Shown: piece by piece, positions 1 through 64,000 of the stretch
How the letters are laid out: the number at the start of each line of letters is the position of its first letter
How positions within the stretch are numbered: the stretch's first letter is position 1
NCBI GenBank assembly: GCA_034401795.1
Contig: CM067369.1
Location: forward strand, 85,259,129-85,323,128
Direction: 5' to 3'
DNA from: Chaetoderma sp. LZ-2023a
Taxonomy: Eukaryota > Mollusca > Caudofoveata > Chaetodermatida > Chaetodermatidae
Length of the DNA stretch: 64,000 nucleotides
Notes under the pieces: generated by a model
Seen by the model: the letters and a program-made list of their open reading frames with translations, nothing else
Databases searched by the model: none
What the model was told of the DNA's origin: nothing
Program-made: the position numbers and the translations under genes

Positions 1-525
1 TGCTGGTGCTTAATTTTTGCACAGGTGTATATATCGGAAAGTATGTATTTATTACTTATGAAATGTATTAGCTGTGTTACCAGTTTTGGTTCAACTTATT
101 AAACTCTATCTATAGTAATGCAGTGGCAAGGCTTTCTAATACATAATGTGTTAACAATCTCTGGTTATAGCACACATAACAAACAGGGTATCATATACAG
201 TGTTAATGCCTTTCTGAAATTGAATTAGTTATCATTTATTAGCTCACCCAACGTCTGTTAAAAGATTACTATCTTTAATTTTTGTTCTGAGCATTGGAGG
301 TCATTATAGAACATTCTTTAGCTATCTGATCCAGATTCCAGGGTAATTTGAGGACAAAGATATTCTATAGCCTGGCTGTTGAGGAGTCCCTTTTCCTCCC
401 CAGACTGCAGATGATGCCTTAGGAGTCCCTTTTCTGTCACGGACTGCAGAGCACTCCTTCTAAGATTCAGAATGTGTGAGTGACACATAAAAATTTGTCA
501 AGAAAATCAGTCTCTTTTTGAATGA
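1..525. other. Gene-free AT-rich stretch
   Basis: I see no coding signal. The only structure is a pair of imperfect ~30-bp direct repeats at about 382-411 and 420-449, each carrying AGGAGTCCCTTTT and ending in GACTGCAGA. Confidence 0.5.
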
Positions 526-640
526 TCATTTGCAAGTCAAGAGATGGGTATTTTTTAAGGTTTACCAATGAAATGATTGGGTGGATTATATAGCCAGGCA
601 TTTAAGTCATACATTTCCAAAAATAGTTGTCTATTGGCCT
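526..640. repeat. Decayed B-type hairpin remnant
   Basis: The left arm (TCATTTGCAAGTCAAGAGA, then TTTACCAATGAAATGATTGG) matches the left arm of the B hairpin seen cleanly at 35110-35240. The right arm is mostly degraded and the TTAA/CCCTTT ends are not visible. Confidence 0.45.
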
Positions 641-1035
641 GACTATCCGAGCTATTTCTAGCATATCCAAACTATTCCTGGTTTATCTAAGCTATTCCTG
701 GCTTATCCGAGCTATTCCTGGCTAATATATGAGCTATTCCTAGCTTTACCAGGCTACTCCGAGCTTTTCCATGCTATTCTGCGATTTTAACCAAAATTTG
801 CAGCAGAAACCTGGAAGTCCGGGATATTCCGGGCTTGCACAGCCATTAAAAGTCCAGGTCTTTCCTGGCCATTCCGAGAAAATAATCTGGTCTATTCCAG
901 GCTATTCCAACCTTAGATGGTCCAGGTTTTTCCAGGCTAATCCTGTCCGAATACGGTCGTGGCTAATCCTAGCTTATCCAAGCTCTAAATACTAGGATAT
1001 CCCAGGAATTCCTAGCATTAATCCAGGATAATCTT
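641..1035. repeat. Degenerate ~20-bp tandem repeat (GAGCTATTCCTGGCTTATCC-like)
   Basis: The phrase GCTATTCCTGGCTTATCC recurs with many substitutions for nearly 400 bp and drifts into TCCAGGCTATTCC variants. Units shift in length, so this is an old minisatellite. A 74-codon open frame at 771-995 lies wholly inside it, has no family features, and I do not regard it as a gene. Confidence 0.6.
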
Positions 1036-1059
1036 AGCTTTTATTCCAATCTTTTTTCA

Positions 1060-1475
1060 CAAGGGTAGGGGCCTTTCAGCCAAATTTTTGAAATCATTCA
1101 AGCAGTTAATGAGTAGCATTTTAACTGATTTGCCAAAGTTTTCAGAAAATCCAAGATAGCCACCGGAAATATTGATCAATCAGAATTTTTGTTATTGGTC
1201 TTGAAGCCTCCCACCATAGAATTGTTCCACCCAAGTTTCGTTTGAAGTCGGCCCATTTATATTGGAGTAGCATTTTAAATGATTTCCTGAATATTTTCGA
1301 AAACTCCAAGATGGCTGCCATAAAAATTGACAAATCAAAATTCTGAATAGAGAGTCTGGAGGCCTCATCCAAGCAAATTTGGTTGAAATCGGTCAAATCG
1401 ATTTGACGGATGGACGATGGATGCCCCCCCCCCCCACAATGCCATAAGTTGACTTGGCCCTATGGGCCAGACACT
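1060..1475. repeat. Dispersed 'AAGATGGC' repeat (G repeat), two units
   Basis: Two units carry the pattern GAAAAYTCCAAGATGGC, then 'AAAATTGACAAATCAAAATTCTG', then a GGTTGAAATCGGYCAA phrase. The run ends in a GATGGACGATGG tail, a C-tract and GGCCCTATGGGCC. This is the same dispersed repeat as at 2185-2945, 7795-9330 and 60741-62770. No gene is seen. Confidence 0.65.
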
Positions 1476-2184
1476 CTAAAAACAGAAACATGTTAGTTAG
1501 TATAATTTTGAACCAGATTTAAGAAACATTCTATTGAAGATATTGAACATTATTGGATTGCAAAACATTGCTCTCTGCTAAATCCAATTATAGTGTTCCA
1601 AATATTCAACAGTACATGTTAATTATTTCTGAGATGTACTAAAAGACAGGCGGTTGCCATGGCATATATGCTATATTGATTTTGTGGGCGGGCGTGCAAG
1701 ATAATTACAATCTGCGAATGAAGTAAAATCAGCTTCCTCATTGACATTAAAATAAACCAGGAACAGAGCCATCAGCCCATATAAGCATCATTATAACGAT
1801 CTTCGAATTCAAAATTAACATATCATATAATGACTTACCACAATCGCGGAAACAAAATTAGCTACCTATGTACTGAAAGAGTGCATGCAGAAGCAATTTC
1901 AACATTAATCAGTTTGAAAATGGAAGCAAAATCAGCTTCGACAATGATTGACGAAACACAATTTGAAGACAACATTAGCATCGTTAATAACCGCAATCAA
2001 CAAGCCGAGCCAGAATTAACTTTCTAATTGCTGCTCATTGATCAGAATGAGAAAGCGGTGAAAAACACGAAGAAACAAGCATTCGACAAATGATAGAATT
2101 GTTAGAGATTGATAAGGGTCAAGGGTCTTATGCTCAGCTGTTCAACGCAAGCTTTTGAGCTTAGTGAATTTTTTTTTAGTCAAA
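1476..2184. other. Gene-free stretch with a short dispersed repeat
   Basis: Positions about 1480-1560 match 12665-12745 (shared ACATGTTA, TATTTTGAAC, AAGAAA and TTGAAGATA blocks in the same order). The second copy is interrupted by a D element. A 65-codon frame at 1830-2027 has no recognisable features. Confidence 0.4.
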
Positions 2185-2945
2185 AGGGGACATAACACCA
2201 TTAAGAAGATGGCCACTGAAAAAATTTACCGATCTGTATACAAATTCGGAAGCATACCACTCTAGGGTTGTAGTGGTTTAAATAAGTAGGCTTTTTACAT
2301 ATTTCCTGAAATTTTCTTAAAATCCAAGATGGCCGCTGGAAAAATTGACCTATCAAAATGCTCGTTAGAAGTGTTGAAACCTACCAGCATAAAATTAGTC
2401 CACCTAAGTTTCGTTTTCAGAAAATCCCAGATGGCTGCTAGAAACTTACCAATCAAAATTCTGAACAGAAGTTCTGAAACCTCCCACTCTAGTATCCTTT
2501 CAAGCAGTTAATGAGGAATAGCATTTTTAACGGTTTCCCACCATTTTTCAGAAAATTCAAAATGGCCCCGGAAAAAATTGACCAATTAAAATCCTGTACA
2601 CCTTTTCTGAAAAATACCATGCTAGCATCCTTCCAGCTGGGCTATATTGAAATTGGCCAAGTGGTTAATGAGGATTATAGGCTTTTAACTGATTTGCAGA
2701 AATGTTTGCAAAATCCAAGATGGATGCCAGAAAAATTGACCAATCAAAATTCTCACTTGACGTCTTGAAGCCTACCAGCATAATTAGTCCACCTATGTTT
2801 CGTTGAAATCGTGCTATTTATATTGGAGTAGCATTTTAAATGATTTTGCAGAAAATCTTCGGAAAATCCAAGACGGGCGCCAGAAAAATTGACCAATCAA
2901 AATTCTGAATAGAAGTTCTGGAGCCTACCAGCATAGGATCCTTCA
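2185..2945. repeat. G repeat array (four to five degenerate units)
   Basis: Each unit has 'AAAATCCAAGATGGC', then 'GAAAAATTGACCAATCAAA', then 'TTCTGAAACCTMCCA'. Spacing is ~180 bp with indels. Short open frames inside (2329-2511, 2511-2768) read through the repeat and are not credible genes. Confidence 0.65.
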
Positions 2946-3535
2946 GGCCAGGTGAGCTAAGAATTGACCGAGATACAATGGTAACCAATTAATTTCGGTT
3001 GAACATGTTGAAGGAGAATGAAAAAGGTCTGGAAAGCTGACCTTTTTCGTATTCATAAGTCGAATGGAGAAATGGGTGAAAATGTCTGAAACGCATTTTG
3101 ATCTGCGACCCGTTACACTAAACATATAAATTTTTAGTTGAATAACTTGAGTGAAATAAAGTGCGGAAAACTGATATTTTCATACCCATATATTAACCGC
3201 AAATTTTTGCTCAATTTACATGCTGTCAAAAGTTAGTGCGTAGTATATATACAAGGATAAAACTTGGTCTCAGTTTTTTCCTTCAAGAAAAATTTACCAT
3301 GAAAATTGAACAGTTTCTCAGTACAAATTCTTGACATCTTACCACTATTTAATGTATACCTCAAAAACCTCACCGCTCAAATGAAATTATTAAATGGGAC
3401 CGCCTAAATATTGCCAATCCTTTAATAAAAATTGTTTATTACATCAGAATTAATCCTGAATTTGACCTAAAATGTTGTCTCTAAAACATATAAATCATGT
3501 GATATTAGGAATCGGCCATGGTTAAATCACATTAA
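2946..3535. other. Gene-free stretch
   Basis: AT-rich sequence with no coding signal, hairpin or tandem repeat that I can support. Confidence 0.4.
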
Positions 3536-3539
3536 TTAA

Positions 3540-3759
3540 CCCTTTAGCCCTCATATCAGCCAAAAATGGCTTCAGCAGTGGTCTTGACAAATGCCCATTT
3601 GCAGACCAAATGAAGGCTATTTTTGAAAATTTACCATTGGAATGACCGATCCAGTCATTCCAGTGGTAAACTTTCAGAAATAGTCTTCTCTTGGTCTGCA
3701 AATAGACATTTTCTATATGAAAATTGAAATTTTCTTGAATAAATTCGAGGGTTAAAGGG
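3540..3759. mobile_element. B-family palindromic element with TTAA target sites (piggyBac-type MITE)
   Basis: The 220-bp element begins CCCTTTAGCCCTC and ends GAGGGTTAAAGGG, with TTAA directly outside both ends (3536-3539 and 3760-3763). The interior is a long inverted repeat. The arms carry CATTTGCAGACCAA and GGTCTGCAAATAG, then TATTTTTGAAAATTTACCA and TGGTAAACTTTCAGAAATA, with the apex near 3647. TTAA plus CCC-starting ends is the piggyBac pattern. There is no transposase, so it would depend on a source elsewhere. Confidence 0.75.
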
Positions 3760-3763
3760 TTAA

Positions 3764-5734
3764 GAAGTATCAACGAGAACATAAATATGCGCCTCCAATC
3801 ACAAAATAACAATATTTAAAATGAGTCCTCGGATATAAATATCCTGAGATGTGGGACTTTCATGCTGTTCAAGCTATCACATAATTAAGGCCAAGCTAAT
3901 TCAAGGAAATCATAATTTTCCAATAGCTTAATTGAATATTAAAAAAAACCTATGCACTGAGTACAGCTAAATGCAAAACATAACCTGAAATTCCAAAATG
4001 GTAAAACGTGATAAGCCACAAAGCTGAGGTATATGTTATGGTGCTAATGGACCATATCATTTAACTAATAAATCATATTATACCAGTGATTTTACATATA
4101 ATGCACTTAATTCTGACCACCAGAGCCTTGTGAGATTTAGCATGACTATTCCTGTAGACCCTAGCCCAGTGAACAATAGCCCTATTAACAATCAGAACGC
4201 TTAAGCTTCCCAGGCCAGTCTTTAGGACAACATATTTCATCCATGCTTATACCTGAACATTTATTTATACAGTTTCCATTCTGTGTTTGCTAAATTCTGT
4301 GTTTATTATCTGATAATCCCCTTTATTCTGAATCCACACAAATAGTGTTTCAACATATTGGGATAAGAAACCTACTGAGTATTTTGGAAACTGTTTGATT
4401 GAAAGTTGTTGCTGCCCATGTCAGAAACAACTTTCACTTTGATTGTTTTCAAAATAGCCATCAGGATTTACTTAATTTAGCAGATTAAAATACTCTCAAC
4501 ATGTATATGAAATAGAAGCCGTCAAATTGATTTGTTTCATTGAATTGCATAATCCTGTATTCATAAAAGTATTATTAATAACAATTTGATATTGTCTGAC
4601 AAATTAGAAATGGTTTTAGACATGTTCTGAATCTATTTGTAACATGTTTCCTGACCACATATCTGTTTACTATAGATATGACTAGCTATAAAATGTAGAT
4701 GATTTTGTATATTTGACAGATAGAGACAGATAGATTATAGTATGAGTGCGAGAGCGAAAGACAGAGAGATTGACAGATAGAGTTAATGATAGATTTCAAG
4801 AGAGAATTAAGCATAGATAATTAGTGTTTCTAAAGTTAATATCCCCAGTATACCATTTGAAGTAGTTTTGAATCATTACAAGTTTAATATCAATAATATT
4901 TGAAGAACGATCTTGTTTATTGTTTATTAAAGTGTCTTCACCCGTCGTTTCATCCTAAAGTGTAGCAGAGCTATTTCCACCCAGCTAATCCACCATGTTC
5001 GTAAATAGGTGCAAAATTGCTCTGTATCAAATATTCATGACGCTTGTCTTCGGTTGGAAGACGAAAGTCAGATCCCTGACTCTGATGCAGTGTCTCCTAT
5101 TTTGAGGCCACAGGGAGCTGGCAAGATCCCTACCACTGCAAGCATGTGATTATTCTTTGCGGGACCCTGTGCGCAGGACCCAGACCACATGGTATGTGCA
5201 TGTGTATGCTTACTGATTGTTCTATGGCTTTAGCGCATCAGGGTTTTGCACATGTGTGTTAAAGAGCCATTAGCCACCCCCGCTCACAGCCACCACACAT
5301 CTCGCAACCACCCCACACCCCCGCCCTCCCTCTCTGGCCCTCCATCCGATGTTATAAACTCTGAAATTACAAAGTCCATAAGCTGAAAAACATAGGCAAG
5401 CTAGGGGATAATTTATTTACTGGTGTGTTAAACCATTTTTAAATAAAAGAATACCTTTATAAAAGTCAGTCTCAATGCATATTTGAACCTAGTAATTACT
5501 AACAGCTAAACCGGATTTAATTCTCTAAATCAGGTTTTGCTAAACCACCTTAATGAATTCCACCAATATATTCTTCGGCAGTAAGATGCAATCCATGGCC
5601 AAATGCGAAGAACAAATGATTTCTGAGAAACGTGTGATGTTTTTTGGTCGCACGGTCAAAATTCAAGACATGGTGATAGAATTACAGACCATAATTTGAG
5701 GCAATGTACTAACTGATTTTTACCAACATTTTTT
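3764..5734. other. Gene-free stretch, mostly unique
   Basis: No open frame with coding character. Local features are a GATA/GACA-rich microsatellite at about 4715-4800 and a C-rich, purine-poor tract at about 5270-5345. The part at 5050-5180 is less AT-rich and looks unlike its surroundings, but I cannot assign it. Confidence 0.4.
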
Positions 5735-6044
5735 AAAACTTACCACTGGAGTATGTATGACTGGTCTTCTAGTTGCAAGTTTTCAAAGCTATTCTTCTCT
5801 TTAACTGCAAATGGTCACCTCTCAATTTGGCTGGGAACTGCTGCTGCCTTACAGCAGCCACAGCTCCCAGTCAAATTAGTTTCAAAATATTTAACAACTT
5901 ATCTGTAGGCTATAGTTACCTTGAAATTGACATTCTGATCATTCATTGTTCAAATATTAAAATCTATTCAAACGTGTGCAAAATGTTAAATCCCAGTGGA
6001 GCTTAGCTTGAAATTGGTAGGGCATAGCTGGAAATGGATCACAC
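5735..6044. repeat. Composite of B-arm, A hairpin and D-element end
   Basis: Left to right there is a B-type arm (TTTTTAAAACTTACCACTGGA ... AACTGCAAATGGTCA, 5735-5815), then a partly decayed A hairpin (TTGGCTGGGAACTGCTGCTGCC paired with GCAGCCACAGCTCCCAGTC, 5826-5912), then a D-type right segment (GGAGCTTAGCTTGAAATTGG, 5998-6035). It abuts the complete D element that follows. Confidence 0.55.
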
Positions 6045-6436
6045 TAATGGACCTTCCAGTTATGCCCCGCCCATCTTTATCTAAGTTTCACCTACACCTC
6101 ATCCGTGTTGGGATCGATCGATCTCTGAACTCCCTTATTATCAATTTCCAGAAAACTATACAGGTGAGCTGTTAAATATTTTGAAACTAATTTGACTGGA
6201 TGCTGTTGCTGCCTGTGGCAGCAACAGCGTCCAGTCATATTAGTTTCAAAATATTCAACAGACTGTTTATAAAATAGTAAAGACATACAACAATGCTTAG
6301 ACCATCACGAATTATGCACTTGTGATGTACTTATCTCATGCCATTCATGATGTCATTGATTATTACGTCGTCTTACATATCATGTAGTTGAGTATGACGT
6401 AATATAATAGATGGATAAACCCGGAAAGGTTCATTA
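6045..6436. mobile_element. Complete D element (TAATGGACC termini) carrying an A hairpin
   Basis: Ends are TAATGGACCTTCC and GGAAAGGTTCATTA, inverted repeats consistent with a TA target duplication. The order is: CCCCGCCCATC segment, GGGATCGATCGAT block, the A palindrome at 6168-6262 (GACTGGATGCTGTTGCTGCC facing GGCAGCAACAGCGTCCAGTC), then TGACGT-rich sequence to the right end. Other copies are at 12746, 16512, 22866/34646 (split) and 35607. It is non-autonomous, with no coding capacity. Confidence 0.75.
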
Positions 6437-6446
6437 CCTATACACA

Positions 6447-6584
6447 TATAAATAAGGCATCATCGCTCGCTGCACCATCAAGCATATCTCTCAATAACTA
6501 ACATGTGAGTTTTAACAATATGGCATATATTGTAATGATTTCGTGTTGAAAGCATTTGAGATAGAGTTAATGGGTTTCTTTCAG
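6447..6584 (+). promoter_or_regulatory. Candidate TATA promoter with short exon and 80-nt intron-like segment
   Basis: TATAAATA at 6447-6454 is followed ~50 bp later by a good splice-donor consensus (ACAT|GTGAGT, 6505). After 80 nt comes an acceptor-like TTTCTTTCAG ending at 6584. No open frame of useful length is created by joining the flanks. This may be the 5' end of a host gene, a decayed one, or chance. Confidence 0.25.
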
Positions 6585-7255
6585 CGGAATCTAGGCTACA
6601 AATCAAGTAACATTTCATAACACTCTTCATTAGGGAAAACATTTAAATATGATTTTCAAGAGGGTTATATGTAAAATCTGGTAAACTATTTTGAAAACAA
6701 TTTGGTTGAAAGTCACCGCTGCGTTTGGAATAAATGATTTTCAGTCAAATATTGTACACAGACTAATCGATCAGTATGGATTTAACTCTATCACAGAATA
6801 CATTCAAGATGAGGGTAGATTATTAACTATTTCACTGAAAAAATCCCGGACAATTTAATTCTTTTACGGCAGAAAACTTATTTTGTTGAATATTTTCAAA
6901 TTATTTTAACTGAAAGGCGTTGCTTTCAGTTTTCAAATTAATTTCAAAATATCCAACGGTTTTCCAGTGTGGTTGCCTTGAAACTGAGATATGGGGACTT
7001 TATTAGTAAGTGAGTTAACCTTTGAATGTGAGAGCCATTAATGAGGCACAAGTAATGCTCTATCCCTATGGGAGATCAGATTTATTCTTTGTACTGTCAA
7101 ACCATCACCATCCAATAGCTCGCTTCTTATTAGCATGGAATTCATTTGTTGAACTAGGTTGTTGAACTTTGCTGCTACTGCCTATGAGAACATGAGTACT
7201 TGCTTTGCAACCAACATGCTTTTTAAAATGCTCTAGGTCTATTTCAACTGCTGCA
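6585..7255. other. Gene-free stretch with weak hairpin remnants
   Basis: 6690-6760 and 6870-6960 hold fragments resembling A2 arms (TATTTTGAAAACAATTTGGTTG; TTTCAAAATATCCAACGG), too decayed to delimit. No coding signal. Confidence 0.35.
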
Positions 7256-7259
7256 AGAC

Positions 7260-7430
7260 ACCAGAGAATAATTTCAATGGCCAATAACCCTGTACCTGCT
7301 GAATATTTTGAAAACAAATTGACTGAAAGTTGTTGGTGGCTGAGCCACAAACAACTTTCAGTCTAATTGTTTTCAAAATATTCAGTATATCCAGAGTTAA
7401 ATTCCATGGAAAATATAGTCTGCAGAAATT
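7260..7430. mobile_element. A2-family palindromic element
   Basis: The palindrome at 7297-7388 has arms TGAATATTTTGAAAAC...TTGACTGAAAGTTGTTGG and CCACAAACAACTTTCAG...GTTTTCAAAATATTCAG. Flanks (CAATGGCCAATAACCCTG before, CCAGAGTTAAATTCCATGG after) recur around the other A2 copies and are roughly inverted relative to each other. Termini are not resolved. Confidence 0.6.
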
Positions 7431-7504
7431 CATCAGGCAGATTGAGAATATGTCTACACGTACTACCCGTGACATTCTTAAAACTGTCTCGCCACTCCAA
7501 GCCA

Positions 7505-7660
7505 CCTGACTATTAAGTTCAATGAGCAAAAAGTCCTGACTTGCTGAATATTTTCAAAGCAATTTGACTAAAAGGTGTTAGAGGCTTAGCCACCAAGAAC
7601 TTTCTGTCAAATTGTTTTCAAAATATTTAGCAGGTCCAGAGATATAACCCTTGGAATATG
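7505..7660. mobile_element. A2-family palindromic element
   Basis: Hairpin at 7545-7636 (TGAATATTTTCAAAGC ... GCTTAGCCACC ... TTGTTTTCAAAATATTTAGC) with more arm mismatches than the copy at 14236. The right flank (GGTCCAGAGATATAACCC) matches the usual A2 right flank. Confidence 0.55.
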
Positions 7661-7794
7661 CTGTCTGTAAAAACTCAGCAGTGAGCCAGCTAAACTGTCA
7701 TAGAGCTAAAAGTATTAATCTTTTCAGGATACCGCTAGCAGGAGATATAATATTTATGATTACACTAAAAGGACTAAAGAATAACGCATTAGAA
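7661..7794. other. Short A2-flank-like segment, otherwise unassigned
   Basis: Contains an A2-type tail (CTGTAAAAACTCAGCAG) and then unique AT-rich sequence leading into the G repeat. Confidence 0.35.
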
Positions 7795-9330
7795 AACAAG
7801 AGGCCCAAGGGCCTGTGACTCACCTGGACAATTAGCAATTGAACCATTTGCATTTAAAGAGACGCAATGGATAATTCGACGAAAATCTGAGATGGCCAGC
7901 AAACAAATTGATAAATCAAAATTCTGTATACAGGTTCCGAAACCTACACCCATAGGGTCCTTCCATACAAATTAGGTTGAAATCTACCAAGCGGTTAATG
8001 AGGAGCAGCATTTTGACGATTTCAGGTAAATTCTTCTGATAAAATCCAAGATTTTCACCAAAATAATTAACGAAATCAATATTCTGTATACATGTTCTGA
8101 AGCCTTACACACCTAGGATCTTTCCAGCCAAAGTAGATTGAAATCCGCCATGCGGCTAATGAAGTAGCGTTTTTAAGGAAAAGTTGGTGGCCGGGTGGTC
8201 TAATACTATGCGCTGAACAAGAGGTCTGTATCGCTCATCTGGACCATTGGCATCTCAACTAGAATGGTCATTAACAATAAGTAGAACTCTAATGAGTTGA
8301 GCAGACTTATAACAAGAAAACAGAGGCCATGTTTCTTTATGTATTAACTTCTCTTGAACAAACTTTAATGGCCCTTAGTCATCAATATCATATCTACCAT
8401 ATTTCTGATCAGTGGCTCTGGAGATGAAGTTGCTTTCATGAAAATCAGGCCATCCAAAATGGCCGGCCAACCATTTGGCAAATCAAGTTCCCTTGCAAAA
8501 AATTGGATCAGCTCAAGCCCTAAATGATATTTTATATTTTACGAGTTTTGAATCAATCGCTCAAACAGTTTCGGTGAAGATTTTTAAAGACATTTCTAAA
8601 AATTAAAAAAAATTCCATGATGGCCGCCGAATAAATTGGCCGATCTGCTTCTGTTGAGCAAACTTAAATCGTCATGCCCTAAGGATGTTTCCTGCCAAAT
8701 ATAATTGAAATCGGCCAAGCAGTTCTCGAGAAGACATTTTAAATTTCCCATTGCTTTAGTATGGGGGCTTTTTGCTGGAAAATTATCCAAGATGGCCGGC
8801 AACCCGTTTATCCGACAGTTTCGAAAATTGCAAATTTGAGATCAGAATATCCAAAAACATATATAAAACTAATTTCCACCTCAAAATCCATTAAATAAAA
8901 AAATCCAATATGGCTGCCAAACAAGCTATATTTTGATTGACCCATGTTTTTTTACAGATCAACTTCCCTTGAACAAACTTTAATAGCTCTTATTCCATAA
9001 TCATATCATCCAAATTTTGGCCTGATCCCTTAAGCGGTTCTGGAGAAGTCGTCGTTTTCGGGAAAAACTACGTCATCCAAGATGGCCGCCGAACCATTCG
9101 GTCAATCAAGTCTTCTTAAACAAACTTGGCTTACGTCTTTCCCTAGATGAGGTTTCATGAATTTTGAATCGATACCCCAAATGGTTTCGCAGAAGAAGAT
9201 TTTCAAAGACGTTTCCTAAAATCAGCCGAAATCCTAGATGGCCGCTATCCAAATTGGCCGATCAGCCTCATTTGAACATATACACATTTGAGTTAGTTTA
9301 GGGTTTTTTTACAAATCCAACTTGTAAACC
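7795..9330. repeat. G repeat array with ACAAGAGGCCC leader
   Basis: Opens with AACAAGAGGCCCAAGGGCC and CACCTGGACAATTAGC, then units with 'CAAGATGGCCGCC', 'CTTGAACAAACTT', 'GAGTTTTGAATCAAT' and 'GCGGTTCTGGAGAAG'. At least six AAGATGGC/CATGATGGC boxes occur on the + strand, spaced irregularly. Short frames such as 8596-8802 are within the repeat. No gene is supported. Confidence 0.7.
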
Positions 9331-9624
9331 AACGTGTTTTGCAATTGAGGTTTTCAGAGTGAATGAGGTAATTAATTGGATGAGAAAACAGGTGAGCTCT
9401 GACTATTTTTCTACTTCCTCATAATTGTACTTATCCAATCATCAGTTTAACGAGACAATAAAACAGAACAAGTCACTCAGTAAAAATTACTCTCAAAGGA
9501 CACATTCACTGCTTTTATCAGGCTGATGCCATTAATATACTTCATATAAATAATGCAATTACCATTCCATAAATATAGTTAACTGTCTGTCTGCTGATTT
9601 ACTGCACAATACATTCTCAATGGG
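9331..9624. other. Gene-free stretch
   Basis: Nothing recognisable. Confidence 0.4.
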
Positions 9625-9790
9625 GTTTAACTATGAATATTTTGAAATCCATTCAGCTGAAAGTTGTTGGTGACTAAGCCACCAACAACTTTTACTTAAA
9701 TTGTTTTCTAACTATTCACCATGTCCAGAATTATTGCCCACTGAAATTTTGGGTCTGATGCCTTGCAGCAGTCAAACAGATATAATGTGA
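9625..9790. mobile_element. A2-family palindromic element
   Basis: Hairpin at 9633-9722 with arms AAGTTGTTGGTGACTAAG and CCACCAACAACTTTTAC. The right flank is CCATGTCCAGAATTATTGCC, as in other A2 copies, ending in a GCAGCAGTCAAACAG segment also seen at 11900. A C element follows directly. Confidence 0.55.
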
Positions 9791-9794
9791 CTAA

Positions 9795-9994
9795 CTCTTA
9801 CCACTCTGACGTCAAAATTAGAATTTTCAAAATAAATTAAAAGATGAACTGGCGTTCATTTTTAAACAAATTTGGCAGAAGATGGTGCTGTCATAGACAG
9901 CAACATCGTCTACCAAATTTGTTTAAAAATGTACACAAGTTTCTTTGCTATTGATGCAGTAAAAGATAGAATATTGACATCAGAGTGGTAACGA
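9795..9994. mobile_element. C-family palindromic element with TTAA-type sites
   Basis: 200 bp, from CTCTTACCACTCTGACGTC to GACATCAGAGTGGTAACGA. It is bounded on the right by TTAA (9995-9998) and on the left by a mutated CTAA. The interior is palindromic: AAACAAATTTGGCAGAAGATG facing CATCGTCTACCAAATTTGT, with apex GGTGCTGTCATAGACAGCAAC. Other copies are at 14974, 35804 and 44691, with a half copy at 17869. Confidence 0.75.
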
Positions 9995-9998
9995 TTAA

Positions 9999-10324
9999 AA
10001 ATCTGCTATGGATAATTTTCTAACTACAATCCTATCAATAACAAGCATTGCAGAGAATCCTGACCCTTGCTATCCCACCCTTTTCATCAACCATGACCTT
10101 TTGAACCCAAGATCAATGCTGTTCTTCAGGACACCAAGTGCATTAGCATCAACTCAATGTTGGACAAGATCCTGTCAGCAGAACCTGAGCTACTGTGTGC
10201 CTAAGATTTTTTACTTTTTTCATGATGTTGACAACTGAGCATAGCCTTCTGATTTTGGGATGCAAGCCCAACATTCAACCCAAGATTGGGCAAATGATCC
10301 CTCCCGTAAAGCAGGAATTATAGT
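9999..10324. other. Gene-free stretch
   Basis: A 76-codon frame at 10008-10238 has no family features. I see no splice or coding support for it. Confidence 0.35.
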
Positions 10325-10456
10325 GACGCACGTACACACGCACACACGCACATGTATACATGCACACACGAATTCACGCATGAATGCACGCATGCACGCA
10401 CGCACGCACGCATGCACGCATGCACGCATGTACGCACACACACACACACACACATA
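10325..10456. repeat. (ACGC/CATG/CA)n microsatellite
   Basis: Alternating ACGCACGC, CATGCACG and CACACACA blocks. It reads as His/Thr or Cys/Val/Met runs on either strand, which is a composition artefact. Confidence 0.9.
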
Positions 10457-10834
10457 GCTGTTATAATAATCTCATGAGACTAATTAGTGACACAACTAAA
10501 AATCCATAAATATAGCTCATAAGTCCCACTTTCTTTCATGATTATTTACCATTTGAAAATAAATTTGTCTAAATATTAATATTATTCCACATTGTTTGCT
10601 ATAAAGATATCAGGTTAAAAGCTCAAGCTTATGAGCATACATGATATATCCTATTAAAATGAGTTTGGTCAATATTTATGAATGATATTAAAAATGTATC
10701 AGAATGTGACCTTTTAAAATGGCTATCAGCCAAATTCTCAGTGCAGCAGTTACGCCTAAGTTTTCAACATTATTTACAAGCACGATCCCAATAACTCCTG
10801 CTCAAAAATGGAACAAACAAAAACAAAAATGAAA
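10457..10834. other. Gene-free stretch
   Basis: AT-rich, no structure seen. Confidence 0.4.
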
Positions 10835-11145
10835 CAAAGATGCGACAAGAGGCCCAAATCGCCCACCTGCAATTATTCGCCACTGTCACAACCGAACAAA
10901 ATCAGATGACCATTGGAAAGTTTAACAATTTAGTTTCTGCGCTTGATCCATTCAGCGGGTCTGGCGAAGTAATTTTTGTGAAAACTAGGTCACCCAAGAT
11001 GGCTGCTGATGCATTTCCCTTAAACAAACTTGGAGAAGATGTTTAAAGACATATCTAACAAGAGCTCCGCAAACGGCGCATAATACCCCGCCATGATGAC
11101 AAACCAATGAATTGAGAGCTATCAGAAAATATTTATTTCTTCCTC
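10835..11145. repeat. G repeat fragment with ACAAGAGGCCC leader
   Basis: Starts GACAAGAGGCCCAAATCGCC, followed by the GCGGGTCTGGCGAAG and CACCCAAGATGGCTGC boxes of the G repeat. It then passes into a variant with 'AACAAGAGCTCCGC'. Confidence 0.6.
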
Positions 11146-11149
11146 AGAC

Positions 11150-11805
11150 ACATCAAAGCAATCCGTTAAACGGTCAAGGAGGTATCGTCTGGAAACCAAT
11201 TTTCAAGATGGCTGCTGCTGACTAGCAGCCATATTTGATTTTGGATTATCGTAAATTTCGATTGGTTTCTTCACCAGACATATTCCAACAACCCTAGGAA
11301 GTGATCCGATAAAATGGTAATGGAGATATCATCCAGAAACAAACTTTCAAGATGGCAGCCCATGGCTGGTGGTCATCTTGGATTTCGGATCATTGTTGAT
11401 TTTGATAGGTTTCTTCCTCAGACCTAGTCCAACTACCCTATGAAGTTTCAAAGCGATCCGATAAACGGTAATGGAGTTATCATCTGGAAACCAATTTTCA
11501 AGATGGCCATCAGTGGCTGGTGGCCATCTTGGACTTTGGATCATTGCCAATCTCGATAGGTTTCTTCCCCAGAGGTAGTCGAACCACCCTATGAAGTTTC
11601 ATAGCGAGCTGATAAATGATAACGGAGTTATCATCTGGAAACCAATTTTCAAGATGTCCACCAGTGGCTGGTGGCCATCTTGGATTTCGGATCATTGTCA
11701 ATTTTGATAGCGTTCTTCCTCAGATCTAGTTCAACCATTCTATGAAGTTTCAAAGCGATGCGATAAACGGTAACGGGGTTATCATCCGGAAACCAGTTTT
11801 CGAGA
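11150..11805. repeat. ~151-bp tandem repeat, about four units, each with an internal inverted repeat
   Basis: The phrase ATCATCYGGAAACCAATTTTC starts units at about 11184, 11328, 11480, 11631 and 11782 (spacing 144, 152, 151, 151). Each unit then has CAAGATGGCCAYC-AGTGGCTG-GTGGCCATCTTG, a short palindrome, then a GATAGGTTTCTTCCYCAGA phrase and GAAGTTTCAAAGCGATCCGA. Open frames on the minus strand (11347-11550, 11510-11701) are products of the repeat. Confidence 0.8.
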
Positions 11806-11915
11806 TACTCTGCTAAGCCACCAACAACATTCAGTCAAATTGTTTCATAATATTCAGGTCTAGAATTATTGCCCATTGGAAATTTATTGTCTGCTGACTT
11901 GCAGCAGTCAGACAA
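11806..11915. repeat. Right half of an A2 element
   Basis: GCTAAGCCACCAACAACATTC, then CAAATTGTTTCATAATATTC and the A2 right flank CTAGAATTATTGCCCATTGG, ending in the inverted GTCTGCTGACTTGCAGCAGTC. The left arm is missing; the 151-bp array stops at the apex position. Confidence 0.6.
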
Positions 11916-11919
11916 TTAA

Positions 11920-12096
11920 CCCTTTAAATCTTACAGATCAGATTCTTTACAATGTAAGGAGGATTCTGTTGAATATTTTGAAACTATTCGACTGGGAGCT
12001 GTTGCACCTAACAGGTTCCAGTCAAATTAGTTTCTCAAAACATTCAACAGATTGCGGTATTGTTGGCTTGTAATTGATAGATTGTAATTTCACGGG
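11920..12096. mobile_element. A-family palindromic element between TTAA sites
   Basis: 177 bp starting CCCTTTAAATC and ending TTTCACGGG, with TTAA at 11916-11919 and 12097-12100. The hairpin at 11970-12050 (TTGAATATTTTGAAACTA / TAGTTTCTCAAAACATTCAA) has a shortened apex. Confidence 0.65.
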
Positions 12097-12100
12097 TTAA

Positions 12101-12311
12101 CCCTTTCAGTCCTTCCCCGATAAATTCCCCATATCTGTACCTGCGCGCAAACATTTAACAGGTAACTGTTCAATAGTTTGGAATTAATATGATTGTAAAC
12201 CATAGCTGCTTTCATCAGCAACGGCTACTAGTCCTATTAATTTCAAAATATTCAACAGACTGCTCCACATCATAAGGAATTCACTTTTTCAAGGATTTGT
12301 CATTGAAAGGA
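12101..12311. mobile_element. Second A-family TTAA element, sharing its left target site with the previous one
   Basis: Starts CCCTTTCAGTCCTTCC directly after the TTAA at 12097-12100 and ends TTGTCATTGAAAGGA before TTAA at 12312-12315. The hairpin at 12168-12262 is more decayed (GTTCAATAGTTTGGAATTAA facing TTAATTTCAAAATATTCAAC). One TTAA serves both elements, so one inserted at the edge of the other. Confidence 0.65.
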
Positions 12312-12315
12312 TTAA

Positions 12316-12480
12316 TAATTTCAATGGTCAATAACTCTGGATATGAAGAATATTTTGAAACCACCAACCACTTTCAGTCAAAGTGTTTTGAAAATATCTG
12401 CCATGCCCCGAGCTAAACCCCATGGAAAAGGTTGGAGAAATTCAGCAGGCAGACGGAGAAGTTAAATGGATAATTGTCAC
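12316..12480. repeat. Decayed A2 element
   Basis: The A2 left flank (CAATGGTCAATAACTCTGG) and right flank (CCGAGCTAAACCCCATGG) are present, but the apex is deleted so that GAAACCACCAACCACTTTCAG remains. Confidence 0.55.
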
Positions 12481-12745
12481 TGAAGAGAATTCAAGAAAAT
12501 CTTGAGTATAGATTACAGTGATACTGTTTTCAAAAGTAAATATCAGTTAACTTATGAAAAGTAATTAATGGAATTTATGAATCTAAAATATCCATAAAAC
12601 ACCAGTATATCGCCACTGATTTGAATTTATAATACAGCATGGCTAAGAAATAATGTAAAATATTTCCAAAAACAAACACAAAAACATGTTACTTAGTACT
12701 ATTTTGAACACGATGTAAGAAATGTTCTGGTGAACATTTTGAAGA
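12481..12745. other. Gene-free; contains a repeat shared with 1480-1560
   Basis: 12665-12745 matches the block near 1480-1560 up to TTGAAGATA, where the D element begins. Confidence 0.45.
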
Positions 12746-13052
12746 TAATGGACCTTTCCATTTTTAGCCATGCCCCACCCATCTCCAGGTAAACTCCACC
12801 CACAACACTCGTGTTGGGATCAATCGATCTCTGAACTTTCTGACTATTCATTTCCAGAAAACTATACAGTTACTATGGCAGCAACAGCGCCCAGTCAAAT
12901 TAGTTTCAAAAGATTCAACAGAATATTTATTAAATAGTAAATACATAACAATTTGTAAAACAATGCATAGTCCGTCCTCAATTATGCGTTCGTGACGTAC
13001 TTATCTACATCATTCATGACGTCATTGATTATGATGTCATTCTCATAACCAA
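12746..13052. mobile_element. Truncated D element
   Basis: Begins TAATGGACCTTTCC, keeps the GATCAATCGATCTCTGAAC block and only the right arm of the A hairpin (GGCAGCAACAGCGCCCAGTC). It runs through the TGACGTCATTGATTATGA segment and stops before the right terminus. Confidence 0.65.
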
Positions 13053-13075
13053 GATTATTTTTTTAATAAAGATCT

Positions 13076-13225
13076 TTGCTTAGTGAATGTTCATTTGCAG
13101 GTCAAGCGATTATTTTCGAAATTGTACAACTGGAATCGCTGGTTTGATTATTGAAACAGCCATTCATTCCAGTGGTAAAATTTCAAAAATAATCTTCTCT
13201 TGACCTACAAATGGAAATTTGTGCA
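13076..13225. repeat. B hairpin core in a non-TTAA context
   Basis: Arms TCATTTGCAGGTCAAGCGA and TCTTGACCTACAAATGGAA enclose AATTGTACAACTGGAATCGC and ATTCCAGTGGTAAAATTTC. The left flank CTTTGCTTAGTGAATG matches the left flank of the B core inside the hAT-like element at 17131, not the flank of the TTAA elements. Confidence 0.6.
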
Positions 13226-13250
13226 GCAACCGCTGGGTTGGCCGACGTAA

Positions 13251-13485
13251 CCCTTTACTGGTCACACCAGCCAAAACCGGCCTGTGCTGGGGGATCTGAG
13301 GAATGACCATTTGAAGGCCAACAAAAGCGAATTTTTTTAAAATTTACCACTGGAATGACTGGCTCGATAATCGAGCTAGTCATTCCAGTGATAATTTTTC
13401 TAAAATTTTTGTTATCTTAGCCTTCAAATGGACATACACTGAGGAAAGATTTCAATTGACCATTAAAATGCTAAGCAATAAATGG
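13251..13485. mobile_element. B-family TTAA element
   Basis: Starts CCCTTTACTGGTCACACCAGCC after GTAA (a mutated TTAA) and ends GCAATAAATGG before TTAA at 13486-13489. Perfect apex: ACTGGCTCGATAATCGAGC followed by TAGTCATTCCAGTG. Among the best-preserved B hairpins here. Confidence 0.75.
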
Positions 13486-13489
13486 TTAA

Positions 13490-14235
13490 ATAATATTCAA
13501 GAAATAATCTGTCTAAAGATATGGCTTCCAGCTTTATTAATTTCAAAATATTATTTATGATATACTGACATCTAGTGAAATCTAGAGCTAAATCATCATA
13601 AGGATTACCTGAAGTTCAGGATTCTGATTGCTTGTCCATACGTGTTTGGCAGGGAGTGACAATTCACATGTACATCCTCATCATGACTACAACGCTCAGC
13701 CTCCGCGTATCGCATGACACTATTATATATAGACGAGAGAATTTTACTTCTTCGTTTCCATAGCAATGTGTATATAAACTTTGATGTGTGCTGAAGCAGA
13801 CGAGTCCTTGTACAGAGACAGAGATTACAGGTATACTACTGGAATCATGTTCATCTAAGACTCTCGTGAGGAAATTACACTTATCCTCCTCGTGCCATCA
13901 CACAAACGGGGTATGATATTGATTAAAGCAAGTCTTGACAGAAATCAATTGATTTTTTCGGAAGATTCAGCCCTGAAATTATGATTATTATTAATAGTAT
14001 CAATAGAACATGTTCAGGACTTGATTTGTTGAAAACATTGCGGAATAATGCGACCAATTACCTAACAAAGTATGATGGACTACATAAGGTAATTACACTA
14101 CTTAGTGCTTTTACTATTATACAATACTTGCTCAGGTAACGCTTTCATATCTAAAATGCAAACATCTCAATTTCAAATAAACCACATACATCTCTTAACT
14201 GTCTCATTGCTGCAAGCCAGCTGACAAAAATTACA
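13490..14235. other. Gene-free; possible isolated TATA signal
   Basis: TATATAAA at 13771-13778 is followed by AGATTACAG|GTATAC (13831), a weak donor-like site. No ORF supports a gene. The rest is unassigned AT-rich DNA. Confidence 0.35.
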
Positions 14236-14400
14236 ATGAGCAAAAACTTGCTGAATATTTTGAATACAATTTGACTGAAAGTTGTTGGTGGCTTAGCCAC
14301 CAACAACTTTCAGTCAAATTGTTTTCAAAATATTTAACATGTTCAGAGCTATAGCCTTTGGAGAATATTGTCTACAAAATTCAGCAGCTAAATGGTTAAA
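14236..14400. mobile_element. A2-family palindromic element, best-preserved copy
   Basis: Hairpin at 14249-14343. The arms match over ~45 bp with one to three mismatches and essentially no loop (TTGGTGGCT-T-AGCCACCAA in the centre). The right side ends ...CAGCAGCTAAATGG before TTAA near 14395, hinting that A2 may also be a TTAA element. Confidence 0.65.
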
Positions 14401-14434
14401 ACGTACATTACAAATAATTTCCTAGACATTGCTA

Positions 14435-14690
14435 AACCCTTAGTCTGAGCAACAACTTCCAGTCAAATTATTTTCAAATTGTTCAGAGTAATATCTTTTA
14501 CAAAGTATGGATGAATGAACTGGTTAACCCGTTAATCTTCAAGCTAGACAATACTGGCTTCTCAGTGATAAGAGCCAGCCATTCCAGTAATAGTTTCAAG
14601 ATTAGTCTTATTTTGTTCTGCAGACGGACCTTTTCCATGAGAAAATTTACGTTTTCTTTAACAAATCTGATGGCTAAATGAATAAATAAC
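14435..14690. repeat. A2 right arm joined to a decayed B element
   Basis: 14440-14490 is an A2 right arm (AACAACTTCCAGTCAAATTA). At 14525 TTAACCCGTTAATC opens a B-like element whose right arm (GCCATTCCAGTAATAG, TCTGCAGACGGACC, TTTCTTTAACAAATCTGATGG) survives. The left arm is mostly lost. Confidence 0.5.
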
Positions 14691-14973
14691 ACAGTTACCG
14701 CTGGATGTTACTTTTTAAATCGTGCTGATAATTTTTTTAATTGTTTATCTTGAGTCATCGTTGTCAAATCTTTTTAAACTGTTTAACAAACTGCTTATTT
14801 ATTAATTCGTGAGACACTATTTTTTGCGAATAAAAAATAAAAGACTGGCTAGTTAGCTATAGAACAATCAATCACCAAAACAGATTAACATGTCAATACA
14901 ACACAATACCCAGTATTTTGGTCAGAAAACTGGATGGCTGTACGCGCAGAATGAAAACAATAATCACCCGTAA

Positions 14974-15171
14974 CCCTAAGCAGTGATGTCAGATTTTAAA
15001 ATTTTTAAATTAAATGAAAAGATGAACTGGTGTACATTTTTCAATGAATTTGGTGGAAGATGGTGCCGTCAAAGACAGCAACATCGTCCATCAAAATTGT
15101 TGAGAAATGTACACAGATTCTTTGCTATTGGCATAGTAAAAGATAGAATATTGACATTATAGTGGTAAGGG
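14974..15171. mobile_element. C-family palindromic element
   Basis: Starts CCCTAAGCAGTGATGTC after GTAA and ends ATAGTGGTAAGGG before TTCA, so both target sites have drifted from TTAA. Arms TTTTTCAATGAATTTGGTGG and CCATCAAAATTGTTGAGAAA. Confidence 0.7.
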
Positions 15172-15179
15172 TTCAGCAA

Positions 15180-15415
15180 ACTAAGAAGATAATTAATGGA
15201 GCGGTTCGATCTACACCTAGCTGTCATGAAAATTAAATACATGTAGTCAGTCCAATGTATGAACTATATGTCTTTGATAGATTTACTATTTAATAAGCAT
15301 TCTGTTAAATATTTTGAAACTAATTTGACTGGGTGGTGTTGCTGGTTGCTGCCATAGGCACTAACAGTACACAGTCAAATTAGTTTTAAAATATTGAACA
15401 GCTTAGCTGCGAATA
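15180..15415. repeat. D-element fragment with A hairpin
   Basis: Carries the D phrase ATATGTCTTTGATAG...CTATTTAATAAGC, then an A hairpin at 15302-15402 whose apex has an extra CTGGTTG. It shows the uninterrupted TTAA site that is occupied by a C element at 35800. Confidence 0.6.
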
Positions 15416-15566
15416 CAGATTTCAAAGAATAAACAAGAGCCATCAGAAGACGTCATATCACCCCCAACCCCCCCCCCCCACCACTCCCGGATCCAAACAT
15501 ATCAGATAAATATACATATATAATGTTAATTGTAAAGGACAATATTTTAGAAAAACTAATCAATGT

Positions 15567-16412
15567 AACTCCTAAAACCTAAATTCCTTTGTCACTAAGT
15601 GTAATGCAGTTTATGTATCAGCTTTAAGATATTTAAAGGGTGATAACTCTGTAATGAATCATTTTTGGGCAGCGAAAAAAGCACATGTACAGCGATACCG
15701 ATAATGTGGAAGAAATTTTAAGTTAATCCATTGAGACCTCTAGGAGTTGCGTTTACAAGAAATGATTGTCAGAGATAGATGGACAGATAGATGGACATAC
15801 ATACATGCAACTCCTAAAACCTAAATTCCTTTGTCACTAAGTGTAATGCAGTTTATGTATCAGCTTTAAGATATTTAAAGGGTGATAACTCTGTAATGAA
15901 TAATTTTTGGGCCGCGAAAAAAGCACATGTACAGCGATACTGATAATGTGGAAGAAATTTTAAGTTAATCCATTGAGATCTCTAGGAGGAGTTGCGTTGA
16001 CAAGAAATGATTGTCAGAGATAGATGGACAGATAGACGGACATACATACATTTTGGACAGGCAGATGGACGTACAGGTATACGGATAGCACATGCATACC
16101 TTCACGTGGTAATGATAACACTTACTAAGTTTCAAAAGAATCGGAGCTAAACTGTAGGAGGAGATATAAGATATTTAAAGGGGGATAACTCTGTAATGAA
16201 CAAGTTTTCGGTTGCGAAAAAAGCACATGCACATCTGCACATGATACTGATGATGTGGAAAATCTTTTTAAAGTTAATCCATTGAGACCTCTAGACAGAG
16301 TTGCGTTGACAAGATGGGGACAGACGGACGGACGGACGGACATGCTGAACGCTATATCACCCCATCTTCCAGACTGGAGAGGATAAAGACGATCCCAACA
16401 CATGAAAAACGT
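15567..16412. repeat. 242-bp tandem duplication plus a diverged third unit
   Basis: 15567-15808 and 15809-16050 are near-identical direct repeats (AACTCCTAAAACCTAAATTCC at each start). A third, diverged unit at about 16124-16350 shares 'AGATATTTAAAGGGGGATAAC' and 'TTGCGAAAAAAGCACATG'. Units end in GATAGATGGACAGATAG or GACGGACGG tails of the kind that end many dispersed mollusc repeats. No coding. Confidence 0.8.
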
Positions 16413-16424
16413 GGGCATAAAAAG

Positions 16425-16500
16425 CTTATAGCTAGAAATGGATGGGGCATATAGCTAAGTTATAGACTAAGATCAACTATTGATAATATTCTGGAATATA
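16425..16500. repeat. D-element end fragment
   Basis: ATAGCTAGAAATGGATGGGGC and ATAGCTAAG match the D segment next to its GGAAAGGTCCATTA end. Confidence 0.45.
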
Positions 16501-16511
16501 CAATCCTTTGC

Positions 16512-16897
16512 TAATGGACCTTTCCGGTTTATCCATCTATCATATGATGTCATAATCAATTATGTCACATGTCAAAGTGATGTCATAATCATTACATCAT
16601 GAATGACTCAATTTAGTCCGTCTTAAATACTTAATAGTCTGACACGTTGTACGAATTGTATGTCTTTACTATTTAATATCCATGCTGTTGAATGTTTTGA
16701 AACTAATTTGACTGGGCGCTAGGCAGCAACAGCACCCAGTCAAATTAGTTTCAAAATATTCAACAGCTTACCTGTATAGTTTTCTGGAAATTGATAAGCA
16801 AGAAGATCAGGGATCAATCAATCCCAACATGAGCGTGGTGTGGGTGGGGATTAGCTAGAGATGGGCTGGGTATAGCTAAAACTGGAAAAGTCAATTA
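16512..16897. mobile_element. Complete D element, inverted relative to the copy at 6045
   Basis: Ends TAATGGACCTTTCCGG and GGAAAAGTCAATTA. The A hairpin at 16683-16776 has lost about nine bases of its left arm, leaving GCGCT|AGGCAGCAACAGC. The internal CTATTTAATATCC shows an unoccupied TTAA. A B element sits directly at its right end. Confidence 0.75.
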
Positions 16898-16898
16898 A

Positions 16899-17572
16899 CC
16901 CTTTACTGGTCAATCCGGCAAAAACTGGCCTCTGCAGTCATCTTGACGGCCATCCATTTGCTGGCTGAGAAAACTTCTTTTTTTAAATTTACCACTGGAA
17001 TGCCTAGCTCGATAACTGAGCCGCTCATTCCAGTGGTAAACTGTCAAAAACAGTCGATCTCCTCGTGGCCTGCAAATGGACATTCAATAAGCTAATATTT
17101 TGATTTTCTTGAACATATTCAATCACTAAAGTAGGCTTGCACGATTACGTGACTAAATCAAAAATCACGATTATGTTTTAAATCGTGAATTTATATGATT
17201 AAACATTAAGTAATCGAATAATCGTGAATATTTTCTATTGCATAAAATATTTCAAAACCTAACTTAATTACTTTTTAATGCGATCAGTCATGAAAAATGA
17301 CACTTTGCTTAGCGAATGTATGTCCATTTGCAGGGGAAGAGAAGCCTATTTTTGAAAATGTATGACTTTCCAGTCATACATTTTCAAAAATAGTCTTCTC
17401 TTGCCCCGCAAATGAACTTTTCTCAATGCCATTGCAGCTTTAGTTATTGATATTGTTTCGTTTGTAACGTTAGGTCTTGTACCCAGGCTGATTAATCGAG
17501 TAATCGTGATTATTTTTAAATAATCGAATGCGATCACTCACCACAATAATCGCACGAGCATACACTAAAGGG
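16899..17572. mobile_element. B-family TTAA element interrupted by a hAT-like element
   Basis: Starts CCCTTTACTGGTCAATCC after TTAA (16895-16898) and ends CACTAAAGGG before TTAA (17573-17576). Hairpin at 16950-17075 (AATGCCTAGCTCGATAACTGAG facing CATTCCAGTGG). Once the insert at 17131-17562 and one copy of its duplicated CACTAAAG are discounted, the length is ~234 bp, normal for the family. Confidence 0.75.
17131..17562. mobile_element. hAT-like non-autonomous element with 8-bp target duplication, itself holding a B-type hairpin
   Basis: The ends TAGGCTTGCACGATTA and TAATCGCACGAGCATA are inverted repeats matching at 12 of 16 positions. The 8-bp CACTAAAG is duplicated at 17123-17130 and 17563-17570. 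Eight-base duplications and GCTTGCACGATT-like ends fit the hAT superfamily. At 17310-17425 it carries a palindrome with the outer arms of the B hairpin (CATTTGCAGGGGAAGAGAAG; TATTTTTGAAAATG) but a different, shorter apex. No transposase. Confidence 0.7.
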
Positions 17573-17576
17573 TTAA

Positions 17577-17868
17577 AAACTGATAATCCTATATCTATAT
17601 ATAACTAAAAGGTGTGTAATAACACAACACAAGGATGGACATGTCGATTGAACATGAATAGCGAGTAATGTATCTGGGACAGTTTTACAAAAATCAATCA
17701 GACATCTCAATCAAAATGAAATTGGCCTCACATATATGTATGAATATGCGTAACCTGTCCATATCCAAATCTGATTGCTGCATGTAGTGATTCCATTCAG
17801 ATATGGACAGCATTCGGATGTGGGATTCCATGAAAATGACATTATTGCTTCATTCATGGGCTTTACAG
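17577..17868. other. Gene-free stretch
   Basis: Unassigned. Confidence 0.35.
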
Positions 17869-17964
17869 TAGTTAGTAGTCTATGACAGCACCATCTTCCA
17901 CCAAATTTGTAGAAAAATGAACACCAGTTCAAAATAAAAAATCTTGACATCAGAGTGGTAAGGG
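17869..17964. repeat. Right half of a C element
   Basis: TATGACAGCACCATCTTCCACC through TTGACATCAGAGTGGTAAGGG, followed by TTAA (17965-17968). The left arm is absent. Confidence 0.65.
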
Positions 17965-17969
17965 TTAAA

Positions 17970-18610
17970 GGTGTGGCCTCTTTATATATTTAGTTCAAAG
18001 ATATTTGACTGATGGAACATCAATCTGCTAAATTTGGTAGTAATCCATCAACAATTGACGAAGCATGTATTTTCCCCAAGCCTTAATAAGCCAGAGTTGT
18101 GGCCCTTGTTTCAGGGTGTGACCACTTTATATTTAGAGATTGAATCGATGTTGTCTAAAGGAATATATCTGCCAAATTTACTTTTAATCCATCGATAAAT
18201 GACGAAACATCCCACAAAGATATTTTCCCCATATGCTTCAATAGTTGGAAAATCCAGCAAGGACAACTCTGCTATTTGAGGGCGTGGCTACTTCATCTTC
18301 ATAGCCCACATAGATATTCCTTACAAGAATATATCTGCCAAATTTGGTCTTAAACCATTGACAAATGACGAAATGGGTCACAAACATATTTTCTCTATCT
18401 CGGCTCCAATACTTAGCAAGGGCCATAATTGTACTATTTGTGGGCGTGGCCATTTCATATTCATAGTCTAAATAGATATTGCGTAAAGGCACATGTCTGC
18501 CAAATTTGGTTTTAATCCATCAACAAATGATTATATATGCCACAATTGTTGACAGACAGACCGACTGACAGACAAATCGTGATTACATTAGCTCACCTAG
18601 GTGAGATAAA
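17970..18610. repeat. ~160-bp tandem repeat ending in a GACAGACAGACC tail
   Basis: About four units, each with TCTGCCAAATTTGGT, TTAATCCATCAACAAATGACG and a GAGGGYGTGGCC phrase. The array closes with GACAGACAGACCGACTGACAG and TAGCTCACCTAGGTGAG. The minus-strand frame at 18238-18492 is a repeat product. Confidence 0.7.
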
Positions 18611-19420
18611 AACTAAACATGCCTCAATAATATTGTAAATCCATGCAAATAACCTCATGCTGAAATTGGAATAACTTTTCTGATCGTGTGTAGTGTACAC
18701 GCATGATTAACAAAAAATGAGTCGCATGAATGGAAGCTCGCCTAGCAATTACTAGAATCACTACTGAAGTATGCACGCCTGACACAGGACTGATGAACAC
18801 ACGCCTTAATGAATGCTAGCTTTAGAATGGAGGATAGGAATAACCCTTATCCTGCTGTATTGAAGATACAACAGACAATAAAATCCTTGTTATTCTCACT
18901 CATTTTGCTTCCTAACATTATAGGTAACAATGTATTCAAGCTAAGTTCCAATAGGATTAACCTGAATCCTGAAATATAAATGTAAATAAATGATTTGCTA
19001 AATGGAAAAAAATTAACGTTGAAAAAACAAAGGTCAAATAGAAATATCAGAATGGCCTTCACCGTTGACCTAATGAGCTCACTAATCCTCATGCTGCCTT
19101 GGTATGATACATGAAAGCATGTGTCAGAGTTTGATTCCAGTAGGATTAAGTAATCCTAAAATCCTAAAATTAAGCTGAGAAGTTTTGCTAAGCCTAAAGA
19201 CTTAACATATTGTTGACGTCATTGTCGTCGGAAAAGTGATACATATACATGATGTATCTCGTTTTCTGCTTCACACGTGAGACAAAAACAGTGGGGATAT
19301 TGCAATTGCCTACATCCATGTGTTCATCCAGTTACCTCCTCTGAAACCTAATTTTGTATGCGAGTTCTCCAAATGATTGCGAGGTGACTTTTACATTAGG
19401 CTCTGCCCACCCACCTACAC
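18611..19420. other. Gene-free stretch
   Basis: No coding or structural feature recognised. Confidence 0.4.
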
Positions 19421-19515
19421 TCCTCCCCCCCACTCCCGCCCAAACAGGGTGAGCATTGGTGGGTGGGGGTGGGGTGGTGGTGGTGGTGGTGGTGGTGGGG
19501 GGGGGGGAGGGGCGT
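19421..19515. repeat. C-rich then (GGT)n / G-tract
   Basis: CCTCCCCCCCACTCCCGCCC followed by GGTGGTGGT repeats and a run of more than ten G. Confidence 0.9.
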
Positions 19516-19689
19516 TCTAAATTCAAAGTTGGTGTAATTCAACCAAATTTGTTATATTATTGTGGATGGTGAGATGATGCTTACATTAGCCTCCACCTAG
19601 GCTTGGTGTTGGTGTGGATAATGTCAATAATGTGGATAATGTCAAAGTTGGTGAAAGTGTAGGGATTTGCGATGGGCGGGGCAATAATG
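19516..19689. other. Unassigned flank of the Tc1-like element
   Basis: Contains a short duplicated phrase, TAATGTCAATAATGTGGATAATGTC. No inverted repeat matching the other side of the transposase was found. Confidence 0.35.
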
Positions 19690-20705
19690 ACACTGAGCTG
19701 TCAATACCGGTTGTGACCTCTGTGCACATTAACCACCGCCGTATATCGCTTTCTCATGCTTCAAATTAAGCACCTGATGTCACGAAGAGGAATCGCATCC
19801 CATTCCTGGAGCAGTGCAGCTTCCAGCTCCCACACATTGTGAAGATGTGGATGGTTCTCACGCGCCAAGAATGTCCCACACGTGTTCGATAGGAGACAGG
19901 TCCGGTGATCGCGCTGGCCAGTCCAACACCGGAACGTTGTTAGCCTCAAGGAAATCACTGGTGACACTAGCTGAATGAGGACTGACGTTGTCTTGCTGGA
20001 ACATAAGTCTGCATGATGCTGCATAAAAGGGATGACAACAGGGGCGTCAACTTCTTCACAGTAACGTTGAGCCATTAAATTTCTGCGAATCACAATAAGA
20101 TCTGTTTTGCCATTTTCATGGATTCCAGCCCACACCATGACACTGCCACCACCGAATCTGTCATGCTGAATGATGTTGGCTGCATCATACCGTTCTCCTA
20201 AACGTCGCCAAACCCGTTGCCTACCATCCGCCACATCCACACAAAACCTTGACTCATCACTGAACAAAACGTGGCTCCATTGTTGAGCACGCCATCGCTG
20301 ATGAGTTCTTGCCCATGCAAACCGATTCTCGATCTGACGCTCTGTAAGCGGAACAGCAACAAGTGGACGACGGGCATGCAGTCCAGCATCATGGAGTCTG
20401 TTTCGCACAGTTTGTGCATGCACTGTAGTGCCGGTAGCGGTGTGCAAATTATGGGACAGCCGTGGCACAGTCTCAAACATGTGACGTCGTGATGATGTCA
20501 CTAACTAGTGGTCTTCTCGTGGTGTTGTTGCTCTCGGTCTGCCAGATCGTGGTTGGTCATTACCATGTCCAGTTTCCTGCTCACGTTGGCGGAGACGGGA
20601 AATGGTTGAGGCGCGAACGCTCTGCCAAGCAGCGAGTCTTCCCATTGCTTCATGGCGCTGATTTTCGGGTATCCCTGGGCGGTGGCCCATGTTCGGTAGG
20701 GTAAA
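19690..20705 (-). pseudogene. Tc1/mariner-type transposase, broken
   Basis: The reading starts near 20690 with MGHRPGIPENQRHEAMGRL and an N-terminal helix-turn-helix region. It meets an in-frame stop at 20505-20507, then continues through the catalytic domain. The first aspartate is in LFSDESRF (about 20265). The frame then shifts near 20030. In the other frame come FQQDN (second D) and, 34 residues after that aspartate, the glutamate in SPIEHVWD. That is the DD34E triad of Tc1-like transposases. The protein would cut and join at element ends in the nucleus. With one stop and at least one frameshift it is inactive. Terminal inverted repeats were not found, so the limits are those of the coding part. 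Confidence 0.85.
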
Positions 20706-21035
20706 CTTTTAAGCGTTTTCTGTTAACGTTCGTTATCTGCTTTTACAATATGGTGAATTTTTGCCTTCGCTACCCGCCAATGTTGGCCAGTGCATGAAAA
20801 ATGCATTTTCACATGCAGTAAGCGTGCGGCCGAGAAATGCAAGAAATGATTTGCATTTCTTCATGATCAGCGAGACATTACATTGACGAAACATGCCTGC
20901 AAATTTGGTTATAAATGGATGCATAGTTTTAATACAACAAACCAAACTTCACTGTTGCTAAACATTTTTGGCTCAGTATATATACCGTACACCCGCAATA
21001 AAGCCAGTTGCCAACCAATAAGTTGCGATACAGTG
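20706..21035. other. Gene-free stretch
   Basis: Contains a short hairpin (AAGAAATGATTTGCATTTCTT near 20845) and no coding signal. Confidence 0.4.
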
Positions 21036-21455
21036 TTACCGGAACAAACAAAAAACATGGCTTGGACACACAAATTTGAGTCTTTCAGGGGAGGTAAATC
21101 AGGGGGTATATTGACAGAATCGTGACACTTCGGCTATCCATAATAAATTAAATGGGGGAAAATGGCTAGCGTAAGTTAGAAACTTTCTGAGATATGGCAC
21201 GGACACACAAATTTTAACAAATTTTAGTCGGGAGATAAGTTGGGATTTACACGGGAGATAATTCTGGCGAATAAAGACAGATTTTGCCGAAAGAAAATCA
21301 TGACTTGTCATCCATCCCTAATCTATTCAGTAAATAAAAAGTACCAATGTAGGTTAAAAACTTTCCGAGATATGGCCCGGACATCTGGCAAATATACAGA
21401 TTTTGCCAAAATTATATCGTGACACATCGTCTATCCATAATCTGATATCACAAAT
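21036..21455. repeat. Short tandem repeat of ~120-180-bp units
   Basis: Three units share 'GACACACAAATTT', 'GAGATATGGCMCGGACA' and 'TCGTGACACWTCG-CTATCCATAAT'. Unit length is irregular. Confidence 0.6.
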
Positions 21456-22344
21456 AAATATAAATGTACAACCTATCTATCTATCTATCACTAAACTATT
21501 GGATGACGGATGTCATCACGGCGGAAGATATTGATCATCCCTGCATTATCTTTCCTCGTGTAATATAATTGCCATTCTGTGCAAAACCACTAGATTAAAT
21601 ATAAGGCTCAGAATATTATTAATTAAAACTACTAATAAATATATGATAAAAATAATTTCACAGTTGCACATTTAGTATGTATGTGAATGGTAGTATTATT
21701 TCAAGCTGAAATCTCACTGTCTTCATTTCGAAGCAATCATACTGGAAAGCCGACATATTTTGAAAGACTAACTAATCTGAATAGAGGCAAGGCAAGTCAG
21801 GCAACCACTGTCATTGGCTGAAACGGCTTACACACTAACTAGTTTCACAATGTTCTCTAGAATAAACTCCACATTGTTATGAAGTTGTCATATCTAGCCG
21901 CTATAATTAAGGGTTAATTTAATTAAATAGACACGGTTTCAACGCTGCAAGCTATCCACATTTATAAGTAAAGCTCTATATCAATATTATCAGATACAGC
22001 CTTGATTCAATTAATTTTCCAGACAGAAAAAGAATTATAATAATGCGAGCATGTAGTGCTTCTTGTTGTTGTTGCTGTTGTTGTAAAGACACTTTTGAAT
22101 AATTCTGGTACTACTGAATGAATCTGGATGGAAGTATGCCAGGTGTGGCTTCCAGAGCACATATATGTCAATTTTGGTGTCTAAAGCACAATAGTAACAG
22201 CTTTCAGCAACCGTGTTCCCCAAAAAACACTTTTGACCATATGGTGGCCTGACTGCAAAAATATCAACGACACGGATATTGGGCAAATTTATCCTGGCTT
22301 TTGCAAACGAAGTTCAAAGAAATCACTCCAGCATTGTAACACAA
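21456..22344. other. Gene-free stretch
   Basis: Only a CTAT run (21474-21490) and a (TTG)n run (22058-22084) stand out. Confidence 0.4.
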
Positions 22345-22560
22345 TTAACCGTTTAATGGTCAATATTATTCAAGAGAATTATAAATTTTGCTGTTTGAGT
22401 GTCTATTTGCAGGCCAATATAAGGCAATTGTTCAACATTTAGCACTGGAATGACTGGCTCGATTATTGAGCCAGTCATTCAGGTGGTAAATTTTTTTAAA
22501 TAGTCTTCTCTTGTTCTGCAAATGGATATTTGTCCAGACCACTGCAGAGGCCTGGGCATG
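22345..22560. mobile_element. B-family element, right end eroded
   Basis: Left TTAA then CCGTTTAATGGTC (a B start in mutated form). The hairpin has a perfect apex (ATGACTGGCTCGATTATTGAGC facing CAGTCATTC) and a right arm ending TTCTGCAAATGGATATTTG. No right-hand TTAA is evident. Confidence 0.6.
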
Positions 22561-22865
22561 CGTGTCGATTGAGCAGTCATGTAATAACATTTTGAATGAG
22601 ACTACACTCCATCTGTATGTGTGCATGCACCCTATGACCTAGATATTTAATCTTATGACGTCAACGTAAAAGCAATCCTAACCAGAGGAAGGGTCCGGTA
22701 TGCCAAATCTAATGATTCTACCTACTTGTGTTTCAGAGTAAAGTATGAACTTAAAGATCCTGTGACTTGGATATGTGACATCTTTTTGCATTCAGTAGAT
22801 ATATGCAGCGGCAAATGGTTAAGCAGACAGACAGCTCCGACTGCATGAGTAGAATGACTATTAAG
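22561..22865. other. Gene-free stretch
   Basis: Unassigned. Confidence 0.35.
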
Positions 22866-23010
22866 TAATTGACCTTTCTAGTTTATCCATCCATCCATCA
22901 TAACACATCATAAATAACTATGTGACGTGTATGATGATGTCATAATGAATTACAGCATGAATGACTCGATTTAGTCAGTCTTAAATACTTACTAGTCTGA
23001 CATGTTGTAA
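22866..23010. mobile_element. Left part of a D element split by the DIRS cluster
   Basis: Starts TAATTGACCTTTC and follows the D sequence through TTAGTCAGTCTTAAATACTTA to CATGTTGTAAGA, where D sequence stops. It resumes at 34646 with GTATGTCTTTATTATTTAAT. The two parts total ~395 bp, matching the intact copies (386-392 bp). Confidence 0.75.
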
Positions 23011-23049
23011 GACTTTGAAGGTAATTTCAATTTCCTTTTCTCCGAGATC

Positions 23050-23205
23050 TAACAATACTTACCATTATATTACTCTTGAAAATACAAGCTAGCTAGCTGC
23101 TCTAGGAATCTAGATTTAGAAAGCGTTACCAGCTCCTGGAACCGGGTACCCAGTTCCCAACAAACGGGTACCCATCTGCCAGTGAGGCTCATATTGTTTG
23201 CATAG
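23050..23205. repeat. Outer DIRS left inverted terminal repeat
   Basis: Reads CTAGCTAGCTGCTCTAGG, then GGAACCGGGTACCCAGTTCCC and AACGGGTACCC, then GAGGCTCATATTG. Its reverse complement is at 34480-34645. It is preceded by the terminal TTTCTCCGAGATCTAACAA extension. Confidence 0.75.
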
Positions 23206-23295
23206 CTACCAAACAAGAGAATACCTATGGCTTGCCTCCGTCGGGATGGGAGGGAGAAAGGGAATGAAGGAAATGTCAATTTCCCTTTCTCTGAG

Positions 23296-23475
23296 ATCTA
23301 ACAATACTCACCATTCTGTTACTTCTGATATACAGCTGGCCTTGACAGTGGCTCTAGGATTATAGAGTTAGAAAGCTTTACCGACTCCTGGGAACCGGGT
23401 ACTCAGCTCCCAACTGCCGAGTACCCGTTTACCATAGAGCTCATATTGTTTGCATAGCCACCAAACAAGAGAAAA
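23296..23475. repeat. Inner DIRS left inverted terminal repeat
   Basis: CAGCTGGCCTTGACAGTGG ... GGAACCGGGTACTCAGCTCCC ... CCGTTTACCATAGAGCTCA. The reverse complement is at 30165-30328, including the diagnostic CTATGGTAAACGG. The pair defines this copy's ends. Confidence 0.8.
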
Positions 23476-23519
23476 CTATGGCTTGCCTCCGTGGGGCTGG
23501 GAGGCTGGGTCCGTAACAG

Positions 23520-23612
23520 AATGGTGAGTATTTTTAGATCTCGGAGAAAGGGAAATTGACATTTCCTTCATTCTCCTTCGATCAATACTCACCATTCTGT
23601 TACTTCTGATAT
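23520..23612. repeat. DIRS internal complementary region (circle-junction copy)
   Basis: AACAGAATGGTGAGTATT, then AGATCTCGGAGAAAGGGAA, is the reverse complement of the left terminus. It runs directly into CCTTCATTCTCCTTCGATC and AATACTCACCATTCTG, the reverse complement of the right terminus. This fused complement of both ends is the expected DIRS internal complementary region, used to complete the circular intermediate. Confidence 0.75.
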
Positions 23613-24111
23613 ACACCAGATTTGATCAGTAACCTGGTGGGAAGGGGCAAGCCATAAATGCTAATTTTGCCCCTTGGAGAAAGATTTTAGACTTCAAACT
23701 TGACTAACGGAGACCTAAAAGGACAGTCAAGTTCACGGAACCGAATCACATTCGCATCACCGCCCCCCCCCCCCTTTTTCCTCCTAAGAAAAGGGAGAGA
23801 ACTCACGAACATATATCTCGCCTGAAACACAAATATGCCAAGAGGGTTAACTGCTCCCTGCATATTCCATGTATTAGCCTGGGAATGAGCATGAATATAT
23901 AAGATGAATGAACATGATACACATCCATAATACAAAAAACTCTCACTATTGAATTACCTTATGATAATTGGACTCCAGACGTACCGCCTCCAACCATTCA
24001 CTGGTTCGGCTATCAGTGACACAATCTGGTTGTCATCCTCTCGCTTGACCATGCCTGCTTTAGGTTCTTTTCTCAAAGTGAAAAAAGGGTGAAGAGCAGT
24101 GTGGTCACTAA
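23613..24111. other. DIRS 3' non-coding tail
   Basis: Between the recombinase and the complementary region. Has a C-tract at 23762-23774 and no open frame with DIRS features. Confidence 0.5.
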
Positions 24112-25060
24112 CTATCGTTTCAAAACAGCTAAAGCGAGTGGATTGGCTGAGTCTGACACATCCCTCATATAGTAATCCGTAAATGAGGACTCACAGTGCC
24201 ATTGGGCAACGGCCATGATGTCCTCTAACGGAACACCATTGTAAAGGGCAGTCGAGGTGGCTATTCCTCTGACATTGTGTGCCCTTACGCCTTGCACCTG
24301 GTGCCCAGTCGCCATCTCGTGAGTAATCTGAATGCATTCGACCACCCAACAAGAGATAGTATCCATGGATGCGGCGCCATAAGGCTTTTTATGGCAGATC
24401 CACAGATGTCTATCGTTCGACCGTAACGAGTCAGTCCGTTTCTTGTACTTAGTCAAAGCACGGACCGGGCACCAGACACTGGCATCACGATCAAACCTAG
24501 TTAACTTCGGTATAATGATCGGTTTGCCGGGATATCTCAAAGATTGGTTCTTTGACATAAACTCTGCTCTTGGCAGAAGACGCAGACCCTCTCCAGAAAC
24601 AATAAATCGGTCCCTCTCTGCACCTTCTAGCTGAGGAAGCTGCCAATAGAAAGACCGCCTATAGAGTCAAATGCTTTAGACTAGCCGAACGCAACGGTTC
24701 GAAAGGGTGCTTGGCCAGTACATTAAGCACTAAAGATAGACTCCAGGCTGGAATGACTACCGGTTGTCTCGGTCGGAGATTGCTCATTCCCTTCAACATC
24801 GCATTTAACTGGGCCACCTCTGGACTATCTCTGTTGGCTAGACAAGGGATAACTGATGCCAAAGCTGACTTGTATCCAGCAACTGTGACGGGAGCTAGTC
24901 CTGAAAAGAACAGCTCACAGAGAAAGTCTGCTATTTGCTGAATAGTGGATTGAAAGGTATCAATACCCTTTTCTTCACACCAGTCTGCAAATCTGTTAAC
25001 CTTGTTGTTATATGACTTGAAGGTTGACCTCCTTCTCCCAACCGCCATGAAAACAGCAGC
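24112..25060 (-). pseudogene. DIRS tyrosine recombinase, split by a stop and a frameshift
   Basis: The N-terminal SAM-like core-binding part (VGRRRSTFKSYNNKVNRFAD, then VTVAGYKSALASV) is in one frame from about 25050 to 24661. There SLKHLTL is followed by TAG. The same frame resumes with AVFLLAASSARR, the first catalytic arginine region, then shifts by one base near 24620. The C-terminal frame (24558-24112) has HNVRG (HxxR), a WHCESSFTDYYMRDV segment with the conserved W and the nucleophilic tyrosine, and ends LALAVLKR. The enzyme would integrate the circular DIRS DNA. The two breaks, and the shift that joins it to the preceding frame, make it non-functional. Confidence 0.85.
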
Positions 25061-27074
25061 CTGTTGAGAAAAGCCTTCCGACGTGGAACGTTGTTTGATA
25101 ACATCCACGCAGTCAATTTGAACATTTCGGGACGCTCGTGTAGGAAGCGTCCCTTGGCCTGGGAGATTATCTTCGGAATCTCGGGCAACTGCACAGGATT
25201 TTCCACCAACAGATCTAGAAGATCTGTGAACCATGCCCTGCTCGGCCAATACGGCGCTATTAGCAGGACCAGACACGGTTCCTCCCTGACCTTCACCAAT
25301 ACCTTCGGTAGAAGAATGGTGGGTGGGTACGCGTAAGCGTGCATCCCTCTCCAGCTTATCGGGAGAGCGTCTGTATCGACGGCATTTGGATCTGGAATCG
25401 GCGAGACATACGTCATGATTTGAGCATTTTCCTTTGTGGCAAACAAGTCCACGTTGGGTTTGCCCCAATGCTCGAAGATCCGTCGCAGAACTGGAGGGTT
25501 GGCAGAATTCTCTGTCTGCGAGACAAAGCATCCGCCAGAATGTTCAATCGGCCAGGAATGTGAGCTGCTTTCAAAACAACCGAGTAATTCCTGCACCATT
25601 GAATCAAGTGCCACACTCTGATACACAGAGTTGGCGACCTGGTCCCGCCTTGGCGATTTATATATGATACTACTGTCGAATTGTCCGACCGTATCAATAT
25701 CACCTTGCCCCTGATCATCGGAAGGAACTCTTCCAATGCCAGTTCCACTGCCATCATTTCCAACAGATTGATATGCAGCTGACTCTCCGGGAGAGTCCAT
25801 GTGCCTGAGACCTGGTGTTCTCCGAGGCAGGCACCCCACGCCTCCAGCGATGCATCCGTGTACACAGACAGCTGGGGGTGGGGTAGGTGCAGCGAAGCCC
25901 CTACTAGGAGATTCTGACGCTCCTTCCACCATACAAGATGCAACATTATCGGCTCCAAAACTGGTACCAGTTTTGACAGGGGTTCTGTTCTCTGTTTCCA
26001 CAGAGACATCAGATACAACTGGATAGGCCTTCGCATTAGAGCAGCGTACAGGATAACCTGCTTCATGGAGACCATCATGCCCAGCATCTGAAGGAACCGC
26101 CTCGCCTGAATGTGGTTTCCCACTCGAAAACTCTTGAGGATGGCTAACAGAGACACCACTCTGGGCTCTGACGGGTAAACCCTGCCCTCCTCGAGGTCGA
26201 ATTGCATCCCCAAATAAACGAAATGTTGAGTGGGCGTCAACTCGGATTTCTCCTCATTGACTATCCAGCCTAGATCTGAAAGTAACCTCAGAGTCAGAGC
26301 AGTATCCACGTTCAACCTGGCTGCCGAGTCTGCCTTGATCAGCCAGTCGTCTATGTAGGTGTGTAGCGCCACGTTCTCTTTTCTGAGAAACGCTGTCACC
26401 GCAAGGACCACTCTTGTGAAAACCCTCAGAGCTGTCGACAAGCCAAATGGGAGAACAATAAACTCCCATACTTGATTCTGAAACGCAAATCTCAGAAACC
26501 TGTGACAACTCCTGTTCATCGGAATGTGGAAATATGCATCTTTCAGATCGATCGATACACACCACATTCCTTTCCTCAATCCCGCCATTACCGACCTCGG
26601 CGTTTCCATCTGGAACCGAGGCGTATGGATAAACCAATTTAATGGCCTGAGATTGAGTATGGGTCTCCATCCCCCTGTGCTCTTGGGGACATGGAACATG
26701 TTTGAATAGAAGCCTGGAGTGTTTCGGTTTGCTGATTTTATTGCTCCCTTCAGAAGCAAACCCGACACTTCCTTTTGAACGGCTTCTAACTTGTCTGGCT
26801 CCCTTGGTACGGGTGTCCAGACAGGTGCCAAAGACAGATTTTGTGGTGGAAAGTCCCACCACTCCGGCATGTAACCCTGGGATAACCATCCCAGGACCAG
26901 ACTGTCTGACGTCACACCTCGCCAGGCCTCGACGAAACGCATGAGCCTTCCACCCACCATAGACGCCTCGACGTCTAACGGGGTTGTCCGGCTCGTAGTC
27001 CGCTCCCCCCTCTTTCTTAACGAGAGAGAGAGAGAGAACCATTTCCTTCTAGGCACGACAGGTATAATTGGCAC
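25040..27074 (-). pseudogene. DIRS reverse transcriptase and RNase H with C-terminal extension
   Basis: Frame 27074-25413 encodes the polymerase: WRPILNLRPLN, SIDLKDAYFHIP (catalytic D), LPFGLSTA and YIDDW (catalytic DD). RNase H follows with SVYTDASLEAWG, INLLEMMAVELAL (E), RSDNSTVVSYI and AHIPGRLNILADALSR. Near 25500 the reading passes by a one-base shift into another frame, which carries the usual DIRS segment after RNase H: WGKPNVDLFATKE, SPIPDPNA, YAYPPT, LIAPYWP and LTAWMLS. This runs to about 25050, where a second shift enters the recombinase. I saw no methyltransferase domain. Family order and motifs are clear; activity is not possible as read. Confidence 0.9.
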
Positions 27075-27131
27075 CGCTGTTCCTGTCGCACAGGCGCGGT
27101 CCAGACGGATATGAAGGGAGCTCTCGTACCC

Positions 27132-29240
27132 TCAGGTACGAACCGGCCCCTTCTGTCCGCCCTTTGAGGACTTACCCTTACCCTTCCCCTTCCCGCCTCT
27201 AGGGCGGTCAGGAGCAACCTTGGGGAGGGTAGGCGCCTCTACAACCTTCCTGGCTTTCTTCGCCAGTGGCGGCTGAGAAAAACCAGCTGAAGCAGAAGTC
27301 GCAACAGGCTTAGCTTTCGCCTTGCCCTTATGCTTCTTCTGCTTCTTTGAAGGTTGTCCTGCTAGCAGTTTCCCTACAGCCCCTAGTGCGTGCGCTTGCC
27401 GCACTAGCTCTAGCTGCAGGTTGACCGCTAACCGATTCTGTGAGATACTGGCTGTATCCTCTAAGATGGCCCGCGCCTGGCCACCGAAGATGCTAGGCCC
27501 TGTCAGGGGCGTCCCAAGAAGACACCCCCTGACTGCCGTAGCCGGACGCATATGGTCAATGACCATTTGCCTCCTGGATTTAGTCACTCGCGCTTGCGCC
27601 CTTGCCAATGTGTCCATAGACAGCACCAGGCCGTCATTTACGCACGAAAGCGCCACAGGTGGCACAGGGTGGCCTGCCCCCGCTTCAGCCCACACCGACT
27701 GAAGGAGACGATACGAGTGGTTGACAGCGCTCATAGCTGCCCTCACCGCATAGGGACAGGACTTCCTCTTGGTATACCTGAGCCGTGTCCACAAGTGCCG
27801 GACCGGGGCCACCCACCCCGGCACTCTGAACGCCCAGTACCCATCGGTCATCCTCGGTGACCGACGGGACTACACCATATCTGTCGTATTCCCCCCGCGG
27901 AATACGACATCTTGCCCGCACCTCCCTGGAGGCCGCAGGGAGCTGACCCTTGGTCATAAGTTGTTTGCTATAAATAGCCTCCACAATTCTATGAACCGTG
28001 GATCCAGCCCCACAGACTGGATCCGGGCCGCGGGCAAAATCCCCGTCCTGATCGACGCAACCGACGGACGGGGCGCATCTTCATCGGCCGTGGCCAAAAC
28101 CACAGACGGGTCAACCCTGGCTAGCCACGCCAGAGCCTCTGACCAATCTATCTCCGATGAAGACACACCCGCAAACATGTCACCCGTTGATGTGTTCACG
28201 GGCCTGCCAGCCACGGCCTCCCGGCAAGGAGCCACGGCTGACACGCCAGGCACTCCGGTACCACACGGTTCCGCCGCCACCCCATGAAACACTCCGGTCC
28301 ATGGGGTAGGTCCGCACGGAAAACCTTACGGACCCGTAGCAGTCGCGGAACCGTAGCCAGACACGGGCGCCAACAGCACCCCATGTCCGACTGCCGGACC
28401 AGGCGAGATAGGTGAGTACCACGCCCGGCCCGGCACACCCGTTCCCGTGACGGCTGGTGCCAAACCAAGCCGCATGGAACCGGTGCACAGTACCAGATTG
28501 GCCTCAGCCACAGGCGGAGCCGCTGCCCTGGCTTGCGCCAAACCAGACAAATGGAGGCCGGTTCCGTCCAGGATGGAATCAACCTCCATATTCTCCACCT
28601 GCGGCTTCACGGGCCACAGCAACCTCTCCTCCTCGGCCTCCTCGTCTTCAGACTCCGAAGAGTCGTCACTAGACGAGTCAACCGTGGAACCATCCTGGCG
28701 GACGGCTCCCACACCTGATGGACCGGCCACCGCTACTGGACCACCCGGAGGTGGCCGCAGAGAAACAGAACCCGTCTGGCCGGAGCCAGACGGGACTGCC
28801 AGGTGGCCGTACGAGACGGCCCCCTCGGTAACCAGTCCAGAATCCTGTCCGAGGACAGGATCCGTACCAAGCATGGGGAGAAACTGCCCCCCAACCTTTG
28901 GTAGCAGGGACGACACCAGCGTGGGCAGAACGCTATGCAGAAAACCCTGCATAGCTGGACCAAACCACGCCGGCGGTGCCATCTCCGCCACCTCCAGCTG
29001 GGGACGTGGAGCACCCCCACCGGCCGAACCGGGCGCTCCACGATTTACTCTCAGACCGCCTGACCCCGCGTCAGACCCAGCCAAGTCCTTCTGGCCAAGG
29101 AACTTAACCATCATCTCAACGGACCACACTGCACAAACATTACACCTATGATCAATATTACAAAGGGAACACCTAAAACAGACATGGTCCTTGAACACGA
29201 CACGGACAAACTTATGGCATTCGTCACATGATGGCGGGGC
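27132..29240 (-). pseudogene. DIRS gag-like gene, in four shifted pieces
   Basis: The 5' part (from about 29240) has a cysteine/histidine cluster, CDECHK...CFRCSLC...HRCNVC, then a Gly/Pro-rich stretch and an acidic serine run (SSSDDSSESEDEEAEEE). It continues in other frames with SSSEIDWSEALAWLARVDP (28292-27954), EDDRWVLGVQ (about 27840) and RLLQSVWAEAGAG ... LAVNLQLELVRQAHAL (to 27132). It ends in a very basic KKQKKHKGKAKAK and GGKGKGKGKSSKGG tail. The product would package element RNA. A second copy at 31852-33560 confirms the pieces belong together. At least three frameshifts separate them. Confidence 0.75.
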
Positions 29241-30164
29241 TGGCTTGGCCTATATAATAAGCACAAACCTACAATAAACAAGCGGAACGAGACCCGGATG
29301 GAAGGCAGACAATTAATTTTCAAATAATTTGACTCATAAATTAACTGTAACCCTCCCGCACCCCACCCCGCCACGTTACAACAAAGATCGCATTGATTAT
29401 GACGACAAGAACGAGGCGGGCATTAAACACACCCATAATAGATCCTCCACGATGTGTAACGGCTCCAGGAATCATATCGCATAGCATTCAGGGTATATTT
29501 ACTAATCAATATAAATTATACTCCTAACGAAAGCAGCACGATATGTGAAGAAAACAACAAAATGTATAACAAACTGCTGTATCACACGGTAAAACCGCAG
29601 ACCACGCATCTACTCAAGAATTTTGAAACCACCGATCATTGCAAACCGATCGTGATCGCACGTAAACTTGATCATTCTAAAGTTTCTGGTACCATTTTTT
29701 AGTCCGCAGCACCCAGAACAAGATGCGCGAATTAATGAAAAAATTTCTTCTTCACATAAACATCCGAGCGACCGGGTGTGACGTCACCCGCTCGGATCCT
29801 ACGGAGAACGACGTCAGCCGATATTCGTGTTAGAAATACCGTAGCATAACACCTATTTTCATATCTGCCGATCGCCTGTTGGGGGTTAAAGAAGGCGATC
29901 GTCTGGCATATATCGTTGTTAGCACACGTCCCAGATTCTATGGGGTCAGAAATTGGAACATGCGACACAGCGAAATTCTTTTAACTATGGATAATAAAGA
30001 ATGATACAACCTGGTTATCCTCGGCGGTATTCTCCATAGTATCCTTTAGTTAATCCTTTTCAAGAACACACAAACTATCACTACAGATTAAAGACTTAGA
30101 TTTTCTTTCACAACAAAACACTAAAATCCTCAATGCAGAAAGCATGTATTGCACTTGTTGCTAT
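29241..30164. other. DIRS 5' leader with conserved stem-loop
   Basis: No coding. A stem CGATCGCCT / AGGCGATCG (29869-29877 with 29893-29901, 15-nt loop) recurs at the same place in both deleted derivatives (about 30996-31026 and 34178-34210). The sequence also has TGACGTCACCCGCTCGGATC near 29779. Confidence 0.55.
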
Positions 30165-30328
30165 GCAAACAAGAATGAGCTCTATGGTAAACGGGTACTC
30201 GGCAGTTGGGAGCCGAGTACCCGGTTCCCAGGAGTCGGTAAAGCTTTCTAAGTCTATAATCCTAGAACCGCTGTCAAGGCCAGCTGTATATCACAAGTAA
30301 CAGAATGGTGAGTATTGATCGAAGGAGT
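30165..30328. repeat. Inner DIRS right inverted terminal repeat
   Basis: ATGCAAACAAGAATGAGCTC ... ATGGTAAACGGGTACTCGGC ... GCTGTCAAGGCCAGCTG, then AACAGAATGGTGAGTATTG and ATCGAAGGAG at the extreme end. Confidence 0.8.
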
Positions 30329-31448
30329 AGGGTCTAACCTGGCTAGCCAAGCCAGAGCCTCTGACCAGTCTGTCTCCGAGGAGGACACTCCCGTGAACAC
30401 ATTACCCGTTGGCGGAACAGGAATGGAAGGCAGACAATTAATTTTCAAATAATTTGATCATAAATTAAATGTTAACCCTCCCGCACCCCACCCCGCAACG
30501 TTACAGCAAAGATCGCATTGATTATGACAACAAGAATGAAGCGGGCAATAATACACCCGTAAACTGATTCTCAAGGATGTATAATGGAACCAGGAATCAT
30601 ATCGCATAGCATTCAGGGTATATTTACTAATCAATATAAATTATACCCCTAACGAAGGCCAAAACGATATGTGAAGAAACAACAAAATGTAAACACACTG
30701 CTGTAGCACACGGTAAAACCGCAGACCACAGATCCAAAGCAAGAATTTTGAAACCACTGATCATTGCAAACAGATCATGATAACACGCAAAACTTGCAAA
30801 ATTCCAACATTTTTCTGGCATCAATAAAGTACGCAGCACCCAGAATCAGATGCGCGAATTAATGAAACATTTTCTTCACATAAAAATCTGAGACAACATG
30901 GGTGTGACGTCACCCGCTCGGATCTTACGGAGAACGACATCAGCCGATTTTCGTGTTAAAACACCGTAAAGCCAACACCTTATTTCACATCTGCCGATCG
31001 CCTGTTGGGGTTAAAGGAAGGCGATCAATCTGGCATATTTCGTTGTTAACACACGTCCCAGATTCGGGATCAGAAATTGGAACATACGACACAGACAAAA
31101 TTTTGAAGACCTAAGTCTTTTAACTATGGAACAACATGGAATTATACAACCTAGTTATCATTGGCTCCATCCATGGTAATCCAATATAATCCTTAGAGAG
31201 CACACAAAGCTATCACAATACACAGAAAAAGACTTAGAAACTTAAGAATCCAACCGAACAAAAAAGCATGTAGCTCTTGTTGCTATGCAAACAAGAATGA
31301 GCTTCATGGCAAACGGGTACTCGGCAGTTGGGAGCTGAGCACCCGGTTCCAGGAGTCGGTAAAGCTTACTAAGTCTATAGTCCTTGGGCCAGCTATCCAG
31401 GATAGCTTGTATCAGAAGTAATAGAATGGTGAGTATTGATCAAAGGAG
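30329..31448 (-). mobile_element. Deleted DIRS derivative (gag scrap, leader, right ITR; no left ITR)
   Basis: Directly after the right end of the inner element comes ~90 bp of gag (reverse strand: SSSETDWSEALAWLARLDP). At about 30418 this is fused to the 5' leader (GGAATGGAAGGCAGACAATT), then to a right ITR at 31285-31448 whose variant (CTTCATGGCAAACGG) matches neither other pair. Confidence 0.7.
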
Positions 31449-31851
31449 AAATCAGATACAACTGGATAGGTCTTCGCATCAGAGCAGCGTACAGGATTAC
31501 CTGCTCCATGGAGACCATCATGGCCAGCACCTTGGTACGGGTGTCCAGACAGGTGTCAAAGACAGATTTTGTGGTGGAAAATCCCACCACTCTGGCATAT
31601 ACCCCTGGGATATTCATCCCAGGACCAGACTGTCTGACGTCACACCTCGCCAAGCCTCGACGAAACGCATGAGCCTTCCACCACTATAGACGCATTGATG
31701 CCTAATGCTGGTGTCTGGCTCATGATCTGCTCACCCCCCCCCCTCCTCCCTTGACGAGAGAGAGAACCATTTTGGTCTTGGCTTGACCGGTCTAACTGGC
31801 ACCGCTGCTCCTGTCGCGGTCCAGGCAGATATGAAGGGAGCTATCATACCC

Positions 31852-33560
31852 TCAAGTATGATCAGCTCCCTTCTTTCTGCCCTTGGAGGACTTACCCTTG
31901 CCCTTCCTCTTGCTCTTCCCGCCTCTCGGGCGATCAGAAGCAACAGTGTGGTGGGCAGGAACCTCCACAACCTTCTTAGCCTTGTTAGCCGCAGGCGGCT
32001 GCGAAGACCCAGCAATAGCAGAAAAAGCTGGCTTGGTTTTCGCCTTGCTCTTGTGCTTCTTCTGCTTCTTGGAAGAAGGTTGTACAGTCAGCTGTTTCGC
32101 TACAGCCCATAGTGCATGCGCTTGTCGCACTAGTTCTAGCTGCAGATTAACTGCCAACCGATTCTGCGCAATGTTCGCTGTATCCTCTAAGATGGCCCAT
32201 GCTTGGCCACCAAAGATGCTAGGGCCGTTCATGGGTGTTCCAAGCAAATGCTCCCTGACAGCGGGAGCTGGACGCATATTGTCTAGGACCATCTGCCTCC
32301 TGGATTTAGTTACACGCGCTTTCCCCCTAGCCAAAGCATCCTTTGACAGCACCAGGCCGTCATTGACACAGGATAGCGCCACAGCTAGTACAGGGTGGCC
32401 TGCCCCAGCTTCAGCCCAAACTGACTGAAGTAGGCGATAGGGGTGGTTAACAGCACTCATTGCTGCTCTCACTCCCTCATCGCATAGGGACAGGACTTCT
32501 TCGTGGTGTACGTGAGACCTGTCCACAAGTGCCGGAGCGGGGTCACCGGCTCCAGCATTCTGAACCCCAAGGACCCAGCGGTCATCTTCAGTGACCGCTG
32601 GAACCACACCATATCTGTCATACTCCCCTCGGGGAATAGGTCACCTTGCCCGCACCTCCCTGGAGGCCGTAGGGAGCTGACTCTTGGTTAAGAGTTGTTT
32701 GCTATAAATAGCATCCAACAACTACTTAAACCGTGGATCCGACGGACGGGGTGTGTCCTCCTCGGCCGTGGCCAAAACCACATATGGGTCCACCCTGGCT
32801 AGCCAAGCCAGAGCCTTGGACCAGTCTGTCTCTGAAGAGTACACTCCCATGAATACATCACCCATTGACATATTCACGGTTTTACCAGCAGCGGCCTCCC
32901 GGCTAGGAGCCACCGCTGGTAAGTCAGAATCGACTTCCATGCTCTCCACCCGCGGCATCTCAGGCTGCAACAGTCTCTCCTCCTCAGCCTCCTCATCTTC
33001 AGACCCCGAAGTCGTCACCAGACGAGGCGACACTGGAGTCGTCCTGGCGAACGGCTTCCATTCCCGACGGACCGACCACCCGGAGGTGGCCGCAGAGAGA
33101 CAGAACCCATCAGGCCAGAGCCTGACGGGACTGCCAGGCAGCCATATGAGATGGCTCCCTTGGTTGCCAGTCCAGAACCATGTCCAAGAACAGGGTCCGT
33201 ACCGGACACGGGAAGAGACTGTCCTACAGCCTTCGGAATTAGGGATGACACAAGCGTGGGCAGGACACTATGCAAGAAGCCTTGCATAGCGGGCCCGAAC
33301 CACGCCGGAGGTGCCACGTGGAGCGACCCCAGGGGCCGAAACGGACGCTCCACGATTTCTTTTCGAACCGCCAGACCCCACGTCAGACCCAGCCAAGTCC
33401 TTCTGGGAAAGGAACTCGACCAACATCTCAACCGGCCACACTGAACACACATTACACCTACTATCAATGTTACAGGGTGAACAACGAAAACAAACATGGT
33501 CTTTGTAGGCAACTTTTATAAACTTGTGGCATTCCGAACAAGATGGCGGGATAGGCTTGG
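31852..33560 (-). pseudogene. Second DIRS gag copy, broken
   Basis: Parallel to 27132-29240. Same cysteine cluster (CSECHK...CFRCSPC...SRCNVC), GSEDEEAEEERLLQP acidic run, SSETDWSKALAWLARVDP, EDDRWVLGVQ, RLLQSVWAEAGAG, and a basic tail KKQKKHKSKAKTK / GGKSKRKGKGKSSK. It lacks a segment present in the other copy after MEVDS, so one of them has an indel there. The C-terminal 251-codon frame (32607-31852) is open. Confidence 0.75.
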
Positions 33561-34479
33561 TCTAAAAATAAGCACAAAACCTAAAATAAGCAAGCAGAAT
33601 GAAACAGGAATGGAAGGCAGACAAATAATTTTCAAATGTATTGACCATAAATTAATTGAAAACCCTCCAGCACCCCACTCTGCAACGTTACCACAAAGAT
33701 CGCATTTTCTGACGACAAGAACGAAGCGGACAAATTGATACACTCATATACTGATCCTAACGGATGTATAAAATGGAACCAGGAACCATATCGCATAGCA
33801 TTCGCAGTATATTTAATAATAAATTTCAAACTATACTCTCAAACGAAGGCCAAAACGATGTGAAGAAAACAACAAAATGATAAACAAACTGCTGTACACC
33901 ACGGTAAAACTGCAGAACACACATCTTAATCAAGAATTTTGAAACCACCGATCAATGCAAACAGATTGTGATTACCACGCAAAAATTTGACATAATTCCA
34001 AAGTTTTCTGATACAAAAAGTATGCAGCACCCAGAACAAGATGCGCGAATAAATGAAATATTTTCTTCACCATAAAAAATCTGAGAACCAACATTACCTG
34101 CTCGGATAATACAGAGAACGACGTCAGCCGATTTTCGTGTTAAGACACTGTACAGCCAACACCTTATTTCATATTACTGCCGATCGCTGTTGGGATTAAA
34201 AGAAGGCGATCTATCTGGCATATTTCATTGTCACCACACGTCCCAGATTCAGGGTCAGAAATTGGAACATGCGACACATGAAATTTTAGAGACTTACGTC
34301 TCCATACATCTAAAGAATAACATGAAAGAATACAACCTGAAATTCAGAAGCTTCTACCATGGTAAATCCAATATTCCGTGAAGAAAACAGCTAACTTAGG
34401 CACAGAAATACACTAAGAAACTCTTAAGAAATTCTAAGATATTCCAAATGCAAAAAAGCATGTATGTTCTTGTTGTTAT

Positions 34480-34645
34480 ACAAACAAGAATGAGCCTCAC
34501 TGGCATATGGGTACCCGTTTGTTGGGAACCGGGTACCCGGTTCCAGGAGCCGGTGAAGCTTTCTAAATCTAGATTCCTAGAGCAGCTAGCTAGCTAGCTT
34601 GTATTATCAAGAGTAATATAATGGTGCATATTGATCGAAGGAGAA
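34480..34645. repeat. Outer DIRS right inverted terminal repeat
   Basis: CAAACAAGAATGAGCCTCAC ... GGTACCCGTTTGTTGGGAACC ... CTAGAGCAGCTAGCTAGCTAG. It pairs with 23050-23205 and ends ATCGAAGGAGAA at the D-element junction. Confidence 0.75.
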
Positions 34646-34895
34646 GTATGTCTTTATTATTTAATAAAGTTGTTGTTGAATATTTTTTAAACCAATTTTA
34701 CTGGGCGCTGTTGCTGCCATAGGCAGCAACAGGACCCCGTTAAATTAGTTTCAAAATATTCAACAGCTTACATGTATAGTTTTATGGAAATTGATAGTCA
34801 GCGATTTCAGGGATCGATCGATACAACATGACCGAGGTGTGGGTGGAGCTTCGCTACAGATGGGCGGGGCATAGCTAAAACTGGAAAGGTCCATT
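34646..34895. mobile_element. Right part of the split D element
   Basis: GTATGTCTTTATTATTTAAT, an A hairpin at 34671-34768 (GGGCGCTGTTGCTGCCATAG facing GGCAGCAACAGG), the ATCGATCGAT block, then GCTAAAACTGGAAAGGTCCATT at the end. Confidence 0.75.
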
Positions 34896-34929
34896 CTCTG
34901 ATCGGACGCTGCTGCTTCACATAGGCATT

Positions 34930-35060
34930 GATAACAAGAGGCCCAATGGCCTGTACCACCCACCGCGAACATTATCATTTCAACTACAAGGGTATGTTCT
35001 ACCGGTAGAGCCATATACATAAATTCAACAGTTCTGGCCAGACACAGAAATTTAAATTTT
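34930..35060. repeat. ACAAGAGGCCC dispersed repeat fragment
   Basis: AACAAGAGGCCCAATGGCC then CCACCCACCGCG. It is the leader of the G repeat without its body. Confidence 0.55.
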
Positions 35061-35062
35061 AA

Positions 35063-35288
35063 CCCTTTAACATTCATATCAGCCAAAAATGGATTCAGCA
35101 GTGGTCTTGGGAAATGTTCATTTGCAAACCAAGAAGACTATTTTTGAAAATTTACCACTGGAATAACTGGCTCGATAACCGAGCCAGTTATTCCAGTGGT
35201 AAATTTTCAAAAACAGTATCTTGGTCTGCAAAAGCATATTTTCTTCGAGAAAATTTAAATTTCTTTAACAAATTTAATGGTTAAAAGG
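35063..35288. mobile_element. B-family TTAA element
   Basis: CCCTTTAACATTC start after TTAA (35059-35062), GGTTAAAAGG end before TTAA (35289-35292). The hairpin at 35110-35240 is nearly perfect at the apex (GGAATAACTGGCTCGATAAC facing CGAGCCAGTTATTCC). Confidence 0.75.
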
Positions 35289-35292
35289 TTAA

Positions 35293-35606
35293 AAGTACAA
35301 ATTGTGGCCAGACATTTTAAGTACAATATTTTAAAATATTAAGCAATTTTTGCCATCAAAATTAATCAAATAAAAACACACTATGGCCAGTAAACAATTC
35401 AGTGAAAATGTATGTAACGCTTCTCAAACTACATGTAATTCTAACAATTTCCATACCTATTTCAAAACGTAATGTACTTTTAGAAAAAAATGTTCAATTA
35501 GTAACCGATACCAGTAATATTTTGATGACCTAATTACACTTTCCGCAAGACCACTGATCTGGCATGATTCAAATCTCCCATACATCTAGCCAGTAGGGGA
35601 AATATT
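35293..35606. other. Gene-free stretch
   Basis: Unassigned AT-rich DNA. Confidence 0.4.
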
Positions 35607-36230
35607 TAATGGACCGTTCCTGTTTATCCATCGTTCCAGTTTATCCATTCATCATATGACATTATAATGTACTACGTGATGCGCAGGATGACGTCATAAT
35701 CAATGTCGTCATGAATGGTGTAGATACATGTAAGTTCGTCACAAACGCACAATTGGTGATGGGCTAAGCGCTGCTGTACAAATTGTGTGTTTATACTATT
35801 TAACCCTTACCACCCTGATGTCAAAATCTTTAATTTTCAAATTAAAGTATAAGATGAACTAGTTTTTATTTTTCAACAAATCTGGTGGAAGGGGTTATGA
35901 CAGCAACATCTTCCATCAAAATTGTTGAAGAATGTACACTAGTTTCTTTGTTATTGACACCGTAAAATAAAGAATATTGACATCAGCGTGCTAAGGGTTA
36001 ATAAACATGCTATTGAATATTTTAAAACTAATTTGACTGGGAGCTGTTGCTGCCATAGGCAGCAACAGCACCCAGTCAAATTAGTTTTAAAATATTCAAC
36101 AGCTTACCTGTATAGTTTTCTGGAAATTGAGTCAGGGAGTTCAGGGATCGATCGATCCCAACACGAGTGAGGTGTAGATGGAGCTTAGCTAGAGACGCAC
36201 AGCGCATAGCTAAAACTATTCAGGGCCATT
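35607..36230. mobile_element. D element carrying a nested C element
   Basis: Starts TAATGGACCGTTCC (with a short duplication of the TTTATCCATC phrase) and ends ACTATTCAGGGCCATT. The A hairpin at 36003-36103 is one of the cleanest (CTGTTGCTGCC-ATA-GGCAGCAACAG). The C element at 35804-35997 occupies the TTAA that is empty in the copies at 15292 and 16672. Confidence 0.75.
35804..35997. mobile_element. C-family TTAA element nested in D
   Basis: 194 bp, CCCTTACCACCCTGATGTC to GACATCAGCGTGCTAAGGG, with TTAA on both sides (35800-35803 and 35998-36001). Removing it and one TTAA restores CTATTTAATAAAC, matching CTATTTAATAAGC at 15290. Confidence 0.85.
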
Positions 36231-36659
36231 GGTGGTGTCTGGTTTCGCATCTTTGTATGTAATGCCAATCAATACCTCTTAAATCACCTTGCCGACTTGG
36301 CCCAATCCATTAATACTCATAACTCGCTAATTAGATTTCTCACCTACTCTCGCAGAGCCATTCATCTGTCTTATGATGTAACCATCAACGCGCAACCAAT
36401 TAATGCTCACACCACCTGCTAGCTGTGGCTTCCATAGTCTACTTGCAGAGAAATGTATATCTGTAGTCAAGAGGCTTTTTTAAATTACCACAGAAATGCC
36501 TGGTACAATAACCAATCCAGCCATTCCAGTGGTAAATTTCATCCTCCATGCTGGGAGAGGGCGTGATCGCATAATATATATTATATATAGTACAGACCTT
36601 TATAAAATGTCTAGGATCTGTAAATCCTTTGATGTACTGATACATATATATACTGTATA
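36231..36659. other. Gene-free; decayed B hairpin at 36440-36560
   Basis: TCTACTTGCAGAGAAATG, AAATTACCACAGAAATGCCTGG and CCAGCCATTCCAGTGGTAAA are B-arm remnants. The rest is unassigned. Confidence 0.45.
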
Positions 36660-36745
36660 TCGATGGATGGATGGATGGGTGGATGGATGGGTGGATGGAT
36701 GGATATAGATAGCTAGATAGATAGAGATAGAGATAGATAAGAGTA
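36660..36745. repeat. (GGAT)n then (GATA)n microsatellite
   Basis: GATGGATGGATGG followed by ATAGATAGATAG and AGATAGAGATAG. Confidence 0.9.
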
Positions 36746-37974
36746 CGGACCAGTACAAAATGTCTGGGATCTGTGAATCGTTTGATGTACTGTTATGTAT
36801 GGACTGCCATTAAAGAAAGTTAATTTCTAGCCCTTATTCAATAGCACAAGTGTATTATTAATTTATTAATCAAGTAAAAACTGGCATACATATGGGCATG
36901 TACACCGACACACAGACTGACAAATGTACTGCCAGGTTGGAACACATACTGGTAGTCACATACAAACCAATGCAGATCAATAACATATGGATGAATAATA
37001 TAGCACAAGATGCATACATGTACAGGATGCTGAATTGTTCGAGCAGAGAACAAATCAAGGAATATTGGATAATGTGAAGCTATTTTGATATATTAGGAAT
37101 TTTGTCTCAATACCATATGCTGATCAATGTACATGTATTGTATAAACGTCATATATATTCAAGGAATTTCTTCAAACTGCATCACGCTCTTCTGAGGCGT
37201 CAACATAAAAGTAAGTACAATGTAATGAAAGGAATCTATAACTGCTACATGTACATCTTTGTAGCGGGGGTGGCGCATGCTTGGTCGGTCACCCGCCCCG
37301 GTCACATCGATGCCAGACCCGGTGGTTGTTGGGGTTTCAGGCTGTACTACTAGTACTGTTTTTTATTGGGCTCACATGTATTTTTTGAATACAGTTGCTG
37401 CCTTACTGTTTCATCCTTCGATAACCATGAATGACACAGTGCCTGAGTCGTCCGACTGGGTGGGGAGGGACATGACTGTATAGGCGTGGGGGTGTTGGAT
37501 GGGGTTATAATGGATGGAGAAAAGGTGGTCATAAGTTGCAGCCAATCGAAACGTCGATGGATACTAACGGCGAGTTAGGGAACAAATGAGGATGCAGTAC
37601 CATATGAGGGCATCACTAGACTCGCTATATACTGTCATTGTCTTTCCCCTAAGGATGCCCGAATCGGTCTAGAGCTGGGCGATTTCCCGATAATATTGGG
37701 AATACGGCGATATTACCGTTATCGTCTCATTTATAATTACCGTCAATATCGTCAATACCGTCAGTTGTATTTTTCATAAAATAAAATCACCATAAAACAA
37801 ATTTAACTAGTCTCTGCCATATGTCTATCATTGTCACATCAATTCATCAGTTTGAACAAACTTAGTTACCCTATATCCACCTGTGTGTTGTATCATTGTG
37901 TGCTATCCTCATATTATCTTCACTTAATGGTTTTATTTAATGTTTCATGATAATAAACGCTAGAATATCCAATA
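36746..37974. other. Gene-free; possible one-sided hAT-like end near 37672
   Basis: 37672-37760 (TAGAGCTGGGCGATTTCCCG then ATTACCGTTATCG and CGTCAATACCGTCA) resembles a hAT-type left end. I did not find its partner. A GC-richer stretch at 37260-37560 is unlike its surroundings but unassigned. Confidence 0.35.
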
Positions 37975-39260
37975 ACTGGATTGATTGATCGATGACGCAT
38001 CATCGCAAATCCGCATGTTCACCGCTTTGAACATTTGACACACCCCACAACCCACCCCCAGGGGTGGAGCCAAACGTAAACATCCTTTTGCGCTCCGCAA
38101 TCATATGTGTAACTCACATACCAAATTTGGTCGAATTTCGTGAAATAGTGTCAGAGGAGTTGCATTACAATCAATTGCCTGACTTTTTTACCCCATCCCA
38201 CACATCCTAGGGGTGGGGCCAAATGTAAATGTGCTCATCCACTCCACATTGATATGGGTAACTGACATACTAAATTTCGTTGAATTCCGTCCAACAGTGT
38301 TAGAGGAGTTCCATTAGTCAATTTCATGACCTTTTTTATGCCATCCGCCACCCCTGGGGGCGGGGCTAAATGTAAAGGTGCTCATCCACTCCACATTGAT
38401 ATGGGTAACTCACATACAAAATTCGGTTGAATTCTGTCCAATGGTTTCAGAGGAAATGCGCACATCAATTTCTGCAGGTTAAAATTTGACCTTTTGCCCC
38501 CTCCCAGGTCCCCTTGGGGTGGAGCCAAATCTAAATGGCCTCTTGCACTTCGCAATCATATGGGTAATTCAGATATCAAATTTGGTTGAGTTCCATCTAA
38601 CGATTTCAGAGGAGTTGCATTACCTTCAATTTCATGGCTTTTTAACCCCATCCCCCCAGGGACGGGGCCAAATGTATATGTGTTCATCCACTCCACACAT
38701 TGATATGGGTAACTGACATACTAAATTTGGTTGAATTCCGTCCAACAGTGACAGAGGAGTTGCATTACAATCAATTCTTTGACCTTTTGACCCCGATCCC
38801 CCACACACCCCTGGAGGCGGAGCCAAAATTTAAATGTGCTCATGTACTCTATATTGATATGGGTAACCCACAGACTAAATTTGATTGAATTCTGTTCAAC
38901 AATTTCGGAGGAAATGTATTACAATCAATTTCTGCAGGTTAAAATTGGACCTTTTGACCCCTCACCCACCCCCTGGAGGGGGGGGGGGGGGGGTGGTGGA
39001 GCAAAATCTAAATGGCCTTGTGCACACCGCAATCATATGGGTAGCTCAGATATCAAATTTGGTTGAGTTCCATCGAACTATTTCAGAGGAGTTGTATTAC
39101 AACTGATTTGACATTTTATAACCCCTGTGGACGGAGCCAAATCTAAATATTGTCTTACAAAGCGGAATCATATGGGTTTGGGAGGAGATAGCGTGATGGA
39201 TGGACAGACAGACGAACAGACGGACGGAGGCGATTACAATATCACCCGACATTTTTTTTA
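37975..39260. repeat. Tandem array 1 of ~150-bp units (GATATGGGTAACTCACATAC)
   Basis: Seven or more units, each with GGGGYGGRGCCAAATSTAAA, CCACTCCACATTGATATGGG, AAATTTGGTTGAATTC, CAGAGGAGTTGCATTACA and a TTTTGACCCC phrase. It opens with ATCGATGACGCATCATCGC and closes with AGATAGCGTGATGGATGGAC plus a GACGGACGG tail. Short frames in all directions are repeat products. Confidence 0.85.
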
Positions 39261-39421
39261 AATGTGGGGATAAATATTTATATTTCCGCAAAATGAAAAT
39301 ACGCCGCCATCTTGACAGCACTTTCACTTTCATTTTAGACTGGAAAATACCTTCCATATACCATTCTGATGACATCATTACACTATGTAAACAAATATCG
39401 GCCAGCGGATAATACTAATAG
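39261..39421. other. Spacer between two tandem arrays
   Basis: Unique sequence, no feature. Confidence 0.4.
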
Positions 39422-40560
39422 TAACTAGATTGATCATCGATGACGCGTCATCGCAAATACCCACATTCACCGCTTTGAACTTTTGACACCACCACAACCC
39501 ACCCCCGGGGGCAGAGCCAAATGTAAACATCCTTTGCACTCCACAATCATATGGGCAACTCACATACCAAATTTGGTTGAATTTTGTACAATAGTGTCAG
39601 AGGAGTTGCATTACAATCAATTTCATGACCTTTTGACACCATCCCACACACCATGGGAGTGGGGACCAAATGTAAATGTGCTCATCCACTCCACATTGAT
39701 ATGGGTAACTGACATATTAAATTTGGTTGAATTTCATACAATAGTGTCAAAGGAGTTGCATTACAATCAATTTCATGACCTTTTGACCCCATCCCACACG
39801 CCATGGCGGCGGGGCGAAATGTAAATGTACTCATCCACTCCACATTGATATGGGTAACTCACACAGCAAATTTGGTTGAATTCTATCCAATGGTTTCGGA
39901 GCAGATGCATTAAATCAATTTCCACAGGTTAAAATTTACCCCTCTCCGGTCCCCTGGTGGCGGGCCAAATCTAAATGGCCTCTTACACTCCACAATCATA
40001 TGGGTTGATATGGGTATGGGTAACTGACATATTAAATTTGGTTGGATTCCGTCCATCAGTGTCAGAGGAGTTGCATTACAATAAATCTTTTTACCTTTTG
40101 ACCCCACCCCCCCCCCCACCCCTGGGGGCGGGGCCAAATGTAAATGTGCTCATGTACTCCACATTGATATGGGCAACCCACTGACTAAATTTGGTTGAAT
40201 TCTGTCCTATGGTTTCGGAGGAGATGCATGACAATCAATTTCTGAAAGTTAAAATTTGACCTTTTGACCCCTGCCAAATCTAACTGGCCTGTTGCACTCC
40301 GCAATCATATCGGTAACTCAGATATTAAATTTAGTTGCGTTCCATCTAACGATTTCAAAGGAGTTGTGCTACAACTGATTTGACCTTTTGACCCCTGCCA
40401 CGTCCTCCTGGGGGCAGAGCCAAATCTAAATATCGTCTTGCAAAGCGGAATCATATGGGTACCCCACATACCAAATTTGATTTAATTCGACCCAATGATT
40501 TGGGAGGAGATAGCGTGATGGATGTACGGACTGAGGCAATTACAATATCCCTGGGTTTTT
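39422..40560. repeat. Tandem array 2, same family as array 1
   Basis: Same opening (ATCGATGACGCGTCATCGC, CACCGCTTTGAACTTTTGAC) and same close (GATAGCGTGATGGATG) as array 1, so the whole array, not only its unit, is duplicated. It has about seven units, one internally shortened near 40270. Confidence 0.85.
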
Positions 40561-42585
40561 TAAACGTGGGGATAATAAGAGTTATGGTTTGAGAACGTTG
40601 TTCAAACAAGCTTGGATAGGAAACCACTACTGTAATAGTTTAGTGGGTGGATTGGGGAATTAGAGCATTAGACGTCTACCGTTAGGCTAGCGATAGTAAC
40701 CTTTATTCAGATTATTTTTTAAATTTTATATTAAAATGATAGAAATAAGATTAAAAAATCGATCGGACTAGCCGATTAGATTGATAAAATAGATTGGACA
40801 TTTTTTAATCTTATACATTATAATAGGATAAACTGTGTCCATTTTAGAATTCTTTTTTTATAGCAAGCCTATGTAATATAGAATGAAATGTGTTATCTTC
40901 ACGCTTCAGAGCCGATTCAGATTCACTGGAAATGCAGATCTAGTGCGTGTTCAACTGGTCAATCGATAAGTGACCTGATTATTTGCCTGTCGAAAATAGT
41001 GCATTCAATTGGACAATAGTCGCCGGTAGTTAACTATATTTTCCTAGCCGAACCACTCTTTAGACTTATTTCAATCTTAGCCAATCAGATTTGAGTTTTG
41101 GGAATTCTCTTTTGCAAATGGTGAATGTTCTTTCTACGACATAAATTCGTTAAATGCTTGAATAAAACAGCGAGAACGACATAAAATACAAAGTTAATGC
41201 TTGCTTTATATATCACATGTGACTATTAGATCACCTGATCCATGCTGGTGCCTGAATGGATGGTGTTTTCTGCTGATATTTAACACATTGCATTTGTCAG
41301 GATGGAATTTCATCTGTCACAGGGGCGGGTTGAGTCAGAGCAGACTCAGACTAAGGTTTACTATGGTCTTTTGGGTTGCCATGAAATCTGGTTAAAACAC
41401 TAAATAAAATTATCTATAGGGTCGGTGATCCAAACTCTGTGGTATTCCAAATTCTGTGGCAAGGCTTCGTTTTCAAGCTACAGTGACATATTACACATGT
41501 AATAATAATGATTTGTTTATATTTTGAAGCTTCTTATCTGACAAATCTAATTATACCAAAACCATCTGAACAACAACATTTTTTAGTTTTAATTACACAA
41601 GATTGCATATCCAGGTGTGAATCTGTAGTAAAAAATGGCTGCTGTTGAAAAATGCTCGGAAATGTTGACTGAATTTTCAAAGGAAATTTCCACTTTTAAA
41701 GGTGGCATTCATTCCTACTATTATACTAGCATCTAGATCATATTATCTAGTTAACAGATCGAGCTTTTTGGAGTGCTGGCTGCTTGGATGGCTTCTCAGC
41801 ATTGTTTCAATCACAACCACCCTACTCCCAAAAATTCAATTAAAATGTGACCTAATTCCGTGGTATTGCTGATTACCTATTATAAAATTAAGTAATAGGT
41901 TTATTTGTTCTCCTAATCTTGATTTTGTAGAAGTGAATGTTAGCATCTCAATGATTTATACATTTTGGTGAATTCCTTGAATTATTTCCATTATTTGAAG
42001 CATATTTTTGTTAAAGGGGTAGTTTGAGCATTGCCAAAACTGGTCCCATTTTAAATATGGCTCTAACTTATCAGTGTTTTGTAATAAAACAGCTTCTGTG
42101 CCCCTACTGTAACCCAAGAACACTAAATAAATATGGACTGCATGATTTATTTCATTTATTGGCGTTTTAGGCATTTAGTATACTATTTTGTGCATTGCCA
42201 TGGAGTTTGCCAGATAGCGTATAAATTTTGATGGGGGGGGGGGTCCAAACTTTATTTCCAGATACTAACAAGAGTTTACATAAATTTCCTATGAAACTTA
42301 TATAAGCAGTAGGAGAATACTTAAAATAATCGATGGATGCATATACTTTTTCACTGGTTGGTATACGTTTGGTGATTAGCCTAAGGAAAGTATAAGTTTT
42401 AGCTAAATACCATGGAGTTTGGTTGCCCCATCCTAATGTTCTCAATGTCTACAACATTTTAATATCATATGTAACTAGGCAATACTTCTATGATGCGTTT
42501 TTTGCCATACGAAGAAAGCTGTAAAATTAAATAAAAGAAATAAACGTGAGTTACCAATTTTCGTGAGGGTAAGAATAAGGATATA
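40561..42585. other. Long gene-free stretch
   Basis: No recognised element. A G-tract lies at 42233-42243. Short frames (41201-41395, 42167-42445) lack features. Confidence 0.4.
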
Positions 42586-42640
42586 GCCGGTTATGCCTCG
42601 TAAAATGATGGTAATGATGATGATGATGATGATGGAATAA
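42586..42640 (+). repeat. CR1-like LINE 3' tail
   Basis: GGTTATGCCTCGTAAAATGATGG followed by (ATG)n. The same terminal sequence in the opposite direction lies at 44505-44545, next to a LINE coding end. Confidence 0.55.
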
Positions 42641-43345
42641 TGCCACGAAAATTATGCACATTTTTAAGTCTGTAACTAATGACGCCGGATTCGGGATTGG
42701 AGTCAGAGTGGTTACCATTTTCGGCTGTAGCTGTAGTAAGTCAATCACCATCAATTCACCGCTCTTGGTTAACAAACCGCCGACCGTGAGTAAGTACACA
42801 ATAGTTGTTGCATAAATTATTACAAGGTCCGACAAAAAAATCTTGATGATTATTATTTATATTATTACTTCTAAAACTTTCGCGCACCGGTTGCTGTCAA
42901 CCAAAACCACGTGATCAAAACATTTTAACTTGTACGATGGACGAGTCCTACTGTTTTTGGACTCGGTTATCTTGTAGAATTACTCGTCTCCTTATCTGTT
43001 ACTTGTTCTGCATAATCCCTCATCTCTGATCTAGGTGACACACCAGTCGTTATTGCATACCGACAATGCAATATGAAAAATAGGAAAATACAATAAGGAT
43101 ATCTCCAATTTCATGCCACTGAGAGAGGAGTCAATAACACGAAGTCACAGTACACCGAACTGAAAATCGTGAGTGTCCCCCAAGTAAATTGACAAGGTGG
43201 GTTGGTCCCTACCAATAACAAAATATATTAATGAGGGGGGTCCACCTCACCAGCTAAAACTGATATGCTGTTCCTGGCCCATGTTCTATTACTAGTCCAC
43301 GTTCTATTACTAGTCCACAGCCAACCTATAGCCTAGAACAACCTA
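42641..43345. other. Gene-free; part shared with 47840-48010
   Basis: 43185-43240 (AGTAAATTGACAAGG, TTGGTC, CTACCAAT, TATTAATGA) matches 47836-47900. A direct repeat, GTTCTATTACTAGTCCAC, occurs twice at 43283-43320. Confidence 0.4.
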
Positions 43346-44215
43346 CATGGTTCTATCCTGGGCCTTGTACTTTTCCGGCTATTTGTCAATGACCTAACAG
43401 ACTCTGTAAAGTCAACGGCGAAGCTCTTTGCAGACGACACCAAGCTCTTCCGCATACTCAATGATGAAAGTGACGGCAAACTCCTCCAAAATGACCTAAA
43501 CTCACTCGCTGCTTGGTCTAAAATATCGCTATAATGAGGTTCAACACTGAAAAATGTACCGTCCTACAAATCAGATCATCCATACATTTTTTGTACTCAC
43601 TCCACGGACATTACTTAAAAGAGGAAACAGAACAGAGAGACTTAGGCATTTTAGTTTCTAACACTCTGTAACCATCACCACATATTACAACCATAGTAAA
43701 CAAAGCCAAGCAGAAAATAGGAATGATCAAAAGATGCTTCAACAACAGATCACCAAATATAATCACAACATTATTCCACTCCATCATTAGACTTTCACTA
43801 GAATATGGATCTATAGTTTGGAATCCACATCTGGTCAAAGATAAACAGCCATTAGAAAAGGTGCAGAGACTGTGCTATAAACTGTACAACGAAATTCCTA
43901 CCACTAAGCTAGAGGACAGAAGAAGACGTACAGATCTCATTGATACCTACAAATACCTTAATGGATATTATGTCACAGATGCAACAACACTCTTCCAGCG
44001 ACCTCTAAGGGACCTCGAGGACATTCGTTCAAACCTTTTAAACAATGTTGCAACACAGATCTGGCTACAAATTTCTTTCCATCCAGAGTACTTGAGGACT
44101 GGAATAATCTACCAGAATCTGTCGTATGCGCACCTACTGTGGACGTCTTCAAAAGAAAACTGAGAGCTGTGCCCTTTGACAGCTAACCCACCAAGTATCC
44201 AAGTAAGTAAGTAAG
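43346..44215 (+). pseudogene. CR1-like LINE reverse transcriptase fragment (C-terminal part)
   Basis: Starts at ILGLVLFRLFVNDL (about 43352), continues to KLFADDTKLF with the catalytic aspartates (about 43421). It then runs, with a stop and a frameshift, into GILVSNTL, the thumb region and an uninterrupted 146-codon frame (43723-44163) with SIIRLSLEYGSIVWNPHL and LEKVQRL. It ends in AAGTAAGTAAGTA. It is 5'-truncated, as is typical of LINE insertions, and cannot be active. The family call rests on the FADD and 'RLSLEYGSIVW' context; CR1/L2/Rex types are not separated. Confidence 0.75.
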
Positions 44216-44500
44216 TATAATGTAATACTCTCATCCGCAGCAAGCCAGGTCAGTTGGGCGTGTCCTACCAGCCCCACATGCACATAAACAACTATCGTAA
44301 TAATGTAAACATACTGCTAAGTTGGGTATGTCCTACTTTTTAAGTAAGCTAATTATGTGAGTCAGCCTTACCAGCCCAACAGGTCACTATGTGAGTTCTT
44401 GCTGTATTTAAGTCCTATGTTTTAGTACCAGGTACCAGCCAACATATTGTATATATATCCACGCATATTAATCTGGAAGAATACACTGAACTGTATTTGT
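44216..44500. repeat. Repeat sharing TGGGCGTGTCCTACCA with 47840-48010
   Basis: TTGGGCGTGTCCTACCAGCC (44254), TTGGGTATGTCCTAC (44322) and TATATCCACGCATATTAATC (44454) match phrases at 47900-47970. It may be part of another unrecognised element. Confidence 0.45.
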
Positions 44501-44650
44501 AACTCATCATCATCATTATCATTTTACGAGGCATAAGCCATTGGCTTGTTATTGCCTCAGTGTTTTTGTTGTAGTATGGCCTGCTCGTCCAATTCAAAAG
44601 TTCTTTCTTGGATATCTAGTTTGTTCTTGAATGATTTGCCTGTTGTTGAT
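44501..44650 (-). repeat. CR1-like LINE 3' end fragment
   Basis: Reverse strand reads FKNKL-like coding, then QERTFELDEQ, a stop and the terminal TTATGCCTCGTAAAATGATAATGATGATG. Confidence 0.5.
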
Positions 44651-44690
44651 TAATTAATTCTCCTCGAAACTGATAGATTTGAGAGTTTAA

Positions 44691-44887
44691 CTCTTACCAC
44701 TCCGATGTCAAAATATTCTATCATTTGCTGTGTAAATAACAAAAAAGCTGGTGTACATTTCTAAACAGTTTGGTTGATGCTGTTGATGTTTATGACAGCA
44801 ACACCATCCACCAAATTTACCGAAAAAATAAACACCAGATCATCTTTTAATTAAAAATTTTAAATCCCGTTATCAGAGCAGCAGGGG
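44691..44887. mobile_element. C-family element, right end eroded
   Basis: CTCTTACCACTCCGATGTC after TTAA (44687-44690). Arms CAGTTTGGTTGATGCTGTTG and ACAGCAACACCATCCACC. The right end (ATCAGAGCAGCAGGGG before CTAA) is mutated. Confidence 0.65.
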
Positions 44888-45234
44888 CTAACACTGATTT
44901 GTGGAAATGCTGTGGTGCAGATGGGTGTTCCCAGCATCAGCTGCGGTGTGCTGCCTACACTCGTGGTTACACCCTGATGCTCCTAACATTTGTTTGCACG
45001 CTGACTTGTGGAGGCCGTGGTTGGTCTTATTGCTGTTGTTTTCATTTTCTGTGTTTGGCGCTATCCGAATATCCTTCTCTACATTAGTGTCTCTTCATGC
45101 TACCACAACATGCGGACGTGGAAGCAGAGACTTATCTACCGATAATTGAAATCACTACAGAACATGTTTTTGTCGATGCACAGACTACTCCAAGATAAGT
45201 TCACTGTATTGGAAGAATTTTGGTATGAATTTGT
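44888..45234. other. Gene-free stretch
   Basis: An 82-codon frame at 44901-45149 has a hydrophobic run but no family features and I do not support it as a gene. Confidence 0.35.
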
Positions 45235-47800
45235 GTTGGTCTGGTATACGTATGCTTGTTCAGTCGAATTCAAATGTTCTTTCTTTGAAGTAGATCTCTA
45301 GTTTGCTCTTGAATAATTCAAGTGTTGTTGCTCCGACTATTGTAGCTGGCAGTGAATCCCGCTGTGGTACCACTCTGTTAGCGAAAAAGTGCTTGTGAAT
45401 ATCTTTGTTGCTGCACTTTATGTTGAGCTTGAACCTATGCCCTCTGGTCTGTGTAATACTGGATGGCTCGAAAAAGTAGTCCTTATCAATATTATATAGA
45501 TCCCAGATGAGCTTGAATGTTTCAATTAAATCTCCTCGGAATCATCTATATTTTAGTGACATTAGATTTAGGGCTTCAAGTCATTCGATGTAGCTATACT
45601 CTTTGATTTGCGGGATGAGTTTTGTTGCTCGGCGTTGAACTCCTTCTAATAGCTGTGATTGCCTTTTCAATTTTGGCGACTATGCTGAGTTGCAGTATTC
45701 GAGAATAGGTCTCGCTAGAGATTTGTACAATAACGTGAAAGTAGATGGGTCAGTGTTGGTAAATGTTCTCTTGATTAGTCCTAATGTGCTGTTCGCCTTG
45801 GATCCCTATATGTATATCAAATGAAAGGTTGCTGTCAATATGCACTCTCAAGTTTTTTTCTACCTCTGACGTAGATAAGGATGTCCATTGGGCGTATCTG
45901 TCATATAGTATTTGGTTTGAGGGTTGTTTCTGCCAAAATGTATGACATGCGTTTTATATGTGTTGAAAGATAGTTGCCATATCTGTGACCACTTACATAC
46001 TTTGTCTATGTTACCCTGAATCTTACTGGTAGCTGGGTTGCCATATATCTTCGTGTCATCTGCAAATATTTTGCAGTGGCAGGTTAGTCCATCAGGTAGG
46101 TCATTAATATATATATCAGAAAATGTATAGGTCCCAGGACGCTTCCTTGTGGCACGCCGCTGGTCACCTCAATCCAGTCTGATGTTGTGTCATTGATGCT
46201 TACTCTCTGGCTTCTGTTACATAGGTAGTTTCCTATCCATCTTACTAAGTTGTCGCCAATACCATAGCTTCTCAGTTTTGTTGGGAGTCGTTTGTGTGGT
46301 ACAGTTTTGAATGCTTTTGAGAAGTCTAAGTATACTGCATCGACAGGTTCACTTGAGTCAAGTTTGGCTGTTATATCTTCGAGGTGTTCTAGTTGTTGAT
46401 TTTACATGATCTATTATGTCTGAATCCGTGCTGGCATTTGGTAAATAGATTAGCTGTTTCCAGAAAATTTACAATGCTATCTCGTATAAAAGACTCTAGG
46501 ACCTTACATAATGTAGAGGTGAGACTGATTGGTCTGTAGTTGCTTGGGTCATTTTTGGAACCTTTTTTGTGTATGCAGCATACATTTGCCATTTTCCAGA
46601 TGTCAGATAATATGCCTTCTTCCAGAGACTTGTTAAAGATTGTGCATAGTGGTGTACTAATTTCTTTGCCCGTTTCCTTTAATAATCTCACTGGTATTTC
46701 ATCCATTGCTTTTATTGGGGTTGAGTCCTTTCTATTTATTTTCGGTGTCAATAGGTGTTATTATTATGCCTTTTAGTACAATACCATTGCTTCTGGGGCT
46801 AATGATTGGTGTAGAATGAAGATTTTTTTGAAGTGAACATACTTGAGAAGAATTTGTTAAGAATGTTGGCTTTTTCTTTATCATCTATAGTGCCTTTAGC
46901 TGGGTTACGTAGCTTGCTAATTGATTCACGTAGAACTGTTTTACTCTTGACATAGTTCCAAAAAGCTTTGGGATTTCTCTTGCTTTCACTTGCTACTTTA
47001 CGTTCAAATGTATGTTTTGATTTTCTGATGATGCTGTCGCCTTGTTTCTAGCAATTTTATAAAGGGCATAATCTGTGGTTTTCTTTGTTTCATTGTATCT
47101 TTTGTATGCCCGATTTTTGCTATTTAGTGATTCTGTTGTGGTATGGTCAAGCCAGAGGTGCTGTTTCTTACCATGTTTTTTTGGTGAAGGGATATACTGC
47201 TCTTTACTGATCAATGTTTTGTGTAGGAGGTTCCAAGCTTCTGATGCATTAAGTTCGTGCAGATGATTCCAGTCAGTCGTTCCTAAGTCTTTTCTCATTT
47301 CCGTATACCATCCTCTATTCAACAGTAGCTTTGGCGTAGCTGTTTGTTTGCTTGTGCTTAAGATGTCAGGATGTAGTGATATTTGTAGAACATCATGATC
47401 ATTTTTTCCTAGTGGAGGTAGGTGGGTTATTTCGTGGACGATGCTTTGGTTGTTTGTTAAAACTAGATCCAAAATATTTGAAGTCTGATTTATTCTATGT
47501 TGTGTCGCATTAGTAACTAGTTGCTGTAGAAAAATATCATTCTAGTTTTAAGAAATGCATCCTCGTCTTCATTTGAAGAAACTCCAGTGCACCAGTTAAT
47601 TGATGGGAATTTGAAATCTCCTACTATAAGAATGTGGTCGGCATTTGCTGTATCAACTTTGTTTAGTAGATTTACGAGTTTGTTATTGTTTGGGCCGTCC
47701 GAGTTGGGACTTCTGTAGATACAACCAACAAGAAGTTGTTCCCTTTGTTGTGTCATCCATGTACTCCACACCGATTCCTGTAACTGTTATAGCACACACG
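45235..47800 (-). pseudogene. CR1-like LINE: endonuclease, reverse transcriptase, broken
   Basis: From 47800 leftward: the APE-type endonuclease C-terminal half (VGCIYRSPNSDG, HILIVGDFKFPSINW; later MDLVLTN and GKNDHDVLQI), a linker of ~150 codons (47472-46993), RT fingers (VCCIHKKGSKNDPSNYRPIS, 46389-46751), RT palm (GVPQGSVLGPI-like near 46145, KIFADDTKIYG near 46068), and a C-terminal segment ending near 45240 (KDYFFEPSSITQTRGHRFKL, TTLELFKSKL). Frames change several times and stops occur, so it is dead. It is 5'-truncated in the endonuclease at a CA/C-rich tract. By order of domains this is a CR1/Jockey-group LINE. Confidence 0.85.
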
Positions 47801-47840
47801 CACACACACACCCCCCCCCCCCACACACCCCCACCCCCAG
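47795..47840. repeat. (CA)n / C-tract microsatellite
   Basis: CACACACGCACACACACACC then CCCCCCCCCCCACACACCCC. Confidence 0.9.
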
Positions 47841-48014
47841 TAAATTGACAAGGAGGATTGGTCCTACCAATCACGAAACGTATTAATAATACATATTGTA
47901 TATATCTCCACACATATTAATCCAGGACATGTGGGCGTGTCCTACCATCCATATGAGGCTACATGTGCACTTATAAGGTGGGTCTATTCTATCATTCAAT
48001 CACGCATCTAAGGA
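47841..48014. repeat. Dispersed repeat shared with 43185-43240 and 44254-44470
   Basis: TTGACAAGGAGGATTGGTCC, CACACATATTAATCCAGGAC and GGGCGTGTCCTACCATCC. It lies between the LINE and the truncated gypsy copy. Confidence 0.45.
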
Positions 48015-49095
48015 GGGTCAGGTTTTCCACCCACACCATGACTTTGAAAAACACATCACCAATCTTCGCAAAGATTTTGATCGTTTTCTCTTACATAATC
48101 TGAAGCTTAAACTAAAGAAATGCAACCTTCTACGAAAGGAACTCAATTTCCTGGGTAGATTGGTCAGCGAGACTGGTATTGCCATTAAAACAGGCAGTAT
48201 TAATTGCATGCTCACCTGGACTTTTCCCACGAATAGGAAACAGTTGGAAGCCATCTTGCGGTATGCATATTATAACAGGGAGCATATACGAGGATTTGCA
48301 GGTATTTCTGCTCCATTATATGCTCTCACTAGTCCCAAAATAGAGTTTGTCTGGTCACCGAAACATACACAGTCCTTCGAGAATGACGAAAGAGCTCTAT
48401 CAGATCCTACAGTCCTGGGGTATCTAAGATCAGAAGGATTGTTCATTCTCGGCACTGATGCATCCGGAACTGCTATAGGGGCAGAGTTGTCTCAGCTCCA
48501 AGATGGTAAGGATGTTCTCTTGGGGTTTTCTAGCAAAATTCTTACTCCGGCTCAGCGGAGGTACTGCGCCACCCGAAAGGAGTTGCTTGCTATTGTCTGT
48601 TTTACCAGACAATATAGGATCTATCTTCTGGGGAGAGCCTTCGTTGTCAGGACAGACCATAGCAGTTTAGCTTGGCTTCTCCGTTTCAAAGCAATAGAGG
48701 GGCAACTGGCTCGTTGGCTCTAGGAACTTTCTCATTTCGATGTGACTATACAACACCGTACTGGTGGGAAACACTCAAATGCAGATGGTCTGTCGAGAAT
48801 ACCATCCACTGAGTCAGAGTGTGACTGTTACAATGCTAGACAGACCTTGGAGTCATTACCATGTGGTGGTGGTAAATATTGCTCCCGGTTACATAATCAA
48901 TGGAGCCGGTTTAACATAGACGGTGGCGATGTAGTGCAGTTGGTTGTTCGTGAAATCCTTTCTGTTGTTGTGGGTGTCAATGATATACCTAGCAGTTCAG
49001 ATGCTATGAGGACCACTGGGTGCCAACCCTCTAATTGGTTAAATTCTTACACGCAGGAGCAGATTAGAGCACTCAAGTTGAAGACCCTGACTTGA
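48015..49095 (+). pseudogene. Ty3/gypsy RT C-terminus and RNase H
   Basis: Opens abruptly inside the polymerase thumb (VFHPHHDFEKHITNLRKDF, then KKCNLLRKELNFLGRLVSE), so the catalytic YXDD region is missing. RNase H follows with FILGTDASGTAIGAEL (D), ATRKELLAIVCF (E), FVVRTDHSSLAWL (D) and, after one in-frame stop at 48721-48723, VTIQHRTGGKHSNADGLSR. That last segment is typical of gypsy RNase H to connection. The frame then runs to 49095 without further recognisable motifs. Confidence 0.85.
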
Positions 49096-50719
49096 ATTTG
49101 TTAATCACTTGGAAAGAGTCTGATCACATACCTTCTGACTCAGAGCTATATCTATCTAGCCCTGCAGTTAAAGTCTGGTGGTTGTCACACAGCAAACTCA
49201 GTATAGAGCATGGGGTTCTGTATTACATTTGGGAGTCTGTTGATCAGCCATGGAAACTCCTGTTAGTTCCAAAATCTCTTCAAAAGGAGGTTTTAGGGAA
49301 TTGTCATGATCCTAAATCAGCTGGACATATGGGTCAGCAAAAGACCTTGGCAAGGCTTAGGCACCGGTTGGTATGGTATGGCTGTTCCAAAGAGTGCAAA
49401 CAATGTGAAGTCCTGCAGTGCATGTAGCCTTAATGCAAAAGCAAATCTCAAAGACAAAGCATCTCAAGGACAATTCCATGCTGCTTACCCATTAGACTGT
49501 GTTCATTTGGACTTTTTAGGGCCTTTCTTAGAATCTGGAGCTGGAAACCGTTACATACTCATGATTGTTGATCAGTTCACCAAATGAGTAGAATGTTTTG
49601 CAATAGCTCATCAGGGTGCTGAATTAATTGCCAAAGTATTGGCCGAATGTTCATTGCCATGCTTGGTTGTCCAATACAGGTGCATACCGACCAAGGTCAT
49701 AATTTTGATGGTAAATTGTTCCATAGCTTATGTCGTGTATTGGAAATTGCTAAAACCTGGATGACTCCATACCACCCATCTGCGAATGGACAAGTAGAGC
49801 GTTTCAACCGCACCATTCTACAAATGATGAGGTGTTATCTTGAAGATACTTATCATCAGAATGACTGGGACAAACACCCCCATTTCTTGGCTGCCGCCAT
49901 GCACGCTACCATTGATAGGCAAACCGGCTTTACGGCCAATACACTTATGTTGGGAAGAGAAATTTGCACTCAATCAACATTATGATCGGTACAGGTTCTC
50001 AAAACCCACCATTCCCGTCCTATGGCAACTATGTGCACGAATTAGAGGAATACATGAAGTGTGCCCGTGAAATAGCATAACAGAATTTGGGAGTGTCCCA
50101 GAAACACCAAAAACGTGAGTTTAACCTGAGATTGAGCTATCGTTCATACCATGTTGGCGATGTTATCTATCTGGCAAACTCTGCAACAAGCTCATTCCTC
50201 CATGGACTGGTCCATTTCTTGTTACTGAGTGTTTGTCATATGTTGTATACCGCATCAGAGGAAGACAGCATGAGGTAGTAGTCCATAACGAGCAGTTGAA
50301 ACCCTATCATGACAGAGAGCTCCCCATTTGGTTACAACGAATGCGGAATTCTCTCCTCTCCATAACTGTAGAAATTGGTGTTCCTGATGATTCTCTAATC
50401 GCTTCTAATTCTCAATCAGTCTCTAGTCGTGAGAATGAAGTGGATGTATCTGGACTATCCGATCAGGAAGATACATTCTTAACAGATTTAGGAGAACTTG
50501 AAGACATAGTTCTGTATGGAGAAGGATCTAGATGACAGTTTAGCGTATCGTGAGGAGAATTATGATGAATTTGAAGAATCTATTCTTTATGGTGAGGCTG
50601 ATCCTGATGATATTATTCAGGGCGGATTAGAGAATGGAGAAGACCAATTGGTAATTGGGCTACCAGGAAGACGACATAGGCGTCCTCCTGGGAGATTCCA
50701 AGATTACCAATTATATTGA
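49092..50719 (+). pseudogene. Ty3/gypsy integrase and C-terminal tail, frameshifted
   Basis: HHCC zinc-binding region: GHMGQQKTLARLRHRL with downstream CKQC/CSAC pairs. Catalytic core: VHLDFLGPF (first D, about 49505), a stop at 49585-49587, VHTDQGHNF (second D, about 49685) and ANGQVERFNRTI (E, about 49795). After more shifts a C-terminal domain (VVYRIRGRQHEVVVHNEQLKPY) and an acidic tail end with RRHRRPPGRFQDYQLY at 50719, followed by a purine run GAGGGGGAT that could be the polypurine tract. At least four frame changes, so it is inactive. Confidence 0.85.
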
Positions 50720-51060
50720 GGGGGATAACTGCTTTGTATAAAATGTACATAGTTATTGCTATATGCTTAGGATTTCCAGTTTCCTTGCGGCTCGGTTACA
50801 CAGGCCCAGGGTAATCACAATTCATACATAGACCCAGGTTTAAATATTATTCAATTACCTTCCCACGGCTCGGTTACACAGGCCCTGGAAGCACGTTTAC
50901 TCAAAACTTTTAAGAAGCTTCCTTGCGGCTCGGTTACACAGGCCCATTGTAATTATTAATCATACATAGACCCAGGTTTAAATATTATTGAATGACCTTC
51001 CCGGGGCTTGGTTACACAGGCCCTGGAAGCAATTTTGCTCTAAACTTTCCAGTCTCAATG
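50720..51060. repeat. 138-bp tandem duplication with CTCGGTTACACAGGCCC motif, possible gypsy LTR segment
   Basis: The GGCTCGGTTACACAGGCCC motif occurs four times (about 50789, 50867, 50927, 51004). The two ~138-bp halves (50775-50912, 50913-51050) each contain the motif twice plus ACATAGACCCAGGTTTAAAT. The position, just past the putative polypurine tract, fits the 3' LTR, but no second LTR is available for comparison. Confidence 0.6.
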
Positions 51061-52300
51061 CTCAAGTCACTTGTTCAGACAAACTCTTCATCTGGTCCCT
51101 CCCTTGACAACCCTTTCATAGCCTATACAGTTATAGAAAATGGTGGCTATACCAAAACACTACCGAGTTAGCGATTTTGCATGTTTATATATAGGTACAA
51201 GTTATACATGTATATACGTTTCTTACTTTTGGCTATTGTACATTATTCATACAGGTTTTAAAAGAAAAAATTAAAAAAAGCCAATGGTTTGCTTTAATTA
51301 TTGGATGGTCGTTGTTGTCTTTCTCATGGGGATGTGGGACCCTAGCATTTGAAAATGCTGGTTGTGAAATGCGTTGTTTTCCCATTTCTCCCGGGGACTC
51401 ATGTGAATATATTGATATACTAACATTAGTGTTTTGAAATGATAATATTTAAATAACGTGTAGCTTTATCTGTTGTGTTTTTTTGCTTGATGCTTTGCCT
51501 GTGTATTTTCCATATAGGTACACATGTAGTATGTCTTTAATTATGTATATATCTCGGCATTATCCATGTTATTTTGCGCCTTTCTGCTTTGACAATATAT
51601 TCTGACAAGTCTCCATTTTTATGGGCTTATTGTTTTTCCATTTTCTTTGAGTGTAACTGACTCTTGAGGTTTGGCTGCACTGGCCCTTGAGTAACGTTGC
51701 ATTCTGCTCCACTTTACACTAATCTGTCGGCTCATTCACGCTTGGTGTGCATTTATACCTTGCGGCTTGGCAGCACTGGTCCAAGTGATACTGCACATGT
51801 CCTTGGTTCCGCATGTGTGTTTACTATTTAGTTGTCATCTGCTCACTAAAGGTCAAAGGCAATTTTATCTGTATATCCATTTAAAGTCAAAACAGGTTTC
51901 ATATCCAGATCGTGAAGTAGTCATCATTTGACTATTAGTTCTTCCTGTTCTTTCTGTTAAGGCCTATGTCTTCTCAAACCGCAACCCTCTAGTGTCTCAA
52001 AATTATAAGAGTCATTGTAAGAGTTTCTGGTATACCCAGGCCTAAAAATATGACGGTGATGAATCTGGTGCTCCTAGAAAAAGAGGCACTGCCATACATT
52101 AGCATGGCAGTCGTTAGTTCCGTACTTTGCCAGAGATTGCCGAGTCACCTGTAGACAGTCGGTTATCTGGCAACAGGACGCCCACTGGCAGACGAATCCT
52201 GGACGGCAAGCAGTGCAGAGTAACTTCCCTCACTTCTGGCCAGCTCGCCTCATCACAGCTAAAGGTGCCATTTATTACTAGTCAATTAGCAATTACCTGA
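51061..52300. other. Gene-free; diverged echoes of the 50.8-kb motif
   Basis: GAGGTTTGGCTGCACTGGCCC (51673) and CTTGCGGCTTGGCAGCACTGG (51759) look like distant variants of the motif above. Otherwise unassigned. Confidence 0.4.
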
Positions 52301-53625
<1,325 letters not shown>

Positions 53626-53813
53626 TTAGCAGGAAGGTGGAAGAGCTGAATGGATTTTGTAAGCCAGCTATACCAAATGATGACATCTACTTTGCCATCT
53701 GGAATGTGAATTTTGAGTGGGCAAAATCTACCATTAAGGCCATGTTAAATCACTATAATGAACAACTTGGTAGTATTAGAACTGAAGTAGTCCTCACACA
53801 GGCAATGCCACAT
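53626..53813 (+). pseudogene. 188-bp exact copy of part of the PLE ORF1
   Basis: 53626-53813 reads identically to 55714-55901 at every base I compared, from TTAGCAGGAAGGTGG to CAGGCAATGCCACAT. It encodes the KVEELNGFCKPAIPNDD region. The flanks do not match ORF1 on either side. It joins direct repeat copy 1 on the left and a C-rich, then G-rich, simple-sequence block on the right. Confidence 0.9.
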
Positions 53814-54770
53814 CCCTCCCGCTACTCTGCCTTCCCACTGCCCGTCTGTCCATCTCGAACTCCCACCCCTGCACCTTCCCCAGCCGATCCCCGCTCTATC
53901 CTTCTCTCCTACCCATCCATCATCCGGCCTCTCATCCATCCTTGGGGGTGGGGCGGGGGGGGGGGGGGGGGTAATGTGAATGGTGTGTGCGTGCGTGCGT
54001 ACATGCGTGCGTGCGTGCGTGTATACTTGTGCCTACGTGTGTACATGTGTGTGCGTGCGTACATGCGTGCGTGTGTAAATGTGGGTACGTGCATGCGTGC
54101 GCGTGTACGTGTGTGTATGTGTGTGTACGTGTGTGTGTGAGAGCGTGCGTGTGGGTGGATGGATGGATGGATGGTCCTCCCCCTCTATCCAGCCATGCCC
54201 ACTCTATTCTTCCTTCCTTCCCATCCCTCATTCCATCTCCACATCGGGATGGATGGATGGATCTTTCCCATCCCTCCTTCCCTCCCTTCCATGGATGGAT
54301 GGATGAATGGATGGATGGTTTGATGTATGGGTGGGTGGATGGTGGGATGGATGGATCCTTCCCATCAATCATCCCCAATCCCCTTCCTTCCATGGGTGTG
54401 TGGGATGGATGGATGGATGGATGGATGGATGGATGGTTGGTTGGTTGGTTGGTTGGTTGGTTGGTTGGTTGGTTGGTTGGTTGGTTGGTTGGTTGGATGG
54501 ATGGATGGATGGATGGTTGGTTGGTTGGATGGATGGATGGATGGATGGATGGATCCTTCCTCCCTCTCTCCGACTAAGCTCTATCCTTCCTTTATGCCCG
54601 TCCCCATCCCACCTCCCCATCCTTCCCGCCTCCCCATCCTTCCATGGATGGATGGGGGGCGTGGGATGGATGGGTGGATGGATGGATGGTTGGATGGATG
54701 GATGGATGGATCTGTCCATCTGCCTTGCCAGCCATCCGGCTCTCTGTGTGTCCGTCCAGCCACTCACTCA
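53814..54770. repeat. Simple-sequence block: G-tract, (GTGC/GTAC)n, (GGAT)n, (GGTT)n
   Basis: C-rich DNA to 53940, a ~17-base G-tract near 53955, GTGCGTGCGTAC runs to 54155, then interleaved GGATGGAT and GGTTGGTT blocks with CCTTCC spacers. (GGTT)n is purest at 54432-54497. Long open frames in several phases (53987-54577, 54307-54816, 54369-54767 minus) arise because 4-bp repeats can be open in many frames. None is a gene. Confidence 0.9.
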
Positions 54771-55550
54771 CATAAAATTAAGGGAGCTGAATACTACTTT
54801 CTTTCTACATGTATGAATAAAGTTTAATTATAAACACTGCAGTGGCCTTTCCGGTGTGGCGAACAAAATTCTATAAAATGACAAAATATGTCCTCCAAAC
54901 TTGATTAATTTTTTCGGCATCAAATGATCAAAAGGAATCAAAAGGCAAAATTGAGTGTCCCAACAAAAGCATATAACACCTTTGAATGATCGATTCATGA
55001 TCTCGTGAAGGAAACACTACTCAGTTATCAATCCAATTCGGAAGAGTAAAATTTCACTAATCTGTGTGGAGTGAAACCAGTCCACTAATCATTGGCTTTA
55101 TTAATGATGTTTGTGATAAACCCGAATCAAAGGAAATTCAAACCTTGCACAAAGTTCAATTGTTCAAATTAAACCATAGAGTAGTTTTTCAAAGGAGATT
55201 GAGTAATTCAGTAAACGTATATAAAGCTGTCTATACTGAAGGACTGACAGATTTGTCATACAGGCTACTGATGAAGCACATCCATGTGAAATGCATTTAG
55301 CCAATTGACGGTGTCCATAATTACTGTGAGTAACTTATAATATTGCGTATTGTATTGTTGTATTGTTAACCCTTGCATATTACATGTTAATCCTATAATT
55401 TGTCTTTCAGGTGTAAGTAATATACTGGTTCAATTTGTAGTTGATGTGAATGAATTTGTGTGCTTGAATTTGAGTTTGCCTGATCGAATCGTTCTTACCT
55501 GCTCAACTGCCTGTCTGATTGCTAGTTAGATTGAACGATTGTCTGTCTGA
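54771..55550 (+). other. Presumed PLE 5' leader with intron-like segment
   Basis: No PLE motif. At 55326-55410 a GTGAGT donor and a TTTGTCTTTCAG acceptor bound 85 nt, directly upstream of ORF1. A 78-codon frame at 55064-55300 ends before the donor and shows no family features. Whether this is element leader or flanking DNA is unknown. Confidence 0.35.
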
Positions 55551-57041
55551 ATGGCTATTGCGAGGAAGAATGGTCGTAGGAAGAATGGAGATGGTAAAGG
55601 GGGTTCATCTGCGCATGCGCGCCTGGTAAAGCTGTATTACCAAATAATTCAGTGCTTCCACCATATTGCTACGCTGCGTAGGCATTTAGATGCCGAAACT
55701 CTCCCTGGTGGGCTTAGCAGGAAGGTGGAAGAGCTGAATGGATTTTGTAAGCCAGCTATACCAAATGATGACATCTACTTTGCCATCTGGAATGTGAATT
55801 TTGAGTGGGCAAAATCTACCATTAAGGCCATGTTAAATCACTATAATGAACAACTTGGTAGTATTAGAACTGAAGTAGTCCTCACACAGGCAATGCCACA
55901 TTTAGACCCAGGTCGTGCTAAATCCAATGCTATACGCTGGGCAAAAAACAATTATAATAGAAAGCTCGACATTAATGCGATTAGTTCTTTTTACGATTTT
56001 GTGCGACCGATAGATCCATCTCAGCAACCAATTCAAAATCTCGCACAAGCCACGCCTCTGGTCATGATACCAACTGTGGCCCCACAATCACAAATGAAAA
56101 AACGCCTCAGATCACCTGAAACTTCGCCGCCAGTCACAAAACGAGTAGACAATAAAATATCTCCATTGCTACCATTAGATTCTGACCCTAGAGATATGCT
56201 ATTTGAAGCATCATTAATCCCACTACCTGACTCTCCACTAGGCAATCTAAATTACCCAAACGATTATCCGCCCTTGCCACAGAGGGAAAGGGTTAATGGT
56301 AGCAAATCTGGTCCACGGACTGGCGCTTCACAGAAATCCCCCCAGAGCAGTCAACCATCGGGTCTCAAGACCCCATCCCCAACAGGGAAACTGCCACAGC
56401 CCAGCTTCTCTCCAACTCCAGGTCCAAGTAATGCACCGGAGGTGCGTCCTATTAAATTTGCAAATAGACCCCAACAACCCACCATGTTGGAGAGAAACAT
56501 TTTTTGGAAATTTCGTCATGAAATCGAAAAAAACAAAATTGACTGGCGACTACCTGTTCTCACGAACAAAGTACTCATCTTTGGAGCTTCGAACCTGAGT
56601 CGCATTAATGTTGAGCCCCACCCTGAAACGCAAGTTGCCTGCTACCCAGGAGCTAAATTGTGTCATGCTAGAGGACTAATTCAAAAGTACACTGGATCAT
56701 TTAAAACAGAGAAAATAGTGATTAACATTGGCATTAATGATATGAATGAACCCATCTCTAGTTCAAAACATAGATTAATGCTGCTTCTCAGTGCGATTAA
56801 GTCCAAATTCCCAAAGACTGCGATTTACTTCTCAAAACTTAACTATTCAAGTCGGTTGACAGCTCAGCAGAAGTTGGCGATTCAGTCCATCAATTCGACG
56901 GCTGAATCATCAAAATATGTGACTGTCATTCCTGCACTTAGACTCTCCGAATTTAATGTTGTTAAGGATAACATTCATTGGACTGAGAAGACAGCTAACT
57001 CGATGTATTCTGCCTGGCTTAAATTCCTAAATTTAAACTAG
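55551..57041 (+). CDS. PLE ORF1: basic N-terminus, unknown middle, SGNH-hydrolase-like C-terminus
   Basis: 496 codons, intact, ATG at 55551. Residues 1-25 are basic and glycine-rich (ARKNGRRKNGDGKGG). Residues ~50-150 hold a segment I cannot assign (KVEELNGFCKPAIPNDDIYF, FEWAKSTIKAMLNHY). Residues ~160-320 are Pro/Ser-rich and probably disordered. From ~340 there is an SGNH/GDSL-like fold: VLIFGASN with Ser347 as candidate nucleophile (block I), NIGINDMN with G394-x-N-D397 (block III), and DNIHWT with D473-x-x-H476 (block V). SGNH esterase domains are known in ORF1 of some CR1-group LINEs, where they may act in RNP or membrane contacts. Here the role is inference. The stop TAG at 57039 sits directly on a TTTAAAC frameshift site into ORF2, so the protein may be made both alone and as a fusion. 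Confidence 0.85.
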   Translation: MAIARKNGRRKNGDGKGGSSAHARLVKLYYQIIQCFHHIATLRRHLDAETLPGGLSRKVEELNGFCKPAIPNDDIYFAIWNVNFEWAKSTIKAMLNHYNEQLGSIRTEVVLTQAMPHLDPGRAKSNAIRWAKNNYNRKLDINAISSFYDFVRPIDPSQQPIQNLAQATPLVMIPTVAPQSQMKKRLRSPETSPPVTKRVDNKISPLLPLDSDPRDMLFEASLIPLPDSPLGNLNYPNDYPPLPQRERVNGSKSGPRTGASQKSPQSSQPSGLKTPSPTGKLPQPSFSPTPGPSNAPEVRPIKFANRPQQPTMLERNIFWKFRHEIEKNKIDWRLPVLTNKVLIFGASNLSRINVEPHPETQVACYPGAKLCHARGLIQKYTGSFKTEKIVINIGINDMNEPISSSKHRLMLLLSAIKSKFPKTAIYFSKLNYSSRLTAQQKLAIQSINSTAESSKYVTVIPALRLSEFNVVKDNIHWTEKTANSMYSAWLKFLNLN

Positions 57042-59341
57042 ACAAGGGCCAGGGTAACATCCGCCCGGAAACAGGACTGGGCAGTAATATTGTCAATCTA
57101 ACTGGCTCCCCATTAGGTGAAGCAGAGCAGTCACTGCTCAATTTTGGTCTTACATTTGTCCCAACACCAAAACCTAAAACAGGTTTGGATGCTCTTTTAG
57201 ATAATGGCTGTATGGAAACATCTGAATTTAGTCACCGTATTAAGTTAGCAGACTTCTTTCGTATCTCTAATAGTAACATTCCACCATTCATTGAAAAAAA
57301 TGGCTGGGCACCAAACGTAAAAATCCTGGACCCAGCGATCGGTGAAAGCATAGAACTCTTTTCAGAACGTGTTAAAAATTCTACATTCCCTAATGATCAA
57401 CCAAATTTACCCTATGAGGAACGCCAGGCATTAATTGAATTGTCTAAAAACAGCGAAATTGTCATCAAACCTGCAGATAAAGGGTCGGCGACTGTAATAA
57501 TGCTTAAAGATAACTATAAACGTGAAGCACAACGACAACTTAGTAACCCAAAGCATTACCAGAAACTAAGCAAACTACTTTGGCAAAATAATTGCAGCAA
57601 ATTTAATGAGATTCTTCAAAAATTGCTCGATAGCAAGAAGATCACCGAAAAGCAACATAAGTATCTCTTTCCTAAACTTGAGTCAAAACCACGGACTTTC
57701 TATCTTTTGCCAAAAATTCATAAACCCATAGATTCGTGGTTGGACCCAATGTCACCTCCCGGGCGACCTATAATCTCTGATTGTGGCTCAGAATCCTACA
57801 GAATCAGTGAATGCATCGATTACCATCTACAGCCAATAGCAAATGGACACCCCAGCTTCTTGAAAAACACAGAAGACTTCTTATCACAGGTCTCTGAGAC
57901 CTGGATACCTCCAAATTCATTCTTGGTCACGCTTGACATCGATGCTATGTATACAAACATTGACATCGAGAAGGGTATACATTCTATCCGTAGAGCATTC
58001 GTGAACTACCCAGACACCAACAGGCCAGACAGAGAAGTAATAGCTCTATTAGAGCTGAGTCTGAAAGGCAATGATTTTGAATTCGATGGCGAAATTTACC
58101 AACAAATTTGCGGCTGCGCGATGGGCAAGCGCTTTAGCCCATGTTTTGCCAATATTTACGTAGCAGAGTGGGAGGAGGAAGCGTTAGAAAAGTGTCCAAA
58201 ACATCCCCTCATTTATCGCAGGTACCTTGATGACATTTTCATGATTTGGCAACACACAAAGGCAGAGTTTGATGAATTTTTCGAAATTATGAACAATCAC
58301 GATCCTAATATCAAATTAAAAGCAACCATTGACGAGATGTCTGTAGATTTCCTGGATGTAACTGTATATAAAGGTCTAAAGTATGAAACAACTGGCTACT
58401 TAGACTACAAAGTGTATTTCAAACCAACCGATTCGCATCAGCTATTGCACTAAAAATCTTTCCATCCACCACATACTTTTAAAGGAATAGTTGAATCACA
58501 AATAATCCGTTTTCACAGGAATTCGAGTGATAGGAAAAACTTTGAAGAAGCGTGCTCTACCCTATTCAAAGCCCTCAAACCACGAGGTTACTCCTCACGA
58601 TTCTTGCGCAAAATCAAATCTGAAACATTAGACGGCTTGGAAACCATTCCAGATAATGCCTCAAAACGACGGCCAACCAAAATTTCTCACAATCGTCCTA
58701 TTATAGGTGTAGGCGAATCTCGCAAATGCGGAAAGAAAAGGTGCAAGTTAGATGAATTTCTCTTAAACCAGAATACTTTCACGAGCTTTCAGAACAAAAG
58801 CAAGTTCCAACTTCAGTCTAATCTAGATTGTGACTCTGAAAATGTTATTTATCTAATTTCATGCAAATTGTGCCAAAAACAGTATGTCGGCGAAACCAAA
58901 TGTCCATTAAGATGGCGGGCAACTCGACACCTCTCAGATATTAGGCCAGAGGAAGACACACATGTATCCGAACATTTTAATCTTCCTGACCATTTAGTCC
59001 TTCGTGACTTTGAAATTATGCCGATTGAACAGCCACCCCTTTCAGATACGGCAGAAGAAACTGATAAACAAAGAAAACTTCGAGAATCGTTTTGGATTAA
59101 AGAACTCGAAACACAGTGGCCAAGGGGAATAAACTCGGACCCAGGCTTATCTGATCAACGTGACAAAATTCCATTCATTCTGACCTATAATCGGAAAAAC
59201 GATGAAATTTCCAAAATTTTGAAAGATGAGTATCAAAACCTACAGGAGAAACTGAAACAACCCTTTAACAAGCGTCCAGTAATTGCGTTCAAGAAAAATC
59301 CGAATCTACGTGACATCTTGGTAAAAGCAAAACTCAAATAG
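57023..59341 (+). CDS. PLE ORF2: reverse transcriptase with GIY-YIG endonuclease, one internal stop
   Basis: The frame is open from 57023 with no ATG until about 57212. The conserved PLE N-terminus (VNLTGSPLGEAEQ, GLTFVPTPKPK) lies before that, so it is best reached by -1 frameshifting from ORF1. RT motifs in order: IVIKPADKGSATVIM, FYLLPKIHKP, PPGRPIISDC, LVTLDIDAMYTNI (motif A), CAMGKRFSPCFANIYV (motif B), YRRYLDDIF (motif C, catalytic DD), VDFLDVTVYKG. A TAA at 58451-58453 interrupts the same frame where lysine is likely (LLH*KSFHPPH). After it come the CGKKRC cysteine pair and a GIY-YIG-type nuclease (NVIYLISCKLCQKQYVGETK, WRATRHLSDI, SEHFNLPDH). Apart from that stop the ~770-codon frame is intact. 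Such elements copy themselves by RT primed at a nick made by the GIY-YIG domain. Confidence 0.9.
57032..57108 (+). promoter_or_regulatory. Candidate programmed -1 ribosomal frameshift site at ORF1 stop
   Basis: T-TTA-AAC (57032-57038) is in the phase X-XXY-YYZ relative to ORF1 and is followed at once by its TAG. Slipping back one base reads TTT-AAA-CTA-GAC straight into the open ORF2 frame. Seven bases further on, GGGCCAG (57046-57052) can pair with CTGGCTC (57102-57108) with one G-U pair. Shorter alternatives (GGG with CCC at 57064-57066, CCAG with CTGG at 57077-57080) could form a pseudoknot. The structure is by eye only. Confidence 0.7.
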
Positions 59342-59377
59342 CTATCCATAATATCCATCTCAATCATTCAACATTAA

Positions 59378-59597
59378 CCCTTGCATGATGGTCAGCCAAA
59401 AACGGTCAATTTAGTGATCTTGGGCAATGTCCATTTGCCGGCGGGGATTGGAGTATTTTTGAAAATTTACCACTGTAAATACTACTAGTGGTTCCAGTGG
59501 TATATTCTCGGGAATGACCTTGTCTGTGCCTGCAAATGTACATTAAATAAGTAAGCGCATATTTGGATTTTACTGAACAAATTTAACCAGTAAAGGG
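59378..59597. mobile_element. B-family TTAA element in the PLE 3' flank
   Basis: CCCTTGCATGATGGTCAGCC after TTAA (59374-59377), CCAGTAAAGGG before TTAA (59598-59601). Arms CCATTTGCCGGCGGGGATTGG and CCTGCAAATGTACATT with a mutated apex (ACTACTAGTGGTTCCAGTGG). Confidence 0.7.
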
Positions 59598-59710
59598 TTA
59601 ACATTAATGCCATATGGCTTTCCTCAAACAAAATGACAAATCTCAGGCAGTAAGATAAACCAAAATATCTTTTTGAATTTTTTCAATTATTGAAGATTCT
59701 GAGCCAGTGC

Positions 59711-59729
59711 GTTGACAATATTGACTACT

Positions 59730-59826
<97 letters not shown>

Positions 59827-59862
59827 GCCGCCGCCGCCGCTACTACTACTACTACTAATACA

Positions 59863-59941
<79 letters not shown>

Positions 59942-59951
59942 GTACTACTAC
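59711..59951. repeat. (CTA)n microsatellite with GCCGCC interruption
   Basis: More than 70 CTA units, broken once by GCCGCCGCCGCC near 59827. It gives a spurious poly-Leu frame. Confidence 0.95.
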
Positions 59952-60740
59952 TAAGGGTTAAGACACCAGCCTATACACCAGTTGGTTGCTGAATGCTGAA
60001 ACAGTACATTCTGTTTGATTATTGTCATAAAACGGCTTCTGCTGAACCACACCGATACAGCAGTCAGTCAATCGTTACTGACCTGTATGCGAAAAATGAA
60101 GGCCCTATATCACACTAACAATATACAAAAGTAATTTTAATCGATATTGGCTGTATAGCTGAACTATAATTCTCATATACGTGACAGGATTAATTAGTCA
60201 GACATTTTATTGTCTTCATCCACAATGTTGGGGGGGGGGGCAAGTGGCTAGAATCCCAGTCGCCAAGACGAGAACCTTACATGAGCCAGCTCTTACAGGT
60301 GGCTTAGAGCCTAGATAGCCTCTTTGATTTGATCAAGTTGGATTAATGCTGTCAATTGTATTGAATTATGTGAGAAGGTTACAGTAGGAATCTTCTTTAT
60401 CCGCCCAGTCTACCCATTATTGAATGTGGTTTTGAAAAACAAACAATCGTGTGTCAACAATGGCAGTAAAAATAATATAAATGAAATCGGCCCAGTTCTT
60501 CTTGAGAAGAAGAGAAGACAATTCAATTCTCCAATTGCTTTAGCATTGGCAAATTTTGCGGGAAAAAGATCCAAGATGGCCGTCAACCCGTTCATCCGAC
60601 AGTATTGAAAATGGCAAATTTGGAATCAGAAGACCCAAAAACCTGTGTAAAACCAATTTCGGCTTCAAATTTCCACAAATAAATTAATTAAAAATGGCCG
60701 CCAATCATGCTGAATTTTGATTGGCCGATGGCGGCCATGT
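59952..60740. repeat. Direct repeat copy 2
   Basis: Follows 52567-53625 from AAGGGTTAAGACACC to GGCGGCCATGT. The ~270-bp segment is replaced by a G-tract at 60230-60239. Unlike copy 1 it continues uninterrupted into the next G-repeat unit. Confidence 0.8.
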
Positions 60741-62770
60741 TTTTTACATATCAATTTCTCCTGAACAACCTGTAATGCCCCTCAGTACGTAATCATACCA
60801 GCCAAATTTCGGCCCGATCCGTTTAGCGGTTCTGGAGAGGAACTCGTTTTCACGAAAACTAGGTCATTCAAGATGGCCCCTGAAGTTTCTGGCCAATCAA
60901 ATACTTTTGAATAAACTTGGTTCAGCCGATGCCCTAGATGACATTTCATGACTTTTGAATCAATCCGCCAAGTGCCTTCGGAGGAGAAGGTTTTTAAATA
61001 CGTTTCCTGAAATACTACAAAATCCAAAATGGCCGCCGCCCTGATCGGCTGATTAGCATTCTTTGAACATAATCAGATCTCTATTACATAATGATGATTT
61101 CTGCAAAATATAATTGAAATCCACCGAGAGGTTTCCGAGGAGAAGGAATTTAAAATTTCCAATTGCTTTACTAGGGGTGAATTTGGCATGAAAACGATCC
61201 AAGATGGCCACCAAACCGTTCGTCGGACAGTATTAAAAATGGCAAATTTGGAATCAGAAGACCCAAAAACCTATCTGAAACCAATTTCGGCTTAAAATTT
61301 CGACAAATAAAGAAATTTAAAATGGCCGCAAATCATGATGAATTTTGATTGGTCGATGGCGGCCATGTTTTTTGACATATCGATTTCTCTTGAACAAACT
61401 GTAATGACCCTCAGTCTCTAATCATATCAGCCAAATTTTGGCTCGATCCGTTTAGCGGTTCTGGAGAAGACATCATTTTAACGAAAACTAGGTCATTCAA
61501 GATGGCCACCCAAGTTTTCAGCCAATCAAATTCCCTTGAACAAACATGTTTCAGACGCTACCCTAGATGATATTTCATGAGTTTTGAATCAATCCGCCAA
61601 GTGATTTCGGAGAAGATTTTTTAAAAACATTTCCCGAAATACTGCAAAATCCAAAATGGCCACCAGCCTAATAGGCCGACCAGTGTTGTTTGAACAGAAT
61701 CAAATTTCTATTACCTAACGATACTTCCTGCAAAATATAATTGAAATCCACCCAGTGGTGTCCGAGGAAAAGGCATTTTAACTTTCCAATTGCTTTACTA
61801 TGGGGAATTTGGCGGGAAACTAATCCAACATCGCAGTCACCGATCGAACAAATTCGAAAATACCAGATTTGGATTACTTGACCCCAAAAACCTATATAGG
61901 CCCAATTTGCGCATCAAAATCCATTAAATAAAAAATGTCCGCCAGAAAGCTTGATGCTGATTGGTCCATATGGAAACCCATGGTTTTTTTAAGCGATTAA
62001 CTTCTCTTGAACAAACTTGATAGGGACCCACGCTTCGCTGCTTCTGACCCAATTTCACCTCATTCCGTTCAGTGGTTCTGGAGAAGAAGATTGCAAAATG
62101 CAAGATGGCCGCCAACCTATCTAGAAAATCATATCTATTCACATGGAGAAAGTTTACCCTAATAAGGTCCTCTTGCCATGCCAAGCTTGAATTTCACCAG
62201 CATTTTTGTCTTCACGCTATCCGTGAACAAAAATAACGGCGGAATATTAATTTTCCCATTGGTTTACTGTGGGAGATTTTGTCGGGAAATGAATCCAAGA
62301 TGGCGGCCAAACCATTAATCCGATAGATTCGAAAATGCCAGATTTGAATTTCTCGACCCCCCCCCCCCCCCCCCCGAAAACCTATATATGACCAATTTGG
62401 GCTTAAAATTCCATCAAATAAAAAATTAAACATTTCCGCCAGACGGCTTGATTCTGATTGGTCCATACGCAAATCCGTGTTTTTCGAGCTATCGACTTCT
62501 CTTGAACAAACTTTTATGAGACCCACTCTCAGATGAGTTTCACCAAATTTCAGCTCATTCCTTTCAGTGGTTCTGGAGACGGTTTTTTAAAACGCGGGAA
62601 AATTTTCCGGAAATCCAAGATGGCCACCAACCTATCTAGAAAATCATATCCATTAACACGTAAAAATGTTGCTCTAATAACGTCCTCTTGCCATGCAAAG
62701 CTTGGATTTCATCGGCATTTTTGTCTTCGCACTATTCGCAAACAAATAAAAGCATGGAATAATTACAAAA
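60741..62770. repeat. G repeat array with ~0.5-0.63-kb higher-order units
   Basis: The phrase 'TCGAYTTCTCTTGAACAAAC' starts units at about 60750, 61378, 61990 and 62488. Within each are 'GCGGTTCTGGAGA', 'TTCAAGATGGC', 'GAGTTTTGAATCAATCC', 'AAATCCAAAATGGCC', 'TTCCAATTGCTTTACTA' and 'AATGGCAAATTTGGAATCAG'. A C-tract lies at 62359-62377. No gene is seen. Confidence 0.8.
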
Positions 62771-62823
62771 ATAATTAATAAACAGAACGAAAACAATAGG
62801 ATGCCAAGCACCAGCTTGGCCCC

Positions 62824-62826
<3 letters not shown>

Positions 62827-62881
<55 letters not shown>

Positions 62882-62905
62882 TAATAATAATAATAATAAA
62901 TATAA
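62827..62905. repeat. (AAT)n microsatellite
   Basis: About 25 units of AAT/TAA with one ATAAAA interruption. Confidence 0.95.
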
Positions 62906-62959
62906 TATTCAATATTTATTTGTTATAATTAATCAATTATACACAGTATAAAGTCACCA

Positions 62960-63135
62960 CATACATATTAACATTTTTATTATTAAGATACCAATCAGCG
63001 ATCATCATGCCTGACCTCCGTAGATACATTTATATTTTTAAGATACTAATGCCGTATCATCATGTCTGACCTCTGTAGATACATTTATATTATTAAGATA
63101 CAAATGAGGCATCACCATGTCTGACCTCTGTAGAT
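62960..63135. repeat. ~56-60-bp tandem repeat, three units
   Basis: Units share TGACCTCYGTAGATACATTTAT, TTAAGATAC and ATCATCATG. Confidence 0.75.
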
Positions 63136-63164
63136 ACATCACTTGTATTTTGCACCGAAGGAAT

Positions 63165-63660
63165 CTGCTCATCAAATGAACTGCCTGTGGCTCCTGAATG
63201 CCCAAGAAGCCAGTGCATTAGATAGACTCTTAAATCCTCAAATGAGCTGCCTGTGTCTCTTGGATGCCCAAGAAGCCAGATCAAATGAACCACCTGTGGC
63301 TCTTGGATGCCCAAGACGCCAGTGCATTGAATAAACTCTTAAATCGTCAAATGAGCTGCCTGTGTCTCCTGGATGCCCAAGAAACCAGTGCATTGGATAA
63401 ACTCTTAAATCTTCAAATGAGCTGCCTGTGTCTCCTGGATGCCCAAGAAGCCAATGCACTGGATAAACTCGTAAATCCTCAAATGAGCTGCCTGTGTCTC
63501 CTGGATGCCCAAGAAGCCAGATCAAATGCACCACCTGTGGCTCTTGGATGCCCAAGACGCCAGTGCATTGAATAAACTCGTAAATCCTCAAATGAGCTGC
63601 CTGTGTCTCCTGGATGCCCAAGAAACCAGTACATCGGATACGCTCTTAAATCCAGCATCA
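63165..63660. repeat. 66-bp minisatellite with 43-bp truncated units in a 240-bp higher-order pattern
   Basis: GAGCTGCCTGTGTCTCCTGG and ATGCCCAAGAAGCCAGTGC recur at 63180, 63246, 63289, 63353, 63419, 63485, 63528 and 63594. Spacing is 66, 43, 64-66, 66, 66, 43, 66. The short-unit variant (AGATCAAATG.ACCACC, then AAGACGCCAGTGCATTG) appears at 63278 and 63518, 240 bp apart. Long frames open on both strands follow from 66 being a multiple of three. The 43-bp units break the frame, so coding is unlikely. Confidence 0.85.
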
Positions 63661-64000
63661 ATCTGGAAGGAGAAAAATGTATAATTAATTCAAGAAGTGG
63701 TCTTTCTATCCTATCTGTTCTAGGTAAGGATATTATCGGGTGTAAAGCTATATCTATAATAGTTAATGTGTCGTCAAATATTACATCAAATTACTAGAAT
63801 CAGATTGCTTCTAAATATGCAGTGTAACTTAAATTTATCCAGGAATTAGGGAAATTAGCTTGATCGACATTTATTATGCACTTGACAACGTCATAGTTAT
63901 GCAAATGTTATTTTTTACCTGATTTAGATCAAGGATGAGCAATAATGCTCTAAAAGCATTGTTCTGATCAATTATCCCCGAACTCTCTGTTTGTCCCTCA
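63661..64000. other. Gene-free stretch to window end
   Basis: Unassigned AT-rich DNA. Confidence 0.4.

Follow-up and report, generated by a model that had tools for sequence, protein, structure and literature searches.

The window, a stretch of 64,000 nucleotides from Chaetoderma sp. LZ-2023a (contig CM067369.1), carries a copy of a very abundant Penelope-like element (PLE) of the GIY-YIG type in which an SGNH-like ORF1 and a reverse transcriptase (RT)-endonuclease (EN) ORF2 are very probably joined by programmed -1 ribosomal frameshifting at U_UUA_AAC. ORF1 (55551..57041; all features lie on the forward strand) has 496 codons in the window copy and 495 in most of the 39 copies compared, and its ATG is directly 3' of an in-frame TGA. 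It ends in the heptamer T_TTA_AAC (57032..57038), which has the form X_XXY_YYZ and is in phase with ORF1 (codons TTA, 57033-57035, and AAC, 57036-57038). The stop codon TAG (57039..57041) lies directly 3' of the heptamer; a stop is found at this place in 22 of the 23 loci compared. Seven nucleotides (57039..57045) separate the heptamer from a conserved GGG. The -1 frame has no stop codon between 57023 and the end of the RT, and its first Met, the 61st codon from the heptamer, lies after the GLTFVPTP block. A preliminary description of this DNA, which had ORF1 ending in T_TTA_AAC_TAG and a -1 frame open from 57023 to the RT with no ATG before the GLTFVPTP block, is thus borne out on both points. 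PMC5009743 counts U_UUA_AAC with the -1 heptamers on which mammalian ribosomes slip most readily, and gives 5-9 nt as the usual length of the spacer. When the codons of ORF1 were shuffled 20,000 times, an efficient-type heptamer stood directly before the stop in 0.48% of the shuffles and TTTAAAC itself in 0.01%; an efficient-type heptamer occurred among the last six in-phase positions in 3.0%.

Coding content of the two reading frames

Counted from the heptamer, ORF2 (57032..59341, -1 frame) has 769 codons in most of the 39 copies; in the window copy it is broken by a TAA. It contains a match to a reverse transcriptase domain at 57908..58297 (Pfam RVT_1, E 2.4e-06, 27.8 bits against a cut-off of 29.6) and, C-terminal to it, a match to a GIY-YIG endonuclease domain at 58844..58999 (Pfam GIY-YIG, E 0.00065, 20.4 bits against a cut-off of 22.6), in which an IYLI...YVGET motif was recognised by eye. 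We assign the element to the PLEs by its N-terminal block, by the order of RT and EN and by the GIY-YIG domain, which we take to be the criteria for this class. Among the 39 copies, which are related and hence not independent in these counts, the ORF2 frame has 56 nonsynonymous (N) and 47 synonymous (S) changes, giving an N/S of 0.48 (p 1.8e-4), that is, a depletion of nonsynonymous changes; for changes present in more than one copy N/S is 0.26. Read in the other two frames, the same changes give N/S values of 2.41 and 1.08. The counts demonstrate, within these related copies, purifying selection on the -1 frame. In ORF1, N/S over all changes in the same 39 related copies is 1.02, with no nonsynonymous depletion, and 0.39 for shared changes.

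The C-terminal part of ORF1 (56514..57038) was aligned across five families of the element, A to E, and resembles an SGNH/GDSL hydrolase. Most rows of the alignment have blocks that we presume, by eye, to be those of the catalytic Ser (G-A/S-S-N), Gly (YPGA), Asn (GIND) and Asp-His (DNIH). Pfam Lipase_GDSL_2 matched the window domain at E 0.0085, below the cut-off; at E up to 1, six of the eight rows matched, the best at 2.1e-4, with the window row under the cut-off. Weak profile matches to SGNH hydrolases were also obtained, including one to 4c1b, an 'ORF1-encoded protein' of a retrotransposon (E 0.12).

Conservation of the junction

Family A comprises the 39 retrieved near-identical copies, all of which keep TTTAAACTAG; both ORFs are intact, in the -1 arrangement, in 29 of them. 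Families B, C, D and E, whose ORF1 C-termini share 36-60% identity across A-E, keep an in-phase TTTAAA[C/T], an ORF1 stop directly after it and the 7-nt spacer; family E is a single locus, and many loci that do not belong to family A have decayed. In 17 of 17 loci of families B-E a TAA or TAG directly before TTT closes the ORF2 frame, which leaves the heptamer as the only overlap of the two frames. The reading frames and the conservation of heptamer, stop and spacer are direct observations, every comparison being drawn from one genome. The alignment of further copies proposed in the preliminary description thus found the heptamer (as TTTAAA[C/T]), its phase and the 7-nt spacer kept across five families, and the findings that it had named as contrary (intact copies with a single frame, loss of the heptamer, a conserved ATG for ORF2) did not turn up in the families sharing this ORF1.

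The heptamer and its phase are conserved beyond what protein coding asks for. The A-E representatives have 29 codons for the same amino acid in common, of which 22 differ in nucleotides; the first three such codons, TTT AAA CTA, are identical. Genome-wide, a motif degenerate for FKL[DN]xGQG gave 2392 matches, and TTT or AAA was changed synonymously in 13 of these (6 TTC, 7 TTTAAG), TTTAAA being kept in 2379. At the position that opens GGG, right behind the spacer, 2350 of the 2392 matches have G, and the codon holding it takes seven different forms among the first 100 matches listed. Conserved despite varying codons, this G is, at the level of the sequences compared, a sign of constraint on nucleotides. 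Part of the constancy of the heptamer must come from coding in two frames, as LN-stop in one and FKL in the other. We also drew a sample by the GLTFVPTP block instead of the heptamer, retrieving 20 of 94 matches: the heptamer was present in phase in 13 of the 14 PLE loci that cover the junction, the PLE L055 being without it, and L070 has no recognisable PLE part. The -1 arrangement cannot be put down to decay of a single copy, an explanation that we rejected since 39 of 39 retrieved copies keep it.

These comparisons are strong evidence for programmed -1 frameshifting that would yield an ORF1-RT fusion; the fusion suggested in the preliminary description gains support from an arrangement kept across five families and from the near-absence of synonymous heptamer codons. 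We infer the slip itself, its ratio, which the preliminary description took to be a set one, a stimulating RNA structure and a purpose for the fusion. Most ribosomes would stop at the codon directly past the heptamer and release ORF1p, and a minority would slip back one base on the heptamer and read on from CUA to produce an ORF1-RT-EN fusion. Most simply, the fusion might serve to bring the RT into an ORF1p particle, as Gag-Pol does.

Candidate RNA structures downstream of the heptamer

The preliminary description had also proposed a stem in which GGGCCAG (57046..57052), beginning 7 nt past the heptamer, pairs with CTGGCTC (57102..57108). The two arms can indeed pair at that spacing, and 84.3% of the cells of the alignment do so, compared with 16-63% when the arms are slid; no pair has changed on both sides in any comparison between families, and the score is reached by 202 of 500 shuffles. 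This stem stays a possible candidate. Another is a 21-nt hairpin, H1 (GGGY-CAR-GGY-loop-RCY-RCCC; 57046..57066), which has the same base and two pairs that are kept although both partners differ between families. All 10 of the sequences folded form H1, some of them with only part of its pairs, and its weak energy is not better than that of shuffles. Further downstream, at alignment columns 30-59, lies a competing hairpin whose pairing is good in A, B and D and poor in C and E.

Folding of the downstream region offers weak evidence for a structure, the predictions being not reliably better than shuffles. In the window, 109 nt gave a z of -1.66 (13 of 200 shuffles as good) and 87 nt a z of 0.12 (109 of 200); by family, z was 0.12 for A, -2.63 for B, 0.12 for C, -1.08 for D and 0.13 for E. 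In a scan for simple H-type pseudoknots against 60 mononucleotide shuffles, 2% of the shuffles were as good for A, 3% for B and 5% for E; the scan was not better than shuffled sequence in C (20%) or D (52%). A candidate stem 2 of such a pseudoknot, which the scan showed in A and E, is formed by TGGGCAGT (57078..57085) and ACTGCTCA (57133..57140) and has all 8 pairs in A, D and E and not in B and C. As many pairs with both partners changed turn up in 431 of 500 shuffles, and we regard this stem as only a lead. No single structure forms completely in all of families A-E.

Other conceivable routes to ORF2

Splicing could join an upstream exon to the ORF2 frame if an intron ended near CTAG (57038-57041) or at the CAG/AAG in GGGYCARGG. 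CTAG and CAG|G are both present at the family A junction, and PLEs can carry introns and disperse intron-containing genes (PMC3846280). However, the retrieved B and C loci, and L060 of family D, have TAA instead of TAG after the heptamer, so that the CTAG acceptor is lost there and was rejected; the sequence 5' of CAR|G does not look pyrimidine-rich by eye; and splicing does not explain why TTC and AAG are almost never seen at the heptamer or why a stop codon flanks it on either side. We consider it improbable, and to the same degree an independent start of ORF2, whether by reinitiation past the ORF1 stop, at an internal entry site or at a non-AUG codon. Some retrotransposons make use of reinitiation, in family D an in-frame ATG lies 13 codons past the heptamer, and L069, a different PLE of the same genome, has its own ATG soon past an upstream stop. 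Yet the ATG of family D is not common to A, B, C and E, whose representatives have no in-frame ATG between the heptamer and the GLTFVPTP block; the Met at codon 61 in family A is not common to B, C or E, and the CTG at codon 16 is not conserved. A conserved AUG or CTG start was thus rejected, and none of the independent starts explains the heptamer.

That the heptamer is kept only for the residues of the two overlapping proteins, with ORF2 expressed in some other way, is very unlikely. The amino acids at the heptamer are conserved in both frames, and in this ORF2 AAA is the usual Lys codon (55 of 72), while TTT encodes 22 of 42 Phe; but in four families, B-E, the ORF2 frame is without any codons before TTT, so that translating FKL would itself require an event at that very place, and the G conserved where the spacer ends points again to a constraint on nucleotides. 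The least probable alternative, with a chance close to nil, is slippage of transcription or reverse transcription at the A/T runs, which would change the frame in the RNA. Slippage during transcription is an established alternative to slippage of the ribosome (PMC5009743), but the runs are just three T and three A, and no length variant is found there in 39 of 39 genomic copies.

Relation to other retroelements

Programmed -1 frameshifting at heptamers is best known from retroviruses; that it sets the Gag:Pol ratio there and in LTR elements is textbook knowledge. As in Gag-Pol, the PLE has an ORF in the 0 frame with an RT ORF behind it that is shifted by -1, an X_XXY_YYZ heptamer and a 7-nt spacer, with a 3' RNA structure that is only a candidate in the PLE. 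Unlike in Gag-Pol, its RT is probably of the Penelope class and comes with a GIY-YIG endonuclease, its ORF1 is not a Gag and carries an SGNH-like domain, and the frame overlap is reduced to the heptamer in four families. PMC5009743 reports that, of 51 animal LTR elements surveyed, 28 have pol in the -1 frame. It also gives IBV coronavirus a U_UUA_AAC site, identical to the heptamer of the PLE; in the PLE the pseudoknot is a candidate and not established. HeT-A, a telomeric non-LTR retrotransposon, is described there as needing a frameshift in gag; it is thus likewise a retroelement without LTRs that uses frameshifting, but it is gag that undergoes the shift and an RT is absent, whereas in the PLE ORF1 would be joined to the RT.

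Canonical Penelope/Poseidon PLEs have a single ORF with RT and GIY-YIG EN (PMC11167929, PMC3846280). The element described here shares with them the two domains in one ORF and the tandem arrays, and differs in that an ORF1 in a different frame precedes the RT ORF, which has no AUG start of its own. Several ORFs, GDSL esterases included, are also found in EN-deficient Athena PLEs and Terminons (PMC6431247, PMC5408684); they resemble the present PLE in the RT, which here is probably of the PLE type, and in extra ORFs with a GDSL-like domain among them, but here an EN is present and the GDSL-like domain is in the ORF1 directly upstream, apparently joined by frameshifting. An SGNH-esterase ORF1p, and so an SGNH-type domain in ORF1 as is probable in the present PLE, is reported for CR1, RTEX and some Penelope elements in PMC3905857, the main text of which does not contain the word frameshift. 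A literature search of limited coverage, which central papers fell outside, found no description of PLE frameshifting.

PLEs are a class of retroelements allied to telomerase and not to retroviruses. We think it fairly likely that a whole PLE clade has converged on retrovirus-style expression, with an SGNH-like ORF1 in the role of Gag, an obligate ORF1-RT-EN fusion at U_UUA_AAC and a stop-bracketed heptamer as the whole frame overlap. If so, this would be the first programmed frameshift in PLEs. A working site would bear on the role of ORF1 in PLEs and would provide a short, testable signal; the replication particle would then probably need an excess of ORF1p, with the RT supplied within a fusion. 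The two-stop bracket (TAA-TTT-AAA-C / TTA-AAC-TAA), through which no in-frame start upstream can enter the ORF2 frame, would make a very clean natural example.

The copy in the window and its genomic setting

By blastn of the window against 38 other copies, the PLE copy extends approximately over 53806..59733: wherever another unit follows, the shared sequence ends at about 59733 and restarts at about 53806. This copy is itself defective, with an in-frame premature TAA at 58451-58453, and it has an in-frame AAA insertion in ORF1; both are absent from the other 38 retrieved copies and went unmentioned in the preliminary description. A hammerhead ribozyme motif is found in many PLEs. Rfam gave nothing at gathering score in the window, hammerhead included, and in 53600-60000 a threshold of E 5 likewise gave no hammerhead, 30 of its 34 matches lying inside 53986-54770, a repetitive stretch. 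A search of viral contigs returned no match. Head-to-tail tandem copies occur at a spacing of about 6.2 kb on C7, C9, C10, C17 and C1093; in such arrays the 5' part of the next unit follows the 3' end of the preceding one, with about 250 bp between them.

The ORF1/ORF2 junction of the window copy

ORF1 of the window PLE (55551-57041, + strand) begins at an ATG directly 3' of an in-frame TGA. Its final codons are AAT TTA AAC TAG; T_TTA_AAC (57032-57038) is therefore an in-phase X_XXY_YYZ heptamer with the stop codon adjoining, as claimed in the preliminary description. The -1 frame noted there is indeed open from 57023 and codes for the RT and GIY-YIG endonuclease (ORF2); in this copy it is interrupted by a TAA (58451-58453), and the same frame resumes to 59341. 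When the codons of ORF1 were shuffled (n=20,000), an efficient-type heptamer stood directly before the stop in 0.48% and TTTAAAC in 0.01% of the shuffles; 3.0% had an efficient-type heptamer somewhere in the six final in-phase positions. The accessible text of a large recoding review places U_UUA_AAC among the most slippery heptamers on mammalian ribosomes (PMC5009743). Two more in-phase A_AAA_AAC heptamers lie within ORF1, at 55943 and 56528.

Near-identical copies

Further copies were sought across the genome (2.44 Gb in 2753 contigs). At least 39 near-identical ones were scored, and all 39, the window copy included, were fetched; each contains TTTAAACTAG once. In 29 of the 39, both ORFs are intact from the ATG of ORF1 to the last codon of ORF2, interrupted by neither a stop nor a frame change. 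The ten others (L001, the window copy, and L013, L016, L018, L019, L031, L034, L036, L038 and L039) have stops in ORF1 (four) or ORF2 (three), a frame-changing insertion (one) or a 5'-truncation (two, one with an additional ORF2 frame change). The junction arrangement is real, and is how intact members of an abundant family (family A) are organised.

Nonsynonymous changes among the 39 copies are depleted in the ORF2 frame (N/S 0.48; 0.26 for changes in more than one copy), and in ORF1 are depleted in shared changes only (N/S 0.39; 1.02 overall). The stretch upstream of the first ORF2 Met, with 5 N and 6 S (p 0.10), is too short to decide by itself. In a protein search with the RT, 89 copies were scored, each sharing 97-100% identity with the query; by our own count the open frame spans 772 codons in 76 of them, two of which contain one TGA. 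RT copies at C2693:7876-9303, C1:103917808-103919235 and C2:65245712-65247139 sit in reading frames much longer than the usual 772 codons (3101, 2202 and 2325, respectively), for which an open microsatellite upstream is possibly responsible.

The flanks of the window element (52356-53627 and 59732-60741) carry copies of each other, in stretches 93.8 and 96.8% identical, and a 188-bp piece at 53626-53813 is identical to ORF1 55714-55901. In the region 59732-59960, the match extends beyond 59733 into a (TAC)n tract in 19 of the 38 other copies (own count); this microsatellite may be an insertion target or belong to the 3' end of the element.

Uniformity of the heptamer across the genome

A nucleotide pattern degenerate for FKL[DN]xGQG, which admits TTC, AAG and both Leu codon families and excludes family B (another PLE family of this genome, without the [DN]), matched 2392 times; the reversed pattern did not match. 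TTC occurs in 6 matches, TTTAAG in 7 and TTTAAA in the other 2379. Among the first 100 matches listed, all on contig C1, the heptamer is TTTAAAC in 97 and TTTAAAT in 3, followed in the 0 frame by TAA (53), TAG (44), TGA (2) or TGG (1). The base ending the codon before GG, at the putative start of a downstream structure, is G in all of these 100 despite seven codons in use, and is non-G in 42 of the 2392. Because members of one family are not independent of each other, these counts show how uniform the motif is and cannot be read as a p-value; it is the comparison between families that carries the argument.

Conservation in other PLE families

Because ranked lists were filled by the young family A, we searched for GLTFVPTP, the conserved N-terminal block of ORF2, with a codon excluding that family, and obtained 94 matches versus 2 for the reversed pattern. 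Twenty were fetched, picked to span different variants; five (L050-L053, L056) had no other resemblance to PLEs. TTTAAA[C/T] lies in phase, 114 or 117 nt 5' of the block, in 13 of the 15 PLE loci; the other two are L043, truncated at the junction, and L055, more distant and without the heptamer. Nine additional loci were picked by the FKL motif and are thus not independent evidence for the heptamer.

A stop codon directly follows the heptamer in 22 of the 23 loci compared, window included (L064 has TGG). In 17 loci, which are those fetched from families B, C, D and E (E being a single locus), a stop codon adjoining the heptamer on its 5' side closes the ORF2 frame; the frame opens three codons 5' of the heptamer in five loci, all of family A, and 28 codons 5' in L067, which has no family assignment. 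Decay is common among the 23; the translated part of ORF1 is stop-free in L042, L046, L048, L049, L054 and L060. Representatives of A-E are 36-60% identical at the ORF1 C-terminus (lowest B-C, 39/108; highest D-E, 62/103) and 54-82% at the ORF2 N-terminus (B-C, 30/56; A-D, 47/57). All five encode the same residue at 29 codons, of which 22 differ in nucleotides and seven are invariant; the seven include the first three, TTT AAA CTA, and by our own arithmetic the chance of all three falling among the seven is about 1%. Five families of this one genome thus keep the arrangement.

Twelve block matches at C4:84711732-84731808 are evenly spaced at about 1.8 kb and may form a tandem array built from shortened family-B units.

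Start codons and the expression of ORF2

For the window copy, the preliminary description held that no ATG precedes the block in the ORF2 frame. In the A, B, C and E representatives, none is in frame from the heptamer to the block; family D has an in-frame ATG 13 codons 3' of the heptamer (GAAATGGGA) that is not common to the other families. Nor is an ATG spacer codon, found in 3 of the first 100 matches listed and in L058, common to families. In L069, a different PLE of the same genome, the RT frame starts at its own ATG, so the arrangement is not universal among PLEs here. Conservation of the junction across five families is not explained by a second start, nor by overlapping coding or splicing; by a wide margin, the best explanation is programmed -1 frameshifting.

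The RT ATG of L069 (C2:13273107-13273527; YIDDIF motif) lies a few bases past the stop of the upstream frame (TAACTGTCATGA), as in reinitiation. In L055 (C14:21742778-21743950, minus strand), the RT N-terminus shares its frame with a Gln/Pro-rich ORF1, with one TGA between the two and no ATG from TGA to block; possibly this reflects stop-codon readthrough, or merely mutation, and a second stop lies further downstream in this copy.

Candidate downstream structures

The usual spacer between heptamer and structure is given as 5-9 nt in the recoding review, as far as its accessible text goes (PMC5009743). The stem proposed in the preliminary description, GGGCCAG (57046-57052) with CTGGCTC (57102-57108), appears in the minimum-energy fold of the window copy and pairs in 84.3% of cells across ten sequences, above slid positions; however, no pair is changed on both sides, and shuffles equal it. 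A long-range stem that, together with this one, would form a pseudoknot is complete in families A, D and E; in B and C it is incomplete. RNAalifold predicts not this stem but a 21-nt hairpin from the same GGG (H1, 57046..57066), plus a short second stem. H1 pairs in 91.4% of cells versus 37-61% when slid, and at two pairs both partners are substituted (C-G/U-A and U-A/C-G). Of 500 shuffles, 2 reached its covariation score, 11 its percentage paired and 146 its count of such doubly changed pairs. Taken by itself, H1 is a weak hairpin (-2.9 to -7.5 kcal/mol), and its energy was no better than that of shuffles in the five sequences tested.

Relation to known elements

In the accessible text of PMC6431247, PMC3846280 and PMC11167929, EN-containing PLEs are single-ORF elements, whereas the window element has ORF1 and an RT-EN ORF2 in the -1 frame. 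Programmed -1 frameshifting is a known mechanism; we found no record of its use in PLEs among the papers listed in a literature search that covered few subscription papers, so novelty is provisional. The word Penelope was not found in the accessible text of the recoding review (PMC5009743). The C-terminal part of ORF1 can be aligned across families, with weak SGNH/GDSL matches that include a crystallised ORF1 protein (4c1b, E 0.12). The accessible part of a paper on an ORF1-type esterase already places such domains in Penelope-like elements (PMC3905857), and the SGNH-like part of ORF1 is therefore already known.
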